From contig VHCW01000010.1 of NCBI GenBank assembly GCA_016871575.1, forward strand, positions 1 to 64,000: a DNA stretch of 64,000 bases, given 5' to 3'. This document shows, piece by piece, positions 1 through 64,000 of the stretch. The DNA comes from Verrucomicrobiota bacterium (GTDB lineage Bacteria; Verrucomicrobiota; Verrucomicrobiia; Palsa-1439). Each line of letters opens with the position of its first letter. Positions within the stretch are counted from its first letter, which is position 1. Position numbers and translations under genes: made by a program. Below the pieces are notes generated by a model. It had not been told where the DNA came from. It did no database searches and was given only the letters and a program-made list of their open reading frames with translations.

Positions 1-251
1 TGGCCCGCTTCATCGAAACGGATGCCGCGCGAGAACGCCAGGGGCAACGCCGCCCACATCCGGACCAGCGGCGGATGTTCGGTGTCAATCCGGAAGTCGC
101 GCTTGGTCAGCGCCGTGTACCCGGCGGTCAGATGTTGCGGCTCGTCCCATGTGGCCGACTCGCGGGTGTAGCTGAAAAGAGACAACCCGATAAACACCGC
201 CACAAAGGCAACAAGCACAATGGCGATGCGGCTGCGTTCGGAAAGTTTCAT
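1..251 (-). CDS. GT39/ArnT-like membrane glycosyltransferase, N-terminal part
   Basis: The gene starts at 251 on the minus strand and runs off the left edge, so only 83 residues are visible. A hydrophobic segment (about residues 8-27) is followed by TWDEPQHL (35-42), a downstream DFR, and EHPPLVRMWAALPLA (58-72). This order, an Asp-Glu pair in the first extracytoplasmic loop and then an EHPPL motif, is typical of the PMT/ArnT (GT39, GT-C fold) family. These enzymes move a sugar from a polyprenyl-phosphate donor to a protein or lipid at the membrane. Acceptor and donor cannot be told from this fragment. A TACAAT hexamer lies about 10 bases upstream of the ATG, so the leader may be very short. 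Confidence 0.7.
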   Translation of the reverse strand, partial: MKLSERSRIAIVLVAFVAVFIGLSLFSYTRESATWDEPQHLTAGYTALTKRDFRIDTEHPPLVRMWAALPLAFSRGIRFDEAG

Positions 252-296
252 CGGCACGGATTGTAGCGGAAGCACCGTTGCACCGCCAGCGTGAAA

Positions 297-358
297 GTAC
301 TCCTCACGCTCCGCGTGAGGTTCGTCCTCGCAACCATCACGCGGAGCGTGATGAGTAC
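297..358. repeat. Inverted pair of REP-like palindromes (family A)
   Basis: A GTAC head (297-300) is followed by the hairpin CCTCACGC-TCC-GCGTGAGG (302-320). An inverted copy lies at 335-358 with stem CATCACGC/GCGTGATG and the same GTAC head at its outer edge. The two stems differ by a paired C-G to A-T change that keeps the hairpin intact. A short head plus hairpin, arranged as an inverted pair, matches REP elements organised as BIMEs. It lies between two divergent genes. Confidence 0.75.
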
Positions 359-467
359 TCTCTAGTTCGGCGCAGGTTTCCGACCGCGCCGCTTCGCCTG
401 ACCGTGAGGTCTCCTTCCCCACCTACTATCTGCCACCTACTGTTCCCGACTCTTCTTCCGCCGGTGC

Positions 468-495
468 TTGACTCGGTGGGGCGACGTTGTACCAT
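468..495 (+). promoter_or_regulatory. Possible sigma-70-type promoter for the csgG-like gene
   Basis: TTGACT (468-473) and TACCAT (490-495) are separated by 16 bases and lie about 32 bases before the ATG at 528. The -35 match is good and the -10 match is weak, so this is a tentative call. Confidence 0.35.
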
Positions 496-527
496 TGATG
501 GTAACAAAACCAAGAAGGAGTCAGATC

Positions 528-1436
528 ATGAATGGTCGCACATTGTTGGTGGCAGGTTTGAGCGTGATAGTGGTCGCGTCCTCGGCGTTCGGGGCGAGCT
601 TGAAGAAGACGGTGGCCGTGTCCCGTTTCGAGAACAGGACTTCGTGGAAAGGTCAGATGACGCTCGACGACGGGATGGCCGATCAATTGACGGATGCGTT
701 GATCAAGAGCGGCGAGTTCACCGTGCTGGAGCGCCAGACGCTCGGCGATGTGATGGCCGAACAGGACCTCGCTGCCAGCGGACGCGCCGCCAAGTCGCAA
801 ACCGCGCAGACCGGCAAAATCACCAGCGCGCAGATTCTCATCAAGGGATCTGTCACCGAGTTTGAAAACAAAAGCTCCGGCAGCGGCACCGGCATCGGCA
901 TTGGCGGCGTGCGTCTCGCCAACAAACGCGAGGAAGCGCACGTGGGATTGATCATCCGCCTCATTGACAGCACCACCGGCCAAGTGCTCGATTCCCACCG
1001 CGTCGAGGGAAAAGCCACCGCGGGCGGCATGGGCGTCGGCGTGTCGGTGGGCATCGTGGACTTCGGGACGCAAGGTTTCAGCAAGACCCCGCTGGGCAAG
1101 GCGACCCAGCTCGCCATTGACAACGCCGTGGCCTATATCTCCGGTAAACTCAAGAACGTGCCCTACCAGGGAGCCATCATCCGGGTCAGCGGCGACGACA
1201 TTTACATCAACGCCGGGGAACGCAATGGTTGTACGGTGGGCGAGACGTTCACCGTGTTCAGCGTTGGCGAGGCGTTGGTGGATCCAACCACCGGCGAGAA
1301 GCTCGGCTCGGAAGAGAAGAAGAAGGGTCTCATCAAAGTATATGAAGTGCAGGAGAAATTCGCCAAGGCCAAACCGGAAGGCGCTCTCAACCCCGCCGCC
1401 GCGCAGGGCGACGTCATCCGCTCAGGAGGCAATTGA
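528..1436 (+). CDS. CsgG-family secreted protein
   Basis: 302 residues. ATG 528 is chosen over in-frame upstream codons because AAGGAG (515-520) sits 7 bases before it and a signal peptide begins directly (hydrophobic residues 5-20, likely cleavage near AFGA). The mature part has the CsgG-type pattern: a beta strand (VAVSRFEN), a helix with DGMADQLTDALIKSG, VLERQTLGDVMAEQ, and later ILIKGSVTEFE. CsgG of E. coli is the outer-membrane curli secretion channel. Broader family members are periplasmic or outer-membrane proteins of unknown role. There is no lipobox Cys here and no curli subunit nearby, so curli export is not supported. The next gene encodes a small lipoprotein and probably forms an operon with it. 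Confidence 0.75.
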   Translation: MNGRTLLVAGLSVIVVASSAFGASLKKTVAVSRFENRTSWKGQMTLDDGMADQLTDALIKSGEFTVLERQTLGDVMAEQDLAASGRAAKSQTAQTGKITSAQILIKGSVTEFENKSSGSGTGIGIGGVRLANKREEAHVGLIIRLIDSTTGQVLDSHRVEGKATAGGMGVGVSVGIVDFGTQGFSKTPLGKATQLAIDNAVAYISGKLKNVPYQGAIIRVSGDDIYINAGERNGCTVGETFTVFSVGEALVDPTTGEKLGSEEKKKGLIKVYEVQEKFAKAKPEGALNPAAAQGDVIRSGGN

Positions 1437-1441
1437 TCCCC

Positions 1442-1630
1442 ATGACTACAATTCGCATGATTCTCTGTGTCGGCGTCGTCGCGTTGATGGCCGGCTGTGA
1501 AAGCGTCCACCAAGGCGCGCGGGATGTCGGCAGACCCGTCGGCAGCGTCAGCCGCCTGCCTGGTTCCGTGATGGAGGGCGCCGCCGAGGGCGTCGCCGGC
1601 AAGCCGACGCCAAATCCGTATAATCGCTGA
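1442..1630 (+). CDS. Small lipoprotein
   Basis: 62 residues. The N-terminus has a short hydrophobic stretch ending in the lipobox LMAGC (about residues 15-19), so Cys19 is a likely lipidation site. The rest is short, Gly/Ser/Val rich and without a recognisable domain. ATG 1442 lies 5 bases after the csgG-like stop and follows AGGAGG (1424-1429). A TTG at 1433 in the same frame is possible but sits too near the ribosome site. The pairing suggests a lipoprotein partner of the CsgG-like protein (inference). Confidence 0.65.
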   Translation: MTTIRMILCVGVVALMAGCESVHQGARDVGRPVGSVSRLPGSVMEGAAEGVAGKPTPNPYNR

Positions 1631-1671
1631 AATTTGTTGCCAGCCGCGACGGAAAAGGCCAAGATGCACAC

Positions 1672-2619
1672 ATGATGAAAACTTTCAGCCTTCTTCTGTT
1701 GTTCGCGGTGTCTGCTGTTGCTCAAAGCATTTCCATCCGCGAGACCGACGGCAAACTGCGAGTCGAAGCCGATGGCAAACTTTTCACCGAGTATCATTAC
1801 AAGGATGTTGCGCGTCCGTACCTGTATCCGGTCATCGGCCCCAGCGGCGCTTCGATGACGCGCGACTGGCCGATGAAGGACACGGGCAAAGATTCCACTG
1901 ATCATCCCCATCAGAAGGGACTGTTGTACGCGCACGGCAGTGTCAACGGCGTGGATTGCTGGTCGGAACAAAAAGAGTTCGGCAAGACCATTCACGAGAA
2001 GTTCCTGAAAAAAAGCCCGAATACGATTTCTTCGCGCAACAACTGGGTCGCGCAAGACGGCAAAGTGATGTGCGCCGATGAACGGACGCTCCGGTTCCAT
2101 GCGTCGGCCGACGCGCGGATGATTGATTACGAGATCACGCTCATCGCGTCGCAGGGCGACGTGACGTTCGGCGACACGAAGGAAGGCACGATGGCCATCC
2201 GTCTCGCGGAGACGATGAACCTTACCAAGACAGTGACAGACGGGAAGAAGAAAAAAAAAGCGCCCGGCGACGGCCGCATCGTCAACAGCGAAGGGCTGCG
2301 CGACGGTGAGACCTGGGGCAAACGCGCCAAATGGGTTGATTATTACGGGCCAGTGGACGGCAAGATTGTCGGCGTGGCCATGTTCGATCATCCCAAGAAT
2401 CCGTGCTACCCGACGTGGTGGCACGTGCGCGATTACGGCTTGTTTGCCGCCAACCCGTTTGGCGTGCATGATTTCGAGAAGAAACCCGCCGGCTCGGGCG
2501 ACATGAAGATCGCCGCCGGCAAGAGCGCGACGTTCCGCTACCGGTTCGTCTTCCACGATGGCGACGAGAAACAGGGGCGCGTTGCCGAACGTTATGGCGA
2601 GTTTGCCAAGACCAAATAA
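1672..2619 (+). CDS. DUF6807 (PmoA-like) family secreted protein
   Basis: 315 residues with a signal peptide ending near VSAVAQ (about residue 18). The body matches the DUF6807 family, often misnamed methane oxygenase PmoA: FTEYHYKDVARPYLYPVIGP, TDHPHQKGLLYAHGSVNG and WHVRDYGLFAANPFGVHDFE. The conserved HPHQKGL and the C-terminal YRFVFHDGD are typical. The enzymatic role of the family is not settled. Members sit beside Gfo/Idh/MocA oxidoreductases and sugar isomerase-like proteins, as here. A lysine run (about residues 191-195) interrupts a loop. ATG 1672 or ATG 1675 may be the start. Intracellular sugar chemistry is unlikely given the signal peptide. Confidence 0.75.
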   Translation: MMKTFSLLLLFAVSAVAQSISIRETDGKLRVEADGKLFTEYHYKDVARPYLYPVIGPSGASMTRDWPMKDTGKDSTDHPHQKGLLYAHGSVNGVDCWSEQKEFGKTIHEKFLKKSPNTISSRNNWVAQDGKVMCADERTLRFHASADARMIDYEITLIASQGDVTFGDTKEGTMAIRLAETMNLTKTVTDGKKKKKAPGDGRIVNSEGLRDGETWGKRAKWVDYYGPVDGKIVGVAMFDHPKNPCYPTWWHVRDYGLFAANPFGVHDFEKKPAGSGDMKIAAGKSATFRYRFVFHDGDEKQGRVAERYGEFAKTK

Positions 2620-2646
2620 ACCCCCGAAACAACGGAGAACAACAAG

Positions 2647-4203
2647 ATGAACACCATTATCAGCAGACGATCATTCCTCAGCGCGTCCATTACCGCGGCA
2701 GCCGCCTTCAGCGTCCCGCGCTGGACATGGGCCGCCCCCGCCGGCGCCAACAGCGACATCCGCGTCGCCGTGGTCGGAATCCGCGGCCGCGGCAAATCGC
2801 ACATCAGCGGTTTCAGCGGTTTGCCCGGCGTGCGCATCGTGGCGTTGTGCGACGTGGACTCGGACGAGCTTGCCAAGGGCGTGGCCAGTTTCGAGAAGAA
2901 GAACCAGAAGGTCCAAGGCTACACCGACATCCGAAAGCTGCTCGAAAACAAGGACATTGACGTCGTCAGCATCGCCACGCCGAACCATTGGCAGGCGCTG
3001 GCGACCATCTGGGCGTGCCAGGCCGGCAAGGACGTGTATGTCGAAAAACCCAGCTCCCACAACGTCTTCGAAGGACGTCAAGCTGTCCGCGCCGCCGAAA
3101 AATACAAACGCATCGTCCAGGCCGGCATGCAGTGCCGCTCCAGCATCGGCCTGCGCCAAGGCATCGAGTTCATCCGCAAAGGCGGCCTCGGCAAAGTTCT
3201 CGTCTCGCGCGGCCTCTGCTACAAACGCCGCGAAAGCATCGGCAAAACTTCCGGCCCGCAAGCCATTCCGCCCAGCGTTGACTACGATCTCTGGTGCGGT
3301 CCCGCGCCGAAAGATCCGCCCCGTCGAAACAGCAAGAACGGCCCCATCCACTATGATTGGCACTGGTTCTGGGCTTATGGCAACGGCGACATCGGCAACC
3401 AAGGCGTCCACCAGATGGACATCTGCCGCTGGGCGCTCGGCATCAACGAGCTTTCCCCGCGCGTCATCAGTATCGGCGGACGATTCGGCTACGAGGACGA
3501 CGCCGAAACGCCCAACACACAGATTGCGTACCACGACTACGACGGCACACCGTTGATCTTTGAAGTACGGGGACTACCCGAAAAGAGCGGCGCGAAGAAC
3601 ATGGACAAGTTCCTTGGCGCCTCCGTCGGCTGCGTCATCCATTGCGAGAACGGCTACATGACGATCCCCAGCTACAGTCAGGCCATCGTTTACGATAAAG
3701 ACGGCAAAGAAGTTCAGAAATTCCCAAGCGGTGGTGGCAGCGGCGGTAAGAAGGAAAAAGCCAAGAAGGAAAAGGGCAAGAAAGGCGATGCCGGCGCCGC
3801 CAGCGGCGTCGTGATGGACTTCGTCGAAGACAGCAACCACTTCGGCAACTTCATCCGCGCCGTCCGCAGCCGCAAAGTCGCCGACCAGGCCGGGCCGATC
3901 CTCCAAGGTCATCTCTCGGCCGGTCTCTGCCACACGGCGAACATCTCCTACCGCGTCGGCAAACAAGCCTCCCCCGGCCAAATCCTCGAACAAATCAAAG
4001 GCAACCGGGATGCCGCCGAGACCTTCGGCCGGTTCAAGGAGCACCTCGCCGCCAACGACGTCAACATTGACACGACCAAGGCCGTCATCGGCCCTTGGTT
4101 GAAGATGAACCCGAAGACCGAACGCTTCGACGACAACAAGGCCGCCAACGAACTGTTGACCCGCAAGTACCGCGCGCCATTCGTGGTGCCCGCAAAGGTC
4201 TAA
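2647..4203 (+). CDS. Gfo/Idh/MocA-family oxidoreductase with Tat signal
   Basis: 518 residues. SRRSFLSAS (about 6-14) and the following alanine-rich stretch form a twin-arginine signal, so the protein is exported folded with its nicotinamide cofactor. The Rossmann start is VAVVGIRGRGKSH (about 39-51). EKPSSHNVFEG (about 137-147) holds the family's EKP motif with the catalytic Lys. NQGVHQMDICRWALG is the conserved substrate-side helix. A Gly/Lys-rich insert (about 359-385) is unusual and resembles the lysine tails of sulfatases in this window. The stop overlaps the next start (TAATG). With its neighbours it may oxidise a sugar hydroxyl to a keto group (inference). Confidence 0.85.
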   Translation: MNTIISRRSFLSASITAAAAFSVPRWTWAAPAGANSDIRVAVVGIRGRGKSHISGFSGLPGVRIVALCDVDSDELAKGVASFEKKNQKVQGYTDIRKLLENKDIDVVSIATPNHWQALATIWACQAGKDVYVEKPSSHNVFEGRQAVRAAEKYKRIVQAGMQCRSSIGLRQGIEFIRKGGLGKVLVSRGLCYKRRESIGKTSGPQAIPPSVDYDLWCGPAPKDPPRRNSKNGPIHYDWHWFWAYGNGDIGNQGVHQMDICRWALGINELSPRVISIGGRFGYEDDAETPNTQIAYHDYDGTPLIFEVRGLPEKSGAKNMDKFLGASVGCVIHCENGYMTIPSYSQAIVYDKDGKEVQKFPSGGGSGGKKEKAKKEKGKKGDAGAASGVVMDFVEDSNHFGNFIRAVRSRKVADQAGPILQGHLSAGLCHTANISYRVGKQASPGQILEQIKGNRDAAETFGRFKEHLAANDVNIDTTKAVIGPWLKMNPKTERFDDNKAANELLTRKYRAPFVVPAKV

Positions 4204-5057
4204 TGAACCGACGACACTTCCTGAAGTGCGCCGGGGCGCTGGCCCTGGCGCCGGCGGCGCTCCACGCCGCCGCGCCGAAACGGAAACTCAAGCTCGGCCT
4301 GGTGACCTACAACGTCGCCGCCCAGTGGGACCTCGCGACCATCATCGAGAATTGCCGGCAGGCAAAGATCGAGGGCGTCGAGTTCCGCACCACGCACAAA
4401 CACGGCGTCGAACCGAGCCTCACCGCCGAGCAGCGGCGCGACGTGAAGAAACGTTGCGCCGACGGCGGTCTCGCCATCGTCGGCCTCGGATCGGTGTGCG
4501 AATTTCATTCCGCCGACCCGGCGGTCGTGAAGAAGCACATCGCCGACTGCGCCGACTTCGTGAAACTGGCCGCCGACATCGGCGCGCGCGGCGTCAAGGT
4601 CCGCCCGAACGGGCTGGTGAAGAACGTTCCGGAAGAGAAGACGCTCGCTCAAATCGGTGCGGCGTTGGTTGAATGCGGCAAGGTTGCCGCTGACCACGGC
4701 GTTGAAATCTGGCTCGAAGTCCACGGCAAGGATACGCAGGAGCCGACGCGCATCCGCGCCATCATGGACGCCTGCCCGAACAGGAGCGTCGGCGTCTGTT
4801 GGAACTCCAACGCTCCCGACGTGAAAGACGGCTCCGTGAAGTGGTCGTTCGACTTGTTGAAGGACCGTCTTCTCTCCTGCCACATCAACGACTTGAACAA
4901 CCCCAAGTATCCGTACCAGGAGTTGTTCGCGCTGATGCGCCGGCACGGCTACGACCGTTATACGTTGTGCGAGCACGGCAAGACTGTTCCCGCCGAGGAA
5001 GGCGTGGCATTCCTCAAGCAGTATCGCCAGCGTTGGCTCGAATTGGCTGGTGCGTGA
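4203..5057 (+). CDS. Sugar phosphate isomerase/epimerase-like TIM-barrel protein with Tat signal
   Basis: 284 residues. It begins with a twin-arginine-like signal, NRRHFLKCAGALALAPAALHA, then a xylose isomerase-like TIM barrel (AP_endonuc_2 family). Metal-binding positions typical of the family are suggested by EFR (about 63), ENGL-like RPNGL, WLEVHGKDT, CWNSN, SCHIND and LCEHG. The ATG overlaps the TAA of the oxidoreductase gene by one base, so the two are translationally coupled. Exported members near Gfo/Idh/MocA proteins have been linked to keto-glycoside cleavage. That role is inferred here. The gene ends in a GTGA overlap with thpR. Confidence 0.75.
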   Translation: MNRRHFLKCAGALALAPAALHAAAPKRKLKLGLVTYNVAAQWDLATIIENCRQAKIEGVEFRTTHKHGVEPSLTAEQRRDVKKRCADGGLAIVGLGSVCEFHSADPAVVKKHIADCADFVKLAADIGARGVKVRPNGLVKNVPEEKTLAQIGAALVECGKVAADHGVEIWLEVHGKDTQEPTRIRAIMDACPNRSVGVCWNSNAPDVKDGSVKWSFDLLKDRLLSCHINDLNNPKYPYQELFALMRRHGYDRYTLCEHGKTVPAEEGVAFLKQYRQRWLELAGA

Positions 5058-5626
5058 CCCGCGCTTTCATTGCCGTTGCACTGCCGGAGGAGTTGCGCGT
5101 TGCGCTGGGCGAAGTGCAGGCGCGGATGAAACGGGCGCATCTGGGCGTGAAGGTGTCGTGGGTGAAGATCGAGAATGTTCACCTGACGCTTCAGTTCCTC
5201 GGGTATGTTCCCGACGATAAGATACCCGGCATCTCGGCGGCATTGGGGCAAGTTTGCGCCGGTCATGAAGCGTTTCCAGTGCCCGTCGGCGGAGCAGGGG
5301 CATTCCCGAATGCCAACCGTCCCCGTGTGCTGTGGGTTGGTTGTCACGATGCGGATGCGCGCCTGAAACTGCTGGCGCGGGCGGTGCAGACGGCGATGCA
5401 GGAGTGCGGGTTCGATCCGGAACACCGCGAGTTTGCGGCGCATTTGACGCTGGGCAGGGTCAAGTTTCCGGAGCCGGACGCCGCGTTGACAAAACTGCTC
5501 GATTCACTTAGAGATTGCGCCTGCGGAACGCTTCGAGTGGATGCTTTGCATCTGTTCGAGAGCCAGTTGAATCCGCAAGGTTCGATTTACACCAAACTGT
5601 CGTCACACACATTGAAAGGAGATTGA
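5054..5626 (+). CDS. thpR: RNA 2',3'-cyclic phosphodiesterase (2H/LigT family)
   Basis: 190 residues, the usual size for ThpR. Two HxTL motifs are present, HLTLQFLG (about residues 40-47) and HLTLGRVK (about 131-138), which supply the two catalytic His residues of the 2H phosphoesterase fold. The family opens 2',3'-cyclic phosphates on RNA in the cytoplasm. The GTG start at 5054 gives [14 protein letters not shown], the standard N-terminus, and overlaps the previous stop as GTGA. Genes upstream encode exported proteins, so the operon link is probably positional only. recA follows after 2 bases. Confidence 0.85.
5616..5621 (+). promoter_or_regulatory. Strong ribosome binding site deciding the recA start
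   Basis: AAGGAG lies 7 bases before ATG 5629. This selects the 358-residue RecA over the longer open frame that begins inside thpR. Confidence 0.8.
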
Positions 5627-5628
5627 TC

Positions 5629-6705
5629 ATGGCCGCCAAAGTTGAAGCCAAGGAAAAGGACGCCGCGAAATCATCGGCTGCGCTCAAGGACAAGAATCTG
5701 CAAGCCGCTGTCGCCGCCATTCAGAAACAATACGGCGAAGGCGCCATTATGCGGCTCGGCGCGGAGCAATCGCACGTCAACATCGCCGTCATCCCCACCG
5801 GCGCGCTCTCGCTCGACCTCGCCCTCGGCGTCGGCGGCCTGCCGCGTGGCCGCGTCGTTGAACTGTACGGCCCCGAAAGCGGCGGCAAAACCACGCTCTG
5901 CCTCAGCGTCATCGCCAACGCCCAGCGTGCCGGCGGTCTCGCGGCGATGATTGATGTCGAGCATGCGCTCGATCCCGCCTACGCCCGTCGCATCGGCGTG
6001 AACCTCGACGACCTGCTCGTCAGCCAGCCCGATGGCGGCGAGGAAGCGCTCACCGTCGCTGAGACGCTCATCCGCAGCAATGCCGTGGACGTGCTTGTCG
6101 TTGACTCCGTTGCCGCCCTTGTGCCGCGCCAGGAACTCGAAGGCCAGATGGGCGACGCCACCGTCGGCGCGCAAGCCCGCCTGATGAGCCAGGCGCTCCG
6201 CAAACTCACCGCGGCCATTCACAAGGCCAAGACCTGTTGCATTTTCACGAACCAGATCCGCGAAAAGATCGGCGTCATGTTCGGCAACCCCGAAACCACG
6301 CCCGGCGGCCGCGCGTTGAAATTCTACGCCAGCGTCCGCGTGGACTTGCGCCGCGTCAACGTCGTCAAGGACAGCGCCGGCAAGGTGCTCGGCAGTCACG
6401 TCCGCGCCAAGGTCGTCAAGAACAAGGTTGCGCCGCCGTTTGCCGAGGCCGAGTTCGACATCATGTACGATTGCGGCATCTCGAAGGAAGGCTCCGTGAT
6501 TGACGTGGCCGGCGATCTCGGCGTGCTGGAGAAGAGGGGCGCGTGGCTCGGCTTCGAGGGCCAGCAACTCGGCCAGGGCCGCGAAGCGACAAAAGATTAT
6601 CTCCGCGAGAATCCCGCCGTGCTGGAAAAAATCATCGCCACCGTGAAACAGAAGGCCGCCGAAGGCGCCATCGTCGGCAAACGCATCGGCGGTTCGGAAG
6701 ACTAG
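5629..6705 (+). CDS. recA: Recombinase RecA
   Basis: 358 residues, the normal RecA length. The Walker A motif is GPESGGKTT (81-89), where E. coli has Ser at the second variable site, still fitting GxxxxGKT. MAW-type DNA-binding loops are visible: L1 around [12 protein letters not shown] and L2 around [21 protein letters not shown]. Walker B lies in [12 protein letters not shown]. The enzyme forms ATP-dependent filaments on single-stranded DNA for strand exchange and stimulates LexA cleavage. No obvious SOS box was recognised before it. The gene is 2 bases after thpR and 6 bases before alaS. Confidence 0.97.
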
Positions 6706-6711
6706 TCTGAC

Positions 6712-9399
6712 ATGACATCCGCTCAAGTCCGCCAATCGTTTCTCGATTTCTTCCGCGAGAAACAGCACGCCATCGTTCCGTCGAGCAGCCTGCTGCCCGA
6801 CGCGCCGAACCTGCTGTTCACCAACGCGGGGATGAACCAGTTTGTGCCGATCTTCCTCGGCCAGACCAATTGCCCCTACAAGCCCGGTCGCGCCGCCGAC
6901 ACGCAGAAATGCATCCGCGCGGGTGGCAAGCACAACGACCTCGAAGACGTCGGCCTCGACACCTATCACCATACCTTCTTCGAGATGCTCGGCAACTGGA
7001 GCTTCGGCGATTACTTCAAAAAGGAAGCGATTGACTGGGCGTGGGAACTCGTCGTCGGGCGCTGGGGGTTCCCCAAGGATCGTATCTACGCCACGTACTT
7101 CGGCGGCGATGACAAAATCGCTCCTGACAACGAAGCGAAGGAGTTCTGGCTCCGTTATCTGCCCGGCGATCATGTCGTCCCCGGCAACCGCAAGGACAAC
7201 TTCTGGATGATGGGCGACACCGGCCCGTGTGGCCCGTGCAGCGAACTCCACGTTGACCTCACGCCCGCCGGCAACGGCGGCGCAAAGCTCGTCAACGCCG
7301 GCACACCGCAGTGCATTGAGATTTGGAACCTCGTCTTCATCCAATTCAATGCCAATCCCGACAGTTCGCTGACACCATTGCCGGCGAAACACGTTGACAC
7401 CGGCATGGGGTTCGAGCGCGCCTGTTCGATCATCCAGTGCACAAACGGTTTCAAGGACTTCAGCGGTCGTATCTCCAACTACGAAACCGACGTCTTCACG
7501 CCGATCTTCCGCGAGTTGGAGAAACTGTCCGGCAAGAAGTATGGCAGTACTTTGCCATCCGATCTGTCTGTGGCCGGTGGCGCACGCGTCCCTGCTTGCG
7601 CGGCTCCGAAGGAGCAAATCGCCATTGACATCGCGTTCCGCGTCATTGCCGACCACATCCGTTGCCTGAGCTTCGCCATTGCCGACGGTATCACGCCGTC
7701 GAACGAAGGCCGCGGCTATGTGCTGCGCCGCATCCTGCGCCGTGCTGTCCGCTACGGCAGAAACTTGGGTTTCCACGAGCCATTCTTCTACAAACTGGTG
7801 GATGTCGTGGCTGCCAACTTCGGCGATGTGTTTCCCGAACTCCGCAAGAACAAGCCGCGCGTTCAGAACACCCTCAAGGCCGAGGAAGAAAGCTTCAACC
7901 GGACGCTGGACCGCGGCATCGAGTTGTTCGAGGAAGTCGCCGGCGGGCTGAAGTCGAAAACCTTCCCGGCGACGGAAGCGTTCAAGCTCTACGACACTTA
8001 TGGTTTCCCGCTCGACCTGACGGAGTTGATGGCGCGCGAGCGCGGCCTGACCGTGGACACGGTGGGCGTCGAGAAGTTGATGGAGGAACAACGCCAGCGC
8101 GCGCGCGAAGACCACGAGAAGAAGAAGACGGTTGTCACGGTTGAGACGGAAGGATTGCAGGTGGAGCCGACGAAGTTCATCGGCTACGACAATCTCGAAG
8201 CGGAAGCCGTTGTTGTAGCCGCGAGCCTGCTCGCGGCCGACGATGCCAAGCCCGAAGAACCGCGAGCAGGCTCGCGGCTACAGGAGAAGGAATGGCAGAT
8301 CATCCTCGACAAGACGCCGTTCTACGCCGAGATGGGCGGCCAAGTCGGCGATACCGGTGTGATCGGCGACCTGCAGGTGCTCGACACGCAGAAGCAGGGC
8401 GAGATGACGGTCCATCGCGCCAAGCTTACGAGTGGTCGCGCGCCCGAAGTTGGGGAGGCGGTGCGCGTGGCAGTGGACGCCGAGCGTCGCGCCAACATCC
8501 AGCGTCATCACACGGCAACGCATCTGTTCCATTGGGCGTTGCACGAGGTTGTGAGCAAGGACGCGCGTCAACGCGGTTCGCTCGTCGCGCCGGACCGGTT
8601 CCGGTTTGACTTCAATTGTCCGGAGAAACTTTCCGATGCCCAGATCACCGAGATCGAACGGCTCGTGAATGAGCGGATCAAGGCCAACGAGCCGGTCTTC
8701 TGGACGGAGTTGCCGTTCGCTGAAGTGCAGAAACACACGGAGATCCGTCAGTTCTTCGGCGAGAAATACGGCGATGTCGTGCGCGTGCTCCAAGTCGGCG
8801 GGCACGGCGGCCAGTTCGACGGATTTTCGATGGAGTTGTGCGGCGGCTGCCACGTGCGCAACACGGGCGACATCGGCCTGTTCAAGATCATGCGCGAGTC
8901 GGCCATCGCCGCCGGGATCCGGCGCGCCGAGGGAGTGTGCGGGAAGTTCGCCGCCGAATTCATCGAACACCAGAAAGCGGCAGCAGCGGCAGAGGCGGAG
9001 AAGGCAAAGGCGTTTGAGCGGGAAAAGGAAGAGGGGAAAAGGAAGAAGGAAGAGGACGCCCAACGCGCTGTCGAAATTGCCGCGCGGTTGAAGACGGAAG
9101 GGCTGGTCGTTGAGACCCTCGGCACTGCGGATGCCAACTTGCTTCGCGCTGTTGTCGAGGCGTTGAAGCCCAAGCTGACGAGCGGCGTGGTGGTGCTCGG
9201 CGGCGTCAGTGAGGGCAAGGTGTCGCTGATTTGTTATGTGACGCCCGACCTGGTGAAACAAGGCAAACACGCCGGCAAGATTGTCGGCGAGGTTGCCAAA
9301 CAATGCGGCGGCGGCGGCGGCGGCCGCCCTGAACTGGCCACCGCCGGCGGCAAGCAACCAGAGAAGTTGACGGAAGCACTCGCGTCGGTGAGGTTTTAA
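6712..9399 (+). CDS. alaS: Alanine--tRNA ligase
   Basis: 895 residues, complete. The class II catalytic core begins with VRQSFLDFFREKQHAIVPSS and has TNAGMNQF, DDLEDVG-type and GMGFERACSIIQ segments. The editing domain carries HTATH (about 598-602) and CGGCH (about 708-712), the zinc-site residues that clear Ser/Gly-tRNA(Ala). The C-terminus has a charged coiled coil and the Gly-rich C-Ala domain. Two insertions relative to E. coli AlaRS stand out: about residues 278-301 and about 502-523. The second is encoded by a REP-like palindrome pair that stays in frame. The stop is 2 bases before serS. Confidence 0.97.
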   Translation: MTSAQVRQSFLDFFREKQHAIVPSSSLLPDAPNLLFTNAGMNQFVPIFLGQTNCPYKPGRAADTQKCIRAGGKHNDLEDVGLDTYHHTFFEMLGNWSFGDYFKKEAIDWAWELVVGRWGFPKDRIYATYFGGDDKIAPDNEAKEFWLRYLPGDHVVPGNRKDNFWMMGDTGPCGPCSELHVDLTPAGNGGAKLVNAGTPQCIEIWNLVFIQFNANPDSSLTPLPAKHVDTGMGFERACSIIQCTNGFKDFSGRISNYETDVFTPIFRELEKLSGKKYGSTLPSDLSVAGGARVPACAAPKEQIAIDIAFRVIADHIRCLSFAIADGITPSNEGRGYVLRRILRRAVRYGRNLGFHEPFFYKLVDVVAANFGDVFPELRKNKPRVQNTLKAEEESFNRTLDRGIELFEEVAGGLKSKTFPATEAFKLYDTYGFPLDLTELMARERGLTVDTVGVEKLMEEQRQRAREDHEKKKTVVTVETEGLQVEPTKFIGYDNLEAEAVVVAASLLAADDAKPEEPRAGSRLQEKEWQIILDKTPFYAEMGGQVGDTGVIGDLQVLDTQKQGEMTVHRAKLTSGRAPEVGEAVRVAVDAERRANIQRHHTATHLFHWALHEVVSKDARQRGSLVAPDRFRFDFNCPEKLSDAQITEIERLVNERIKANEPVFWTELPFAEVQKHTEIRQFFGEKYGDVVRVLQVGGHGGQFDGFSMELCGGCHVRNTGDIGLFKIMRESAIAAGIRRAEGVCGKFAAEFIEHQKAAAAAEAEKAKAFEREKEEGKRKKEEDAQRAVEIAARLKTEGLVVETLGTADANLLRAVVEALKPKLTSGVVVLGGVSEGKVSLICYVTPDLVKQGKHAGKIVGEVAKQCGGGGGGRPELATAGGKQPEKLTEALASVRF
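8215..8281. repeat. REP-like inverted pair (family B) inside alaS
   Basis: GTAG (8215-8218) plus hairpin CCGCGAGC-CT-GCTCGCGG (8219-8236) is followed by an inverted copy, hairpin 8260-8277 and CTAC 8278-8281. Both stems are perfect 8-bp palindromes. The alaS frame reads straight through, giving an Ala-rich loop next to IILDKTPFYAEMGGQVGD at the start of the editing region. Layout is the same as the intergenic palindrome pairs in this window. Confidence 0.85.
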
Positions 9400-9401
9400 C
9401 C

Positions 9402-10679
9402 ATGCTCGACATCAAATTGATTCGTGAGAACCCGGAAGTGGTGAAGCAACGCTTGGCGAGCCGCGGCCGTGGCGACGAAGCGCGGATCGCGGAGATTGCG
9501 GCGCTTGATGAGAAGCGGCGCAAGCTGGCAACCGAGAGCGACAACCTGAAGTCGGAACGCAACAAGGTCAGCAGGGAAATCGGTATCACGAAGTCGAAAG
9601 GCTTGGATGCGAGCGGGCCGATGGCGGCGATGAAGGCGGTCGGCGACAAGATCACGGCGCTCGATCAGGAGATTGCGGCGGTAGAGGCGCAGTTGCAGGG
9701 TACGTTACTGGTGATTCCGAACCTGCCGCATGAGTCGGTGACGGACGGCAAAGATTCATCTGACAATCCTATCGTGCGGACATGGGGCGAGAAGCCGCAG
9801 CTTGCCTTCGCGCCGAAGCCGCACTGGGAGATCGGCGAGAAGCTCGGCATCCTTGATTTCCCGCGCGCAACCAAGATTTCAGGAAGCGGCTTTATCCTGT
9901 ACAAAGGCGCTGGCGCAAGGCTGGAGCGGGCGCTCATCAATTGCTTGCTCGATCTTCACACGACGCAGCACGGTTACACGGAAGTGTTCCCGCCGTTCCT
10001 CATCAACCGCCAGTCCATGATCGGGACCGGACAGTTGCCGAAGTTCGAGGAAGACATGTACCGGTTGCGCGATGACGAGTTGTACCTTGCGCCGACAGCC
10101 GAGGTGCCGGTCTCGAACATCCACCGTGAGGAAATCCTCAGGGAAGAACAGTTGCCGATTTACTACTGCGCCTACACGCCCTGTTTCCGCCGCGAGGCGG
10201 GCGCGGCGGGGAAGGAGACGCGCGGGATGATCCGCGTCCACCAGTTTGACAAGGTCGAGATGATCAAGTTCTGCAAACCGGAAGCCAGCTACGACGAATT
10301 GGAGAAGATGGTAGCCAACGCGGAAAAGGTGCTCCAGTTGCTCGGCCTGCATTACCGGGTTGTATTGCTTTGCACCGGCGACATGGGATTCTCATCAGCG
10401 AAGACTTACGACATCGAAGTCTGGGCACCGGGCCAGAACGCCTATCTCGAAGTGTCGAGCTGCTCGAATTGTGAAGATTTTCAGGCGCGGCGGGCCAATG
10501 TCAAGTTCAAGGGTGTTGACGGCAAGAACCGGTTTGTCCACATGCTCAATGGCAGCGGCACTGCGTTGGCGCGCCTCTACGTCGCCTTGCTGGAGACCTA
10601 TCAGCAGGCCGATGGCACCGTGAAGTTGCCGGACATCCTGAAACCGTATCTCGGTGGAACAACGCACATCACAGCGTAG
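9402..10679 (+). CDS. serS: Serine--tRNA ligase
   Basis: 425 residues, usual length. The N-terminal two-helix arm that holds the long variable arm of tRNA(Ser) spans about residues 25-105 (charged coiled coil). The class II core shows motif 2, CFRREAGAAGKETRGMIRVHQF (start about residue 260, quoted in part as FRREAGAAG and IRVHQF), and motif 3, NGSGTALARL (about 382-391). It joins serine to tRNA(Ser) and tRNA(Sec) in the cytoplasm. ATG follows the alaS TAA by 2 bases, so alaS and serS are probably co-transcribed. Confidence 0.97.
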   Translation: MLDIKLIRENPEVVKQRLASRGRGDEARIAEIAALDEKRRKLATESDNLKSERNKVSREIGITKSKGLDASGPMAAMKAVGDKITALDQEIAAVEAQLQGTLLVIPNLPHESVTDGKDSSDNPIVRTWGEKPQLAFAPKPHWEIGEKLGILDFPRATKISGSGFILYKGAGARLERALINCLLDLHTTQHGYTEVFPPFLINRQSMIGTGQLPKFEEDMYRLRDDELYLAPTAEVPVSNIHREEILREEQLPIYYCAYTPCFRREAGAAGKETRGMIRVHQFDKVEMIKFCKPEASYDELEKMVANAEKVLQLLGLHYRVVLLCTGDMGFSSAKTYDIEVWAPGQNAYLEVSSCSNCEDFQARRANVKFKGVDGKNRFVHMLNGSGTALARLYVALLETYQQADGTVKLPDILKPYLGGTTHITA

Positions 10680-10743
10680 TCACGCAAAGACACAAAGACG
10701 CGAGGGAGGAATCGTTCTTCGCGCCTTGGCGGCGTGGCGTGAG
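10680..10743. repeat. Imperfect inverted repeat at the serS-tilS junction
   Basis: The left arm (10680-10705) and right arm (10717-10743) are imperfect reverse complements, about 18 of 26 positions by eye. The left arm has the CACGCAAAGACACAAAGACG-type motif that is common as dispersed repeat DNA in bacterial genomes. The right arm falls inside the likely N-terminus of tilS. Confidence 0.4.
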
Positions 10744-11949
10744 AAAGTGCCGTCCGGGTTGCTGGTCGGCGTCTCCGGCGGCGCTGACTCCGTCGCGCTA
10801 CTGCACGCGCTCCTGGCACTCGGCTACCGTCCGCATGTCTGTCATCTCAACCACTGTTGGCGCGGCGCGGCCAGCGATGCTGATGCGGCATTTGTCCGGC
10901 AACTCGCCAGGCAACTGGGGTTGCCGGTGACGATACAAGCCCGAAAGGTGGCGCACAGCGAAGATGCTGCTCGGCGTGCCCGTCAAATTTTTTTCGAACG
11001 TGTCGCCAAGAAGACCGGCAGCAGCACACTTGTCTTGGCGCACACGGCGGACGATCAGGCGGAGACGTTTCTTCTCCGGTTGCTGCGGGGTGCCGGGCCG
11101 GCGGGTTTGGGCGGGATGTGGGCAGATCGTCGCATCGGGCAATTACGGGTTGTGCGACCGTTGCTGGAAGTGACGCGCTCTGAGATCATCAAGTATCTGA
11201 AATCGCATCATCTCACGTGGCGCGAGGATGCGAGCAATGCCGACCGTCGCTACCTGCGCAACCGGATCCGACATGAGTTGTTGCCGCTGTTGGAGCGCGA
11301 CTATAATCCTGGCATTCGGAAAGTGTTGCGCCGGACGGCGGAGATTCTGCGCGCGGAGGCGGCGAATGACCCGGTCGCCACCCGGCGTCGGGCGATCCGC
11401 GAATGGCTCGACGACCTGAGCTTCGAGCACATCGAGGCCGTGCGGCAATTGGCGACGGGAGGCGAGGTGCATTTGCCGGGTGGCGTACGAGTGTGCTCGG
11501 AATACGGACGCTTGCGAAAGACAGCGGGGCGGGGAACGCCAGTCGCGGCATGCTGGCCGCTGGCGGAGAACGGGGAAACGGCAATCAGCGAATTGTGTGT
11601 GCGGTTCCACGCGAAACCAGGAGTCGCGGAAACTTGTTATAATTATAACAAATTTCCGCGACCTGCGGGGAAAGGGGAGTGTTTCGATGCGGATGCGCTG
11701 GGAGCGGAGCCATTTGTGCGGACGTGGCGCGAGGGAGATGTGTTCCAGCCGCTGGGCATGACGGGGACGAAGAAACTGCAGGACTTCTTTGTGGACGAAA
11801 AAGTGCCGCGGCGACAGCGGGGGCGCCTCCCGCTGGTGTGCGCGGCAGACGGCCGAATCGCCTGGGTGGTCGGCTATCGGATGGCGGACCCATTCAAGGT
11901 GACGGAGCAGACGCGGCGAGTGCTGCGTCTGCGCGCGGAACCGCTGTAG
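10726..11949 (+). CDS. tilS: tRNA(Ile)-lysidine synthase
   Basis: 407 residues from TTG 10726. The PP-loop VGVSGGADSVALLH (about residues 14-27) binds ATP. Also visible are HVCHLNHCWRG, HSEDAARRARQIFF, LAHTADDQAETFLLRLLRG and NRIRHELLPLLERDYNP, all standard TilS signatures. The enzyme converts C34 of tRNA(Ile2) to lysidine, which is needed to read AUA codons. The start is uncertain. GTG 10654 would overlap serS and encode repeat-like sequence, while TTG 10726 lies 15 bases after GGAGGA. The 3' end overlaps the convergent minus-strand gene by 56 bases. Confidence 0.9.
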   Translation: MAAWREKVPSGLLVGVSGGADSVALLHALLALGYRPHVCHLNHCWRGAASDADAAFVRQLARQLGLPVTIQARKVAHSEDAARRARQIFFERVAKKTGSSTLVLAHTADDQAETFLLRLLRGAGPAGLGGMWADRRIGQLRVVRPLLEVTRSEIIKYLKSHHLTWREDASNADRRYLRNRIRHELLPLLERDYNPGIRKVLRRTAEILRAEAANDPVATRRRAIREWLDDLSFEHIEAVRQLATGGEVHLPGGVRVCSEYGRLRKTAGRGTPVAACWPLAENGETAISELCVRFHAKPGVAETCYNYNKFPRPAGKGECFDADALGAEPFVRTWREGDVFQPLGMTGTKKLQDFFVDEKVPRRQRGRLPLVCAADGRIAWVVGYRMADPFKVTEQTRRVLRLRAEPL

Positions 11950-12805
11950 ATCCTTTCCGCCACTCCACGCGTTCGCGCTTCACGACGGTTGCACCGGCAA
12001 TGCGGAAGTCATTGGCTTGGTTGTAAATCAGGGTGTCGGTCACCGTGTGTGATTTGCCACTGAAGAAGAATGCGCCCCCCCAATTGTCATGGACTCTGCA
12101 ATTGCGGTAACTCGTGACGCAACGGTTGATGTCGGCCACGCCCCCGGCCGTGGAGCCGTTCCACGCGATCTCGGCGCCGTCAACCGACATCTCGACGTCA
12201 TCGTGCGCGCTGATCCCTTCGTCGCCATTGGAAAACGCGCGGACGTTTTCGAGCCGGATGCCGATCCATTTGCCGTGGATGTTGAAGCCGTCGTTGCCGG
12301 CGTATGTTGCCGTGATGTTGCGGACGATGATATGCGAACAGGCAATGGTGACGCAACTGACCCCTTCCTTGGCGGGAAGAATGATCCGAGCCGTGCCGGG
12401 CTTTTTTCCAGCCGGCCAGCGAAAATACAATGAGCCGTCCTCCAAGTAGCCCATTTGTCCCGGCGCAAGCGCGGCGGGCTGAAGATAGCAGCGTTCTTTT
12501 TGTTCCGTGCGCACTTTCTGCGCGGCGAAATCGCGGGACACGCTGATGGGCACTTCGTCAATAAACAATCCCGCATTCTTCCCGGCCGGGATTGGTTTTC
12601 GGTTCAGCAACGGGCCGTCGGATGTCCACAACCCACCGTTCTTTTTCCACGCGTGGCCGGTGACATCCGTGCCGAGGTCAATGACCATTCCTTGGCCATC
12701 AAACACCGCGGGTTTCTCCGGCGTCCCGCCTTTCCTCAGGACGAGCGGTTCCGCTGCTGCTGCGGTGAGACACAGAAACAAAAGAAGGATGTTCAAATGG
12801 GTCAT
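11894..12805 (-). CDS. Secreted right-handed beta-helix protein
   Basis: 303 residues with a signal peptide (about 1-18, ending TAAAAE). Repeated short strand-turn units such as HIIVRNITATYAGNDGFNIHG, IRLENVRAFSNGDEGISAH and YRNCRVHDNWGGAFFFSG are typical of pectate-lyase-like parallel beta-helices (NosD/PbH1 type). Many such proteins are polysaccharide lyases or glycosidases, but no catalytic set can be assigned. It is shorter than most full-length beta-helix enzymes. It is convergent with tilS (56-base overlap) and divergent from the esterase gene with 85 bases between the starts. Confidence 0.65.
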   Translation of the reverse strand: MTHLNILLLFLCLTAAAAEPLVLRKGGTPEKPAVFDGQGMVIDLGTDVTGHAWKKNGGLWTSDGPLLNRKPIPAGKNAGLFIDEVPISVSRDFAAQKVRTEQKERCYLQPAALAPGQMGYLEDGSLYFRWPAGKKPGTARIILPAKEGVSCVTIACSHIIVRNITATYAGNDGFNIHGKWIGIRLENVRAFSNGDEGISAHDDVEMSVDGAEIAWNGSTAGGVADINRCVTSYRNCRVHDNWGGAFFFSGKSHTVTDTLIYNQANDFRIAGATVVKRERVEWRKGSTAVPRADAALAASAPSP

Positions 12806-12890
12806 GCGGGCATTTCATCACAGATCATTGCCGGATTTCAAGCGCATCTCCGTCTTGTGCAATGCCGCGCGATGCGGTAAACGTGCGGCC

Positions 12891-14918
12891 ATGAAACATC
12901 TCTCCTTGTCTTGTCGTGGCGCTGTTGTGGTGTGCGCGTTGTTCGTCGCATCGAACGCAATCGCTGCCGAAAACCTCAATGTTCTCCCACCGGTGCCGCC
13001 CCCTGCCAAAGGCGAGGATGCCCCGGTAGGAATGTTGCGCGCGTATCTGACGGCAGCCTCGTTTGCCGCGCTCGACAAACGCAAGGCGGAGTACGAGAAG
13101 GTCAAAACGCCGGAGCAGGTCGCCGCGTGGCAGCAAGAGCGGCGCGAGTTTTTCCTCCGTCAGCTTGGCGGGTTCCCCGCGCGCGTTCCTCTCAACGCCA
13201 GGATTGTGGCCGCTATGGATGGCGGCGATTATCGGGTGGAGAAAATCATTTATGAAAGCCAGCCGAAGCATCACGTCACCGGGCTGCTGTACCTCCCGAA
13301 AACGCCGCCGCCCTATCCCGGCGTGATTGTGCCGTGCGGCCACAGCGCGAACGGCAAGGGAGCCGATACCTACCAGCGCGCCAGCATTTTGCTCGCGAAA
13401 AACGGTTTGGCCGCCTTTTGCTACGACCCCATTGGGCAAGGTGAGCGCGCGCAAGTGTTGAAGTCCGACGGCAAGGCTGCGCTCGGCAGCACCACTGAGC
13501 ACACGCTGGTTGGCATCGGTTCGATTCTGGTCGGGCGCAATGTGGCGACGTACCGGATCTGGGACGGGATGCGGGCGATTGATTATCTCCAGAGCCGCCC
13601 CGACATTGACCCGCAACGCATCGGTTGCACCGGCAACTCCGGCGGCGGCACGCTGACCAGCTACCTGATGGCGCTTGACGACCGGATCGCCGTCGCCGCG
13701 CCGTCCTGTTATCTCACGTCGTTTCGCAGGCTGCTGGAATGGGCCGGACCACAGGACGGCGAACAAAACATTTTCGGGCAGGTCGCCTTTGGGATGGAAC
13801 ACGCCGATTACGTCATCCTGCGCGCCCCGAAGCCGACGTTGATGTGCGTGGCGACGCGCGATTTTTTCGACATCAACGGCGCGTGGGACGCCTTCCGCGA
13901 GGCGAAACGGATGTACGGGCGACTTGACTTCGCGAACCAAGTGGACATCGTCGAAACCGACATGCCACACGGGTTCAGCACGCAATTGCGCGTGGGCGCA
14001 GTGCGCTGGATGCGCCGCTGGCTGCTGCGGATTGACGACAACATCACAGAGCCGGATTTCCCGATCCGCAAGGACGACGAGATTCAATGTTCGCCGCAAG
14101 GACAAGTCATGCTGATGCCCGGCGAACGCTCGGTGTTTGACCTGAACGTCGAGATGGAGAAATCGCTTGCTGCCACACGACGCGAATTGTGGGCGAAGAC
14201 GTCGAAGGACGAATTGCTTGCGAAAGTTCGCGGCATTGCCGGTGTCCAGCCGTTGGCGAAGCTGCCGCCACTCAAGCATCGCGCCGTGGGCAGCGTGGAA
14301 CGGGAGGGATATCGGATTGATAAACTCGTGTTGGAACCCGAATCGGGCATCGTCTTGCCGGCGCTCGCGTTTGTGCCGCCGAAAACCAGCGGCAACGCCT
14401 ATCTGTATCTCCACGGCCAAGGCAAACAGGCTGATGCCGCGCCGGGCGGCTCAATCGAGCGACTCGTCGCACAAGGTCATCTGGTTCTCGCCGTTGACCT
14501 GCGCGGACTGGGCGAAACCGAGGAGAAAGGCAAGAAATGGTATCGCGGCGCATTTGGCCCGGTGTCCGGCGACTTTTATCGCGCGTACCTGCTCGGTCGC
14601 TCGTTGGTCGGGATGTGGACGGAAGACGCGCTGGTCTGCGCCCGATTCCTGGCTGGCTACGAGGCGAACGGCAAGCAACGCAAGGTTCATCTGGTCGGCA
14701 TCGGCACCGCCGGCATCCCGGCGCTGCACGCAGCAGCGCTGGAGCCGGTGATGTTCGCATCATTAACGCTGCGCCAAACGCTGGCGTCCTGGGCAAGTGT
14801 TGTCGGCAACAAGGAAGCAAGCGATCAATTGATCGCCACGGTCCACGGCGCGCTGCGCGTGTATGATTTGCCGGACTTGGTTGCGTCGCTCGACTCCGTC
14901 AAAGTCCGGGTCGAATAA
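12891..14918 (+). CDS. Secreted alpha/beta hydrolase (acetyl xylan esterase-like, two-domain)
   Basis: 675 residues. ATG 12891 opens a signal peptide (MKHLSLSCRGAVVVCALFVA, then SNAIAAE). The first half is an alpha/beta hydrolase of the acetyl-xylan-esterase/dienelactone-hydrolase type: PGVIVPCGH, CYDPIGQGER, the nucleophile elbow GCTGNSGGG (Ser near residue 248) and MPHGFS with a likely catalytic His. A second hydrolase-like region follows (YLYLHGQGK, AVDLRGLGETE, HLVGIGTAGIPALHAAAL) with a degenerate nucleophile elbow (GIGTAG). The long frame upstream of 12891 lacks a signal sequence and is not used. Likely role: removing acyl groups from polysaccharide. Confidence 0.75.
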   Translation: MKHLSLSCRGAVVVCALFVASNAIAAENLNVLPPVPPPAKGEDAPVGMLRAYLTAASFAALDKRKAEYEKVKTPEQVAAWQQERREFFLRQLGGFPARVPLNARIVAAMDGGDYRVEKIIYESQPKHHVTGLLYLPKTPPPYPGVIVPCGHSANGKGADTYQRASILLAKNGLAAFCYDPIGQGERAQVLKSDGKAALGSTTEHTLVGIGSILVGRNVATYRIWDGMRAIDYLQSRPDIDPQRIGCTGNSGGGTLTSYLMALDDRIAVAAPSCYLTSFRRLLEWAGPQDGEQNIFGQVAFGMEHADYVILRAPKPTLMCVATRDFFDINGAWDAFREAKRMYGRLDFANQVDIVETDMPHGFSTQLRVGAVRWMRRWLLRIDDNITEPDFPIRKDDEIQCSPQGQVMLMPGERSVFDLNVEMEKSLAATRRELWAKTSKDELLAKVRGIAGVQPLAKLPPLKHRAVGSVEREGYRIDKLVLEPESGIVLPALAFVPPKTSGNAYLYLHGQGKQADAAPGGSIERLVAQGHLVLAVDLRGLGETEEKGKKWYRGAFGPVSGDFYRAYLLGRSLVGMWTEDALVCARFLAGYEANGKQRKVHLVGIGTAGIPALHAAALEPVMFASLTLRQTLASWASVVGNKEASDQLIATVHGALRVYDLPDLVASLDSVKVRVE

Positions 14919-14947
14919 CAAACGGCACTTCGTCGGCGTGGCAGCCT

Positions 14948-16105
14948 TTACGGCGGGGAGGGGTGATTCCGGGCGCCCGCCGTTCCGAGTATTTGTTTCA
15001 GCGTCGGGAGGAAGGCATCGGCGATGATCTTCGCGCCCAAGTCGGTCACATGGACGCCATCAATCGTGTAGGGGATTGCGCCGTCGGAATAGAGGTTGAA
15101 CACGTCGAGGAAGTGAAGGTTCTTGTCGCCGGCAGCGAGCCGGTTTTCGTAAAGCTGACGCACGAGGGCATTGACCTCGTGTGGTTTGGTCACTCCGATG
15201 GTGTGGAGGCGCGTGACAAGCAGAATAGGTGTGTCGGGATGGCGCTGGCGAAGGATCTCCACCATTTTGGGGTAGCGAACCTTCATGCTTTGCACATCGC
15301 CGAGAATCGGCCCCATGATGTACACAGCGGCGGGGATTTCAGAAAGCATCTCGGCTTCTTCCGGTTTCCATTCCCGGTTGCCTGAGATGCCGTAGTTGAC
15401 GAGATCAACACCCAAGAGCCGACATGTCAGGGCGGGAAAACTCATGGAAGGACCGGAAGAACCAGAGCCTTGCGCAAACGACGTGCTGTACCAGACCACC
15501 GGCTTGTCGAGCTTGTAAGGCGTGGGCGGCTCAATCCTGGCGGACGCCGGCGAAAGGCTGATATGAAGACTTTCGAGTCGTGCATACATCGGCAGGTAGA
15601 TTGTGTAGTCGCGCATTTCGCCGGGACCGCCGCTTGGTTGATAGCTAACGATGTAAGCCGCGTCATTCTTGATCGAACTGGAGTCGGGCCGCCCCATGAA
15701 GACCATTTGCTCCGGCGGTCCTTGATATTGCCCAAGACCGCCTGACGCGACCGGCGATTTGGCGAGAGATTGTCTCGTCTGACCATCCGCCGTGGAAAGC
15801 AGCAGGAAAACGCCTTCCGGTTTTTCCCCCGGAATGGCTTCGACAAGCTCCACCGTGAACTCGTAGTCAAAACCCTTCTTCACCTCGAAGCGGGTGACAA
15901 TGCCGCTCTCGCGTTTCGGGTCATCGTTGGTGAAAACGAGGTTGCCGTCCTGAAACTGCATACGACTTCCAGTGCCGTAATAACTCCAGCCGCCGGGAAG
16001 TCTGTCGCCTTGCCACTGATCAAACCTGACATCGAAGATAAATTCCGACGCCATGACGGACATTCCCAACCGGGACATCAACAAGATGACTCCAAGATGT
16101 TTCAT
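14948..16105 (-). CDS. Secreted SGNH/GDSL-type hydrolase
   Basis: 385 residues. The hydrolase part shows WYSTSFAQGS (block I with a Ser, about residues 205-214), SFPALTCRLLGVDLVNYGISGN (blocks II, partly quoted) and DGVHVTDLGAKIIAD (catalytic Asp-x-x-His near the C-terminus). These match the SGNH_hydro type (Lipase_GDSL_3). An N-terminal beta-sandwich-like domain (about 20-195) precedes it. Such enzymes remove acetyl or other ester groups from glycans. The ATG overlaps the stop of the M14 peptidase gene (ATGA), so the two are coupled. It ends 29 bases from the convergent esterase gene. Confidence 0.7.
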   Translation of the reverse strand: MKHLGVILLMSRLGMSVMASEFIFDVRFDQWQGDRLPGGWSYYGTGSRMQFQDGNLVFTNDDPKRESGIVTRFEVKKGFDYEFTVELVEAIPGEKPEGVFLLLSTADGQTRQSLAKSPVASGGLGQYQGPPEQMVFMGRPDSSSIKNDAAYIVSYQPSGGPGEMRDYTIYLPMYARLESLHISLSPASARIEPPTPYKLDKPVVWYSTSFAQGSGSSGPSMSFPALTCRLLGVDLVNYGISGNREWKPEEAEMLSEIPAAVYIMGPILGDVQSMKVRYPKMVEILRQRHPDTPILLVTRLHTIGVTKPHEVNALVRQLYENRLAAGDKNLHFLDVFNLYSDGAIPYTIDGVHVTDLGAKIIADAFLPTLKQILGTAGARNHPSPP

Positions 16106-18063
16106 TTGCCTTGATACGCTCGGACGAACGCCAAACAGGTTTCCACCACAATGTCAGTCTGCATCACCATTCCGTAGGTGCCAGGATAACCTGCCGGCAC
16201 CTCGACGAGAAAACCGTGGCTTCCCTTGGACGCTGTCTCGATAATTGTCGGTCGCTGCGAATTCCAGCGCATCATCTCAATGTCATATTGCGCCACGCCG
16301 GGGCGGTTTGCCTGCTGCAACACGTAACGGTTGCGCATCGCCTCGTTGAACGAGCGGACAGCGACTTCAGCCCGCTCTTCATTGTCCTCGCGCGCATTGA
16401 GGGGCAAAATCACAATGCGATTGTTCCCCGGTCCTCCTGAGTTCCCATGAAAATCCAGCGCTGCGTGTATTCTTGTCCGCTTGCAGATGGCGCGAAATGT
16501 CTGCGTCTCCGGCTCGGAGAACGGGCCGTCGCCTTTCCAGTCGTAGTCGCCCGATCCCCACGTGCCGTCGTTGTTCGAATCCCTGCCTTTGAACGACTCC
16601 CACCATTCCCCGCCGTTACGATTCAGGTCAATCCCGGCTGCGTTCTGCCGCTTGTTCAAGTCGTAGCCGGACGGATTGAGGATCGGGATAATCTTGACCG
16701 AGTACCGTTTCGCATCCACTAACGCCAGATGTCTTGCCAGCCTGAGCAATCCATAGGCCGGTTCCCACTCGCTGCCGTGTGTGACGCCGTAAACGAAAAA
16801 CGCCGGCTTTTCTGGGTCGCCGTAGTTGATGCTGTACATCCGACAGTCGCCGCTGGCCGGGCCTTCGTCCTCCAAGCGCAACCCTGGAACCTCAGCCACC
16901 AGTTTGCGCATCGCCTCAACGAACTCGGCATGGTTGAGCCGCTGCGCGTAGTGCTGGCCATAACGCACCGTGCCGCCCAGCGCATTTCCGGCAAAAAGAT
17001 ATTTGTTGAAGCTGCCCGGCTGATTGTAAACCGGCTCACGCAAGCCCGTCAGATCGGTCGCCAACAGCGACTTCTCCGCGACAACCAACGCGCCGCCTTC
17101 CGGGGACTCGGCCATCACCTTGTCGCGGCTCACGCCGTCGAGCACACGCTGCGTCCAACGCTTGGCGGTTCCAGAGCACCACGGAATCACATCGCCAGCC
17201 TTGAAACCGGCTGTCACGCGATTTTCGCGCACTACGCGCAACATGGGCGCGTTCGTCGAGATCACTTCGCGAAGCGTTCGGTTGCGCATGGCAGCATAGA
17301 CGGCCAAATCCACCACGACAGGATTCCCGCGCTGCGCGAACTCCTCAATCGCAGCGAAATCAAAGCGTGTCCCCGGCTGGCGCGCGAAGACCACCGCGCC
17401 GCGACAACGGGATGATGGCGTCGTTTCAACGACCAGACGATCCGGATACAGCGTCCGCAGGCTGGCGACCATCGGATCATCGGCAGTCGCATCCGTCAGC
17501 AGCGCCAGATCGTTCAACACCGGCCGCGGTTTCGCCGGCGGGACGACGCTCAACACGATGTCGTCGTAGTCAGCCGAGCCGGCCGCCCTGTCCAGTTCGA
17601 GATAGACCATGAGATGATCGCAGCCTTCCGGCACAGCGGTGCTGACCGAAACGCGTTTCCATGCGGACTTGCCGCGCACCGCCTGCGTCTGCGGTTGTTT
17701 GAGGATTTCGCCTTTTGAGCCGATGCAGTAGAGGCGCAACGCCGCGCCGCCTTCGGCGCCGAGGTCGGCGCGAATCCAACCGGCCAGGCGAACCGTTGCG
17801 CCGGTGGGCGCCTTGAGTTGTTTGTCCGCGCCGTACCGCCACCGGCTGATCGAGGCTTCTTTGTTGACGATACGTGCGCCCAGCTTGCCGGTGCGCGCAG
17901 CCTCCGCGACGATCAAGAGCTGGCGAACTTTGTCGTCTGGCGTGCGTTTCTCCCACTGAATTGCCGGTGCGCTTTCAAAATCACCGTTGACCAAAACGTG
18001 ACGGTCTTGTTCCGGACTGAAGATGGTCGCGGCAGCGAGGGCAACAAGGCAAAATATGTTCAT
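16102..18063 (-). CDS. Secreted M14-family zinc carboxypeptidase-like protein
   Basis: 653 residues. Start ATG 18063 overlaps the previous stop (ATGA) and opens a short signal sequence. The N-terminal half has a carbohydrate-binding-like beta-sandwich (VLVNGDFESAP..., about 20-190). The C-terminal peptidase domain has the zinc ligands HxxE in GVTHGSEWEP (about residue 423) and a third His in DFHGNSGG (about 539), plus GIDLNRNGGEWW. A glutamate in the ETASKG segment is a candidate for the catalytic base. M14 enzymes trim C-terminal residues or gamma-D-Glu bonds. The CBM-like half suggests action on a glycoconjugate (inference). Confidence 0.75.
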   Translation of the reverse strand: MNIFCLVALAAATIFSPEQDRHVLVNGDFESAPAIQWEKRTPDDKVRQLLIVAEAARTGKLGARIVNKEASISRWRYGADKQLKAPTGATVRLAGWIRADLGAEGGAALRLYCIGSKGEILKQPQTQAVRGKSAWKRVSVSTAVPEGCDHLMVYLELDRAAGSADYDDIVLSVVPPAKPRPVLNDLALLTDATADDPMVASLRTLYPDRLVVETTPSSRCRGAVVFARQPGTRFDFAAIEEFAQRGNPVVVDLAVYAAMRNRTLREVISTNAPMLRVVRENRVTAGFKAGDVIPWCSGTAKRWTQRVLDGVSRDKVMAESPEGGALVVAEKSLLATDLTGLREPVYNQPGSFNKYLFAGNALGGTVRYGQHYAQRLNHAEFVEAMRKLVAEVPGLRLEDEGPASGDCRMYSINYGDPEKPAFFVYGVTHGSEWEPAYGLLRLARHLALVDAKRYSVKIIPILNPSGYDLNKRQNAAGIDLNRNGGEWWESFKGRDSNNDGTWGSGDYDWKGDGPFSEPETQTFRAICKRTRIHAALDFHGNSGGPGNNRIVILPLNAREDNEERAEVAVRSFNEAMRNRYVLQQANRPGVAQYDIEMMRWNSQRPTIIETASKGSHGFLVEVPAGYPGTYGMVMQTDIVVETCLAFVRAYQGK

Positions 18064-19844
18064 CGCGCGCGACTTCTCAGCGAGGCGAGGTCCACGAGGA
18101 ACTCGGAGCCGGACAGGCTGTAGATGTAATCCACCTCGAAACCGTCGCCGAGATAGAGGCGCGGCGACGGATTCACCATCGGGTTCGGGAACGTCTTCGC
18201 CGTCTGGTTGTCCACGGCGACGGAGAAGTCCGCGCCACGCACGGTGACGCGCACCGAGTGCCACTGCTGCATCGGGAACTCGCCGACAGGTTCCCACTGG
18301 TTGCGCGTGTAGGCGTAGAGCTTGCCCGGTCGGTTTGCCGGCATGCCGAGCCGGATCGGAATGCGGTCGCCGACCGAACAGAAAATCAACATGCCCACCG
18401 GCTGAAGCCTCAACACCTTCGTCTCGAAGGAAAACTCCAGCGATTGACCGGCGCTGAAATCCACCGGGTCAATGTCCACGCCGGCGCTGGCGCGCGCGCT
18501 GAACTGGATCGTTTTGCGCTGCTCGACCGTCTTGATTCGCGGCAACGCGGTGCGCGCGTTGGGGTTCGTGCGGACAACCTTCTTCTTGCCGGACTCGTCC
18601 CTGGTGTCCTGCATCGTGATCATTTCTTTCGAGCGCGGCCAGACGTAGTAACGGTCGGCTTTCGGCGCGGGCGTGACGATGGCCCCTTCGATGCCGCGCG
18701 GCTGGTCGCCGGGACCGGAGGTGTAGGCGAGATGGATGTTGCCGGTGTGCGCGACGCCCTGCGGGTAGGCGCTGACGATGTTTGGCCGGGATACCGGTGG
18801 TCCAGCCACGAAATCGTCCGCGCCGCTGCGACTGAAATGCAGCGCCACGTTTAGGCGCGTCGAGTAGTCGCGATGATTCACGAATGCGTCCTGCTGCAGC
18901 AGGCAATAGCGTCCGCCGTCGAGACGGAAGATTTGCGGCCGGCAGTTGATGGTTTCCATGAACGAATAGATCGGATCGTGCGGGAAACTCACCGGCGTGC
19001 CTTTCGCCGCGCCGGTGCCGACGGTTGTGTGCCGCCACATGGTGCCGTGCGGGGTGCCCTTGGTGAAGTTGCGCATATACGCGCGGAGTTTGCCGTCGCG
19101 CTGCTCGTAGAAGAACGGTTCCCACTGCGCTTCAGCGTCGTCCACGGTGGTAATCGGATTGGAACAAGCCCACGTCGCGCCGCCGTCATCGGTGTAGAAA
19201 CAAGCGTTGAAACGGCGGACAGTGTTGGTGCTGCCGCCACGGTAATTCAGCGTCACGGGAGCGAGCACGCGACCGGAAGCGAGCAACACCGGATTCTGGC
19301 TGGCAAAGATGGAACAAGGAACGCCATTGGCTGCTTGTCGCCGTTGGATGCGGCGGTGCTTCCAGTCGTTGCTCCTCTTCTCCATCGTGCTCAGGTAGAG
19401 GCCGTCGAGGTCGGGGTTCCTGCTGTTGAACGACCAGACGCACCAAAGCTGCTGGTTGCGATAGTTCAGGAGGTTTGGTTGCCACTGGACGCATTCGGCG
19501 TCGCGCGGCAATGCGTGCGTTCCCGTGTGCGCCAGATGCTTCGGCGCGCTCCACGTGAGGAAGTCGCGGCTGACCGCCCAGAGATTGACTTGGCCGGGTT
19601 TGCCTTCGAGATGCGTCTCGGCGTGACCGCCCCAGACGCAGTGAAACCGTCCGTCGAGCCATTCCACTGATGCCATGTGATTGTAGGGGTAATGTCCCTC
19701 CGCAAACTTCCCGTCGTGAATGACAACATGTTTCACCTGCGGCTGGTACAAATCGTACTGTTGCGCGTCAGCGCTGTTGGCGGCGAGAGAGTGTGAGAAG
19801 GGCATCAGCAATACGGCTGCGGTGATAATAACGGCGATTTTCAT
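18060..19844 (-). CDS. Secreted sialidase-like beta-propeller with C-terminal beta-sandwich
   Basis: 594 residues. ATG 19844 is preceded by AGGAG and opens a signal peptide (about 1-24, ending SLAAN). The next ~380 residues show a BNR/sialidase-like propeller, with one clear Asp-box, TDDGGATW (about residue 215-222), and VSRDFLTWSAPKHL. The Arg triad of true sialidases cannot be confirmed, so substrate is open. The last ~170 residues (QSLEFSFETKVLRLQP to the end) look like a concanavalin-like beta-sandwich, probably sugar-binding. It follows the sulfatase cluster in the same direction after 157 bases. Confidence 0.65.
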   Translation of the reverse strand: MKIAVIITAAVLLMPFSHSLAANSADAQQYDLYQPQVKHVVIHDGKFAEGHYPYNHMASVEWLDGRFHCVWGGHAETHLEGKPGQVNLWAVSRDFLTWSAPKHLAHTGTHALPRDAECVQWQPNLLNYRNQQLWCVWSFNSRNPDLDGLYLSTMEKRSNDWKHRRIQRRQAANGVPCSIFASQNPVLLASGRVLAPVTLNYRGGSTNTVRRFNACFYTDDGGATWACSNPITTVDDAEAQWEPFFYEQRDGKLRAYMRNFTKGTPHGTMWRHTTVGTGAAKGTPVSFPHDPIYSFMETINCRPQIFRLDGGRYCLLQQDAFVNHRDYSTRLNVALHFSRSGADDFVAGPPVSRPNIVSAYPQGVAHTGNIHLAYTSGPGDQPRGIEGAIVTPAPKADRYYVWPRSKEMITMQDTRDESGKKKVVRTNPNARTALPRIKTVEQRKTIQFSARASAGVDIDPVDFSAGQSLEFSFETKVLRLQPVGMLIFCSVGDRIPIRLGMPANRPGKLYAYTRNQWEPVGEFPMQQWHSVRVTVRGADFSVAVDNQTAKTFPNPMVNPSPRLYLGDGFEVDYIYSLSGSEFLVDLASLRSRAR

Positions 19845-20001
19845 AACGCTCCTTTCTAGCCGCAAGAGTGCAAAAAAACAATGGCCGTAACAATGTTCCT
19901 GCCGTTGGCATGGGTAGCGCGGGGTGAACCCTGCAAGCGGTTTTATCAGGATCACTACATTGTGAGAGCCGATCTTCCGCTTCGACCATGGCGGTGCAGT
20001 G

Positions 20002-21366
20002 TTAAGACTGTCTGCGCTCTGCTTTCTTTCGTTCGCGTTTTGGTTTTTTCGCGCTGGTGCCTTCCGGAGTCGGCATTCCCCAGCGTTTTGCGCCGGCATT
20101 GACCGGGTTTGGCATCTCGGCAAGCCACGCATCGTGCAAGCGGGTGAGTTCAGCAACCTTTTCCGGCTTCTGCTTGGCGAGGTCGTTCTGTTCGCCGGTG
20201 TCCTTGCCCAAATGAAACAACTCGATGCGTCCCCGTTGGCTGACAAGTTTCCAATCACCGGAGCGCACGGCCCACCAGCCGCCTTGGCTGCCGGAGCACC
20301 AGAACAGGTTGCGCGACGGCGGCGACGCTTCGCCCCGCAACACCGGCAGGATGTTCTGTCCGTCAAACGGCTTCGCATCCGCCGGCGCAGAAATCCCCGC
20401 TGCGGCGAGCGTGGTCGGCAGGATATCGAGCGCCGTGATTGGCCACTGGCATTCGCGCGGCTTCAATCCCACAGGCCAGCAGACAAGAAACGGCACGCGC
20501 ACACCGCCCTCGTAGTCCTGATGTTTACCTCCCTGCAACGGGGCGTTGTTGGCCGACTGTCTCAGTGGGCCGCCGTTGTCGCTGACGAAAAAGAGAAGCG
20601 TGTTGTTCCAGACACCGGCCTGTTTGAGCGCTCCCACCACCTTGCCGACAGCGTCGTCCATGCGTTTGCCCATCGCCAGGAGCGTGTTGCGGTCGGGATT
20701 GCCGGTGTTGAACTTGGCGATCTCGTCGGCAGGCGCCTGCAACGGCGCGTGAACGGCGTTGAACGCGAGATAGACGAAGAACGGACGCTCCTTGTGGCGC
20801 GTGATGAACGAGGCGGCCTCTTCGCCGAGCCGGTCGGTGAGGTAGCCGGTCTCGTTCACCGCGTTTGTGCCCCGGTAAATCGGGTCCGCCGGGTCGTCCA
20901 GCTTGAAGTAGTCGTGCGCGCCGCGTCCGAGAAAGCCGAACACCTCATCGAAACCGCGCAGCGCCGGGCTCCACTCCAGCGTCGGTCCCAGGTGCCATTT
21001 CCCGAACTGCGCCGTGGCGTAGCCGGCAGGTTTCAGGTATTGCGGGAAAATCGTTTCGCTCATCGGCAATCCGCTGCCGGCCTCGCCGCCGGTGTAGAGT
21101 CCGAGCCGTTGCTGGTAACGCCCGGTCATCAGCCCGGCGCGCGTCGGTGAACAGACGTTGCCCGTGACGTATCCCTGCCGGCAGATCACGCCGGCCTTGG
21201 CAATGGCGTCAAGGTGCGGCGTCGAAACCTCTTTCGGGTGCCGCGGATTGAAACTGACATCCGCATAGCCGAGGTCGTCCGCGACGATGACAACGATGTT
21301 CGGGCGTTGCGTTGCAGCCACGCAGGAAAAGGCGCAGAGGAAAAGGAGGCAACGTGGAAATCTCAT
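20002..21366 (-). CDS. Sulfatase 1 (arylsulfatase A-like), secreted
   Basis: 454 residues with a signal peptide (about 1-17). The formylglycine site is CSPTR with Cys72, a canonical CxPxR. Metal ligands are ADD (Asp30, Asp31) and SDNGG (about 280). GKWHLG supplies the conserved Lys-His. It hydrolyses sulfate esters and needs conversion of Cys72 to formylglycine before export. The C-terminus is Lys/Arg-rich (KKPKRERKKAERRQS), a feature shared by several sulfatases in this cluster. It is the last sulfatase of the downstream block. The next gene upstream is 4 bases away. Confidence 0.93.
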   Translation of the reverse strand: MRFPRCLLFLCAFSCVAATQRPNIVVIVADDLGYADVSFNPRHPKEVSTPHLDAIAKAGVICRQGYVTGNVCSPTRAGLMTGRYQQRLGLYTGGEAGSGLPMSETIFPQYLKPAGYATAQFGKWHLGPTLEWSPALRGFDEVFGFLGRGAHDYFKLDDPADPIYRGTNAVNETGYLTDRLGEEAASFITRHKERPFFVYLAFNAVHAPLQAPADEIAKFNTGNPDRNTLLAMGKRMDDAVGKVVGALKQAGVWNNTLLFFVSDNGGPLRQSANNAPLQGGKHQDYEGGVRVPFLVCWPVGLKPRECQWPITALDILPTTLAAAGISAPADAKPFDGQNILPVLRGEASPPSRNLFWCSGSQGGWWAVRSGDWKLVSQRGRIELFHLGKDTGEQNDLAKQKPEKVAELTRLHDAWLAEMPNPVNAGAKRWGMPTPEGTSAKKPKRERKKAERRQS

Positions 21367-21370
21367 TGAC

Positions 21371-22849
21371 TCACTCGTATTCGTATTTGGAGAACCACGG
21401 ATCGCGGGTCTGTTGCTGATACGTTTTCAGTTTCTCCGCGAGGTCGTCGAATATCTTCTTGTAGGCCGCACGGTCGGCGACGTTGACCAGTTCGTCGGGG
21501 TCCTTCTCCAGATCGTAGAGTTCGTAGCGCGGACGATAGGTGTACTCGGCCAGCCGGCGTTTGCCGTAGAGGCTGCCGCCGCTGTTGAGGAATGCCTGCC
21601 AGGTGGCCGAGGCGTAGAGGTCGCTGGCGAACGGGTACGGGAGCTGATGCGCGATGTTCAAGATGAGCTTGTAACGATCGGTGCGGATGACGCGCATCGG
21701 GTAATACATCTGGATCTCGTGGAACTGATGCGAGGCGTAAATGAGATCCCAGCCCGGCAATTTGTCGCCGTTGAGCGTGGGCAGGAACGAGCGCCCGTGA
21801 AATTGGTATTTCACCAACCCTTTCTTTTTTCCGGCTGCCTTGCCCTCGGTGCCGCCCTCAGGTTCTCCCCTCACCAACGGCGGCGCCATCACTTCCTTCA
21901 CGCCGGCGATGTCGAGAATCGTCGGCGTGAAATCCACCCACGAAACCATCGCGTCGCTGACCACGCCGCGCTTGGCCTGGTCGGGACTGCGCACAACGAG
22001 CGGCAAACGCATCCCCGGCTCAAAGACAGTCGTCTTCGCGCCCGGCCACGCCGGGCCGTTGTCGGCGCCGAACATGATCACCGTGTTGTCGTATTGGCCG
22101 GTCTCCTTGAGGATTTCAACGAGGCGCGCCAGCCCGGCGTCGGTGCGGGAGATGGCCTGATAAAACTGCGCCAGTTCAGCCCGGCAGGCAGGTGAGTCGG
22201 GGAGATACGACGGGACAGTGAGTTTCGCCTCGTCGTATTTCACGTCCTTGATTTCCGGATAATTGACGTGATTGCCAAACGGGTTCGGCTTGAGCGGATG
22301 CCCGGCGATCTCACCGCCGGAACGATGCGGCGTGAGCGTGCAGAAGTAGAGGAAGAACGGCTTGCTCTTGTCAGCGATGAACGCCTTGGCGTCATTGGCC
22401 ATGCCGACGGGGTTCCAAGCGTTGCTCGGCAGGGCGAAATCAAAGCGGTACACCTCTTCGGGGGCGAGATGGTATTTGCCAATGCGCGCCGTGCGGTAGC
22501 CGTTGCGGCCAAGAATGACCGGCAAACTCTGCACGCTGCTGAACGTGCTGAAGTGATGCGCCGCGTGGGAGTGCCCGTAGTGGCCGGTGGAATGGTTTTG
22601 CAGGCCGGTCATGATGACCGACCGGCTCGCGCTGCAACTGGCCGACGTGCAGAACGCGAACCGAAAGCGCGTCCCCTCGCTGGCCAAACGGTCCAGCGCC
22701 GGCGTCTTCGCATTGGGATCGCCGTAACAACCGGCGTTCTGTCCCATGTCGTCCGCGATGAACAGGATGACGTTGCGCGGAGCGGCGGCAGCGAAGGAAA
22801 AAGGAAGAAGGAAGAAGGAAGATACGGCAAGCGTGATGAGTGATTTCAT
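21371..22849 (-). CDS. Sulfatase 2 (heparan N-sulfatase-like), secreted
   Basis: 492 residues with a signal peptide (about 1-23). Metal site DD at 33-34. The modification motif is CSASR (Cys72), with Ala in place of the usual Pro, a form accepted by anaerobic maturases (anSME) better than by FGE. TGLQNHSTGHYGHSH and GKYHLAPEE resemble the N-sulfoglucosamine sulfohydrolase-like branch. The final segment lacks the Lys tail, but GKAAGKKKG occurs in a loop near residue 340. Start overlaps the next gene's end by 4 bases (ATGG/stop junction), so it is part of the same transcript. Confidence 0.9.
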   Translation of the reverse strand: MKSLITLAVSSFFLLPFSFAAAAPRNVILFIADDMGQNAGCYGDPNAKTPALDRLASEGTRFRFAFCTSASCSASRSVIMTGLQNHSTGHYGHSHAAHHFSTFSSVQSLPVILGRNGYRTARIGKYHLAPEEVYRFDFALPSNAWNPVGMANDAKAFIADKSKPFFLYFCTLTPHRSGGEIAGHPLKPNPFGNHVNYPEIKDVKYDEAKLTVPSYLPDSPACRAELAQFYQAISRTDAGLARLVEILKETGQYDNTVIMFGADNGPAWPGAKTTVFEPGMRLPLVVRSPDQAKRGVVSDAMVSWVDFTPTILDIAGVKEVMAPPLVRGEPEGGTEGKAAGKKKGLVKYQFHGRSFLPTLNGDKLPGWDLIYASHQFHEIQMYYPMRVIRTDRYKLILNIAHQLPYPFASDLYASATWQAFLNSGGSLYGKRRLAEYTYRPRYELYDLEKDPDELVNVADRAAYKKIFDDLAEKLKTYQQQTRDPWFSKYEYE

Positions 22850-24273
22850 GGCTGGGTTCTGGCGGGTTTTGAGAGGTCGTTGTCCTTGCCTTTGCCGGCG
22901 CGGAGACGCTCGGTGAGGCTGGCGGCGATTTTCGCGTTCGCGGGTCGTTCGCTGATGTTGACGTTTTCACCGGGATCAACGCGATGATCGTAGAGCATCC
23001 GGGCAATCGGGCCACGTTGTTTGTCGGTGTATTCGCTGAACCGGAACTGGTCGGTGCGGATGGTGTCGCCATTGCCGAAACGTCCGATGGCCTGCTCCTT
23101 CCACGGCAGCGACGGATTTTTCAGCAGCGGCACGAAGCTGCGGCCCTGCACGTGCGACGGCACGGGCACGCCGGCCAGTTCGCAGAGCGTCGGATAGATA
23201 TCAATGAACTCCGTCAGCGCATCGGTCTTCAATCCGCCCTTCAGTCCCGGCACGCGCACGATCAGCGGGGCGCGCATGGAAGTCTCAAAACAACAATGTT
23301 TACACCAGAGCGTGTGCTCGCCGAGGTTCCAGCCGTGGTCGCCCCAGAGGATGACGATGGTATTCTTCGCGAGGTCAAGGCGATCAAGTTCATCGAGCAC
23401 CCGTCCGACTTGCGCGTCAACGAAACTCACGCAAGCATGGTAGCCTCGGATGAGATTCCGTGCGAGTTCACCCGGCAACGGCCCGGTTTTCGGCACGCCG
23501 GAGTAGGCGCGCAATTCGCCGGAGTTGTGGATGGCCTCGGCGGGGGCGTCTTTTGGCGGATGATCATTCGCCGGTACTTTGATGGTTTCCGGCGGATAGA
23601 GGTTCCAGTATTTCTCCGGGCAGATGAACGGCAGGTGCGGCTTGAAGAAACCGGCGGCAAGAAAAAACGGCTGGCCTTTGTCCTTCAACCGTCGAAGGTC
23701 GGCGATGGTCTTGAGCGCCACCTGGCCGTCGGCATGTTCGTCGTCGGCAAGCTCGGAGACGGCGAACGGCCGGCCGCGCTTCTTGCCATCTTCATCCTTG
23801 TTCTTCGACTCGGCTTTCTTCTTGCCGCCTTTCTTGGGGGCGGTGGACGAACCGGGTCGCCACGGCGGCTCCGACCAACCGATGGCGTTGTCCTCGGGAT
23901 GATGGAATACTTTCCCGTTCGAGATGGTGTAATAGCCATTCTGTTTGAGATGCGTGTTCAGCGTGATGATGCCCGGAGTTTCTTTTTCCGCGGAAGCGAG
24001 ATGGGTGACGAAACGTCTCGGCGACGGACGGATGCTGGTCATCAGGCTCGCGCGCGACGCGCCGCAGGTCGGCACCATGCAATACGAGCGATTGAACACC
24101 ATCCCCTGTGACGCCAGCCGGTCCATGTGCGGCGACTTGACCTGCGTCACGCCGTAACAACCAAGTTGCGGACGCAAATCATCCACGGCGATGAAGAGGA
24201 TGTTGGGTTTTGCGGCGAACGAATGACCACAATGGAGCGTCAGCAACGTGAGAAGAGCAACAACAGCTTTCAC
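22846..24273 (-). CDS. Sulfatase 3 (iduronate-2-sulfatase-like), secreted
   Basis: 475 residues from GTG 24273, which overlaps the previous stop (GTGA) and opens a signal peptide (about 1-21). DD at 31-32. The formylglycine motif is CGASR (Cys70), CxAxR rather than CxPxR. SNGKVFHHPED, ILWGDHGWNLGEHTLWCKH and DALTEFIDIYPTLCELAG are hallmarks of the iduronate-2-sulfatase/choline-sulfatase-like branch. A Lys-rich insert (KKGGKKKAESKNKDEDGKKR) lies near residues 136-155. A longer frame to 24615 exists but lacks a signal peptide at its start. Confidence 0.9.
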   Translation of the reverse strand: MKAVVALLTLLTLHCGHSFAAKPNILFIAVDDLRPQLGCYGVTQVKSPHMDRLASQGMVFNRSYCMVPTCGASRASLMTSIRPSPRRFVTHLASAEKETPGIITLNTHLKQNGYYTISNGKVFHHPEDNAIGWSEPPWRPGSSTAPKKGGKKKAESKNKDEDGKKRGRPFAVSELADDEHADGQVALKTIADLRRLKDKGQPFFLAAGFFKPHLPFICPEKYWNLYPPETIKVPANDHPPKDAPAEAIHNSGELRAYSGVPKTGPLPGELARNLIRGYHACVSFVDAQVGRVLDELDRLDLAKNTIVILWGDHGWNLGEHTLWCKHCCFETSMRAPLIVRVPGLKGGLKTDALTEFIDIYPTLCELAGVPVPSHVQGRSFVPLLKNPSLPWKEQAIGRFGNGDTIRTDQFRFSEYTDKQRGPIARMLYDHRVDPGENVNISERPANAKIAASLTERLRAGKGKDNDLSKPARTQP

Positions 24274-25895
24274 TTTTTGGCTTTCTTCTTGCCAACTTTG
24301 CCGTCCGGTTGGGAGGCGATGGTCTTCTTGACGAGTTCGGAGAAACTGTCGGTCTGTCGTTGCCAGGCTTGTTCGAGTTCCCTGGCTTGATCCGTCATTT
24401 TCGCGGCGAGATTGCGTTGCTCGGCTCGGTCCTTGGAGAGGTCGTACAACTCCCACGGTTGGTCTTTCGCCGCGACGAGTTTCCAATCGCCGACACGGAC
24501 AGCCCGGTGGCCTTCGTGCAGCCACCAGAGAGAATCGCGTTGGATCGTGACGTCCTTGGTGAAAGCCGGCACGAGACTCTTGCCGGGCGCGGGTGGGATC
24601 GGCTGGCCGTTCCACGTCGTCGGCTTCTGGATGCCGACGAGTTCGAGCACGGTGGGCACGAAATCAATCACGTGCGACGGCGTGTGACGCAATTGGTTCT
24701 TCGCTTTGATGCCTTGCGGCCAATGCACGATCAACGGCGTGGCAATACCGCCTTCGTGCACCCAGGTTTTGTGCCGGCGGAACGGCGTGTTGGCCGCGCT
24801 GGAGAAACCGGGGCCGAGACAGAGGTAGGTCGCGGCGCTGCCGGGCGCGGCCTTCGGGTCGTGGCCGCCGTGGCGCACCATGATCTCGGCGCTCGCGCCG
24901 TTGTCGGAGGCGAACATGATGAGCGTGTTGTCGAGCGCGCCCATCGCTTTGAGTTGGGCGACGACGCGCCCGATCTCGCGGTCCATGCGGTCAATCATCG
25001 CCGCGTGGATTGCCATCTTCGTCGCCTGAAACCGCCGCTGCTCCTCGCTGAGCGAGTCCCACGGCACGGGACGGTTGACTTCGCACGGGCCGAGTTTTTC
25101 AAAGGCGTCGGGGAAATGGTAGGGCGGGCCGACTTCGGGTTCGAGCGCGGAGAGCGGCGTGTTGACGATGCCCATTTTCAACTGACGGGCATGTCGCGCC
25201 GCGCGCATTTTATCCCAGCCGCCGAGATAGGCGTCGCGATAGCGGGCGATGTCCTCCGGCAACGCGTGCAACGGAAAATGCGGCGCGATGAACGCGATGT
25301 ACTGGAAGAACGGTTTGCCCCTGTGATTGGCGGCGTGGTCCTTGAGGCACTCGATGGCATGATCGGCGGTGGCGATGGTGGTGTAGTAACTGGACTCGTC
25401 GGCAGGCGGCGTGACCGGCTTGTCATCGAGAAAATTGCCTTTGACCGTGAAAAAGTTGCCGTCGTTCCTCGTGTGAAAGGAACGGTCGAAACCGCCGGCG
25501 AGCACGTCGCCGTCAATGTGCCATTTGCCGCTGTGGTAGTTCCGGTAACCGGCGGGCTTGAGAAGTTCCGGCAACAGCCGCGCCCACGGTTGACGATTGC
25601 CGCGCCCGCCGCCGGGGAGATTGGGCAGCGCATCGCGGTGAATCTGTTGGGCGTAGTAACCGGTCAACAGCGCGCCGCGCGTCGGCCAGCAACGGGCGGT
25701 GTTGTAGAACTGGGTGAACCGCAGGCCGTTCTTGGCGAGCGCGTCGAGGTGGGGCGTCTTGATCTCGCCGCCGTAACAACCGGCGTCGGAATAACCCATG
25801 TCGTCGGCGAGAATGAACACGACATTGGGCGGAGCAGCCGTGGCGATGGACGAAACGAGCACAGTAAGAACCAGTAGTGTTTTCATGGTATGCAA
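24270..25895 (-). CDS. Sulfatase 4 (arylsulfatase), secreted
   Basis: 541 residues, signal peptide ending ATAA (about residue 21). DDMGYSDAGCYGGEI carries the metal Asp pair (31-32). The formylglycine motif is CWPTR (Cys69). GKWHIDG holds the Lys-His pair and ASDNGAS the later metal ligands. This sequence is close in layout to sulfatase 12 at 41945-43537 (same DDMGYSD, QFYN-A-RC and ALLTG context), so the two are paralogues. The C-terminus ends in a Lys-rich tail, GKVGKKKAKK. Ten bases separate it from the gene upstream. Confidence 0.93.
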   Translation of the reverse strand: MHTMKTLLVLTVLVSSIATAAPPNVVFILADDMGYSDAGCYGGEIKTPHLDALAKNGLRFTQFYNTARCWPTRGALLTGYYAQQIHRDALPNLPGGGRGNRQPWARLLPELLKPAGYRNYHSGKWHIDGDVLAGGFDRSFHTRNDGNFFTVKGNFLDDKPVTPPADESSYYTTIATADHAIECLKDHAANHRGKPFFQYIAFIAPHFPLHALPEDIARYRDAYLGGWDKMRAARHARQLKMGIVNTPLSALEPEVGPPYHFPDAFEKLGPCEVNRPVPWDSLSEEQRRFQATKMAIHAAMIDRMDREIGRVVAQLKAMGALDNTLIMFASDNGASAEIMVRHGGHDPKAAPGSAATYLCLGPGFSSAANTPFRRHKTWVHEGGIATPLIVHWPQGIKAKNQLRHTPSHVIDFVPTVLELVGIQKPTTWNGQPIPPAPGKSLVPAFTKDVTIQRDSLWWLHEGHRAVRVGDWKLVAAKDQPWELYDLSKDRAEQRNLAAKMTDQARELEQAWQRQTDSFSELVKKTIASQPDGKVGKKKAKK

Positions 25896-25905
25896 TGATG
25901 GACGA

Positions 25906-27264
25906 TTAGCGGTTTTTCTTATTCTTTTTCTTTTTGGGTTGTTCCGCGCCTGCTATGGACCGCTCGAACTGGCGGTCGAGTTCGACGGGACGGGCGTCCT
26001 TGAACTGGTCGAGGACACCTTGGAGTTTCTTCGCGCCCTTGGCGGCAGCGCCGGTGAGCGAGGCAACGGTCAACGGTTTCTCCTCGAACGGGTCGGCGGT
26101 GAGATCGTAGAACTCGCCGGTCCGGTAGAGCTTGTAGCCGTGGTTGAAGACGAACTCGCGCACCGTCAGGTCGAGGCGCTGGCGCGGCGAATACCAGATG
26201 TACAGCCACTCGCGCGGCGCACCCCGCTCGCCGCGCAACTGCGGCAGGAAACTCACGCCGTCCACATTGCCGGGCACCGACGCGCCGGCGGCCTCGCAGA
26301 TCGTCGGCAGAAAATCTGCGGCGCTGATCAGGTCGCGATTCACGCGCCCCTCCTTCATTGCCGCCGGCCAACTCGCGATGAACGGGACGTGATGTCCGCT
26401 CCGTGTCGTCGTGCCCTTGCCGCCTTGGTAGTCGGCGCCATTGAACCGGCTCGTCACGCTCTTGTGGGTGCCGTTGTCGCCGATGAACATCAACAGCGTG
26501 TTGTCGCGGATGCCCAGTTCGCCCAGCTTCGCGTCGAGGCGACCGATCATCTTGTCCATGTAGGCGGTCATGTCGGCGAAGTGTTTCACGTTCTTGTTCA
26601 CGTTTTCGCCAACGGCCTTCGGATCCCAGTTCGCGCTGTCCGGCGTCGGCTGGAAGGGATCATGCGTGAGGATCATCGGGTAATAGAGAAAGAACGGCTT
26701 GTCCTTGTGGCGCGCGACGAAATCGAGCGCGAAATCGTTGACCAGTTTCGGTCCGTATTCGCCATTGGAGAAATCCTTCTCGACGCCGTTGTGTTCGAGG
26801 CCGGGGTTGGCGTAACGCGGCGGACGACGCGTGTGCTGCCAGAGCAACGCCTCGTCGAACCCGAAATGCTGCGGCGCATCCGTCTCGCGACCGAGCTGCC
26901 ATTTGCCGCAGATGCCCGTGGCATATCCAGCCTTCTTCAACAGGTGCGCGAAAGTCGTCTCCGAGCGCATCAGCGTGCCGAACCGTAGATAATTACGCAC
27001 GTTATACATCCCGGTCATCAACTGCACCCGTGTCGGCGTGCAGAGCGGCAGCACGTGGCAATGCTCAAAACGCATCCCTCGTGCGGCGAGCCGGTCGAGA
27101 TGCGGCGTCTGGTACGACTGCCCGCCGTTGGCCGTGACACATTCGTAGCCGAAATCATCGGCCATGATGAGAATGATGTTCGGTTTGGACGCGGCAGCTT
27201 GGGCAGTCTGCGCCGCCACGGTCAGGAGCGCGCCGAGAATCGGCAGAATGAATTTGGGTGTCAT
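25906..27264 (-). CDS. Sulfatase 5 (arylsulfatase), secreted
   Basis: 452 residues, signal peptide ending around QAAA (about 25). ADDFGYECV gives the metal Asp pair (36-37). The formylglycine motif is CTPTR (Cys75). GICGKWQLGRE has Lys-Trp-Gln where many sulfatases have Lys-Trp-His, a departure to check. GDNGTHKSV is the later metal loop. The tail is strongly basic (EQPKKKKNKKNR). A 94-base gap separates it from sulfatase 6, the longest within this block's sulfatase run. Confidence 0.92.
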   Translation of the reverse strand: MTPKFILPILGALLTVAAQTAQAAASKPNIILIMADDFGYECVTANGGQSYQTPHLDRLAARGMRFEHCHVLPLCTPTRVQLMTGMYNVRNYLRFGTLMRSETTFAHLLKKAGYATGICGKWQLGRETDAPQHFGFDEALLWQHTRRPPRYANPGLEHNGVEKDFSNGEYGPKLVNDFALDFVARHKDKPFFLYYPMILTHDPFQPTPDSANWDPKAVGENVNKNVKHFADMTAYMDKMIGRLDAKLGELGIRDNTLLMFIGDNGTHKSVTSRFNGADYQGGKGTTTRSGHHVPFIASWPAAMKEGRVNRDLISAADFLPTICEAAGASVPGNVDGVSFLPQLRGERGAPREWLYIWYSPRQRLDLTVREFVFNHGYKLYRTGEFYDLTADPFEEKPLTVASLTGAAAKGAKKLQGVLDQFKDARPVELDRQFERSIAGAEQPKKKKNKKNR

Positions 27265-27358
27265 GCTGGATTTCCTTGCCGGTTGGTTGCCGTCTTTGTA
27301 AGCCCGTCAACAAGCGCCCGTCAAGCGCGGGGACGTGCCCAAGACAGCCGGTCCCATC

Positions 27359-28876
27359 TTACTTCTTGCCGGCTTTTTTTCCGGCGCCTTTCTTGGCGCG
27401 TTTCGGTTTCTCGGCCTTGCGCTCGGCGGTTTCCTTCTCGACGCGCGCCATGTAGGTTTCGCGCGCCGCCGGATCGTGACGCTGACGAAACACCTCAAGC
27501 AACGGGTCGCCGGTTTTCACCATCCACCCTTCGAGTTGTTTGATAAGCCGGTCGCGGGCGCCCCGGTATTGCGGGCGGTCAATGAGGTTCTGAAGCGCAT
27601 CCGGATCCGTCGCGTAATTGTAGAATTCCTCCGGCACGCGATAATCAAACAACTTGAGCCGGGCGGCGACTGCCGGGTCGGTCTTGGCCAGCGCCTGCAT
27701 CCGGCGATAGGTCACCGTCCCCTTGGTGGCGGTGGCCATCACGCGCTCCCCGTTGGACCACGGATTGAAGATGTAGGCGAAATCCTTGGTGACAATCGAA
27801 CGCATCGGATTTCGGAATCCGCCGGCGTTTTCGTTGTACTCGGTCACGACAAAGTCGCGGTCGTCCTGTTGCTCGCCGCGCAGCAACGGCGCAAAACTCC
27901 GGCCGTCCATGCCCGCCGGATGCGTCAGCCCGGCGATGTCGAGCAGCGTCGGCAACAGGTCCACGCCGGAAATCATGTGCCGTTCATCCACCGCGCCGGG
28001 CTTGGTGACGCCCGGCCAGCGCACCATCCACGGCGTGCGGGTGCTATGAAAATACAGTTGGGTCTTCGCAAACGGCAACGGCATCCCGTGGTCGGAAAGG
28101 AACACGATGGCCGTGCGGTTGTCTTCGCCGGATTCCTGCAGCGCGCGCAGAATGCCGCCGAGACAATCATCGGCGCGCCGCACGGAAGAGTAGTAGAGCG
28201 CCAGTTCCTCGCGCACGTCGGGATCATCGGGCAGAAACCCCGGCACGGGCACCTCGGCGGCGGTGAACACGCGGCTGGGCACATTCGGGTCGGGTTTGTG
28301 CTCGTTGTAGAACGGCTTGTGGGGGTCGGAGATGTTGATGTTGATGCAGAACGGTTTGCCGGCCTGCTGGGCGGCGGCAAAGCCCTGTTTCGCCGAGAGG
28401 TAATACGACGCGGCGTTCTTTGGGTGCGCCGGTTTGCCGTCAGGCAACGTGTCGAGCACGAGGTCCCACGCGGGATACGGATGGTACGGCGTGGAGTGCG
28501 AGACTTTGCCGCGGATGGCGGTGAAATAACCGGCGGCCTTCATCAGGTCGGCCAGCACGGGATACCCGGGATTCCTGACCTGATAAAAACCTTCGACGCG
28601 ATTGTTGTGCGGATAACGGCCCGAGAACATCACGTTGCGCGACGGCATGCAGTTGCCGACCTGCACGTAGGCGTGCTCGAAGCGCAGGCACTGCGCGGCG
28701 AGCCGGTCCATGTGGGGCGTGGTGTCCTTCAACCGGCACCCATACACACCGACCGAGTCGCAACTCATGTCGTCGGTGGTGATGATGAGCAGGTTCAATC
28801 GCTCGGCAGCAACAACTTCACCGCACAGAAGGCCGACGATGGTGACGAGACACAATGTCGTCTGAGACGATTTCAT
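27359..28876 (-). CDS. Sulfatase 6 (heparan N-sulfatase-like), secreted
   Basis: 505 residues, signal peptide ending around VVAA (about 24). TTDDMSCDSVG carries the metal Asp pair (35-36). The formylglycine motif is CMPSR (Cys76). RGKVSHSTPYHPYPAWD and SDHGMPLPFAK resemble the S1 branch that includes N-sulfoglucosamine sulfohydrolase-like enzymes. The tail is the most histone-like of the cluster (PKRAKKGAGKKAGKK). Gene start is 19 bases from the stop of sulfatase 7. Confidence 0.92.
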   Translation of the reverse strand: MKSSQTTLCLVTIVGLLCGEVVAAERLNLLIITTDDMSCDSVGVYGCRLKDTTPHMDRLAAQCLRFEHAYVQVGNCMPSRNVMFSGRYPHNNRVEGFYQVRNPGYPVLADLMKAAGYFTAIRGKVSHSTPYHPYPAWDLVLDTLPDGKPAHPKNAASYYLSAKQGFAAAQQAGKPFCININISDPHKPFYNEHKPDPNVPSRVFTAAEVPVPGFLPDDPDVREELALYYSSVRRADDCLGGILRALQESGEDNRTAIVFLSDHGMPLPFAKTQLYFHSTRTPWMVRWPGVTKPGAVDERHMISGVDLLPTLLDIAGLTHPAGMDGRSFAPLLRGEQQDDRDFVVTEYNENAGGFRNPMRSIVTKDFAYIFNPWSNGERVMATATKGTVTYRRMQALAKTDPAVAARLKLFDYRVPEEFYNYATDPDALQNLIDRPQYRGARDRLIKQLEGWMVKTGDPLLEVFRQRHDPAARETYMARVEKETAERKAEKPKRAKKGAGKKAGKK

Positions 28877-28895
28877 AGAGTGAACTTCCTTTCTT

Positions 28896-30713
28896 TCACT
28901 TGTCCCTGAGCAACGTCAGGGTCACGCGGCGGACGTCCATCACGTTTTTGCCGGGGATTTCGAGGGCGCGCAACGTCAACGGACCGGTGCCTTTTTCCAA
29001 CCATATCACACCGAGTTTCAGTGTGCAGAACTCCTTCATCTGGCTCTCGGCGGGCGGACGCGGCACGGTGTCTTGATTGGTGTACAGCGGCGGGTCCCAG
29101 CCGGGTTGGACTTTGCCGGTGAGGCGGTTGTTGCTGAAGGAGAGTTCAATGGTCGAGCCGGCATCGGGCAGGGGACAGGTGTAATCAATCGTCACCTCGT
29201 AGCGGCCTGTCGTGTTGACGTCAAGCGACCAGACCATGCTGTCGTCTTTGCTCGTCCAGTTGACAAAGTAGGAGCAGTTGGGCGCGCCGGAACTGCGTTT
29301 GACGCCGCCACGCGGTTCGCCGTCGCGCGCGGGGAGCATGGTGATGGGAAATTCGCGGTACCCGACCGGAATCAGGCGCGCATCCACGACGTTGTCGCGC
29401 CATTGTTTCTTGGCTTTGCCCTTGCCGGATGGGGCGGGTGCGACCTGATCGCCAAACATTTCATTGCGCCAAGCTGCTGCGGCTTGGCCAAGTCGCACGG
29501 CGACATCGGTTTTTTGTGCCGCAATGTCCTTGGTCTGGCCGGGATCGGCCAGCATGTCGAAGAGTTTGCCGTCGTTGTCCAACCGATACTGCTGGGTGCG
29601 AACACTGAGCCTGCGTCCCCACGTGTTGAAGATCATTCGTTCAGGCCACGGTTCTTCCTTGCCGAACAACAACGGTGAAATATCCCTCCCGTCGAGCGGC
29701 TTTTCGCCGACGCGCCGGATACCGGTGAGCGCGGTGAGCGTGGGCAACAGGTCAATCGCGCCGGCAATTTCCTTGATGGTGCGATTTTGCGGCAGTTTTG
29801 CCGGCCAACGGATGAAACAGGTCGAGCGGACGCCGCCCTCGTCGGTGCTGCCTTTGCGGCCTTTCATGCCACCGTTCCAACGCCAACTGTTCGGACCGTT
29901 GTCGGAGAAATAGACAACGATGGTGTTGTCTGCCAGCTTGTGTTCCTTGAGTTTTGCGAGCACGCGGCCGACGTTCCAATCCTGATTTTCCAGCATCGCG
30001 AGCGCGCAACGGGTGTGGTCGAGTTCCTCCTGCTCCGGGTTCGTGGCGCGCTGGGTGATCGGTTTGTTCTTGAATCGCTGCCAGTATTCGTCCGGCACCG
30101 TCCACGGCGAGTGTGGCGTGGTGAACGGCACGTAACAGAAAAACGGTCGGCGCTTGTTCTTCTCGATAAACGCCAGCGCGCGGTCGGTACAGACATCCAC
30201 GATGTAGCCCTTCGTGCGGACGATGTGGCCGTGGCTGTCTTCCAGCGGCGCGTCGAAATACTCGCCCCAATGACCGGCGGTGTGGCCGAAGTATTCGTCG
30301 AACCCGCGCGCGCGCGGATGATACGGCCATTGGCTGCCGTTGTGCCATTTGCCGAACGCGCCCGTGGCGTAGCCGTCAGCCTTGAATGCCTCGGCGATGG
30401 TGTTTTCCGAGAGGTCCATCCGCTCCTGTCCCGTCGAGGTGCCGGAGACGCCCATGCGCGGATGGTAACGGCCGGTGAGAAACTCGGCGCGGGTAGGGGA
30501 ACAGACCGCACAGACAAAGAACCGGTCCAGCGTCACGCCGCCGCTGGCGAGCGAGTCAATGTTCGGCGTGCTGACCTGTGTGTTGCCGTTGCGGCTGTAA
30601 TCGCCCCAACCGGCGTCATCGGCGAGGAAGACGATGACGTTCGGACGGTCGGCAGCAAGCGCAACAGCGCCGGCGAGAAAGATCACGGCAAGAGAGGCAA
30701 GAAGTGGTTTCAT
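28896..30713 (-). CDS. Sulfatase 7 with C-terminal beta-sandwich extension, secreted
   Basis: 605 residues, longer than a plain sulfatase (about 450-500). Signal peptide ends near ALAA (21). ADDAGWGDYS gives Asp32-33. The formylglycine motif is CSPTR (Cys71). GKWHNGSQWPYHPRARGFDEY is the conserved Lys-His region. After about residue 430 comes a short basic linker (SGKGKAKKQWRDN) and a ~140-residue region (WSLDVNTTGRYEVTIDYTCP...) that looks like a carbohydrate-binding-type beta-sandwich seen behind some planctomycete sulfatases. Role: sulfate removal with substrate anchoring (inference). Confidence 0.92.
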   Translation of the reverse strand: MKPLLASLAVIFLAGAVALAADRPNVIVFLADDAGWGDYSRNGNTQVSTPNIDSLASGGVTLDRFFVCAVCSPTRAEFLTGRYHPRMGVSGTSTGQERMDLSENTIAEAFKADGYATGAFGKWHNGSQWPYHPRARGFDEYFGHTAGHWGEYFDAPLEDSHGHIVRTKGYIVDVCTDRALAFIEKNKRRPFFCYVPFTTPHSPWTVPDEYWQRFKNKPITQRATNPEQEELDHTRCALAMLENQDWNVGRVLAKLKEHKLADNTIVVYFSDNGPNSWRWNGGMKGRKGSTDEGGVRSTCFIRWPAKLPQNRTIKEIAGAIDLLPTLTALTGIRRVGEKPLDGRDISPLLFGKEEPWPERMIFNTWGRRLSVRTQQYRLDNDGKLFDMLADPGQTKDIAAQKTDVAVRLGQAAAAWRNEMFGDQVAPAPSGKGKAKKQWRDNVVDARLIPVGYREFPITMLPARDGEPRGGVKRSSGAPNCSYFVNWTSKDDSMVWSLDVNTTGRYEVTIDYTCPLPDAGSTIELSFSNNRLTGKVQPGWDPPLYTNQDTVPRPPAESQMKEFCTLKLGVIWLEKGTGPLTLRALEIPGKNVMDVRRVTLTLLRDK

Positions 30714-30725
30714 AGTTGGTGGAGT

Positions 30726-32234
30726 TCAACGGGTTGCGGTGTTGACGCCGGGAATCGGCACATCGAACACCTTGTTTTCACTGACTTCGCGGCACAGGAG
30801 TTCTTCGGTCTGCGCGATCAACTTGGCGTGCTTGGCGGCGAGGTCATTCTTTTCACCGGGGTCATTCGAGAGGTCATAGACTTCCCACGGCCCGGGGGTT
30901 TTGGTTTTGAGATTCTGTCGAACAAGCTTGAAGTTGCCGATGCGCACGGCGACCTGGCCGCCGTATTCGGGAAAGACCCAGATCATTGGTTTGCGGGATT
31001 TCAGCGTCCGTTGTTTGCCGGTCAGCACCGGCCACAGACTCACACCATCGAGGCCGTCGGGTTTCTTGAAGCCGGCAGCGTCGCACAACGTGGAGAACCA
31101 ATCGGCAAAATAACCGGGCGTGTCGTTGACCGCGCCGGCACGGATGCGGCCCGGCAATCGGGCGATGGTGGGGACGCGGAGGCCGCCTTCATAGACGCTG
31201 CCTTTGTAGGCGCGCAGGCCGGCGGTGCTGTTGAAGAATTTCGCGTCTGCGCCGCCGACGTGGAAACGCGGGTCCATGCGGCCTTCGTGCGTGGCGCCGT
31301 TGTCGCTGCTGAAAATGATCAGCGTCCGGTCGGCCACGCCGGCTTTTTCCAGCGCCTTCATCACGCGGCCCACGTGGCTGTCGAGATCGTTGATCATCGC
31401 CGCGTACCCGGCGCGCGGACGCGGGTGCGGCACGTAACCGTTCTGGCCGCGATAGACTTCGGTGTCCCAGTCGCGCGGGAATTGCTCCACCGATCCGCGC
31501 GGCGGATGAATGGACACGTGCGGCTCGATGAACGGCAGGTACAGGAAAAACGGTTTGCGCGCGTTGTCGGCGATGAACTTCTCGGCCTCGGCGATCATGA
31601 GTTTCGGCGCGTAGGTTTCGCCGATCCAGTCGTCGAGTTTCACCTCGCCTTCGGGTTGCTTGGCGTGGCCGGGGATGGGTTTGGCGTTGATGGTGATCTT
31701 TTCCGCGTTGCGCCAAAGGTGCGGCGGATAGAAACTGTGCGCGATGGACTGGCAATTGTAGCCGAAGAACAGATCGAAGCCCTTGCGATTGGGATCGCCG
31801 GTGCTGCCGACGGGGCCGAGTCCCCATTTGCCCATCGCGCCGGTGGCGTACCCGGCGCGTTGAAAAAGCTGGGCGATGGTCACGGCCTGTTCCGAGAGCG
31901 GATATTGTCCCTCGGTGAACTGCGGGAAGGCTTTCGGCGCCCGGAAATTGCCGCGCACCTCGGCATGGCCGAGATGTTTGCCGGTCATCAACACGCACCG
32001 CGACGGCGCGCAGACCGGCGCGCCGCTGTAATGCTGGGTGAACCGCATCCCCTCGGCGGCCAGCCGGTCAATGTTCGGCGTGGGAATCTTTTTCTGGCCG
32101 TAGCAACCGACCTCGCCCCAGCCGAGATCGTCGGCGAGGATGAACACCACGTTGAGCCGGTCAGCCGCCGTGGCGGCGAGCGAAGCCGCAAAGAGGAAAA
32201 GTGTCAGCAGTGTTACGTTTATATTGATCCTCAT
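30726..32234 (-). CDS. Sulfatase 8 (arylsulfatase), secreted
   Basis: 502 residues from ATG 32234, chosen because it begins a clean signal peptide (about 1-24, ending TAAD); the longer frame to 32291 lies in the preceding gene. DDLGWGEVGCYGQKKI has Asp35-36. The formylglycine motif is CAPSR (Cys75), followed by CVLMTGKHLGHAEVRGN. GKWGLGPVGSTGDP replaces the usual His after Lys-Trp with Gly. It is closely similar to sulfatase 15 at the other end of the cluster (PSRCVL-TGKH-G context). 12 bases separate it from sulfatase 7. Confidence 0.93.
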   Translation of the reverse strand: MRININVTLLTLFLFAASLAATAADRLNVVFILADDLGWGEVGCYGQKKIPTPNIDRLAAEGMRFTQHYSGAPVCAPSRCVLMTGKHLGHAEVRGNFRAPKAFPQFTEGQYPLSEQAVTIAQLFQRAGYATGAMGKWGLGPVGSTGDPNRKGFDLFFGYNCQSIAHSFYPPHLWRNAEKITINAKPIPGHAKQPEGEVKLDDWIGETYAPKLMIAEAEKFIADNARKPFFLYLPFIEPHVSIHPPRGSVEQFPRDWDTEVYRGQNGYVPHPRPRAGYAAMINDLDSHVGRVMKALEKAGVADRTLIIFSSDNGATHEGRMDPRFHVGGADAKFFNSTAGLRAYKGSVYEGGLRVPTIARLPGRIRAGAVNDTPGYFADWFSTLCDAAGFKKPDGLDGVSLWPVLTGKQRTLKSRKPMIWVFPEYGGQVAVRIGNFKLVRQNLKTKTPGPWEVYDLSNDPGEKNDLAAKHAKLIAQTEELLCREVSENKVFDVPIPGVNTATR

Positions 32235-32241
32235 GGTTGGT

Positions 32242-32688
32242 TCAGGGGGAATGGTGTTGTTCCTTGAGCTTGCGGCCTCGCGGGGAATCAACGGGGATGA
32301 CTTCCGTGCCGTTGCAGGCGGGGCAATGGCTGGTCCGGATGCTGAGACGGATGATTGTGTAGGCCATGCTCAGGACAAGAAAGACCTTGCCCGACATGGA
32401 CGTCAACTTGAACCCCCATCGGACCGGATGAAAGGTTGTGAGTTGGATCAACACAAAACCGGCAACATAAATGACTGCGAGGACAACGACGATTGCCCAG
32501 AGATAACGTTCGATTTCGGCGCGTCCGAGCATTTGTCGTTTCGGGATGGCCACATGGGCGCAGGTCGCGCAAATGCGTTCTGTAGCCGGTTCGTGCTCGT
32601 GAAGATACGCAGAGAGATACTCACTGGGCGCCTTGAGTTGGCGCACAAACTTGATGATGTCGTGGATGTTCATCGGAATGCTCTTCAT
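32242..32688 (-). CDS. Small membrane protein with two CxxC pairs, unknown function
   Basis: 148 residues from ATG 32688, which overlaps the stop of sulfatase 9 (ATGA); ATG 32673 is an alternative. Two hydrophobic segments are clear (about 62-83 and 101-117). A CATC pair (40-43) lies before the first and CPAC (122-125) after the second, so both pairs would face the same side, fitting a zinc-ribbon or redox site at the membrane. The N-terminus (NIHDIIKFVRQLKAPSEYLSAYLHEHEP) is helical and charged. I do not recognise a family. It is the only non-sulfatase gene within the downstream sulfatase run, 7 bases before sulfatase 8. Confidence 0.7.
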   Translation of the reverse strand: MKSIPMNIHDIIKFVRQLKAPSEYLSAYLHEHEPATERICATCAHVAIPKRQMLGRAEIERYLWAIVVVLAVIYVAGFVLIQLTTFHPVRWGFKLTSMSGKVFLVLSMAYTIIRLSIRTSHCPACNGTEVIPVDSPRGRKLKEQHHSP

Positions 32689-34220
32689 GGTTGTTTGGCG
32701 GGACGTGTGCGGCCATCGGCGATGAGTTTGTCCAGACGCCCGACCATGCTTTTGAGTTTGTCGGGTTGCGAGGCGGACAAATCGTTTTGTTCGCCGGGAT
32801 CGTCGGGCAGATAATAGAGGCCATGCTTGCCGGCTGGCGGCGCGTGTTGTTTCAACGAGACAACCGCCTGCGACTTGCCGCGTTTGGTGAGGCGCACGAG
32901 TTTCCAATCGCCGTCGCGGAAGCCGAGATTGTCGCCGTTGTTGTCCTGCTGGAGCAGGTGGTCGCGTCCTTTTGGGCCGGGCTGGCCGAGCAGCGCGCCG
33001 AGGACGTTGAGACTGTCGAGGCAGCCGTGTTCGGCGATGGATTGACCGGTGAGCGCGGCGAAACTGGCGGCCAAATCCACCGTGCACACGATCTGGTCGG
33101 ACACGCCGGGCTGGATGCGCCCTTTCCAGCGCGTGATGAATGGCGTGCGCGTGCCGCCTTCGAACACGCTGTACTTGCCGCCGCTGAAAACACCGGCCGG
33201 TTGATGGGTACCCAACTTCTCGACGGCGTCATCCTTGTAGCCGTCGTTGAGCACGGGGCCGTTGTCGGAGCAAACGAGGAGCAGCGTTTTCTCGGCGAGA
33301 CCGAGCCGGTCGAGGGTTTTCATCAGTTCGCCGACGCACCAATCGAATTCCAGAATGCAGTCACCGCGCGGGCCGAGAGCGGACTTGCCCTGAAACCGTT
33401 CGTGCGCGATGCGCGGGGCATGAATGTCGTGCGAGGCGAAGAACAGGAAGAACGGGCGTTCCTTGTGTTGTTCGATCCAGTGATTGGATTGGTTGACCCA
33501 TTCATCGGAGAGGTCTTCATCACGGAACCGCGCCTTCATGCCGCCGGTGTAGAATCCAATGCGGCTGATGCCATTGTGAATGGTGGCGTTGTGGCCGTAG
33601 TCCCAGTCCATCTTCAGCAGATGCCGGTGCGTCAGGCCGGTGGGATGATCTTCTGACGGCTTGGCGTTTCCGACCCACAACGGATCGGCCGGGTCAAGAT
33701 GTTTCACGCGATGGTTTTCGACATAGACCTGCGGGACGCGGTCGTTGGTGGTCGGCAACAGGAAACAATAATCGAACCCGATTTCGAGCGGACCCGGTTT
33801 CAACGTGCCGTTCCAGTCGGGCGTGGGGTCGCCGAGGCCGAGGTGCCACTTGCCGATGACGGCGGTGGCGTACCCGGCGCGTTTGAGAATCGCCGGCAAT
33901 GTCTCCGTGCCGGGTTTGATGATCGAAGGGCCGTTGGGCGGCGCGATGCCGGTTCCTTTCTGGCGCATCGCATAGGTGCCCGTGAGAAAAGAATACCGCG
34001 TCGGTGTGCAGGTGGACGCCGAGCAATAACCGCTGGTGAACCGGCGGCCTTCGCGGGCGAGCCGGTCGATGTTCGGCGTCTGCACCGCGCTGGTGCCGTA
34101 GCACGACACATCGCCGTAACCGAGGTCATCGGCCATGATGACGATGATGTTAGGTTTCTCCGCCGCCGGCAGGACAGTTGGAACCGTCAAAAGACAGAAA
34201 AGGATGACTGTGTGTTTCAT
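32685..34220 (-). CDS. Sulfatase 9 (arylsulfatase), secreted
   Basis: 511 residues. ATG 34220 overlaps the stop of sulfatase 10 (ATGA) and starts a signal peptide (about 1-19). ADDLGYGDVSCYG holds Asp31-32. The formylglycine motif is CTPTR (Cys71). IGKWHLGLGDPTPDW and CSDNGPVLNDGY give the Lys-His and later metal loop. The segment RFTSGYCSASTCTPTRYSFLTG is typical of arylsulfatase A-like enzymes. No Lys tail. A long frame extending to 34934 is antisense-like filler of sulfatase 10 and not used. Confidence 0.93.
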   Translation of the reverse strand: MKHTVILFCLLTVPTVLPAAEKPNIIVIMADDLGYGDVSCYGTSAVQTPNIDRLAREGRRFTSGYCSASTCTPTRYSFLTGTYAMRQKGTGIAPPNGPSIIKPGTETLPAILKRAGYATAVIGKWHLGLGDPTPDWNGTLKPGPLEIGFDYCFLLPTTNDRVPQVYVENHRVKHLDPADPLWVGNAKPSEDHPTGLTHRHLLKMDWDYGHNATIHNGISRIGFYTGGMKARFRDEDLSDEWVNQSNHWIEQHKERPFFLFFASHDIHAPRIAHERFQGKSALGPRGDCILEFDWCVGELMKTLDRLGLAEKTLLLVCSDNGPVLNDGYKDDAVEKLGTHQPAGVFSGGKYSVFEGGTRTPFITRWKGRIQPGVSDQIVCTVDLAASFAALTGQSIAEHGCLDSLNVLGALLGQPGPKGRDHLLQQDNNGDNLGFRDGDWKLVRLTKRGKSQAVVSLKQHAPPAGKHGLYYLPDDPGEQNDLSASQPDKLKSMVGRLDKLIADGRTRPAKQP

Positions 34221-35710
34221 GGAAACCGTTTTGTTTTGCCGACGGCGTTTGGACGAACGGCGCCGTCGTGGGCGATGAGTGGTTGCGGGTTGGACACACG
34301 CCCTGGTGGACGACAGCCGGGGCCGACGTCGTCGAGGCCAAGGTCGTTCGCCATCGTCTGCGCGAGGGCTTGCAGGCGCTTGACCACGTCGGGATGTTGG
34401 GCGGCGACGTTTTTTGTCTCGCCGATATCCTCGGTGAGGTTGAACAAGTGCGGTTGCGGCGCAGCCTTCTTTTTTCCAGGGACGCCACCCGCGAGCGCGA
34501 GATGCAGTTTCCACGGACCGGAGCGCACGGCTTCCAGTTTGAGGCCGCGATAGTAAAAGAACTGGTCGCGCGGCGGCTTGTTGCCAACGTTGCCGGCAAG
34601 CACCGGCCAAATGTCCACGCCGTCGAGTTTCCGATTGCCCGGCAACGAAGCCCCGGCCAGTTTGGTGAATGTCGGCAAGATATCCATCATGCTGGTCATG
34701 GCGTCGGTGCTTGTGCCGGCAGGGATTTTGCCCGGCCACCACGCGATGGTGCAGACGCGGATGCCGCCCTCGAAAGTTTGTCCCTTGCTGCCGCGCAATG
34801 GCGTGTTGTTCGAGCCGTGATTCAGCGCGCCACCGTTGTCGCTGGTGAAAATGACGAGCGTGTTCTTGTCCAGTTCCAAAGCGCGGAGGGCATCGAGCAC
34901 CTGACCAACGCTCCAGTCCACTTCCTCGGCCCAATCGCCAATGAGACCGTTGGGCGATTTGCCCATGAACTTCTTCGATGGGTACAGCGGGAAATGCACC
35001 GCCGTGTGCGGCAGGTAGAGGAAAAACGGTTTGTCCTTGTGGTCGCGGATGAATGTCACCGCCCGCTCAGTGTATTGGCGTGTCACGGAAAATTGTTCGG
35101 GCACGCGCACGCGCCCCACGACCTTGTCGTTCTCCAACAACGGCAACGGCGGTTGACTCATCCCGCGCAGGCCAAGCTCATCGTTGCCGGTCAGGTTCGT
35201 CATTTTTGGCTCCGGCAGTTTGTCGCCGGGATTGCTTTTGGATCCGTCGCTGGCCGGTCCCATGTCGTTGGAGTAGGGGATCCCAAAATAATAATCGAAC
35301 CCCTGGCTCGTGGGCAAAAACTCCGGCTGATCGCCGAGATGCCATTTGCCGATGCAGGCCGTGGCGTAGCCAGCGTCTTTCAAGACTTCCGCCACCGTCA
35401 CTTCGTTCGGATGCAACCCGACGGCCCCGGCCGGAAACAACACGTGCGGAATCGGCAACGCCCGTTTCGGGTAACAGCCGGTCATCAGCGCCGTGCGCGA
35501 CGGCGTACAGACCGGCGCGGCGTAATGGCTCGCGAGCTTGCGTCCCTCCTTCGCCATGCGGTCGAGATGCGGCGTCTTGTTGTTCGAGCCGAACGGCCCG
35601 ATGTCGGCATAGCCAAGATCGTCAATGTTAACGACGATGAAATTCGGTTTGCCAGCGACACCGGCGAGAGTTGCCGTAAACAGCAGCAGTGTGGAGAGGA
35701 TTGTTTTCAT
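34217..35710 (-). CDS. Sulfatase 10 (arylsulfatase A-like), secreted
   Basis: 497 residues, signal peptide ending GVAG (about 20). VNIDDLGYADIGPFG gives Asp30-31. The formylglycine motif is CTPSR (Cys68). IGKWHLGDQPEFLPTSQGFDYYFGIPYSNDMG is a classic arylsulfatase A-type stretch, and TSDNGGALNHGSNNTPLRGSKGQTFEGG the later metal loop. A short GKKKA loop occurs near residue 420. It is the first sulfatase after the FG-GAP gene, 9 bases downstream of it. Confidence 0.93.
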   Translation of the reverse strand: MKTILSTLLLFTATLAGVAGKPNFIVVNIDDLGYADIGPFGSNNKTPHLDRMAKEGRKLASHYAAPVCTPSRTALMTGCYPKRALPIPHVLFPAGAVGLHPNEVTVAEVLKDAGYATACIGKWHLGDQPEFLPTSQGFDYYFGIPYSNDMGPASDGSKSNPGDKLPEPKMTNLTGNDELGLRGMSQPPLPLLENDKVVGRVRVPEQFSVTRQYTERAVTFIRDHKDKPFFLYLPHTAVHFPLYPSKKFMGKSPNGLIGDWAEEVDWSVGQVLDALRALELDKNTLVIFTSDNGGALNHGSNNTPLRGSKGQTFEGGIRVCTIAWWPGKIPAGTSTDAMTSMMDILPTFTKLAGASLPGNRKLDGVDIWPVLAGNVGNKPPRDQFFYYRGLKLEAVRSGPWKLHLALAGGVPGKKKAAPQPHLFNLTEDIGETKNVAAQHPDVVKRLQALAQTMANDLGLDDVGPGCRPPGRVSNPQPLIAHDGAVRPNAVGKTKRFP

Positions 35711-35719
35711 GTTGATGAG

Positions 35720-36922
35720 CTAGTTGGTTGTGTGCGGGTTTTCATACCAGATGACGCCGAGTTGGTCACGTTCTTCACATGTAATTACATCAAGGTCGCC
35801 GTCGCTATCGAGATCGAGCGTCTGGATAAGGTCGTATTTCACGCCCTCCGGGCCACCGAGCGGGCGTTGACGCCACGGGCCGTTGCGCTGTTGTTCGAGC
35901 CAGACAACGCCCTCGCGGTTTCCCTTTGCGTTCTCGCAGGTGAAAACCAAATCGGCCAGACCGTCCCGGTTCAGGTCGGCGATCTTCACCGCTTTGGCGT
36001 CGCCAATCTGCGCGCCATCGAGCGTGATGATTTGTTGCTGCCAGCCGCCTCCGCGTTGCCGGAGAAAAATGAAAATGTCCACCGGTTTGACAGCCACAGC
36101 CACGTCAGCCAGCCCGTCGCCGTTCACATCACCAATGTCGGCGAACATCACCTCGCGTCCTTGCGCGCCGATGACGTGTTCTTTCCACGCCGCGTGAATG
36201 CGATTCGCCGCCGCGCCGGGATGCTCCAGCCAGAAAAGGCCGTTGCGAGCGCCCTTTCGATCGGTGAACACCACATCGGCATCGCCGTCGCCGTCCATAT
36301 CGTGCAACAGCAACGACATCACCCAGCCCGCCTCGCGCAGTTTGTGAAACGTCCACGCCGCAAGGTCGTTTGGATTCTGCGGCGCTTGCAGCCAGCCGAC
36401 CGTCGCGCTAATGCCCTTGGAGGCGAGCAACAAATCCGTGCCGTGCTGACGATCCAAATCAGCGGCCACGGCCTGCATCCACATCTGCGCCCCGGCCGTT
36501 GCCGGAAAAGCGTCCGTGCGCCAGCGATTCGCGTTGAGCCGGTGCCAATAGACTGTGCGAGTTTTGCCTTCGGTCCCGCTGATTACGTCCAGCCGGCCAT
36601 CGCCATCGAGGTCGGCAAAGATGGCCTCCTCGACATTCGGCGCTTTGCCGACGATGACACGCGGCCACGGAGTTTTCGCTGTTGCCGGGCCGGGATTGAG
36701 ATAGACGCGAACCTCACCGCCTTCCTCCCAACCGGTGACAATATCCGGCAGGCCATCACCGTTGAGATCGCCGAACTTCACGCCATCGGCCCCGTGCGAA
36801 GTGTTGTCTATCGTGTGCCGCGTCCAGATTGTGCCCGGGGCAGTCGTGACGTTGGTGGAAACCGCTTGAACCTTGCCGCTGACCAATGCGAACGATGCTG
36901 CGAGAAGCACACAGGTTGTCAT
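35720..36922 (-). CDS. Secreted FG-GAP/VCBS repeat beta-propeller protein
   Basis: 400 residues from ATG 36922, which starts a signal peptide (MTTCVLLAASFALVSG). Seven calcium-loop-like repeats are visible: FGDLNGDGLPD, FADLDGDGRLD, AADLDRQHGTD, LHDMDGDGDAD, IGDVNGDGLAD, IADLNRDGLAD and TLDLDSDGDLD, spaced about 50 residues. They form a propeller that usually binds ligands or partners, not a catalytic site. It opens the downstream sulfatase block, so it may present or recognise substrate (inference). The longer upstream frame passes through REP-like DNA and is not used. Confidence 0.8.
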   Translation of the reverse strand: MTTCVLLAASFALVSGKVQAVSTNVTTAPGTIWTRHTIDNTSHGADGVKFGDLNGDGLPDIVTGWEEGGEVRVYLNPGPATAKTPWPRVIVGKAPNVEEAIFADLDGDGRLDVISGTEGKTRTVYWHRLNANRWRTDAFPATAGAQMWMQAVAADLDRQHGTDLLLASKGISATVGWLQAPQNPNDLAAWTFHKLREAGWVMSLLLHDMDGDGDADVVFTDRKGARNGLFWLEHPGAAANRIHAAWKEHVIGAQGREVMFADIGDVNGDGLADVAVAVKPVDIFIFLRQRGGGWQQQIITLDGAQIGDAKAVKIADLNRDGLADLVFTCENAKGNREGVVWLEQQRNGPWRQRPLGGPEGVKYDLIQTLDLDSDGDLDVITCEERDQLGVIWYENPHTTN

Positions 36923-36943
36923 GAACGCAGTTTTGACCTTTGG

Positions 36944-37009
36944 GTAGGAGCGCCGCCGTCCCGGCGGTTTCGGGGTGGGCTTCGACCGCCGAGACGGCGG
37001 CGTTCCGCT
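36944..37009. repeat. REP-like inverted pair (family C)
   Basis: GTAG (36944-36947) then hairpin CCGCCG-TCC-CGGCGG (36953-36967). The inverted partner has CCGCCG-AGA-CGGCGG (36986-37000) followed by CGTTCCGCT, a degraded copy of the CGCTCCTAC expected for the reversed head. Confidence 0.6.
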
Positions 37010-37045
37010 CGTTGCCCAAACATCCCCGGTGTCTGCGTTTCTCTT

Positions 37046-37110
37046 GTAGGCCGCGTCACCCGACGCGGCGTTTTTCCACAGATTTCGCCGTGTGTGGTCA
37101 CGCGGCCTAC
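37046..37110. repeat. REP-like inverted pair (family D)
   Basis: GTAG (37046-37049) then GCCGCGTC-ACCC-GACGCGGC (37050-37069), a perfect 8-bp stem. The inverted partner (37087-37110) ends in CTAC and has one mismatch or wobble in its stem. It lies 125-150 bases upstream of the FG-GAP start, between it and the addiction module. Confidence 0.65.
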
Positions 37111-37323
37111 AACCCACAAGCCGTTGTTCACATTCGTTGTCCATGAGATGAAACATGATCAGAGCAGGCTCCAAGTGCTTGACGGTTCAAACTTTGTCTT
37201 TTCCGGGGCGGCGCGGCAAGTGAAAAAGACAAAGTCCGCAATAATCGCCCCTCTGAAATCAGCGCACGGAAAGATGAATAGAACGGACTGGAAGAAGCCG
37301 CTTCTGTGGGGTAGCATATTGTT

Positions 37324-37485
37324 ATGAACACCGTACTTGACATGGGCAGGCTGACACGGACAGAGAAGCTACGGGCGATGGAAGAACTCTGGGAGGACTT
37401 GACACGGTCTGAAAAGGATTATCCGTCGCCGGACTGGCACGGCGAAGTGCTCCGGGATCGCGACAAGGCACTCAAAGCCCAATGA
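37324..37485 (+). pseudogene. Antitoxin (addiction module component), 5' part, split by an IS
   Basis: ATG 37324 encodes 53 residues with RTEKLRAMEELWEDL (helix) and PSPDWHGEVLRDRDKALKA, a pattern typical of the ParD-like addiction module component family (PF09720). Translation reaches TGA 37483-37485 just inside the inserted IS. Removing the IS and one target copy joins this frame to 38934-38996 and restores a 72-residue antitoxin. That reconstruction is strong support that this is a real, broken antitoxin. Confidence 0.85.
37470..37479. repeat. Left target site duplication of the IS
   Basis: ACTCAAAGCC, identical to 38924-38933 on the far side of the element. A 10-bp duplication fits an IS4-family insertion. 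Confidence 0.9.
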
Positions 37486-38923
37486 ATTGAAGGAAGTGAA
37501 TTTGTTGTAAGTCCCTTTGACACAAGGGTTAGAAAAAGCTTCCGGAAACTTCTGTTTTCTGTCATACGCTGGGGATGCAACCACGAGCAAACCTCAGCGT
37601 GCCCAAAACCGTCCGCGATTGGCTCGATGCCATGATGGACACCGATACTCTCGAAGAAATCTGTGAGCCGTTTCAGCCGGCGCGTGGGGCACCGTCTCTC
37701 TTGGTGCTTCCCGATCTGATTCGGCTTTGCGTCTATCATGAGATCGCCCCCAGCGGCGCACGCTCCACTCACGCCGCCGATGTGACGGGGGTGAGGATTT
37801 CGGATTCGGCCATCTCGCAACGGTTGCAGGGACTCGATCCCGAACTGTTCCAAACCATGCTCGATCAACTCCTGCGACCGATGGCTCAGCGGCGCCGCCA
37901 TCCCCAAGCTTTCTACCAACGCTGGCGGCTGGTGGGCATTGATGGCGCGCAGTTTTCTGTTCCCAACGGTCCGGGCGTGGCCGCCGCCTTGCCCAAGGCG
38001 CGGAGTCGGCGCGGGTGCGCCGCGTTTTCCAAGCTGGGTGTCAGTTCGCTTTGTGAACTGGGTCTTCACAATCCGATCGCCGCCGTCGTCGGTGGGAAGG
38101 GGGAATCGGAGATGGCGTTGGCGCACGCGCTGTTCGCGCGGCTGCCGGCCGATGCATTGTTGCTGGGGGATCGCTACTACGGAACCGGACGTTGTATCAG
38201 CGAACTGCTGGCGTTGTGCTCCCCACGGTCGGCGCAGTTTCTGTTTCGCGTGCGGGCGAATCTGAAGCGACGGGTGGTGACAGCATTCGCCGATGGCAGC
38301 GCGCTGGTGGAGGTGGATCTGGCGGACGGTGGCGTGCTGACGCTGCGGGAGATCGAGGGGCGTGTGCGGGGTCGTTCGGGGGCGATGGTTCGCGTGCGGT
38401 TGTGGACGAGTCTGGTGGACGCGCGGGCGCATCCCGCTTCGCGGCTGTTGACGTTGTATCGAGAGCGATGGGAACAGGAGATGGCGATTGGGGAATTGAA
38501 GCAGACGCTGCACGGCGGGGCGTTGTTGCGCAGTCAGAAGGCACGGACGGCGTGGCATGAAGTGGCGGCCTTGCTGGTGGCGCAAGCGTTGGTGGCGCGG
38601 ATGCGGGTCCAGGTGGCTGGCGACGCGGGGGTGGAACTGTTGCGTGTCAGCTTTCAAAAGACGCTGGAAGCGGCGCGCGTGTTGTGTGTGGTGTTGGTGG
38701 AGGCGGCGGACTTGTTGAGCGCGGCGCAACTGCGCCATCTGAGCGAGCGGCTGATGGATCGAGTGGCGCGGCAGTTGAGCGGTCGGCGGCGGGCGCGGAG
38801 TTGTCCGCGGGCGGTGCGTCAACCGGTCAGCCCGTGGCCGCGCAAACGAAAATCGAGCAATTCCTACGGAGAATTCAAATATGAAGTCGCAACAATCAAC
38901 CAATGAATTCCTTCAAGACATTG
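37480..38923 (+). mobile_element. IS4-family insertion sequence, 1444 bp
   Basis: Ends are CAATGAATTGAAGGAAGTG (37480-37498) and its inverted partner at 38905-38923 (15 of 19 identical). A perfect 10-bp target duplication flanks it. It carries one transposase gene (37575-38906), whose stop is 17 bases from the right end. It sits inside the antitoxin gene and appears structurally complete. Confidence 0.9.
37575..38906 (+). CDS. IS4-family transposase
   Basis: 443 residues. DDE catalytic residues are Asp in GIDGAQF (about residue 119), Asp in LLGDRYYG (about 198) and Glu in YRERWEQEMAIGELK (about 297-311). The last segment fits the IS4 signature Y-x2-R-x3-E-x6-K exactly. The Arg-rich C-terminus is DNA-binding-like. 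The gene fills the element and has no internal stops, so it may be active. Confidence 0.93.
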   Translation: MQPRANLSVPKTVRDWLDAMMDTDTLEEICEPFQPARGAPSLLVLPDLIRLCVYHEIAPSGARSTHAADVTGVRISDSAISQRLQGLDPELFQTMLDQLLRPMAQRRRHPQAFYQRWRLVGIDGAQFSVPNGPGVAAALPKARSRRGCAAFSKLGVSSLCELGLHNPIAAVVGGKGESEMALAHALFARLPADALLLGDRYYGTGRCISELLALCSPRSAQFLFRVRANLKRRVVTAFADGSALVEVDLADGGVLTLREIEGRVRGRSGAMVRVRLWTSLVDARAHPASRLLTLYRERWEQEMAIGELKQTLHGGALLRSQKARTAWHEVAALLVAQALVARMRVQVAGDAGVELLRVSFQKTLEAARVLCVVLVEAADLLSAAQLRHLSERLMDRVARQLSGRRRARSCPRAVRQPVSPWPRKRKSSNSYGEFKYEVATINQ

Positions 38924-38933
38924 ACTCAAAGCC
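38924..38933. repeat. Right target site duplication of the IS
   Basis: ACTCAAAGCC, identical to 37470-37479. Reading on from it in the antitoxin frame gives the missing C-terminus. Confidence 0.9.
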
Positions 38934-38996
38934 GGCAAGGATGAGTTCGTGCCGTGGGAGGAGGCAAAGAGGGAACTTCGGGAGAGAAGTACGTGA
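38934..38996 (+). pseudogene. Antitoxin, 3' part displaced by the IS
   Basis: GKDEFVPWEEAKRELRERST followed by TGA 38994-38996 is the typical C-terminal PWEEAK segment of ParD-like antitoxins of this family. It has no start of its own and is separated from its 5' part by the IS. Its TGA overlaps the toxin GTG (GTGA). Confidence 0.85.
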
Positions 38997-39268
38997 GGAT
39001 TGTTCTCCTCCGGTCCGCCATCAAGGATCTGGTCCGGGGACGCGAGTTCTACGAGCAGCAAGGCGAAGGTCTCGGCGACTATTTCGAGGAGTCCCTGGCT
39101 GCGCGACATCGAATCTCTGCGACTATTTGCCGGGATCCATGTGTCTGTGCACGGTTACCATCGCATGCTTTCCGCCAAGTTTCCCTATGCCGTGTACTAC
39201 GACGTGGTCCAAGATCAGATCCGGGTGCGAGCCGTACTCGATTGCCGACGCAATCCGAAGTGGGAACT
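38993..39268 (+). pseudogene. RelE/ParE-like toxin, frameshifted
   Basis: GTG 38993 opens VRIVLLRSAIKDLVRGREFYEQQGEGLGDYFEESL, the start of a ParE toxin. From there the frame is lost, and the family continuation resumes one base out as DIESLRLFAGIHVSVHGYH, FPYAVYYDV and VRAVLDCRRNPKW. One extra base in GCGCG near 39101-39105 explains it: deleting it restores SLAADIESL. After NPKW the sequence meets the inverted-repeat element at 39269. The toxin is therefore inactive as written. Known members poison gyrase or translation. Confidence 0.8.
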
Positions 39269-39499
39269 GGGGTCACTCTCCACACTTGACAGGTGCGCCA
39301 CCGAGGCCTCTGACCGGCTCAAGATAGTGTCCGCTGCAAACTCGGCGGCGCACGCCGAATTGACGTCGGTCGGGCTTTCGGTTACATAAACGGCAGTGGA
39401 GTAACCAAGTGATCAAGCACCTCGAAGAAGAAATGGCCGACAACGAGCACAAACTCATCCAACTCAAAACCAATCTGTCAAGTGTGGAGAGTTGACCCC
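39269..39499. mobile_element. 231-bp element with terminal inverted repeats
   Basis: The left end GGGGTCACTCTCCACACTTGACAG (24 bases, 39269-39292, given here as GGGGTCACTCTCCAC plus ACTTGACAG) is the reverse complement of 39475-39499 except for one extra base. The interior has no transposase. It contains a possible 28-residue charged helix frame (39409-39495, HLEEEMADNEHKLIQLKT). It looks like a non-autonomous, MITE-like element inserted at the 3' end of the toxin gene. No target duplication was recognised. Confidence 0.6.
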
Positions 39500-39544
39500 C
39501 ATGCCTTGACCCCCATGCCCCCCATGCCAGTTGACCCCCATGCC
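39497..39544. repeat. Short tandem repeat of CCCCATGCC
   Basis: Four CCCCATGCC units occur at 39497-39505, 39511-39519, 39520-39528 and 39536-39544. Three are preceded by TTGAC. It begins at the right end of the 231-bp element and runs up to the next gene's possible start. Confidence 0.7.
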
Positions 39545-39546
39545 AG

Positions 39547-39951
39547 TTGGGCGGAACTTTGAAACCACGGCCTCCAAAGAATTTCTCAGGCGTTCCGTTC
39601 GATGAAGACGGAAAGCCAATCAACGTCACCGGCGACGAAGCAACCTACGCTTTCTATCTCGATTGGCTCGCAGACTATCTCTACCGCCCCAGTCCGCAGA
39701 TGCCGCCGTCGGCTGTTTTGTCTCTGGAGGAAGCGTGGCATCGAGTTAGCCCCTTAGAGACTGAAATTGCTGTTTGGATTTGGGAGCACCCCTTCGACGA
39801 CTATCCACCCGACAACTATCAGCCGAAGCACGCCGACTTTCTGTATCGCGTCGAGCTTTCCCGCATCCTGTCGCGCGTGCCCGGCCATGATGATCGTCGT
39901 GAGTTGCTTCACAGGTTTTACCGGGAGCTTGAGATTGATTCACACAAGTAG
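39547..39951 (+). CDS. Hypothetical protein, possibly 5'-truncated
   Basis: Up to 134 residues from TTG 39547; TTG 39559 is another option. Neither has a good ribosome site and the repeat DNA directly upstream may have replaced the true start. The sequence looks protein-like, rich in aromatic and acidic residues (TYAFYLDWLADYLY, EIAVWIWEHPFDDYPPDNY, ELLHRFYRELEID), with no family I recognise. It is followed by an inverted repeat with a T-run. Confidence 0.5.
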   Translation: MGGTLKPRPPKNFSGVPFDEDGKPINVTGDEATYAFYLDWLADYLYRPSPQMPPSAVLSLEEAWHRVSPLETEIAVWIWEHPFDDYPPDNYQPKHADFLYRVELSRILSRVPGHDDRRELLHRFYRELEIDSHK

Positions 39952-39978
39952 GTTATGAGGGGAGTGCCGAACCATGCA

Positions 39979-40061
39979 GTGGAGCGAACTGCGAGCCAGC
40001 CGACCGGCTCGCAGGTGCAGGCGACGCTCCTTGGCGGCTGGCTCGCAGTCGCTCACTTTTT
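39979..40061. terminator. Long inverted repeat with T-run (REP-like family E)
   Basis: The left arm (39979-40014) holds GTGGAGCGAA and a perfect 9-bp hairpin CTGCGAGCC/GGCTCGCAG. The right arm (40033-40056) is the reverse complement of the left arm's GTG(G)AGCGA(A)CTGCGAGCCAGCC core apart from single-base gaps. TTTTT follows at 40057-40061. It sits between the convergent hypothetical gene and sulfatase 11, so it may end transcription on the plus strand. Confidence 0.55.
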
Positions 40062-40112
40062 ACGTAACGCGCAGGAACGCTTACACCATTCACAATCTGA
40101 TGTGCGGCCCGT

Positions 40113-41948
40113 CTATTGCTGGCTGAGCAGGTAGCGCGGGATGCGGTCGGCGGGTTCGTCGCGTTGTTGGTCGCGCACGATTTCCTGCGCGGCGGCGAGC
40201 GTGACGTGGCCGGCTTTCCACATGAAATCGAGCGTGTTCTGCGCGGCAAGCGCCTCGTAGAAATTACCGGTCTTGATGACGTGGGCGACCATCTCCACAG
40301 CGGCCTTTTTCTCGCCGAGATACGCCAGCGCCTCGGCGGCCACGATGCGGACATCAGCCCATTCATCGGCCAGACGCGCCTGCAACTTCGCTTTCGCGGA
40401 CGCAGCTTTGTCTTGCAGGATGAGGCAGCCGGTTGCGGCCCAGTAACGGATGACCGGGTGCGGATCATCGAGTGCCGTGATGAACGCGGGCAGGTTGGCG
40501 GCGTTGCGGTCGCTGGCTTTGTCGGCGAGATCGAGGATGCGCTCCAGCGGATACGCTTTGCTCTGTGCGTAGTCGTAAATGGTCTTGTCGCCGGCAAGTT
40601 TCTCGAACATTCCTTCCGGGATGAAACCGGTATCGCGCGTGGCGAGGATTTCAGCCCGGAGCGCGGCGCGCAGCTTCGCGATGCGGCTTGTGTGTTGCGG
40701 GTCGGCGATGAGATTGCGGATTTCAAACGGATCGCCGGCAATGCGGTAGAACTCTTCGCCGGGTTTCGGTTTCCAGTAGGCGGCTTGCGTGTCGTTGCAG
40801 CGACCGGCGATGAACTCGGCGAACCACGATCTCATGCTCGGCTGCACTTGGAACGGATACGAGTAGTGCTGGCCCCACGGGCGATGCGGCGAATAGTTGC
40901 GGACATAACGAAATTCCCGGTCGCGCACGGCGCGGATGGTGTCGTAGCGTTCGTCCATGCGTCCGCGAAACAGAAAAACATGGTCGCGCGGCGCGACTTT
41001 CTTTTCGCCGAGGAACGGTCGTCCTTCATAGTGCGACGGAATCGGGACGCCGCAGAGACTGAACACGGTTGCAGGAAAATCAACGAAGCACACCGGGGCG
41101 TCCACCCACTCGCCGGGTTTGCCGGGGGCGAGATGCTGCCATTTCTTCGGGATACGAACAATGAACGGGACGCGGGTGCCGGAGTCGTGGAGGTTGCGTT
41201 TCCCGCGCGGCAACGCGCCGCCGTGATCCCCGTAGTAAAAGACAATGGTGTCTTCAGCGAGACCGGCTTTTTCCAATTCGGCCAGCACTTCGCCGACCTG
41301 CCCGTCCATGATGGTCATCTGGTCGTAGTAGTTCGCCCAGTCGCGACGGATGTCCGGTGTGTCGGGATGATACGGCGGCAGCGGTATTTTCTCCGGCGGA
41401 ACGCGGAAGGTGGTCTTGCCGGGTTTGGGCGCGACCTGGCTTTCGTGGCTGCTGGTGAAGTTGAACACGGCAAAGAACGGCTGGCCGGGCGCGCGATTCT
41501 TGTAGTGCGCCTTCCTGCTGCTTTCGTCCCACACCTTCTGGCGTCCTTCCAGATTGTAATCGGTCTTGGAATTGTTCGAGCAATAGTAACCGGCGGCGCG
41601 GAGATGTTCGGGGTAAAGTTTGAACTGGTCCGGGATCGCCACCCGGCTGCGGTGATGATGCGCGCCAAGCGAACAGGCATACATGCCGGTGATCAGCGTC
41701 GTGCGCGCCGCCGAACAGACCGGCGCGTTGGCGAAGGCGTTGCGGTAACGGAATCCCTGCGCGGCGAGCCGGTCGAGGTGCGGCGTCTGCGCCAGCGGAT
41801 CGCCGTAACAACCGAGATACGGACTGTTGTCCTCGCTGGTAATCCAGAGAACGTTGGGCCGGTCCGCTGCACCGGCGGAGACTGCCGCGAGGATGAACGC
41901 GGCCAAGAACGGGAAGAGTCTGGTTTTCATCGGTTGATTGGGAGTCAT
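40113..41948 (-). CDS. Sulfatase 11 (heparan N-sulfatase-like) with HEAT-like C-terminus, secreted
   Basis: 611 residues from ATG 41948, overlapping the stop of sulfatase 12 (ATGA); ATG 41930 is an alternative. Signal region about 8-28. The first metal site is SEDNSPYLGC, Glu39-Asp40 in place of Asp-Asp. The modification motif is CSAAR (Cys78), CxAxR. NNSKTDYNLE and GDHGGALPRGKRNLHDSG follow the S1 pattern of N-sulfatase-like enzymes. The last ~130 residues form repeated helices (DPHPVIRYWAATGCLILQ..., EWADVRIVAAEALAYLG) like HEAT repeats. It ends 52 bases from the inverted repeat above. Confidence 0.9.
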   Translation of the reverse strand: MTPNQPMKTRLFPFLAAFILAAVSAGAADRPNVLWITSEDNSPYLGCYGDPLAQTPHLDRLAAQGFRYRNAFANAPVCSAARTTLITGMYACSLGAHHHRSRVAIPDQFKLYPEHLRAAGYYCSNNSKTDYNLEGRQKVWDESSRKAHYKNRAPGQPFFAVFNFTSSHESQVAPKPGKTTFRVPPEKIPLPPYHPDTPDIRRDWANYYDQMTIMDGQVGEVLAELEKAGLAEDTIVFYYGDHGGALPRGKRNLHDSGTRVPFIVRIPKKWQHLAPGKPGEWVDAPVCFVDFPATVFSLCGVPIPSHYEGRPFLGEKKVAPRDHVFLFRGRMDERYDTIRAVRDREFRYVRNYSPHRPWGQHYSYPFQVQPSMRSWFAEFIAGRCNDTQAAYWKPKPGEEFYRIAGDPFEIRNLIADPQHTSRIAKLRAALRAEILATRDTGFIPEGMFEKLAGDKTIYDYAQSKAYPLERILDLADKASDRNAANLPAFITALDDPHPVIRYWAATGCLILQDKAASAKAKLQARLADEWADVRIVAAEALAYLGEKKAAVEMVAHVIKTGNFYEALAAQNTLDFMWKAGHVTLAAAQEIVRDQQRDEPADRIPRYLLSQQ

Positions 41949-43537
41949 TGTTTCTTTTTCTTCTTCGACTGTTTTTGACGATGTTTTTGCAGGTCGTCCC
42001 AGTCCCAGACGCCGCAACGATCAGCCCACGCCTTCCACAATGCCGCCATCTCGCGCGTGTTCTCCGGGTGCTGCGCGGCGAGGTCGCGCGTCTCGGTCGG
42101 GTCGCTTCGCAGGTCGTAGAGTTCCCAAGCGCCTTGCTTGGAACCAACGGCCTTCCAATTGTCCTGGCGCACGGCCTTGTTGCCTTGATGTTCCCAGAAC
42201 AGCGCGCGGCGCGTCAACGATTCATTGCGGAACGCCGGCGCGAGCGAGACGCCTTCCAACGGGAGGAGCGGACGACCGTTGACCTGCGCCGGGAATTTGG
42301 CGCCGGCGACTTCGAGCAGCGAGGGCATCAGGTCAATCACGTGGCCGGGTTGACGCCGCCATTCGCCGCGCGCGGCGATGCCGGCCGGCCAGTGCGCGAT
42401 GAGCGGCGTGGCGATGCCGCCCTCGTGGGTGTCCATCTTGAATTTTCGAAACGGCGTGTTGGCAACGTTTGCCCATTCCAGACCGGTGCTCGCGTAGGAC
42501 AACCCGGTCCCGATGGGCGCACCCGGCTTGCCGCGACTGAACCCGCCGGGGCCGCCCTCGGCGGAGCAACCGTTGTCGGAGAGAAACAGAATCAGCGTGT
42601 TGTCGAACTGGCCGAGTTCCTTCAGTTTCGCCACCAAGCGTCCGACATTCTGGTCAATGCAATCAATCTGCGCCGCGTAAATCACCATGCGCCGCGCAAG
42701 TTCCTTGCGCGCGGTCGCCGGTATTTCGTTCCACAGTTTTGCGTTCGGGTCGCGCGGACTCAGTTTGTCGGCACGCGACAACAATCCGATTTCCTTTTGC
42801 CGGGCGAAACGTCGCTCGCGAACAACATCCCAACCGGCATCGTAGCGACCGTCGTATTTCGCGATGTCCGCCGGTTTGGCTTGCAACGGCCAGTGCGGCG
42901 CGATGTGCGCGAGATACAGGAAGAACGGCTGTTTCCGGCGCGCAACGGTTTCCTCCACGAACTGCAGCGCGCGATCGGTGAACGTGTCGGTCACATACAT
43001 GTCATCCGGCGGCTCGACGTGATCCTGTCCGCTGACGAAGAAAACTTCGGTGCGGATCTGCAACGTATCCTTGAAATAGACGCCGCCGCCGGAAGGCGTT
43101 CCCCAAAACCGGTCGAACCCGCGGTCCAGCGGCCATTGCCCCGGCGCGGAACCGACGTGCCACTTGCCAACGGTCAGCGTGGCGTACCCGGCGGGCCTGA
43201 GCGCCTCTGCCATCGTGAGGCAGCGGTCGTTGAGAAACCCCTGATACGACGGGATGCCGTCGTTCTGAGTCATGTGGCCGATGCCGGCCTGATGCGGGTA
43301 CAGGCCGGTGAGCAGCGCCGCGCGCGTGGGACAGCAACGCGCCGCGTTGTAGAACTGGGTGAAGCGCAGGCCGTTTGCCGCCAGCGCGTCGAGGTGCGGC
43401 GTCTCAATCTCGCCGCCATAACAACCAAGATCGGAGTAGCCCATGTCGTCAGCGAGGATGACGATGATGTTTGGTTGTGGCGCGGCGTGAACGAACCATG
43501 CGCTGCACAACAGAATGACAAGCCATCGGTATATCAA
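41945..43537 (-). CDS. Sulfatase 12 (arylsulfatase), secreted
   Basis: 530 residues from TTG 43537, which overlaps the stop of sulfatase 13 (TTGA). No ATG in this frame fits better. Signal peptide about 1-18. ADDMGYSDLGCYGG has Asp30-31. The formylglycine motif is CCPTR (Cys68). GKWHVGSAPGQWPLDRGFDRFWG is the Lys-His region. It is a paralogue of sulfatase 4. The C-terminus is a run of lysines (QKQSKKKKKQ). Confidence 0.92.
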   Translation of the reverse strand: MIYRWLVILLCSAWFVHAAPQPNIIVILADDMGYSDLGCYGGEIETPHLDALAANGLRFTQFYNAARCCPTRAALLTGLYPHQAGIGHMTQNDGIPSYQGFLNDRCLTMAEALRPAGYATLTVGKWHVGSAPGQWPLDRGFDRFWGTPSGGGVYFKDTLQIRTEVFFVSGQDHVEPPDDMYVTDTFTDRALQFVEETVARRKQPFFLYLAHIAPHWPLQAKPADIAKYDGRYDAGWDVVRERRFARQKEIGLLSRADKLSPRDPNAKLWNEIPATARKELARRMVIYAAQIDCIDQNVGRLVAKLKELGQFDNTLILFLSDNGCSAEGGPGGFSRGKPGAPIGTGLSYASTGLEWANVANTPFRKFKMDTHEGGIATPLIAHWPAGIAARGEWRRQPGHVIDLMPSLLEVAGAKFPAQVNGRPLLPLEGVSLAPAFRNESLTRRALFWEHQGNKAVRQDNWKAVGSKQGAWELYDLRSDPTETRDLAAQHPENTREMAALWKAWADRCGVWDWDDLQKHRQKQSKKKKKQ

Positions 43538-45018
43538 GGGTTTCTCCGGTTGGGGGTTTGGCCGGGTGGGACGGCTTCGGGGTGACGCGCGAGGATCGCG
43601 CGCAGGCGATTCAAGACTTCCGTCTGCGCGGTCGCGAGGTTTTTCGTTTCGAGCAGGTCCGACTGATAATCGTACAACTCAAACTCGGCGGTGCCGGCAG
43701 GCGCGCCCGGCTTTTTCCACTCCACGAGCCGGTAACGCTCGGTGCGGATGGCGCGTCCCATCCGCTCGCCACGCGGGAAACAATGGTAGGCGTGGTCACG
43801 GATTCTCTTCGACGGCTCGCGCAACACCGGCGCGAGACTGAGACCGTCCATCGGTTGCGGCCCGCGAAGCACCGGCAATCCGGCCAACTCGACCAGCGTC
43901 GGGAAAACGTCCACTGTCTCAGCAGGCTGCCTCGTGGAACTGCCGGGTTTGATGACGCCGGGCGCGACCATGAGGAGCGGAATCCGATTGGCTTCTTCGT
44001 AGTTGGTGTGTTTCGTCCAGTAACCGTGGTCGCCGAGATGCCAGCCGTGGTCGCCCCAGAGAACGATTAGCGTATTCTTCGCGAGGCCGAGCCGGTCCAG
44101 TTCATCAAGCACCCGGCCAATTTGCGCGTCCATGTAGCTGATGCAGGCGTAGTAGGCGCGAATCAGTTCGCGTTGGCGCTGTTCCTCGCGCAGGTTCTCC
44201 ACGGTGAGCGGGTCGTAGTTGACGATCTCGCCGCCGACCTTGCCGGCGTAAGCAGGCGCGCCGTCGGGGTCGCGTTGGAACCTGGCCAGCGGGAATTTTG
44301 ACGGATCGTGCATGTCGAAATATTTTTTCGGCGCAGTAAACGGCAGGTGCGGTTTCACGAAACCGAGCGCGAGGAAGAACGGCTGGTTGCGTTTCTTTGC
44401 TGCGCGGAGACGTTTGATTCCTTCGTCCGCGATCCGTCCGTCGGCATAAGCGTTGTCCGGCACGTCCAGACTTTCAATGGCCGCGCCGCGCGGGAGCGAA
44501 ATGATCTCGCCGAGCTTCTGATTGGTGAAGAACGCCTCCTCGCGCGTGAGTTGGCCGTTGGCGGAGTTCTTTGGGTCGAGGTATTCGACCACCTTCTCAT
44601 TCATCGTCGGCACGCTCCACGAAGCTTCGTCATCGTGATTACCGTGGCCGGTGTGGAAGAGTTTGCCGACGGCCTCGGCGCGATAACCGTGTTTCATGAA
44701 ATACTGCGGCATCGTGACGGCGTCCGGAACGGCGGAGCGGAAATTCCGCGACAAACTGTAAATGCCGAGCGAGGTTGAGCGGGAGCCGAGCATCAGGTTG
44801 TTGCGCGACGGCGCGCAAACGGCCTGGTTGCAATACGCCAGATCAAAGCGCATCCCGCGCGCCGCGAGCCGGTCAAGGTTCGGCGACTTGGCGAACTTGT
44901 CGCCGTAGCAACCGAGCGTCGGCTTCAGGTCGTCCACGCACAGGAGCAAGACGTTGGGCTTCGCGGCGTTGACAATCCACGGAAGACACAGAAGAAGGAT
45001 TGTGAGGAAACGATTCAT
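43534..45018 (-). CDS. Sulfatase 13 (iduronate-2-sulfatase-like), secreted
   Basis: 494 residues. ATG 45018 overlaps the stop of sulfatase 14 (ATGA) and opens a signal peptide (about 1-19). CVDDLKPTLGCYGD has Asp29-30. The formylglycine motif is CAPSR (Cys68). VGKLFHTGHGNHDD and LWGDHGWHLGDHGYWTKHTNYEEANR are hallmarks of the iduronate-2-sulfatase-like branch, as in sulfatase 3. No Lys tail. Confidence 0.93.
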   Translation of the reverse strand: MNRFLTILLLCLPWIVNAAKPNVLLLCVDDLKPTLGCYGDKFAKSPNLDRLAARGMRFDLAYCNQAVCAPSRNNLMLGSRSTSLGIYSLSRNFRSAVPDAVTMPQYFMKHGYRAEAVGKLFHTGHGNHDDEASWSVPTMNEKVVEYLDPKNSANGQLTREEAFFTNQKLGEIISLPRGAAIESLDVPDNAYADGRIADEGIKRLRAAKKRNQPFFLALGFVKPHLPFTAPKKYFDMHDPSKFPLARFQRDPDGAPAYAGKVGGEIVNYDPLTVENLREEQRQRELIRAYYACISYMDAQIGRVLDELDRLGLAKNTLIVLWGDHGWHLGDHGYWTKHTNYEEANRIPLLMVAPGVIKPGSSTRQPAETVDVFPTLVELAGLPVLRGPQPMDGLSLAPVLREPSKRIRDHAYHCFPRGERMGRAIRTERYRLVEWKKPGAPAGTAEFELYDYQSDLLETKNLATAQTEVLNRLRAILARHPEAVPPGQTPNRRNP

Positions 45019-46412
45019 CTCTTGGCTTTCTTCTTCTTTTGTTTCGGAACGCCATCGCGCTTGACGGCCTTTGGCATTCGTTCGAGGGCTTTCATTTCCG
45101 TGGCCTGTCCTTCGTCGCCCTGCTGTTTCATCCACGCGTCGAGTTTGGTTCGCAACTCGTCGCGCACACTTGCGAGTTTGTTGTCCGCGATGAGATTCGT
45201 TCGGTTCCACGGGTCCGCCTCGCAATCGTAGAGTTCCTCGGCGGGACGGTGCTGGTAGTCGTGGACGAGCCGTTGCGCGTGGGCGTCGCCGGCAGCGGCC
45301 ATCTTCTCCCACGTCTTGAACGTGGGGTCTTTGGTCGCTGCGTTTTGGAAGGCGGTCTCCGGTGTCAGGTTGCGGATGTAAAGGTAACGGGCGTTGCGCG
45401 CGCTGCGGATGCCGAAATGCTCGGAACCGTTATTGATGCCGCGAGTGGTTTGCAGGCCAAAGACGTGGGTCTTGTGAGCCTTGGACGTCCCGGTGAGCAC
45501 CGGAAGAAAACTGCGTCCATCGAGAATGCCCGGCCGCGGAACCCCGGCGGCTTCGAGAAACGTGGGAACAACATCCACATACTCGACAAGCGCGTCGGAC
45601 ACGCTGCCCGGCTTCACCTTGCTGGGCCAGCGGACGATGCAGGCGCTTTGGAGGCCGGCGTCGTAGCAGGTCCATTTCGCAAAGGGAAAACTGTTGCCCT
45701 GCTCGCTCAGCACGATGATGAGCGTGTGGTTGCGGTGCGGCGACTGGTCGAGCAGGCCGGCGAGTTCACCGACCTGCGAATCGAAGTAGGTGATCTCGGC
45801 GAGATAGTTCGAGAAGCCCTCGCGCGTGTCGGGCGAATCCACGAGCACGGGCGGGAGTTTCAGCGACGCGGGCGGATACTGCGATGGGTCGCCCTTGTTC
45901 CAAGGCGTGTGCGGCTCGTTGGACGCGGCGATGAAGATGAATGGCCGCTTCGTTTGCGCGCAGTCCTTCAACACCGCGACAAAGGCGGACGGCTCGGGGT
46001 TGTTGTCCCCGTTGTCGGAGTACTCGAAAGGGAAAACCGACTTTGGGTTGATATGCGTCTTACCGGAAAGATGGGTTCGGTAGCCGGCGGCTTGGAGATA
46101 ATGGGCGATGCTTTTCACCCAATCGTGCGCCATGGTGTGGTTCGGGTAGGCGCCGGACTTGACGGGGTACAACCCCGTATAGAGGCAATGTCGCGTGGGC
46201 GAGCACATCGGCGCGGCCTGAAAACACCGGTTGAATCTCATTCCTTCCGTGGCGAGCCGGTTCAGGTGGGGCGTCTTGGCCTGGCCGCCATAGACTTCCA
46301 TGTCGCGATACGTGCAGTCGTCGGCGATGATGAGCAGGAAGTTCGGCGCCGCCGCGTGGGCGACACACGGCACGCACAACAGAATGAGCAGACGGCACAC
46401 AATCCATTTCAT
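45015..46412 (-). CDS. Sulfatase 14, secreted
   Basis: 465 residues, signal peptide ending VAHA (about 20). IADDCTYRDMEVYGG gives Asp31-32. The formylglycine motif is CSPTR (Cys70), followed by HCLYTGLYPVKSGAYPNHTM. SGKTHINPKSVFPFEYSD and LSEQGNSFPFAKWTCYDAG are typical of the heparan N-sulfatase-like S1 branch; Glu-Gln stands where many have Asp-Asn/His, a departure worth noting. The C-terminus is basic (PKQKKKKAKR). Confidence 0.92.
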   Translation of the reverse strand: MKWIVCRLLILLCVPCVAHAAAPNFLLIIADDCTYRDMEVYGGQAKTPHLNRLATEGMRFNRCFQAAPMCSPTRHCLYTGLYPVKSGAYPNHTMAHDWVKSIAHYLQAAGYRTHLSGKTHINPKSVFPFEYSDNGDNNPEPSAFVAVLKDCAQTKRPFIFIAASNEPHTPWNKGDPSQYPPASLKLPPVLVDSPDTREGFSNYLAEITYFDSQVGELAGLLDQSPHRNHTLIIVLSEQGNSFPFAKWTCYDAGLQSACIVRWPSKVKPGSVSDALVEYVDVVPTFLEAAGVPRPGILDGRSFLPVLTGTSKAHKTHVFGLQTTRGINNGSEHFGIRSARNARYLYIRNLTPETAFQNAATKDPTFKTWEKMAAAGDAHAQRLVHDYQHRPAEELYDCEADPWNRTNLIADNKLASVRDELRTKLDAWMKQQGDEGQATEMKALERMPKAVKRDGVPKQKKKKAKR

Positions 46413-46418
46413 AACGGT

Positions 46419-47798
46419 TCAGTTTTTCTTCTTCAGTTTCTTCGCCAACGGAAACTCCGGTGACTCGACCCGCGCTTCTTGCAGGAGCCGCTCCATCTTG
46501 GACGCGAGCGCCGGGTTTTCCTTCGCCAGATCGCGCGATTCGCTGATGTCCGACGCAAGATTGTAGAGTTCCAACGGTTTTCCCGGGGCGGCGCGATACG
46601 CCTTCCAGTCGCCCTGCCGCAAGGCCTGTTGCGGAGCGGCTTCCCAATAGTGATACGCGCGCCGTTGCTGCCGCGCGTTCTGGCCGAGCAGCGTCGGCGC
46701 GATGGAAACGCCGTCCAGACCAGCGGGCGGTTTAACCCCGGCCAGCTCGGCGAAGGTTGGCAACATGTCTGCAAAGTCCGACGCGAAATCCGACATGCTG
46801 CCCGGCGCGATTTTTCCCGGCCAGCGCGCAAGGAATGGTACGCGAATGCCGCCTTCGTAGAGCGTGAACTTCAGCCCGCGCAGCGGCCCGGCGCTGTTGA
46901 AGAATTCCGGATCCTGCCCGCCGGCGGTGATGGGGCCGTTGTCGCTGGTGAAGATGACCAGCGTGTTTTCCGCGAGCTTGAGTTCGTCGAGCAGGTCGAG
47001 GATCCGGCCCATGTCGCGGTCGAGCCGGGTGATCATTGCGGCGCGCACGGCGCGCGGCTGGTCCTGCGGGCAGTAGGTCTTGCTGCCCTCGAACTTCTTC
47101 GGTTCCGGCCATTTTCCCCGATACTCGGCCAGCGAATCTTCCGGCACAGTCACCTCGGCGTGCGGGATGGTGAATGCCCCGTAGAAGAAGAACGGTTTGT
47201 CCTTGTGGCGTCGGATGAAATCGAGCGCTGCTTGCGCAAAAAGGTCGTGCGAATAGACGGCGCGTTTGCCGTTCTGGTTTTCGGGAATCTCCACACGTTT
47301 CTCGTTGCGCCAAAGATGATTGGGATAATAGGTGTGCGCGTGGGTCTGGTCGAGGTAACCGAAGAACTCGTCAAACCCTTTTTTCCAGGGCGCGCCTGTG
47401 GTGTCCCGGTCACCGAGGCCCCATTTCCCGACCGCGCCGGTGGCATAGCCGGCTTGTTGGAGCATTTCGGAGAGCGTGAAATCTTCCGGCAGCAACGGCA
47501 GTTTCGAGTTGGCGCGCAGGCGCGCGCGACCGGTGTGTTTACCGGTGAGAAGCACGCAGCGCGAGGGCTGGCACGATGGCGCGCCGGCGTAGTGCTGCGT
47601 GAATCGCATTCCCTGTTTTGCCAGTGCATCGAGGCGCGGTGTGCGGATGAGTTGTTGTCCGTAACTGCCAAGGTCGCCATAGCCGAGGTCGTCGGCGAGG
47701 ATGTAAACGATGTTCGGCCTGGGCGCCCCGACGGCGGGAGCGACCGTCAGGATGAGCGCAATGAATGCGAAACAGTCAAAGAGTCGGGAGCGTTTCAT
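46419..47798 (-). CDS. Sulfatase 15 (arylsulfatase), secreted; first of the cluster
   Basis: 459 residues from ATG 47798, the start of a signal peptide (about 1-25). DDLGYGDLGSYG has Asp36-37. The formylglycine motif is CQPSR (Cys76), then CVLLTGKHTGRARLRAN. GKWGLGDRDTTGAPW and TSDNGPITAGGQDPEFFNSAGPLRG follow. It resembles sulfatase 8. The tail is KKLKKKN. It is the first gene of the minus-strand cluster, divergent from guaA-like with 129 bases between starts. Confidence 0.93.
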   Translation of the reverse strand: MKRSRLFDCFAFIALILTVAPAVGAPRPNIVYILADDLGYGDLGSYGQQLIRTPRLDALAKQGMRFTQHYAGAPSCQPSRCVLLTGKHTGRARLRANSKLPLLPEDFTLSEMLQQAGYATGAVGKWGLGDRDTTGAPWKKGFDEFFGYLDQTHAHTYYPNHLWRNEKRVEIPENQNGKRAVYSHDLFAQAALDFIRRHKDKPFFFYGAFTIPHAEVTVPEDSLAEYRGKWPEPKKFEGSKTYCPQDQPRAVRAAMITRLDRDMGRILDLLDELKLAENTLVIFTSDNGPITAGGQDPEFFNSAGPLRGLKFTLYEGGIRVPFLARWPGKIAPGSMSDFASDFADMLPTFAELAGVKPPAGLDGVSIAPTLLGQNARQQRRAYHYWEAAPQQALRQGDWKAYRAAPGKPLELYNLASDISESRDLAKENPALASKMERLLQEARVESPEFPLAKKLKKKN

Positions 47799-47875
47799 TT
47801 TCGTGGAGAACGATAACAATCTTGCGGGAAAGAAGCCAGCGGCAAAGAATCTGCTGGCGTCCATGCGTTCGGGCT

Positions 47876-47884
47876 TGTTATAGT
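47876..47884 (+). promoter_or_regulatory. Extended -10 promoter for the guaA-like gene
   Basis: TGTTATAGT is an extended -10 (TGn plus TATAGT) 43 bases before ATG 47928. The -35 region is poor, as expected for extended -10 promoters. The sulfatase cluster starts divergently in the same gap. Confidence 0.5.
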
Positions 47885-47927
47885 CTGCGCACAATTCACA
47901 ACCCCCAACACAGAGGAGACCGTATTC

Positions 47928-48893
47928 ATGAAGATTCCGGAAATCACGCTGGCAAAACTGAACCCCAAGAAATTCATCGCCGAGAAAGCGGAGGAATTGC
48001 GAAGTGCCGTGGGAGACGGCTCGGCCATCAACGCGCTCTCCGGCGGTGTGGATTCGTCGGTGGTGACGCTGCTGGCGCACAAGGCATTGGGGGCGAGGTT
48101 GCACACGTATTTTATTGACCACGGATTGATGCGGGCCGGGGAACCGGAACGCGTCGTCAAGTTGTTTCGCACATTCGGCGTGAAGGTGGTTTGCGTGGAT
48201 GCGCGCCGTGAATTTTACGGGGAACTGAAAGGGAAGACCGATCCGGAAAAGAAACGGCAGGCCATCACGGACGCGTTCTACAAGAAAGTGTTTGGACGGC
48301 TGGTGCGGGAGAGCGGCGCCAGGTTTCTGCTTCACGGAACGATCCTGACAGACGTGGAAGAGACCGTGGCCGGGATCAAACGCCAGCACAACATCCTGAC
48401 CCAACTCGGCATTGATACGCGCAAGGCGTATGGCTACACGGTGTTGGAGCCGCTGATCAACCTGCGCAAACCCGCCGTGCGACGGGTGGGCAGTGCGTTG
48501 GGGCTGCCGGCGTCCGTGTTCAACCGTCCGCCGTTCCCCGGACCGGCGCTGGCCGCGCGCGTGATTGGGGAGGTCACACCGGAGCGGGTGGAACTGGTTC
48601 GACAGGCAACTGCGATTGTGGAAGATGTGCTGGCCAAGGTGTCGGCGTTCCAGTGTCTCGCGATTCTCCACGAAGACCGCGTCACGGGGATCCGCAACGG
48701 CCAGCGCGATTTCGGTTGCCAGATTGAAGTCAGGTGCTGGGACAGCCAGGATGCCGTGACGGCGACGCCCACTGCGTTGCCGTTCAAGACGCTGGCGCGT
48801 CTGGGACGGTTGATCACCGAGCAGGTGCCCGGCGTGGTCAGCGTCACTTACAACATCACCTCGAAGCCGCCTTCCACCATCGAAGCCATCTAA
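47928..48893 (+). CDS. GMP synthase-like ATP pyrophosphatase (no glutaminase domain)
   Basis: 321 residues. The PP-loop ALSGGVDSSVVTLLAHKALG (PP-loop Ser-Gly-Gly about 37-39) and YFIDHGLMR, FPGPALAARVIGEVTPERVELVR and SVTYNITSKPPSTIE match the synthetase and dimerisation domains of GuaA, which aminates XMP with ATP and ammonia. The amidotransferase domain is missing, as in two-subunit GMP synthases of archaea. The region after GTILTDVEE (VAGIKRQHNILTQLG) differs from E. coli GuaA, so a paralogous role is possible. No partner glutaminase gene lies nearby. hisF follows after 5 bases. Confidence 0.75.
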   Translation: MKIPEITLAKLNPKKFIAEKAEELRSAVGDGSAINALSGGVDSSVVTLLAHKALGARLHTYFIDHGLMRAGEPERVVKLFRTFGVKVVCVDARREFYGELKGKTDPEKKRQAITDAFYKKVFGRLVRESGARFLLHGTILTDVEETVAGIKRQHNILTQLGIDTRKAYGYTVLEPLINLRKPAVRRVGSALGLPASVFNRPPFPGPALAARVIGEVTPERVELVRQATAIVEDVLAKVSAFQCLAILHEDRVTGIRNGQRDFGCQIEVRCWDSQDAVTATPTALPFKTLARLGRLITEQVPGVVSVTYNITSKPPSTIEAI

Positions 48894-48898
48894 CGATC

Positions 48899-49675
48899 AT
48901 GAAAAAAACTTTCCCGACCGGCACGGTGCGCATCATGCCGTGCCTCGACATGCAGGATGGGCGCGTCGTCAAGGGGGTCCGCTTTGTGGACATCCGTGAC
49001 GCCGGCGACCCGGTCACCTGTGGCCGCGCCTATTGCGACGCCGGCGCGGACGAACTGGCGATGTTGGACATCACGGCCACCGTCGAGGGACGCCGCACGA
49101 TGCTCAACGTGGTGAAAGCCGTGGCCGGGGTGGTGACGATTCCGTTCACCGTTGGCGGTGGCATTGCAGACGTGGCATCCGCCGCGGCCGTGATCGAAGC
49201 AGGCGCCGACAGCATCTCGACCAGCAGCGCCGCGTTTCGGAAACCCGATGTCATTGCCGAGATGATAAAGGAACTCGGCGCGGACCGCGTCACCGTGGCG
49301 ATTGACGTGGCGCAGACCAAGGCGATGCCTTCGGGTTATGAAGTCTATATTGACGGCGGCCGCACGGCGACCGGCGCGGATGCCGTCGAATGGGCCAAGC
49401 GCGTGAACGGCTACGGTGTCCGCACGATTCTGCCCACAAGCAAATCCACCGATGGCGTCAAGACCGGTTACGATCTGCCGTTGATCCGTCAAATTCGTGC
49501 GGCGACCGACGCTGAAGTCGTGGCGTCCGGCGGCGCGGGCACGATGGAACATTTTTACGAAGCCGCGCAGGCGGGCGCGACCGTGTTGTTGGCGGCATCG
49601 GTGTTCCACTTCAACATCATCGGCATCCGTCCACTCAAAGAATACCTGAAATCCCGCGGCGTCGGCATCTGTTGA
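48899..49675 (+). CDS. hisF: Imidazole glycerol phosphate synthase cyclase subunit HisF
   Basis: 258 residues, standard length. IMPCLDMQDGRVVKGV holds catalytic Asp17, and VAIDVAQ the second Asp near residue 136. VGGGIAD and ASGGAGTMEHF are the two phosphate-binding glycine motifs of the beta-alpha barrel. It closes the imidazole ring in histidine synthesis using ammonia from HisH, which is not in the window. ILPTSKSTDGVKTGYDL fits the HisF loop. It is probably co-transcribed with the guaA-like gene and convergent with the Gfo/Idh/MocA gene. Confidence 0.92.
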   Translation: MKKTFPTGTVRIMPCLDMQDGRVVKGVRFVDIRDAGDPVTCGRAYCDAGADELAMLDITATVEGRRTMLNVVKAVAGVVTIPFTVGGGIADVASAAAVIEAGADSISTSSAAFRKPDVIAEMIKELGADRVTVAIDVAQTKAMPSGYEVYIDGGRTATGADAVEWAKRVNGYGVRTILPTSKSTDGVKTGYDLPLIRQIRAATDAEVVASGGAGTMEHFYEAAQAGATVLLAASVFHFNIIGIRPLKEYLKSRGVGIC

Positions 49676-49681
49676 CAATCT

Positions 49682-51013
49682 TCAGGCAATAAACCTGTAG
49701 TCGTATGGCTTGCGCATTTCGCGGGCGATGTGTTTGTTCGCTTCCGCTGCGCCTTCTCCGGTGAACGTTTCCTTCTTGGGGTCCCATCGCAACGAAAGAC
49801 CGGTTTGCAGGGCGATGATGATCAGATGACCGATGCAGGCGGAGCGATGGCCGGTTTCGACGCTGGCGACCGGGTCTTGGCGCGAGCGGACGCAGTCGAA
49901 GAAGTTGCCCATGTGGTCGTCGCTGGCAGCCAGCCTGACGGCATTCTCCGGCAATGGATCGAGGAGAAGTTGTTTGTCGGTGGCGGCGATCTCGTCGCGG
50001 TTGACCCAGATCCAGCCGTCTGAGCCGACGAACCGGATTCCGTTGCGCTGGCCGTCCTTGTTGATCTTCGCGCCGAACGGACTGTCGTCGAGCGTGGTCT
50101 TGACGATTTGCTTCACGCCGTTGGCCCAGGTGAGTGTGGCTTCAAATTCGCTCGGCGTGGTGTACCCGTTGGGCAACGGCGGCGTGACCACGCGCGCTAC
50201 GATGCCGACCGGCCCATCCAGTCCAATCGCCCAGCGGGCGATGTCATTGTGGTGTGCGCCCCAATCAGTCACGGGACCGCCCGCGTAATCGTACCACCAG
50301 CGAAATGTGCGGTGACAACGCTCGGCGTGGTATTCTGCTTGCGGCGCTTGACCCAGCCAGAAGTCGTAGTCGAATCCTTCTGGTACGGGCACGCGCTCGA
50401 ATGGCCCGCCGCAAATCCCAGCGGGGACAAACACGTGGACTTCCTTCAGCGTGCCGATGCGCCCATTGCGCACGAGTTCGCAGGCAAGGCGGAACCGTTT
50501 GCCGCTGCGCTGTTGCGTGCCCGTCTGGAAAACGACTCGATTGTCGCGCACGGCCTTGATGACGCGCCGGCCCTCGTCAATCGTGAGGGTGAGCGGTTTC
50601 TCGCCATAGACATCTTTCTTGGCTTTTGCCGCGCCGATGTTGATGAGCGTGTGCCAATGGTCGGGCGTTCCCTGCATGACGACGTGAATATCGTCGCGCT
50701 CCAAGAGCTTGCGGAAATCGCCGTATGTCGCCGGTGCCTTGCCGTCTTTCGTGAAGCGTTTGACAGCGGCCTCGACGTGGCGCTGGTCAACGTCGCACAC
50801 CGCAAGAACGTTGCCGAAACGGGAGGCATTCTGCGCGTCGCCTTGGCCCATGCCGCCACAACCGATGAGACCGATGCCGGGGCGGTCATTGGGGCAAAGA
50901 ATCTTTCTGGCGGGCTGGGCGGCATCGAGTTCGCGTTGCAGGAACCAAAGCGGCAGGCCGGATGCCGCCGTCGCAAGAAAAGAACGACGCGAAATGGTGA
51001 AGAGTTTGGACAT
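49682..51013 (-). CDS. Gfo/Idh/MocA-family oxidoreductase with Tat signal
   Basis: 443 residues. SRRSFLATAASGLPLWF (about 8-24) is a twin-arginine signal. The Rossmann motif is GLIGCGGMGQGD (about 48-59), EKPLTLTIDEG carries the EKP Lys (about 138), and DWGAHHNDIARWAIG is the conserved helix. Family members oxidise or rearrange sugars with NAD(P). The enzyme is 75 residues shorter than the one at 2647 and lacks its Lys insert. It stands alone, 42 bases from the DUF4340 gene, and could share a transcript. Confidence 0.85.
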   Translation of the reverse strand: MSKLFTISRRSFLATAASGLPLWFLQRELDAAQPARKILCPNDRPGIGLIGCGGMGQGDAQNASRFGNVLAVCDVDQRHVEAAVKRFTKDGKAPATYGDFRKLLERDDIHVVMQGTPDHWHTLINIGAAKAKKDVYGEKPLTLTIDEGRRVIKAVRDNRVVFQTGTQQRSGKRFRLACELVRNGRIGTLKEVHVFVPAGICGGPFERVPVPEGFDYDFWLGQAPQAEYHAERCHRTFRWWYDYAGGPVTDWGAHHNDIARWAIGLDGPVGIVARVVTPPLPNGYTTPSEFEATLTWANGVKQIVKTTLDDSPFGAKINKDGQRNGIRFVGSDGWIWVNRDEIAATDKQLLLDPLPENAVRLAASDDHMGNFFDCVRSRQDPVASVETGHRSACIGHLIIIALQTGLSLRWDPKKETFTGEGAAEANKHIAREMRKPYDYRFIA

Positions 51014-51054
51014 GGCTGGTTTTATATCACAAACCGCGCCCGATGGGATCCTGC

Positions 51055-52191
51055 TTATTGCATTGCGGGAGCAGGGGCGCTTGGCTGGTCGTCTGACGGT
51101 TTCTCCTCGGACTTCTTTTCGGCGAGAAGGTCGCCGCGATTCTTGAGAATCTGGTCAACCGTCCACTTGGAGACAACGTAGGTCCACTTGGCGCAGGACT
51201 GCTCGGCCTTTAGTTTCTCTTCGAGCTTCTGGAGGCTTTCCTTGAATTCCTTGTCGAGACGTGTCTTGTCTTCGGGTTTCTCGTCCTTGCCGGCGGTGCG
51301 CTGCTTGACGAGCTTGGCGGTGACAGCAATTTGAAGATGATAGTTGTCGTCGGTCTTCTTGGCGGTCTTCAGCTTGTAGGTGTAACCGTCGAACGTTTCG
51401 AGCGTGGCGGCGATGGGTTTGTCCAGCGCCACGGTCCCAGGAATCACATCGTTGAACGATGGATGGGAAAACAGGCTGTTGAGGCCGCTGGTCTTCGTGG
51501 AATCGAGTTCTTCGCCAGCCTTGGCGCCGGCAAGTTTCCAGTCGGCGGATTCACTGCTCCGTGTGAGCTTCCAGTTGTTGGTGGCCACCGGTGTGGTGAC
51601 GGCGATACTCTTGAGTTTCTCGACCTTGAAGAAGTCTTTGTTGAGCCACCGGTCGGCCGCGGCGTCCACGTCGGACAGCGCGTCGGCCACGTAGCCGATC
51701 GTTTTTGTGTCGTTGCCGACCATGACATACCGGCCGCTGGGCCAGCCGCGGCCTTCATTCTGGCCGCTGGAGCCGAGCAGCACGGAGCGGAGTAGTTTAC
51801 CGTCCGCGGCTTTCATCTCCAGCAACGTGGAACTTTTCTCAGGACCATCGAGGCCGAGCATCGGCAGGCGCGACGCGCCGGCTTGCACGGTGCGCGCGAT
51901 TTTCAAGTCGTGAAACTTGCGCATCAAATCGCGGATCGTGTCGAAGTTCGCGGGGTAATCGCCCCGTTCCTTGACGACCCAAACGTCGTTTTGCTTGGCC
52001 AGCGTGAGGGCGTTGGAGGCGCTGCGGATGCTGAGCAAACCGACGGCATTGATGTCGAGGTCGGGCAACAGCTTGGCGCCGGCGCGCGCGGGCTGCTGGT
52101 AGGGCGCGGTTTGTTTTTTGGAAACGAGAAAAGCCACAGCGGCCAGGACAACGCCCAGTCCGAGCAGCAGGAGCAGTTGGTTCTTTTTCAT
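51055..52191 (-). CDS. DUF4340-domain membrane-anchored protein
   Basis: 378 residues from ATG 52191, overlapping the previous stop (ATGA). An N-terminal hydrophobic anchor (about 5-22) is followed by a periplasmic DUF4340 domain (DLDINAVGLLSIRSASNALTLAKQNDVWVVKERGDYPAN; quoted in parts) made of repeated small units. The C-terminus is Lys/Glu/Pro-rich. The family is nearly always linked to GldG-like ABC transporter accessory genes, as here. Function unknown. Confidence 0.8.
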   Translation of the reverse strand: MKKNQLLLLLGLGVVLAAVAFLVSKKQTAPYQQPARAGAKLLPDLDINAVGLLSIRSASNALTLAKQNDVWVVKERGDYPANFDTIRDLMRKFHDLKIARTVQAGASRLPMLGLDGPEKSSTLLEMKAADGKLLRSVLLGSSGQNEGRGWPSGRYVMVGNDTKTIGYVADALSDVDAAADRWLNKDFFKVEKLKSIAVTTPVATNNWKLTRSSESADWKLAGAKAGEELDSTKTSGLNSLFSHPSFNDVIPGTVALDKPIAATLETFDGYTYKLKTAKKTDDNYHLQIAVTAKLVKQRTAGKDEKPEDKTRLDKEFKESLQKLEEKLKAEQSCAKWTYVVSKWTVDQILKNRGDLLAEKKSEEKPSDDQPSAPAPAMQ

Positions 52192-54092
52192 TGTGCCTTG
52201 GTGCGTTGACGGTGGATGTAGGCGATCAACAGCCCGGCGATGCTGACGAGCAACGGCATCCCGGCGATGTTCGCCCATTTGAGGGTGTTTTCCAGCGAGT
52301 CAATCTCGCGGCGGAGGTCTTTGCGGACCTGTTTCAAATTCTTGCGCGCGTCCGCTTCCTTCTTGCGGAACTCGGTGATCTTGTCCTGTTGTTCCTTGCT
52401 CAGGAAAAACCGCTGGCCGGGTTCCTTTTGGCCTTGCAGTTCGTTGAGCTGGCGCTGCGTCTCCTCCAGCTCGGACTGGAGACGGACGATCTCGTTTTGG
52501 AACCGCTGTTGCGCCTCGGCTTCCTTTTGTTTCACCACGGTGAACGGGCGGAGAATCGTCGCGCGGCTGCGCACGCCGATCAGGTTGCTGTCGCCGGCCA
52601 GTTGCTCGACGATGTTTTGGAACAGGTTCAGGTTGCCGTTGATGGGCTGGGCGATGCCGAACATCGGCAGCATTCGCACGCAGAAGTTGTCGTAGATGAA
52701 ATCGCTGTCGCCAATCAGCACGACGACGCCGTCCTGCTTCGATTCCTTGAGGGAGGCAGGCTTCTTCTCATCCTTCTTGTCTTCCTTTTTCTCATCATCG
52801 GACTTCGCCTCGTCGGGCGGACCGTCGGGGAACGCCGTCTTGAATTTGCCTTGGAGCCGGATGGCCAGTTCGTATTCAGTGCCGCTGGGTTTGAATTTGT
52901 CGGCAATCTCCCGGCCGCCAAACTGGGCGCTCATTCCGTCCACCAGTTGCGATTGCTTCGTGGACTTGAGCAGGACGGTTTTCTTCAATCCCTCCGCCGG
53001 CGTGCCGACAAATGTGCCGGCCGACGGGAAGAGCAGATTGTCAATCTGGCTGGTGACAATATCGTTCTGGTTGATGCCCTGCGGATTGATGAACAGCCAC
53101 GTCGGCATGAGCTGCTGGCGGCCGCCTTCCTGGAAGGAGAGTTCGCGCGCAAACGTCATATCGGCGACGACCTTGGTGTTCTCGAAGCTGACACCCCATG
53201 TTTTGAGCAACGGCTCCAGTGTCGAGCCGCCGCCGGGCATCATCTGTTGCATCGGGTTGCCGCCCTGCGGGCGGTCAATCAACGACATCGCGTCGAGCAA
53301 CGCCAGCAGTTTGCCGCCGCGCAACACGAACTGGTCAATCGCAAACAGCGCTTTCTCGGAAATGTCGCGCGGCTGCGTGACGACCAGCACTTGGACGTCG
53401 TCGTCAATCTTCTCGGTGTCCATTTGAATCTGGCGCACATCGAAATCGTTTTGCAACTCGGTGATCGCCACCCACGGGCGCTGCGGCTGCCGGCCCATCT
53501 GCATCATCATCGGGTTCATCTGCTGCCCGAACAACGGCAGCGGCGACATCACGCCGACGACCGGTTTGTTCGTGCTAAGCACCCGCCCGATGGCGCGCGC
53601 GACGTCGTACTCCAGCAATCGCTCCCGCGCCGGCATCAACGCCGGCAACGCGACGCGCAGCGGGTCGAGGCTGACGGCCAAACCGAGGAAAAACTCCTCG
53701 CCATTGGCGGTCATCTGCCGTTCCACGCCATCGTTCATCGCGAGATCCTCGGCGTCGGAGTCGGGCTGCGGATCGAACTTCTTGATGACGAGGTTGCCCT
53801 TGGCGTTCTGCTCGAACTCAGCCAAGAGGTCCTCGACGTTGCGGGCGAAGTTGGGCGCCCACGACGGAAGATTCTTGTCGCTGCGCGAGAAATAAAACCG
53901 CACCTCGACAGGGGAATCGAGTTTCTTGAGAATCGCCTTCGTGCCGGGCGAGAGCGTGAATAATTTGTCGGCTGTGATGTCCACGCGCGTCTTGAACGCG
54001 CCGGCGATGATATTGATGGCGATGACGACGACCAGCACGACGACGATGCCGAGGGTCGAGTACAGTACTGCTTCGAGTTTCTTGTGTTTCAT
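52188..54092 (-). CDS. GldG-like ABC transporter accessory membrane protein
   Basis: 634 residues. A first transmembrane helix (about 10-32) is followed by a large extracytoplasmic region of the ABC_transp_aux/GldG type (DKLFTLSPGTKAILKKLDSPVEVRFYFS, quoted in part as LFTLSPGTKAILKKL). Near the C-terminus come a long coiled coil (about 515-600, EAEAQQRFQNEIVRLQSELEE) and a final transmembrane helix (about 608-626). It is probably part of a heteromeric ABC system with the two genes upstream. Gliding itself is not implied outside Bacteroidota. Confidence 0.8.
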   Translation of the reverse strand: MKHKKLEAVLYSTLGIVVVLVVVIAINIIAGAFKTRVDITADKLFTLSPGTKAILKKLDSPVEVRFYFSRSDKNLPSWAPNFARNVEDLLAEFEQNAKGNLVIKKFDPQPDSDAEDLAMNDGVERQMTANGEEFFLGLAVSLDPLRVALPALMPARERLLEYDVARAIGRVLSTNKPVVGVMSPLPLFGQQMNPMMMQMGRQPQRPWVAITELQNDFDVRQIQMDTEKIDDDVQVLVVTQPRDISEKALFAIDQFVLRGGKLLALLDAMSLIDRPQGGNPMQQMMPGGGSTLEPLLKTWGVSFENTKVVADMTFARELSFQEGGRQQLMPTWLFINPQGINQNDIVTSQIDNLLFPSAGTFVGTPAEGLKKTVLLKSTKQSQLVDGMSAQFGGREIADKFKPSGTEYELAIRLQGKFKTAFPDGPPDEAKSDDEKKEDKKDEKKPASLKESKQDGVVVLIGDSDFIYDNFCVRMLPMFGIAQPINGNLNLFQNIVEQLAGDSNLIGVRSRATILRPFTVVKQKEAEAQQRFQNEIVRLQSELEETQRQLNELQGQKEPGQRFFLSKEQQDKITEFRKKEADARKNLKQVRKDLRREIDSLENTLKWANIAGMPLLVSIAGLLIAYIHRQRTKAQ

Positions 54093-54103
54093 GGTTCAGT
54101 CCC

Positions 54104-54853
54104 TCAACTGCGCAGCCCGCGCAAAATCACCCCAGTGCAGAACAACGGGAACCCGATCAACGACGCGAAGTAAATCAGGTCGCGCGAATCAATCACGCCG
54201 CGTTGCATCGAAAGGTAATGCGTCATCACGCTGAACGACGCCACGGCGCGCACCAGCCATTCCGGCGCCCAGTTCACCAGCAACCGCGTCACCGGCTCCC
54301 AGCCGCACAGGATCAGAAAGAAACAGATCACCACCGACAGGATGAAACTGATGACTTGGTTGCGCGTCATTGCCGAGGTCATGCTGGCAATCGCGAGGTA
54401 GCCGCCCGCCAGCAGGAAACTGCCAAAATATCCGCTGAGAATCGCGCCCTTGTCCGGGCTTCCGAGATACATCACGGTGAACACCAGCGGGCACGTCAGC
54501 ACGAGCGCCAGCAGCAAGAACAGCCAGCACGCGACGAATTTCCCGACAATCGCCTGCCACGGCGTGATCGGCATTGTCAATAGCAGTTCCATCGTGCCGA
54601 GCCGTCGTTCCTCCGACCACAACCGCATTCCCGCCGCCGGGACGAGGAACAGGTACAGCCACGGATGCCACATGAAAAACGACGTCAACGACGCTTCGCC
54701 CCGCTCGAAGAATCCGCCGAGCATGAACGTGAAGAACCCGTTCATGAGCAAAAAGATCACGATGAACACGTACGCCACCGGCGATGCGAAATAGCCGGTC
54801 AACTCGCGTTTGGTCACCGTCCAAATATGTCGCCATGTTTTGGAACAACTCAT
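54104..54853 (-). CDS. ABC transporter permease (GldF-like)
   Basis: 249 residues with six predicted membrane segments, beginning with KRELTGYFASPVAYVFIVIFLLM (helix 1, about 15-37; quoted in part). EERRLGTMELLLTMPIT (about 83-99) is the coupling-helix-like stretch typical of ABC-2 permeases. The ATG at 54853 overlaps the stop of the ATPase gene (ATGA). Its partner ATPase is directly upstream. Confidence 0.85.
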   Translation of the reverse strand: MSCSKTWRHIWTVTKRELTGYFASPVAYVFIVIFLLMNGFFTFMLGGFFERGEASLTSFFMWHPWLYLFLVPAAGMRLWSEERRLGTMELLLTMPITPWQAIVGKFVACWLFLLLALVLTCPLVFTVMYLGSPDKGAILSGYFGSFLLAGGYLAIASMTSAMTRNQVISFILSVVICFFLILCGWEPVTRLLVNWAPEWLVRAVASFSVMTHYLSMQRGVIDSRDLIYFASLIGFPLFCTGVILRGLRS

Positions 54854-55809
54854 GACTTGGCCTCCTTCACCGTGTCGGGCAGTGTGATGTTGCGGAACAC
54901 TTCATCCAATCGTCCCTCTTCCACGTGCAGTTCCTCCACTTTCCAGTTCTCCCGCGCCGCCAACTCCGCCACCGCGCGCGCCAGGTCACGGTTGCCCGGC
55001 TTCGACGGGTACACCCGCGCCCGCACCGCCGCGCCTTCTTCGTCAGCCGACGCCTTCTTTGCGCCGCCCATATCCGACAACTTGGCTCTCACCACGGCCG
55101 GCGACGCCCCGCGCACACGCAACGACACCGCGCCGGCCCATTCCGACATCGCTTTCAGGTCGCCCGGCGTCCCGTTGGCGACGATCTTGCCACGATCAAT
55201 GATGATCGCCCGCGAACAGGCCGCCTCGACTTCCTCCAGGATATGCGTCGAGAAAATGATGGCCTTCTTCTCGCCCATCCGCTTGATGATCTGGCGGACT
55301 TCATGTTTTTGGTTTGGATCGAGGCCGTCGGTCGGTTCGTCCAACACGAGCACGTCGGGATTATGAATGATGGATTGCGCGAAACAGGTCCGGTGACGAT
55401 ACCCTTTCGAGAGCGTCTCAACGCTCTGGTGCAAGACGCCGCCGAGGAAACACATCTCCACGACGCGGTTGACGGCGTTTTTCTTCTCATCGCCGCGCAG
55501 CCCGCGCAATTCGGCCGCAAAATGCAGGAAGCTGAACACCGTCATGTCGGTGTAGGCCGGCGCGTTCTCCGGCAGGTAGCCGATGAGTTTCTTGGCGGCG
55601 ATGGGGTCTTCCTGCACGTCATGCCCGCCCACGCTTACCGTGCCTGCCGAGGGCGGGATGAAGCCGGTGATCATGCGCATCGTGGTGGATTTTCCCGCGC
55701 CGTTCGGACCGAGAAAGCCCAGCACCTCGCCACGCTCGACGGTGAATGACACGCCGTCCACGGCCCGTTTCGTGCCGAACAATTTGACCAGATTGTTTAC
55801 AGTTATCAT
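54850..55809 (-). CDS. ABC transporter ATP-binding protein (GldA-like)
   Basis: 319 residues. Walker A GPNGAGKST (34-42), signature LSKGYRHRTCFAQ (the usual LSxGxxQR form is altered to LSKGYRHR), Walker B LVLDEPTDGLDP and the switch His in STHILEE are present. The last ~100 residues form a small C-terminal domain (AVSLRVRGASPAVVRAKLSDMG). It powers the permease and GldG-like partner encoded downstream. A hairpin lies 20-40 bases upstream of the start. Confidence 0.88.
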   Translation of the reverse strand: MITVNNLVKLFGTKRAVDGVSFTVERGEVLGFLGPNGAGKSTTMRMITGFIPPSAGTVSVGGHDVQEDPIAAKKLIGYLPENAPAYTDMTVFSFLHFAAELRGLRGDEKKNAVNRVVEMCFLGGVLHQSVETLSKGYRHRTCFAQSIIHNPDVLVLDEPTDGLDPNQKHEVRQIIKRMGEKKAIIFSTHILEEVEAACSRAIIIDRGKIVANGTPGDLKAMSEWAGAVSLRVRGASPAVVRAKLSDMGGAKKASADEEGAAVRARVYPSKPGNRDLARAVAELAARENWKVEELHVEEGRLDEVFRNITLPDTVKEAKS

Positions 55810-55829
55810 GTGCCTTTACTTGTTGGATT

Positions 55830-55848
55830 GGCCGGTGAACGACCGGCC
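55830..55848 (-). promoter_or_regulatory. Short hairpin in the leader of the ABC operon
   Basis: GGCCGGT and ACCGGCC (7-bp stem, 5-base loop) lie 21-39 bases before ATG 55809 on the minus strand. It could modulate translation; nothing else about it is known. Confidence 0.3.
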
Positions 55849-55983
55849 CGTTCTCCTGCGGTTATGCAGTTTGACCAATCAGACCGAAAAATGTTCAAAC
55901 CATAACCAACGAAAACACTATGCCGTTACCCGCAGCTATTCGTCAAGCTGAGACGAAGCTTGTTTTGTGGAATTCCTGGAGGC

Positions 55984-57078
55984 TCATCCGTGATGCAAAA
56001 TTGCCGTTTCCGCCATGGCGCGCATGTTTTCGACGGGCGTGTAACGGGGCACGGCACAGGCGGTGCCGAGGACGTACCGCGAGCCGCCGTTGCGGATGCA
56101 GGTGCGCGCTTCCTGTCGGACTTGGTTCGGGGTGCCTTGCAGCAGGGTCAAGCAACTGACGCCGCCGATCAAGCAGAGCCGGTCACCAATCATCTGTCGT
56201 GTATGGGCAACGGTCATGCCGCTGGTCGGGTCCAATCCTTCCATCCCGTCAAGATGATTGTCGGTCATCAGCGGCAGGAACGGGTTGTAGTTCCCGCAAC
56301 AATGTTTATAGACCAGCAGACCGAGCGCGTGCGCCGCCTCGGCGGTGCGCCGATAAGCCGGGATGCAGAACTCGCGATACATCTGCGGCGAGATGACGCT
56401 GCCCGATGCATACGAATCGCCGATCATCACAGCATCCACGCCGGTCCGCGCGAACGCCTTTATCAACTCAATGGAGGCATCGGTGGCCATGTGGAACATT
56501 CGGTGAATGAACGGCGGATCGGTCGCCATCATCAACAGCGCTTCTTCGCTGCTGCCGACTTTGATGACCAGCGTGTTGATGGTCTGGCCACCGGCCATGC
56601 CGACCACGAACAATTTGCGGTCGTGCGCTTCGCGTGTCATTTCGCGTGCCGTGTCGAGGCAGCCGGTTTCCAGAAGTTGATCCGCCGAGGGATAGGTGAT
56701 GGCTTCGATTTGTTCCAGCGTGGTGACGGGCGGCGGCGTCTTCACCAAGACCAACTGCCCGCCGCCTTGCACATCGAAGTAACCGTCAACTGCCCCGGTG
56801 CGCCGGTCCAGTTGCGCGAGTTTGCCGTCGTGGAGGCGCACTATTTTCTCCTCAAACCACGACCGCTCCGGCGTGGCGCGCACGCGCACCACATCGCATC
56901 CGTAGAAAACGCCGACTTCATACATCCAGCGCACGCCCAACCGTGGGTCAATCAGCGCTTCTTCAAATGTGTGCCCCAAGGCGACGCACGCGTGATCGGT
57001 GAAGATGCAGGGGAAGAAGGGGACCCGGTCAGTCCTGTTGCCGGTGAGGATGGCGCGCATTCGTTCACGGGATGTCAT
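55984..57078 (-). CDS. Uroporphyrinogen decarboxylase-family protein (methyltransferase-like)
   Basis: 364 residues from ATG 57078, overlapping the previous stop (ATGA). The fold is the URO-D/MtaA barrel: SRERMRAILTGNRTDRVPFFP (start), GADVVMIGDSYASGSVISPQMYREFCIPAYRR-like segment with a conserved Asp-Ser and HKHCCGN (His and paired Cys near residue 257). True HemE lacks this arrangement, so a corrinoid-dependent methyltransferase or a related small-molecule lyase is more likely. It is coupled to secreted glycan genes, so it might act on a methylated substrate. That is inference. Confidence 0.7.
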   Translation of the reverse strand: MTSRERMRAILTGNRTDRVPFFPCIFTDHACVALGHTFEEALIDPRLGVRWMYEVGVFYGCDVVRVRATPERSWFEEKIVRLHDGKLAQLDRRTGAVDGYFDVQGGGQLVLVKTPPPVTTLEQIEAITYPSADQLLETGCLDTAREMTREAHDRKLFVVGMAGGQTINTLVIKVGSSEEALLMMATDPPFIHRMFHMATDASIELIKAFARTGVDAVMIGDSYASGSVISPQMYREFCIPAYRRTAEAAHALGLLVYKHCCGNYNPFLPLMTDNHLDGMEGLDPTSGMTVAHTRQMIGDRLCLIGGVSCLTLLQGTPNQVRQEARTCIRNGGSRYVLGTACAVPRYTPVENMRAMAETAILHHG

Positions 57079-58640
57079 GGCAGGTAAATGGCAAATACTT
57101 CGGCGTTGTTCAAGTGCAGACGGAGCATGTAACGACCGGGCGGAAGCTGGCTGAGATTGCGTCCCTTCCAAGCGACACTGTGGTTCAACGAATCCCCCTG
57201 AACCGGAACCGCGTCGTCCTTCGAGAACCCCCGGATGCGGTAGCCGTCCTCGGTCAGCACTTCGAGGCGCACCTCGCCTTTTGAGGCGTCGGCGTTGATC
57301 GAGATTGTCTTCACGCCGGTCAGGTCGCGCGGTTTCAAGGTGATCTGGCCGATGTTTTCCAGCGGTTTCTTGAGTGTCGGCTGGCTGCTTTTGGAAACGG
57401 GGCGGACGCCGGCGAAACGGTCGCGCGGAATTGTGGCCAGCCCGACGCCGCTGCGGTGCCCAGTCTCGGCGCGGACACCGCCGATGGGCGATTGATTGTA
57501 GGCGCCGTAATAGAAGCGAATCTCGTCATCGAGCACAATCGGCGTCGAATTGCTAAACAGACAACGGCTGTCAAACTGTCCCGCTTCGCTCCGCGCCAGA
57601 AAATATGGTTGCCGGAACGAGCGTTCCCACACCAAACCGTCACGGCTCGTCATCAACTCGATGTCAATTGCGCCCTTGGCCCGGCGATCCATGATTTGAT
57701 TCAGGCAGAAATACCGGTCCGCGTAAAAAAAGACCGGCGACGTGTGGAATTCCGCGTCGGGCGTGTCTTGATCATCCGGGCCGAGAAGAAACTGCGGCTT
57801 CGACCAGTGAAGGAAATCCTTACTCTCGATGCGTCCCATGCCGTGTTTCCAAGCCATTGTGCCGTCCGGCGCGTCCATCCACATCTTGCCATAGATGGCA
57901 AACACCGCACGCACCGGATCGTAAAACACATCGGCGGCATCCGACATCGTCAACGGGTAACGCCACGTCTTTCGCAACGCACCGTTCTTGCCCGGCGACT
58001 CCTGATAAATATCCTCGTCGGCAAACGGCGGCGGTTGGCCGCGCCCGCCATACGCTGTGCGGTTCAGCGGTCCCTTGTTGTGTTTCGTCCATCGAATGCC
58101 GTCCTGCGAAAAAGCAACATGCAAACCGGGATACTCGCGTCCGTCCACCACCGACCAATCGTAGTAGGCCATCTTGTAGCGGCGGGACGGGTCCTTTTCG
58201 TTCGTATCCACCAGGACCGAGTTGCAGTAGCGGTCGCCGTAGCCGCCGTTGCCGATGAGGACGATGTTGGTTTTCTTGAACTCCTTGAACGGGTGGAAAT
58301 CAAACTCCGGCTTCACAAACCGGACGCCATCCTCCGACTCGGCGTAACAGACGACACATTCAAGCCGTTTGTCTCCCGCGCGTTTGCCGGCGTAAGCCTG
58401 ATACCACAACTGATATTTCCCGGTCTTTGCGTCCCGATGGATGCTGGTCCAACCGATGGCCACCTCCCACGGTTTGTCTTGGAGGATGACCGGGTTTTGC
58501 GGATGCCGTTGGGCGGGATGCAGGACGCGCACGGTGCCGGAGCGATACAGAATATCGTGGTCGTCCACCAGGAGAATGGTGTGCGGCGCGGCGTTGGCAA
58601 TGCCAAGCGCGAGCAACAAGACGATTGCGGACTTTGTCAT
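57075..58640 (-). CDS. Secreted glycosidase-like five-bladed propeller protein
   Basis: 521 residues from ATG 58640, overlapping the upstream stop (ATGA), with a signal peptide (about 1-18). The body has the short WxxxxSxDGxxW-type blade motifs: [30 protein letters not shown] and [11 protein letters not shown]. These resemble GH43/GH32/GH68-type five-bladed propellers. Catalytic acid residues cannot be placed with confidence, so the activity and substrate are open. A beta-sandwich-like C-terminus follows (about 420-521). It is the middle gene of a three-gene set with a promoter at 60054-60083. Confidence 0.7.
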
Positions 58641-60028
58641 TTCGTTTCCAGCAACTTCCACATTGCTCCCATCAACACGCCTTCGACTTCGGGCGCGACA
58701 TCCGACGCGCCGGGGCTGGCTTCGTAGCCGCCTTCCTCGTAGGCGCGCGCCGTGGCGATGTAGCCGGGACCGTATTCGCCGTACGCCGCCATCATGACGC
58801 GGAGGTCGGGGCGCATCTTCTTGGCGGCGAGTTGATACTCGACAAGCAACTCGCCGGGCATGTGCAACACCCGCGCGTCGCCGACCGCCAACATCCCGAT
58901 GTCAATCTTGTGTCCGCTTTGGCAGCGCAACAGCCACGCGAGCTTGTCGGCACCGCGCAACTGGGTTTTGGAGTCCGACACCTTCGCCAAGTCGGCGCGC
59001 AGTTTGTCCTCGTCGAGATGTTTCCCCAACGGCAATACCACCGGTTCGACGCGCCACTGAACGTCTGCACTGCCGATGGGAAACTTCTGCGTCGTGTCCC
59101 ACGCGCATTTCATCCCGTCCGCGAGCCGCAACGCGAGCGCGACACGGTTTTCGCGCGAGCCGTCGTTGTATTTGCCCGCGCCGATGTTGCCCCCGGCGCC
59201 GGTGAAATGCACGTGCAATGCTTCCGGCACGGCTTGTTGTCGGAAGAACCGCGCGATGCCGGGAAAATCCGGACTGGGAATGCCCATGCGATAATAGCTT
59301 TGCGGATGACAAGCGTAGTAACTGAGCGCCGCCACCGGTTTGTCGTTGTTCCAGAAACTCAACACCGAGACCATCGGATCAATCACGCCTTCCGGTTCGG
59401 CGCGCAACTTTGGGTCTCGGCACGACGTGTAGCGCGTGACGCGAACCTTGCCATTTGGGCCGAGGATGCGACGGTTCGAGGCGACTTCCTTCACCTCAGC
59501 TTCGCCCCGGCCATAGTGCGTGACCGGTTGGGCGCGTCCGATGGACTCCTTCACTGCCTGTGCCGCGCGCGCGAGCGCCTTGCGATGAAAGGCGCTTTCA
59601 TAACGGCCAAGGTCTTTCGCGCCGGCTTCCTTCAACAGCCGTTCCACGGTGAAATCGCAACCCGGCGCGTCATGCTGGTGCACCGTGTGGACGGCGACGC
59701 GTTGTGGTGTCGTTTGCGCGGCCTTGGCCAACGCAGCGCGGAAAGCATCCTGGGATTCATTGGCGATGCCGATCCAGTCCACCGCGCACAACACAATCGG
59801 ATCGCCGGCGCCCAGTAACGCGATGCCGCGGCATCGGAGCGTCAACTCATCCACGCGCACGACCGGATCGTACGCCATCATCGAACCGACCGGCGGCGTG
59901 ACATCCACGTCGAACGTGGCAAGTTTCAAGCCGCTGTCAGCGGCGGTGGCGCAGAGCGCGATCAACAGACCCGATGCCATGCCGGCCAGATGGCAAAGGC
60001 GTTTTCGACCAATCGTGAGTGAGAACAT
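58637..60028 (-). CDS. Neutral/alkaline ceramidase-like secreted hydrolase
   Basis: 463 residues from ATG 60028, 20-30 bases after a good promoter, with a signal peptide (about 11-29, ending CATAAD). The N-terminal neutral ceramidase-like pattern is [34 protein letters not shown] (two His for zinc) and [10 protein letters not shown]. The family cleaves amide bonds of ceramides, but distant members in PVC bacteria have unknown targets, and this one may act on another amide or ester. It is shorter than classical ceramidases (about 650 residues) and lacks their C-terminal beta-sandwich. Confidence 0.65.
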
Positions 60029-60053
60029 GGTTTGGCTCCGTGATTGTTGGGAC

Positions 60054-60083
60054 ATTATGTGCCACAACACCGTCTGACGTCAA
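60054..60083 (-). promoter_or_regulatory. Promoter for the ceramidase-like operon
   Basis: On the minus strand, TTGACG (60083-60078) and CATAAT (60059-60054) are separated by 18 bases, and the ATG is at 60028. This is the best sigma-70-type match in the window. It would drive the ceramidase-like, propeller and URO-D-family genes, which overlap by ATGA. Confidence 0.6.
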
Positions 60084-60200
60084 CGAATCGCTGTTGACTG
60101 GATGCAGTCGTGAAGCGTGAACACCAAGACATCCAAAGTCGGGAGTTGACGGCAATGCGATCCCCCCTCCGATGCACAGATAGATACGCGTTGCATTTCG

Positions 60201-62105
60201 CTACTGGGATGCTGGCGGCTCTCGTCGAGGGCGCACAACCAGGAATTGCAGGAGATAGATTCCTACTGCGACCAACAACATGCAGACGCCCGTGATGGTG
60301 CCGATGGTCCGGTCCCGCCCCGTGGCGCCTGCGGTGGCCGTCCACTGGAGCAGCAGAAAGACGAACGCAAATCCGCCGAACACGTAGGCGATGATCGGAA
60401 ACGGCGTGAACGTGACCTCCTTGAGTTTTTGGGCGCGCTCGGCAATCACCGCTTCTTCCGGGCGCTCCAAGCGGTGAAACAACTCGGCAATCTGCTGTCG
60501 TCGCGCCTCATTGTCGGCGACCAACCGGTTGCCCAGCGCCATGCCCACGATCGTCGCGAGGGCGGTCAGCGAGGTGATCAGCCATGTCTGGCCGAGGTTG
60601 TAAATGACAAAGTCCTTCCAGTTCAGGTCAAGAGTCTGCCACGGGTTGGCGAGGAGCCAGCGACCGATCTCGCGCGTGTCCACGCCGAACCAGGCGGCGT
60701 TGAAATTGATGAAAAACGCGACCAGACCAGCGATGATGCCGAACAACAACCCGAACAGGCCCGACGCGCTGTTCAACTTGCGGCTCCACAAGCCGACCAG
60801 CATCGGAATCGCCATCGGCGGCAGGAAAATGCTGAACAGTTTGGTCATCATCTCGAACAACGTGAGTTGCGCCCCGCTGCGGAAGAGGTGGACAATGTAG
60901 AGCGTGATGCAAATGGTCAGTCCCCCGGCCAGGATCGTCAGCAGCCGGCCGGCGATGAGGTCCTTGCGCGGAGTGCTCTGCGGACGGAGCAGCTTGTAGA
61001 TGTCCGTCGTCATGACCGATCCCATTGCGTTGAAGTCGCCGCCGAGCGTGGACATCGTCGCCGAGAACATCGCCGCGATCAACATGCCCATCATGCCCGC
61101 CGGCAGCAGCGTGAGGGTGATGATGCCGTACACCTTGTTTTTGTGGGTCATCGGGTCCAACTCAGGCAGATACACGCGCGCCAGAAGGGCGGGCATCCAG
61201 AGCAGAAACGGAGTCAGGATAAGCAGCGTCATCGCCAGATACCCGACCTTGCGGGCTTCGCGGTCGGTTTTCACCGAGTAATACCGCTGCACCAGCACCC
61301 AGCCGGAACTCAGGCTCATGGTAATGATCGCCAGCCACGCGATCAGAAAGCGTCCGTCGAGGCGCATGTATTTGGTTTCATTGAAGAACTTGAAGAAATT
61401 GGGGTCGCGCGCCTGCGCCGCGCCCACGAAACCGGCCAGACCGCCGTGCGGCTCCAGCGCCATGACCGAGAGAATCAACAACACAATCACGGCGGACAGG
61501 ATGACGAGGAACTGCACGAAATCCGTCACCACAATGGCCCACAAGCCGCCCATGAATGTGTAGGCTAGAATGATGACGCCGGCGATCACCACCATCCAAT
61601 ACATCTCGGTGCCGGGCGTGAACAGAATCCAGCCCTCCCGAAAACGCAGCCCCATCGTGACCGTGACCAGGACGGCAATGGCAAACAGGCGCATGGCGTT
61701 GTCGAAGATTCGCAACGGCAATCCGATCCACGCGAGACTCTGCCGCACGCCATTGCCGTAACGTTCGCGAATGTATTCAAGCGGGCTGGTCGTCGAAGCG
61801 CGTCGCCAGCGAGCCGCGAAGAAAGCCGCGCTGGCAAAGGCGCCCACCACGCCGCACCAATAATAATAATAAGCCGAAAGACCGTTGAAGTACGCCATGT
61901 CGGAATACGCCACAAACGCCCACGTGCTGAAACTCGCCATGTAAAACGAGATGCCCGACAACCACCACGGCAGACTTGCGCCGCCGCTGAAGAAATCCTT
62001 GATGTTGGTCATCCGCCGCACAAAGTAGGCGCCCACCACCGGCAGGGCGGCGAAGAACGCGAGGATGATCAGGTAGTCAGCGGGGTAAAGACGACTCTCA
62101 GGCAT
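60201..62105 (-). CDS. Sodium:solute symporter family transporter
   Basis: 634 residues. It is a polytopic membrane protein with 13-14 hydrophobic segments. FFSGGASLPWWLSGISFYMASFSTWAFVAY (about 39-68, in part), AYTFMGGLWAIVVTDFVQF and GMLIAAMFSATMSTLGGDFNAMGSVMTTDIYK are typical of SSS/LeuT-fold sugar or solute symporters. The C-terminus after about residue 490 is longer than in simple SSS proteins and adds two helices. It probably imports a degradation product using sodium. It lies directly downstream of the agarase-like gene in the same direction. Confidence 0.88.
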   Translation of the reverse strand: MPESRLYPADYLIILAFFAALPVVGAYFVRRMTNIKDFFSGGASLPWWLSGISFYMASFSTWAFVAYSDMAYFNGLSAYYYYWCGVVGAFASAAFFAARWRRASTTSPLEYIRERYGNGVRQSLAWIGLPLRIFDNAMRLFAIAVLVTVTMGLRFREGWILFTPGTEMYWMVVIAGVIILAYTFMGGLWAIVVTDFVQFLVILSAVIVLLILSVMALEPHGGLAGFVGAAQARDPNFFKFFNETKYMRLDGRFLIAWLAIITMSLSSGWVLVQRYYSVKTDREARKVGYLAMTLLILTPFLLWMPALLARVYLPELDPMTHKNKVYGIITLTLLPAGMMGMLIAAMFSATMSTLGGDFNAMGSVMTTDIYKLLRPQSTPRKDLIAGRLLTILAGGLTICITLYIVHLFRSGAQLTLFEMMTKLFSIFLPPMAIPMLVGLWSRKLNSASGLFGLLFGIIAGLVAFFINFNAAWFGVDTREIGRWLLANPWQTLDLNWKDFVIYNLGQTWLITSLTALATIVGMALGNRLVADNEARRQQIAELFHRLERPEEAVIAERAQKLKEVTFTPFPIIAYVFGGFAFVFLLLQWTATAGATGRDRTIGTITGVCMLLVAVGIYLLQFLVVRPRREPPASQ

Positions 62106-62370
62106 GGGGCGAACCTTTCCGGTAGCGGACGTGGATATCCAAAAAACAAACCTGAAGGAATGTCGCCGGTGCGTAATCGCATCCTGAGCGTTACCAGCAC
62201 ACGCTGCTTCACACCGAACTGAACACGCGCCTTCATGCGGAATGCAGTGCCAGAACGGTGCGGATATGTCAAGCGATAGCGGTCTTCACGCGTCTGAAAA
62301 TCGCCGCTGTAACCCGAACCGGCTTCCGATGCCAAACCAAGCCGGAGTTTCTGAGCGCGTTCTGAGTGGG
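62106..62370. other. 265-base gap between the agarase-like gene and the symporter
   Basis: Nothing gene-like was found. A TTGACA is present on the minus strand near 62270, without a convincing -10 at the right distance. Confidence 0.6.
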
Positions 62371-64000
62371 TTATTTCTTTCCCCCGGCGCGGATTTCGTA
62401 GAGGCGGTAGCCGACTTCGCGGATGCCGGCGATGGTTTCGGGGTAGGGGGTGTCGCACACGTCGAGGAAACCATTTTGGAAGTTCTCGCCGTCGAAGCGA
62501 CCGGTGGTCGGCTGCTCGCCGAACTGGTGCCAGTGCGCGCCGACGAAATTCGGATGACGCAACGCGGAGGCGATGTACGTGGCGTAGGCTTTGCCGCGTT
62601 CGGCTTGGTTGGCGACCGCCCGGAGGCTTGCGTGAAACAGGCCGCGGTCGAGCGCGCCGAAATGGAACTCCCCAATCATCACTGGTTTGTCCACGCCTTC
62701 GGGAAGTTGGAAATCGTCCAAGGTGTACCGGTAGAGGTTGTAGCTGACGATGTCGCAGTACTTCGCGCCGATGACAACAGCCGCCTTGGTCGAGCCGGCG
62801 AACCGGCAACCCATGTAGAGCTTGTTCGGCGCGACGGCTTTGAACTCGTCGCGGACATTCTTGAAGTACGCCTCCGTCAACACGAGCGTGAACGAGGCGC
62901 AGTCATCTTTCGCGCCGGCGGGCGGTTGTTGCTGCGATTTCAGCAGCGCGCCCCAATCGGCGTAGTCGGACTTCCATGCGGCGTTGAGCTTGGCAATCGT
63001 GCCGTGTTTCTCCTTGAGTTGGCGGATCATTTCGATCTTCGCCGGTTGGGTGGCGGGCGATTGCAGCGTCCACTCGGCCAGCGCGGTGTCGTTGCCCCAG
63101 CGGATTTCGTTGTCCACGAAGAACCCGAAACACCACGGGTCGTCCAATTCCGCCTTGCGGGCGAGCAACTGGTTCCGGAAGTTTGCGCGGAACTCAGGAT
63201 GGAACGGATCCTTGAATTTCCACCAGCCGCTTTGGCTGCCCTCGATGTCGGGCGACTTCAACTCGAAGCGGTCGCAATACGGCGTGCGCTGCATTTGACA
63301 GATGCGGACATCGGAACTGTTGGCGATGGTGTTCATGCCCCAACTGCGGAGGCGTTTGTGCGCCATGTCGGCGTAGCGAGCAAACCAGTCCTTGCCATAC
63401 TTGCGGTAGGCGTTGGCCGACGAGAAATCGTACGTCCGCTTGATGCCGCGCGCCTCGTAGTACGGCCAGAGCAACGCGTCGCGGGTCGTGTAGAACAAGG
63501 CGAACGGCGAATTCGCCTTGGGCAGGTCGGTAAAATAAAACTCGCGGTCTTCCAACGGTGTCACCGCCGTCGAGGAGGTCACGCGCACCGGACCGTGCGA
63601 CCACCAGAGACAACCTTCCGGGTCAATCATCCACCATTTCCCGTCAATCTTCTCGACCCGGAAATGTCCTGTTGCTTTCCGCTTTGGTCCTTTCGCCCAG
63701 CCGCCGTACTTGTTCCAGCCATCCGGCCCTGGACGCGCCTTCAGATCAGCCATCTCGTTCTTCAACGCTCGTTTCAGGTCAGCGTCCGAATGTGTTTTGC
63801 CCGGCCAATCCTTGTGTTTGAACTGGCCATAGACATCAATGAACGGGAAAAATTTCTCCGGCGGCAACCGCATCCACGCCGGCGCTTCCGGCAACGGGCC
63901 GGTGTGAGCGACGATGCGTTTCACAGCCCAACGCCAATCGAGCTTCGGTTCTTTGATATAGACCGCCACGCCGACGACCTTCGAGGCGTCCAAGTCGGAC
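62371..64000 (-). CDS. Beta-agarase-like glycoside hydrolase (GH50-like), N-terminus outside the window
   Basis: At least 543 residues, open to the right edge. The (beta/alpha)8 part shows SWGMNTIANSSD, FGFFVDNEIRWGN (candidate acid/base Glu) and MIGEFHFGALDRGLFH (candidate nucleophile Glu), the pattern I associate with GH50 agarases. The visible N-terminal part (VGVAVYIKEPKLDW...) looks like the end of a beta-sandwich module. GH50 enzymes release neoagaro-disaccharides from agarose. GH86 or GH42-type relatives are alternatives. Near a sulfatase cluster and a symporter, a role in degrading a galactan is plausible. Confidence 0.65.
   Translation of the reverse strand, partial: SDLDASKVVGVAVYIKEPKLDWRWAVKRIVAHTGPLPEAPAWMRLPPEKFFPFIDVYGQFKHKDWPGKTHSDADLKRALKNEMADLKARPGPDGWNKYGGWAKGPKRKATGHFRVEKIDGKWWMIDPEGCLWWSHGPVRVTSSTAVTPLEDREFYFTDLPKANSPFALFYTTRDALLWPYYEARGIKRTYDFSSANAYRKYGKDWFARYADMAHKRLRSWGMNTIANSSDVRICQMQRTPYCDRFELKSPDIEGSQSGWWKFKDPFHPEFRANFRNQLLARKAELDDPWCFGFFVDNEIRWGNDTALAEWTLQSPATQPAKIEMIRQLKEKHGTIAKLNAAWKSDYADWGALLKSQQQPPAGAKDDCASFTLVLTEAYFKNVRDEFKAVAPNKLYMGCRFAGSTKAAVVIGAKYCDIVSYNLYRYTLDDFQLPEGVDKPVMIGEFHFGALDRGLFHASLRAVANQAERGKAYATYIASALRHPNFVGAHWHQFGEQPTTGRFDGENFQNGFLDVCDTPYPETIAGIREVGYRLYEIRAGGKK

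Follow-up and report, generated by a model that had tools for sequence, protein, structure and literature searches.

Bacterial transposable elements are expected to avoid essential genes and, to our knowledge, the transposition of RAYTs has never been well understood. The closest described relatives of the feature reported here are the REPINs—that is, two inverted REP hairpins with conserved ends and a variable spacer, present in many copies—which have been described as mainly extragenic (Bertels and Rainey, 2011; PMC3116915). Intragenic dimers of GTAG and CGTC REPs encoding 20–30 amino acids are described by Di Nocera (2013; PMC3733652), with the GTAG cases coming mostly from Opitutus terrae, itself a member of the Verrucomicrobiota and thus a phylum-level relative, and with tRNA synthetases among the host genes in other species. 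The RAYT and TIRYT genes of REPtrons and TIRtrons, as described in PMC3733652 and PMC6006769, combine HuH and Y..NP motifs, the NF047646 family, and inverted flanking hairpins, and stand alone. Rickettsia contains palindromic selfish DNA translated inside genes (Ogata et al., 2000, 2002, as cited in PMC10969869), the elements measuring about 100–150 bp and encoding one conserved peptide. Finally, inteins and the yeast WHO elements are selfish genes found at recurrent sites in essential genes and distributed patchily among relatives, with the WHO elements needing no protein splicing (PMC7282813).

The alanyl-tRNA synthetase (AlaRS) gene alaS lies at positions 6712–9399 on the forward strand of the window—the whole 64-kb stretch of DNA that was analyzed—from a 5.19-Mb draft genome, designated G000. 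It is one uninterrupted open frame of 895 amino acids with Pfam matches to tRNA-synt_2c (PF01411), tRNA_SAD (PF07973), and DHHA1 (PF02272), and is the single match in the genome. Included in this frame is a GTAG REP doublet, or REPIN, at 8214–8282 (forward strand; 69 nt with its terminal T and A), translated as approximately residues 502–524. The left REP (TGTAGCCGCGAGCCTGCTCGCGG; 8214–8236, forward strand), of which exact copies occur elsewhere in the genome, and the right REP, its inverted copy (CCGCGAGCAGGCTCGCGGCTACA; 8260–8282, reverse strand), are 23 nt each and 100% complementary, and are separated by a 23-nt spacer (8237–8259, forward strand) whose sequence is not that found in other copies. 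Both arms form GTAG-REP-type hairpins in their own right (GCCGCGAGC/GCTCGCGGC), with GTAG at the 5′ end of the imperfect palindrome GTAGCCGCGAGCCTGCTCGCGGC, and the inverted arrangement at short distance is that of a REPIN. Because copies are flanked by T before GTAG and by A after CTAC, the unit in alaS is taken as 69 nt, or 23 codons; its length is divisible by three, it contains no stop in the host frame, and it encodes a peptide of about 23 residues (VAASLLAADDAKPEEPRAGSRLQ). The doublet strand was calculated to fold at −58 kcal/mol, against a mean of −31.5 for shuffled sequences (z = −8.4), and the window contains four matches at up to three mismatches where 0.04 would be expected. The perfect arms, together with copy counts far above expectation and control, rule out a chance palindrome. 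A preliminary description of this DNA had placed a GTAG-headed inverted pair at 8215–8281, in frame within alaS just ahead of the editing domain; every part of this was borne out, with the coordinates being off by 1 bp at each end.

The palindrome recurs throughout G000, with 25 copies at up to one mismatch and 33 matches to the core pattern at up to two mismatches, compared with none for the reversed pattern in either search. Outside G000 the family was found only in genomes of the same taxonomic family (f1), with 13 copies in G002, 12 in G006, and one each in G001 and G004, and none in 52 others. The copies in G000 comprise 11 doublets and five single REPs, each of which has a T preceding GTAG, an A following CTAC, or both, and the doublet unit, 69 nt in alaS, measures 75–76 nt in most other copies. 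Four or five of the 11 doublets lie in frame in likely genes, and about half in open frames; in-frame copies are therefore commoner than the preliminary statement that REP elements are almost always intergenic had implied. Besides alaS, doublets run in frame through a U32 peptidase gene (contig C18), a gene for a beta-helix/CBM_4_9 protein (C60), and a gene for a 725-amino-acid membrane protein (C74) that has no Pfam match at 1e-4 and whose sequence looks like that of a spermidine-synthase relative; another occupies the N-terminal end of a WbsX-like ORF (C47) with a Pfam match below the cut-off. In three loci of G006 and G002 (L218, L221, and L223), a single-REP form that is a full 26-nt palindrome (GTAGCCGCGAGCNNGCTCGCGGCTAC) was observed beside doublets of the same family.

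The peptide encoded by the REPs depends on the frame and orientation in which they lie (VAASLLAA..PRAGSRLQ in alaS; ..CREEARSYS and CSREPARG.. elsewhere), and thus no conserved REP-coded peptide exists. In this respect, and in consisting of a 69-nt unit of two REPs read in various frames, the alaS REPIN differs from the Rickettsia elements described in PMC10969869; its host also falls in the Verrucomicrobiota, judging by the relatives recovered, and not in the Rickettsiales, and it does not belong among them. The parallel with those elements drawn in the preliminary description is apt as an analogy, both being palindromic selfish DNA translated inside genes, and not as a relationship; "exonisation" is also a loose word for it, as nothing is spliced. 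The family resembles the REPINs of Bertels and Rainey (PMC3116915) in its inverted hairpins, copy number, conserved ends, and variable spacer, and differs from them in the proportion of doublets in frame in genes and in having no linked RAYT at the loci examined: none of the nine Y1_Tnp loci in the draft contains the exact core of the GTAG family, and no RAYT was found beside the family's copies at the G006 and G002 loci examined. The GTAG-headed, in-frame intragenic REP dimers of Di Nocera (2013; PMC3733652) already cover the alaS doublet; in the passages covered here, alaS is not among the cases named, nor are transposases inside host genes reported.

Alignment of AlaRS with that of 33 other genomes showed residues ~506–522 to be absent in 32. 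The remaining genome (G008, locus L078) carries a comparably long loop there, but its DNA is unrelated and contains no palindrome. A native loop common to the relatives is thus ruled out, and so is the outcome that the preliminary description named as refuting, an identical loop of unrelated DNA in every relative; nor do all relatives carry the palindrome at this position. The doublet is a lineage-specific REPIN translated in a surface loop of AlaRS. At the DNA level, alaS is longer by 51 nt than in G001, which is of the same genus (..GCTGTCGTC/GAGGCGGTGTCACCA/GCGGAAGGCGAG.. in G001; ..GCCGTTGT/TGTAG...CTACA/GGAGAAGGAA.. here). The earlier estimate of a gain of about 22 residues is close to what the element spells, about 23, but the net gain over the nearest relatives is 16–17 residues, because about five or six codons of a native turn (EAVSP) are absent. 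Judging from the alignment, either the 69-nt unit would have replaced about 18 nt of this turn or a small deletion would have followed the insertion. An arrangement of two separate single REPs around a native linker was also considered, given that the spacer peptide DDAKPEE faintly resembles the linker SDKPGG of G004; the DNA alignment does not support it, and other copies share the doublet layout. In an AlphaFold2 (AF2) model of AlaRS, residues 510–523 (pLDDT <50) lie between strands at 496–506 and 527–532, so that the insert is predicted to be a disordered, enlarged beta-hairpin turn before the editing domain, in agreement with the loop position proposed earlier. With a mean pLDDT of 71.7, an input of 15 sequences, and poor prediction at residues 20–101, the model supports the position of the loop and not its detail.

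The same gene contains a second translated REP. A single REP of another family (GTGGCGCACGCGTCCCTGCTTGCG; 7577–7600, forward strand), present in 10 copies in G000 at up to three mismatches against none in the control, lies in frame in a loop (q284–303) that is absent from relatives. This loop, AlaRS residues 284–303, is also the one that holds whole RAYTs in other genera. Other inserts in alaS were observed as well. In many genomes, the q414 loop before FAFKLYDTYG contains long non-RAYT inserts of 59–178 amino acids with unrelated sequences (L070, L072, L073, L075, L076, L208, and L213–L216), and a Pfam search with five of these (from G001, G013, G020, G028, and G029) matched no family. In two genera, inserts of 31–35 amino acids occur at q130–134, in the catalytic domain (L070 of G001 and L076 of G020). 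In L126, the ORF continues past the RAYT through several more translated palindromes (GSARVP/DACA-like, and ..AAGWKSALP..), which gives the impression of REPs accumulating at a single position.

Whole RAYTs were found in frame in housekeeping genes, at first in alaS of G036 and G053, in which a complete Y1_Tnp/RAYT domain lies in one open frame with the synthetase, and then in many genomes. A class-wide search of 384 genomes gave 43 strong matches (E < 1e-48), all 43 in frames of at least 698 amino acids. Weaker RAYT relatives in the same search occur both in stand-alone frames of 160–310 amino acids and in long frames, and long frames are thus not a general artefact. Scanning GTDB genomes yielded 79 RAYT loci, all labelled as Verrucomicrobiota except for one labelled Kiritimatiellaeota and one labelled as an unclassified bacterium; as the two sets overlap (for example, L139 and G098 appear to be the same sequence), the counts of 43 and 79 are not additive. 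In 74 of these 79 loci the RAYT shares one open frame with alaS, recG, thrS, metH, carB, or priA, and the host was matched on both sides of 66 RAYT domains. The sites recur: two in alaS (q282–291 and q408–423), one in recG (between ..PLPLF and PHIIIGTHAL), one in thrS (between AESMFPPMEL and YYLKAMNCPHHH), and two in metH. Two RAYTs share a single alaS in three genes (L104, L085/L095, and L174), and more distant RAYTs were found in valS and in a BREX pglX. The flanks of the five non-embedded loci have no match to these hosts, and in four of the five an ATG is found 28–37 codons before the domain, outside the element in those inspected. Among the interrupted hosts seen, only a metH gene (L114) continues in a different frame downstream of the insert, which may reflect gene decay, a frameshift of recent origin, or an error in the assembly.

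The full element begins with CCGGGGAGC, followed by a hairpin (e.g., GCACGCG-TCC-CGCGTGC), a second hairpin (TTCCGGCGTC.CGCCGGAA), a RAYT of approximately 153 amino acids, and the mirror image of this order ending in GCTCCCCGG; its arms are translated as GSARVPRAxSGVSPE ... TPRRDAExSTRDACAP. An inverted match of at least 20 nt between the flanks is present in 95 of 115 RAYTs (median 53), and the HuH and Y..NP motifs characteristic of TnpA-REP proteins are each kept in 114 of 115 domains; matches to NCBIfam NF047646 were also found. These features are shared with REPtrons and TIRtrons as described in PMC3733652 and PMC6006769, whereas the clade described here lies in frame in housekeeping genes and generally lacks its own start codon, only 9 of the 110 embedded domains having an ATG within the 25 codons upstream. 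The hosts appear intact: the HHxxxH and CGGxH motifs of AlaRS and the GSGKT and DEQH motifs of RecG are invariant in the chimeras, and the interrupted recG and alaS, the two hosts checked, are single-copy (the other recG match being Mfd). In an AF2 model of the RecG chimera L159, the RAYT is folded at residues 401–536, with block pLDDT values mostly of 77–89, falling to ~54–65 around 455–465 and 490–510 and below 50 in the arms. The first fold search with an AF2 model recovered RecG and Mfd, which the host part would be expected to match, whereas none of the 50 matches listed was a transposase structure.

With respect to movement, a tree of 95 RAYT domains requires 21 changes of host site, compared with a minimum of 8 and with 51.8 for shuffled sites, showing that inheritance at a given site predominates but that RAYTs have repeatedly moved between sites. 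In L099 and L100, RAYTs that are 93% identical occupy two different alaS loops. Host and RAYT distances, compared to distinguish vertical descent from homing, correlate weakly, with rho values of 0.37–0.49 for recG, the alaS q414 site, and thrS, and of 0.18 for the alaS q284 site, and a few pairs have RAYTs far more similar than their hosts. Such a mixed pattern of sequence distances would fit spread of RAYTs into the same site, with homing being unproven.

The alaS feature is thus very probably a lineage-specific REPIN translated as a tolerated loop, the small form of a wider habit of in-frame RAYTs, and the overall interpretation of the preliminary description, a REP pair lying in frame in alaS, is supported. 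By analogy with IS200/IS605 and RAYT biochemistry, a RAYT, as a HuH tyrosine transposase recognizing the hairpins, would move the non-autonomous two-REP element as single-stranded DNA, and such an enzyme presumably mobilized the GTAG family. In this lineage only, the REPIN would have entered alaS at the beta-hairpin turn before the editing domain, where a stop-free unit that is a multiple of three could be translated as a flexible loop tolerated within a stable AlaRS; frame-breaking copies in a single-copy essential gene would be lost. The REPIN most likely does nothing for AlaRS. Whole RAYTs in the loops of alaS (two sites), recG, thrS, metH, and others would use the start codon of the host, be inherited at a site, and sometimes be moved to another, with the chimeras translated whole, the loops tolerant, and selection on the host keeping the frame. 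With moderate confidence, we therefore propose that a Verrucomicrobiota RAYT clade without a start codon consists of obligate in-frame guests—additional, unspliced domains that persist in loops of the single-copy proteins AlaRS, RecG, ThrRS, and MetH, are expressed only within the host protein, and spread between sites—with the alaS REPIN and the second REP as a transposase-free miniature of the same habit. Like inteins and WHO elements, these RAYTs are patchy guests at recurrent sites in essential genes, and the WHO elements, as selfish genes that occupy an essential locus without splicing, offer the closest parallel (PMC7282813); unlike inteins and WHO elements, the RAYTs have no Hint domain, carry a HuH single-strand nuclease instead of a homing endonuclease, and, as far as the open frames indicate, would be kept by the host protein.

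Among other explanations, it is unlikely that the AlaRS loop is useful or that the embedded RAYTs are domesticated domains serving the host protein. The dN/dS between embedded RAYTs is ~0.03–0.15, reflecting strong purifying selection, which along with the retained catalytic residues would fit a domesticated function, and RecG is itself a DNA enzyme. However, RAYT presence is patchy within genera: empty and filled recG occur in the same genus (G256 versus G098/G213/G281/G334; G123/G138/G382 versus G118/G267; G117/G127 versus G354), as do empty and filled alaS (G021 versus G248). In addition, the same RAYTs occur in proteins with nothing in common, the site changes number 21 against a minimum of 8, and the alaS peptide is unlike other REP-coded peptides.

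Intergenic REPs can slow ribosomes, protect RNA, or bind gyrase or IHF, and a hairpin kept for such a role in alaS mRNA or DNA, with the peptide as a by-product, would be consistent with the very high stability of the doublet and with REPs being known to act as RNA elements (PMC3733652). This explanation is nevertheless quite improbable, since the doublet in alaS is confined to one lineage, other copies lie in unrelated genes and between genes, and a mid-gene hairpin has no conserved position.

Removal or skipping of the stretch before the protein is finished—by an RNA intron, an intein, or ribosomal bypassing—would explain survival in single-copy genes, as some mobile elements in essential genes (inteins and group I/II introns) are indeed removed, but is very doubtful because all frames are open through the arms and the transposase, which removal would not need. 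Self-splicing introns (group I/II, IStron) were rejected, with no Rfam match in six loci, as were inteins, with no Hint or intein family among the matches of eight chimeric proteins to NCBIfam. Although the genomes are for the most part draft assemblies from metagenomes, an assembly or binning artefact has a negligible probability: the contig around the alaS insert spans 72 kb and its neighboring genes are intact, and dozens of independent assemblies have RAYTs embedded at the same sites. One of these, G248, consists of a single 4.7-Mb contig and has an alaS frame of 1197 amino acids.

Overall, short REP pairs and whole transposases lie inside the reading frames of single-copy housekeeping proteins, and many genera share the few loops concerned. 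No description of in-frame transposases in housekeeping genes was found in the open PMC text. If the chimeric proteins exist, they would represent an intein-like life without splicing, in which the guest is expressed for free and is costly to lose, since only a precise, frame-preserving loss would do. They would also make it possible to gauge the amount of foreign domain that an essential enzyme will accept and to test how RAYTs move. For annotation, many AlaRS, RecG, ThrRS, and MetH proteins of Verrucomicrobiota would carry a nuclease domain, whereas homology-based annotation names the host enzyme only. Two further fusions were observed in G000 itself, both in frame and with REP-like translated arms: a RAYT joined to the C-terminus of the D-tyrosyl-tRNA deacylase encoded by dtd (L039; G000:C68:12592), and another joined to the N-terminus of the trpF product (L038; G000:C33:39487).
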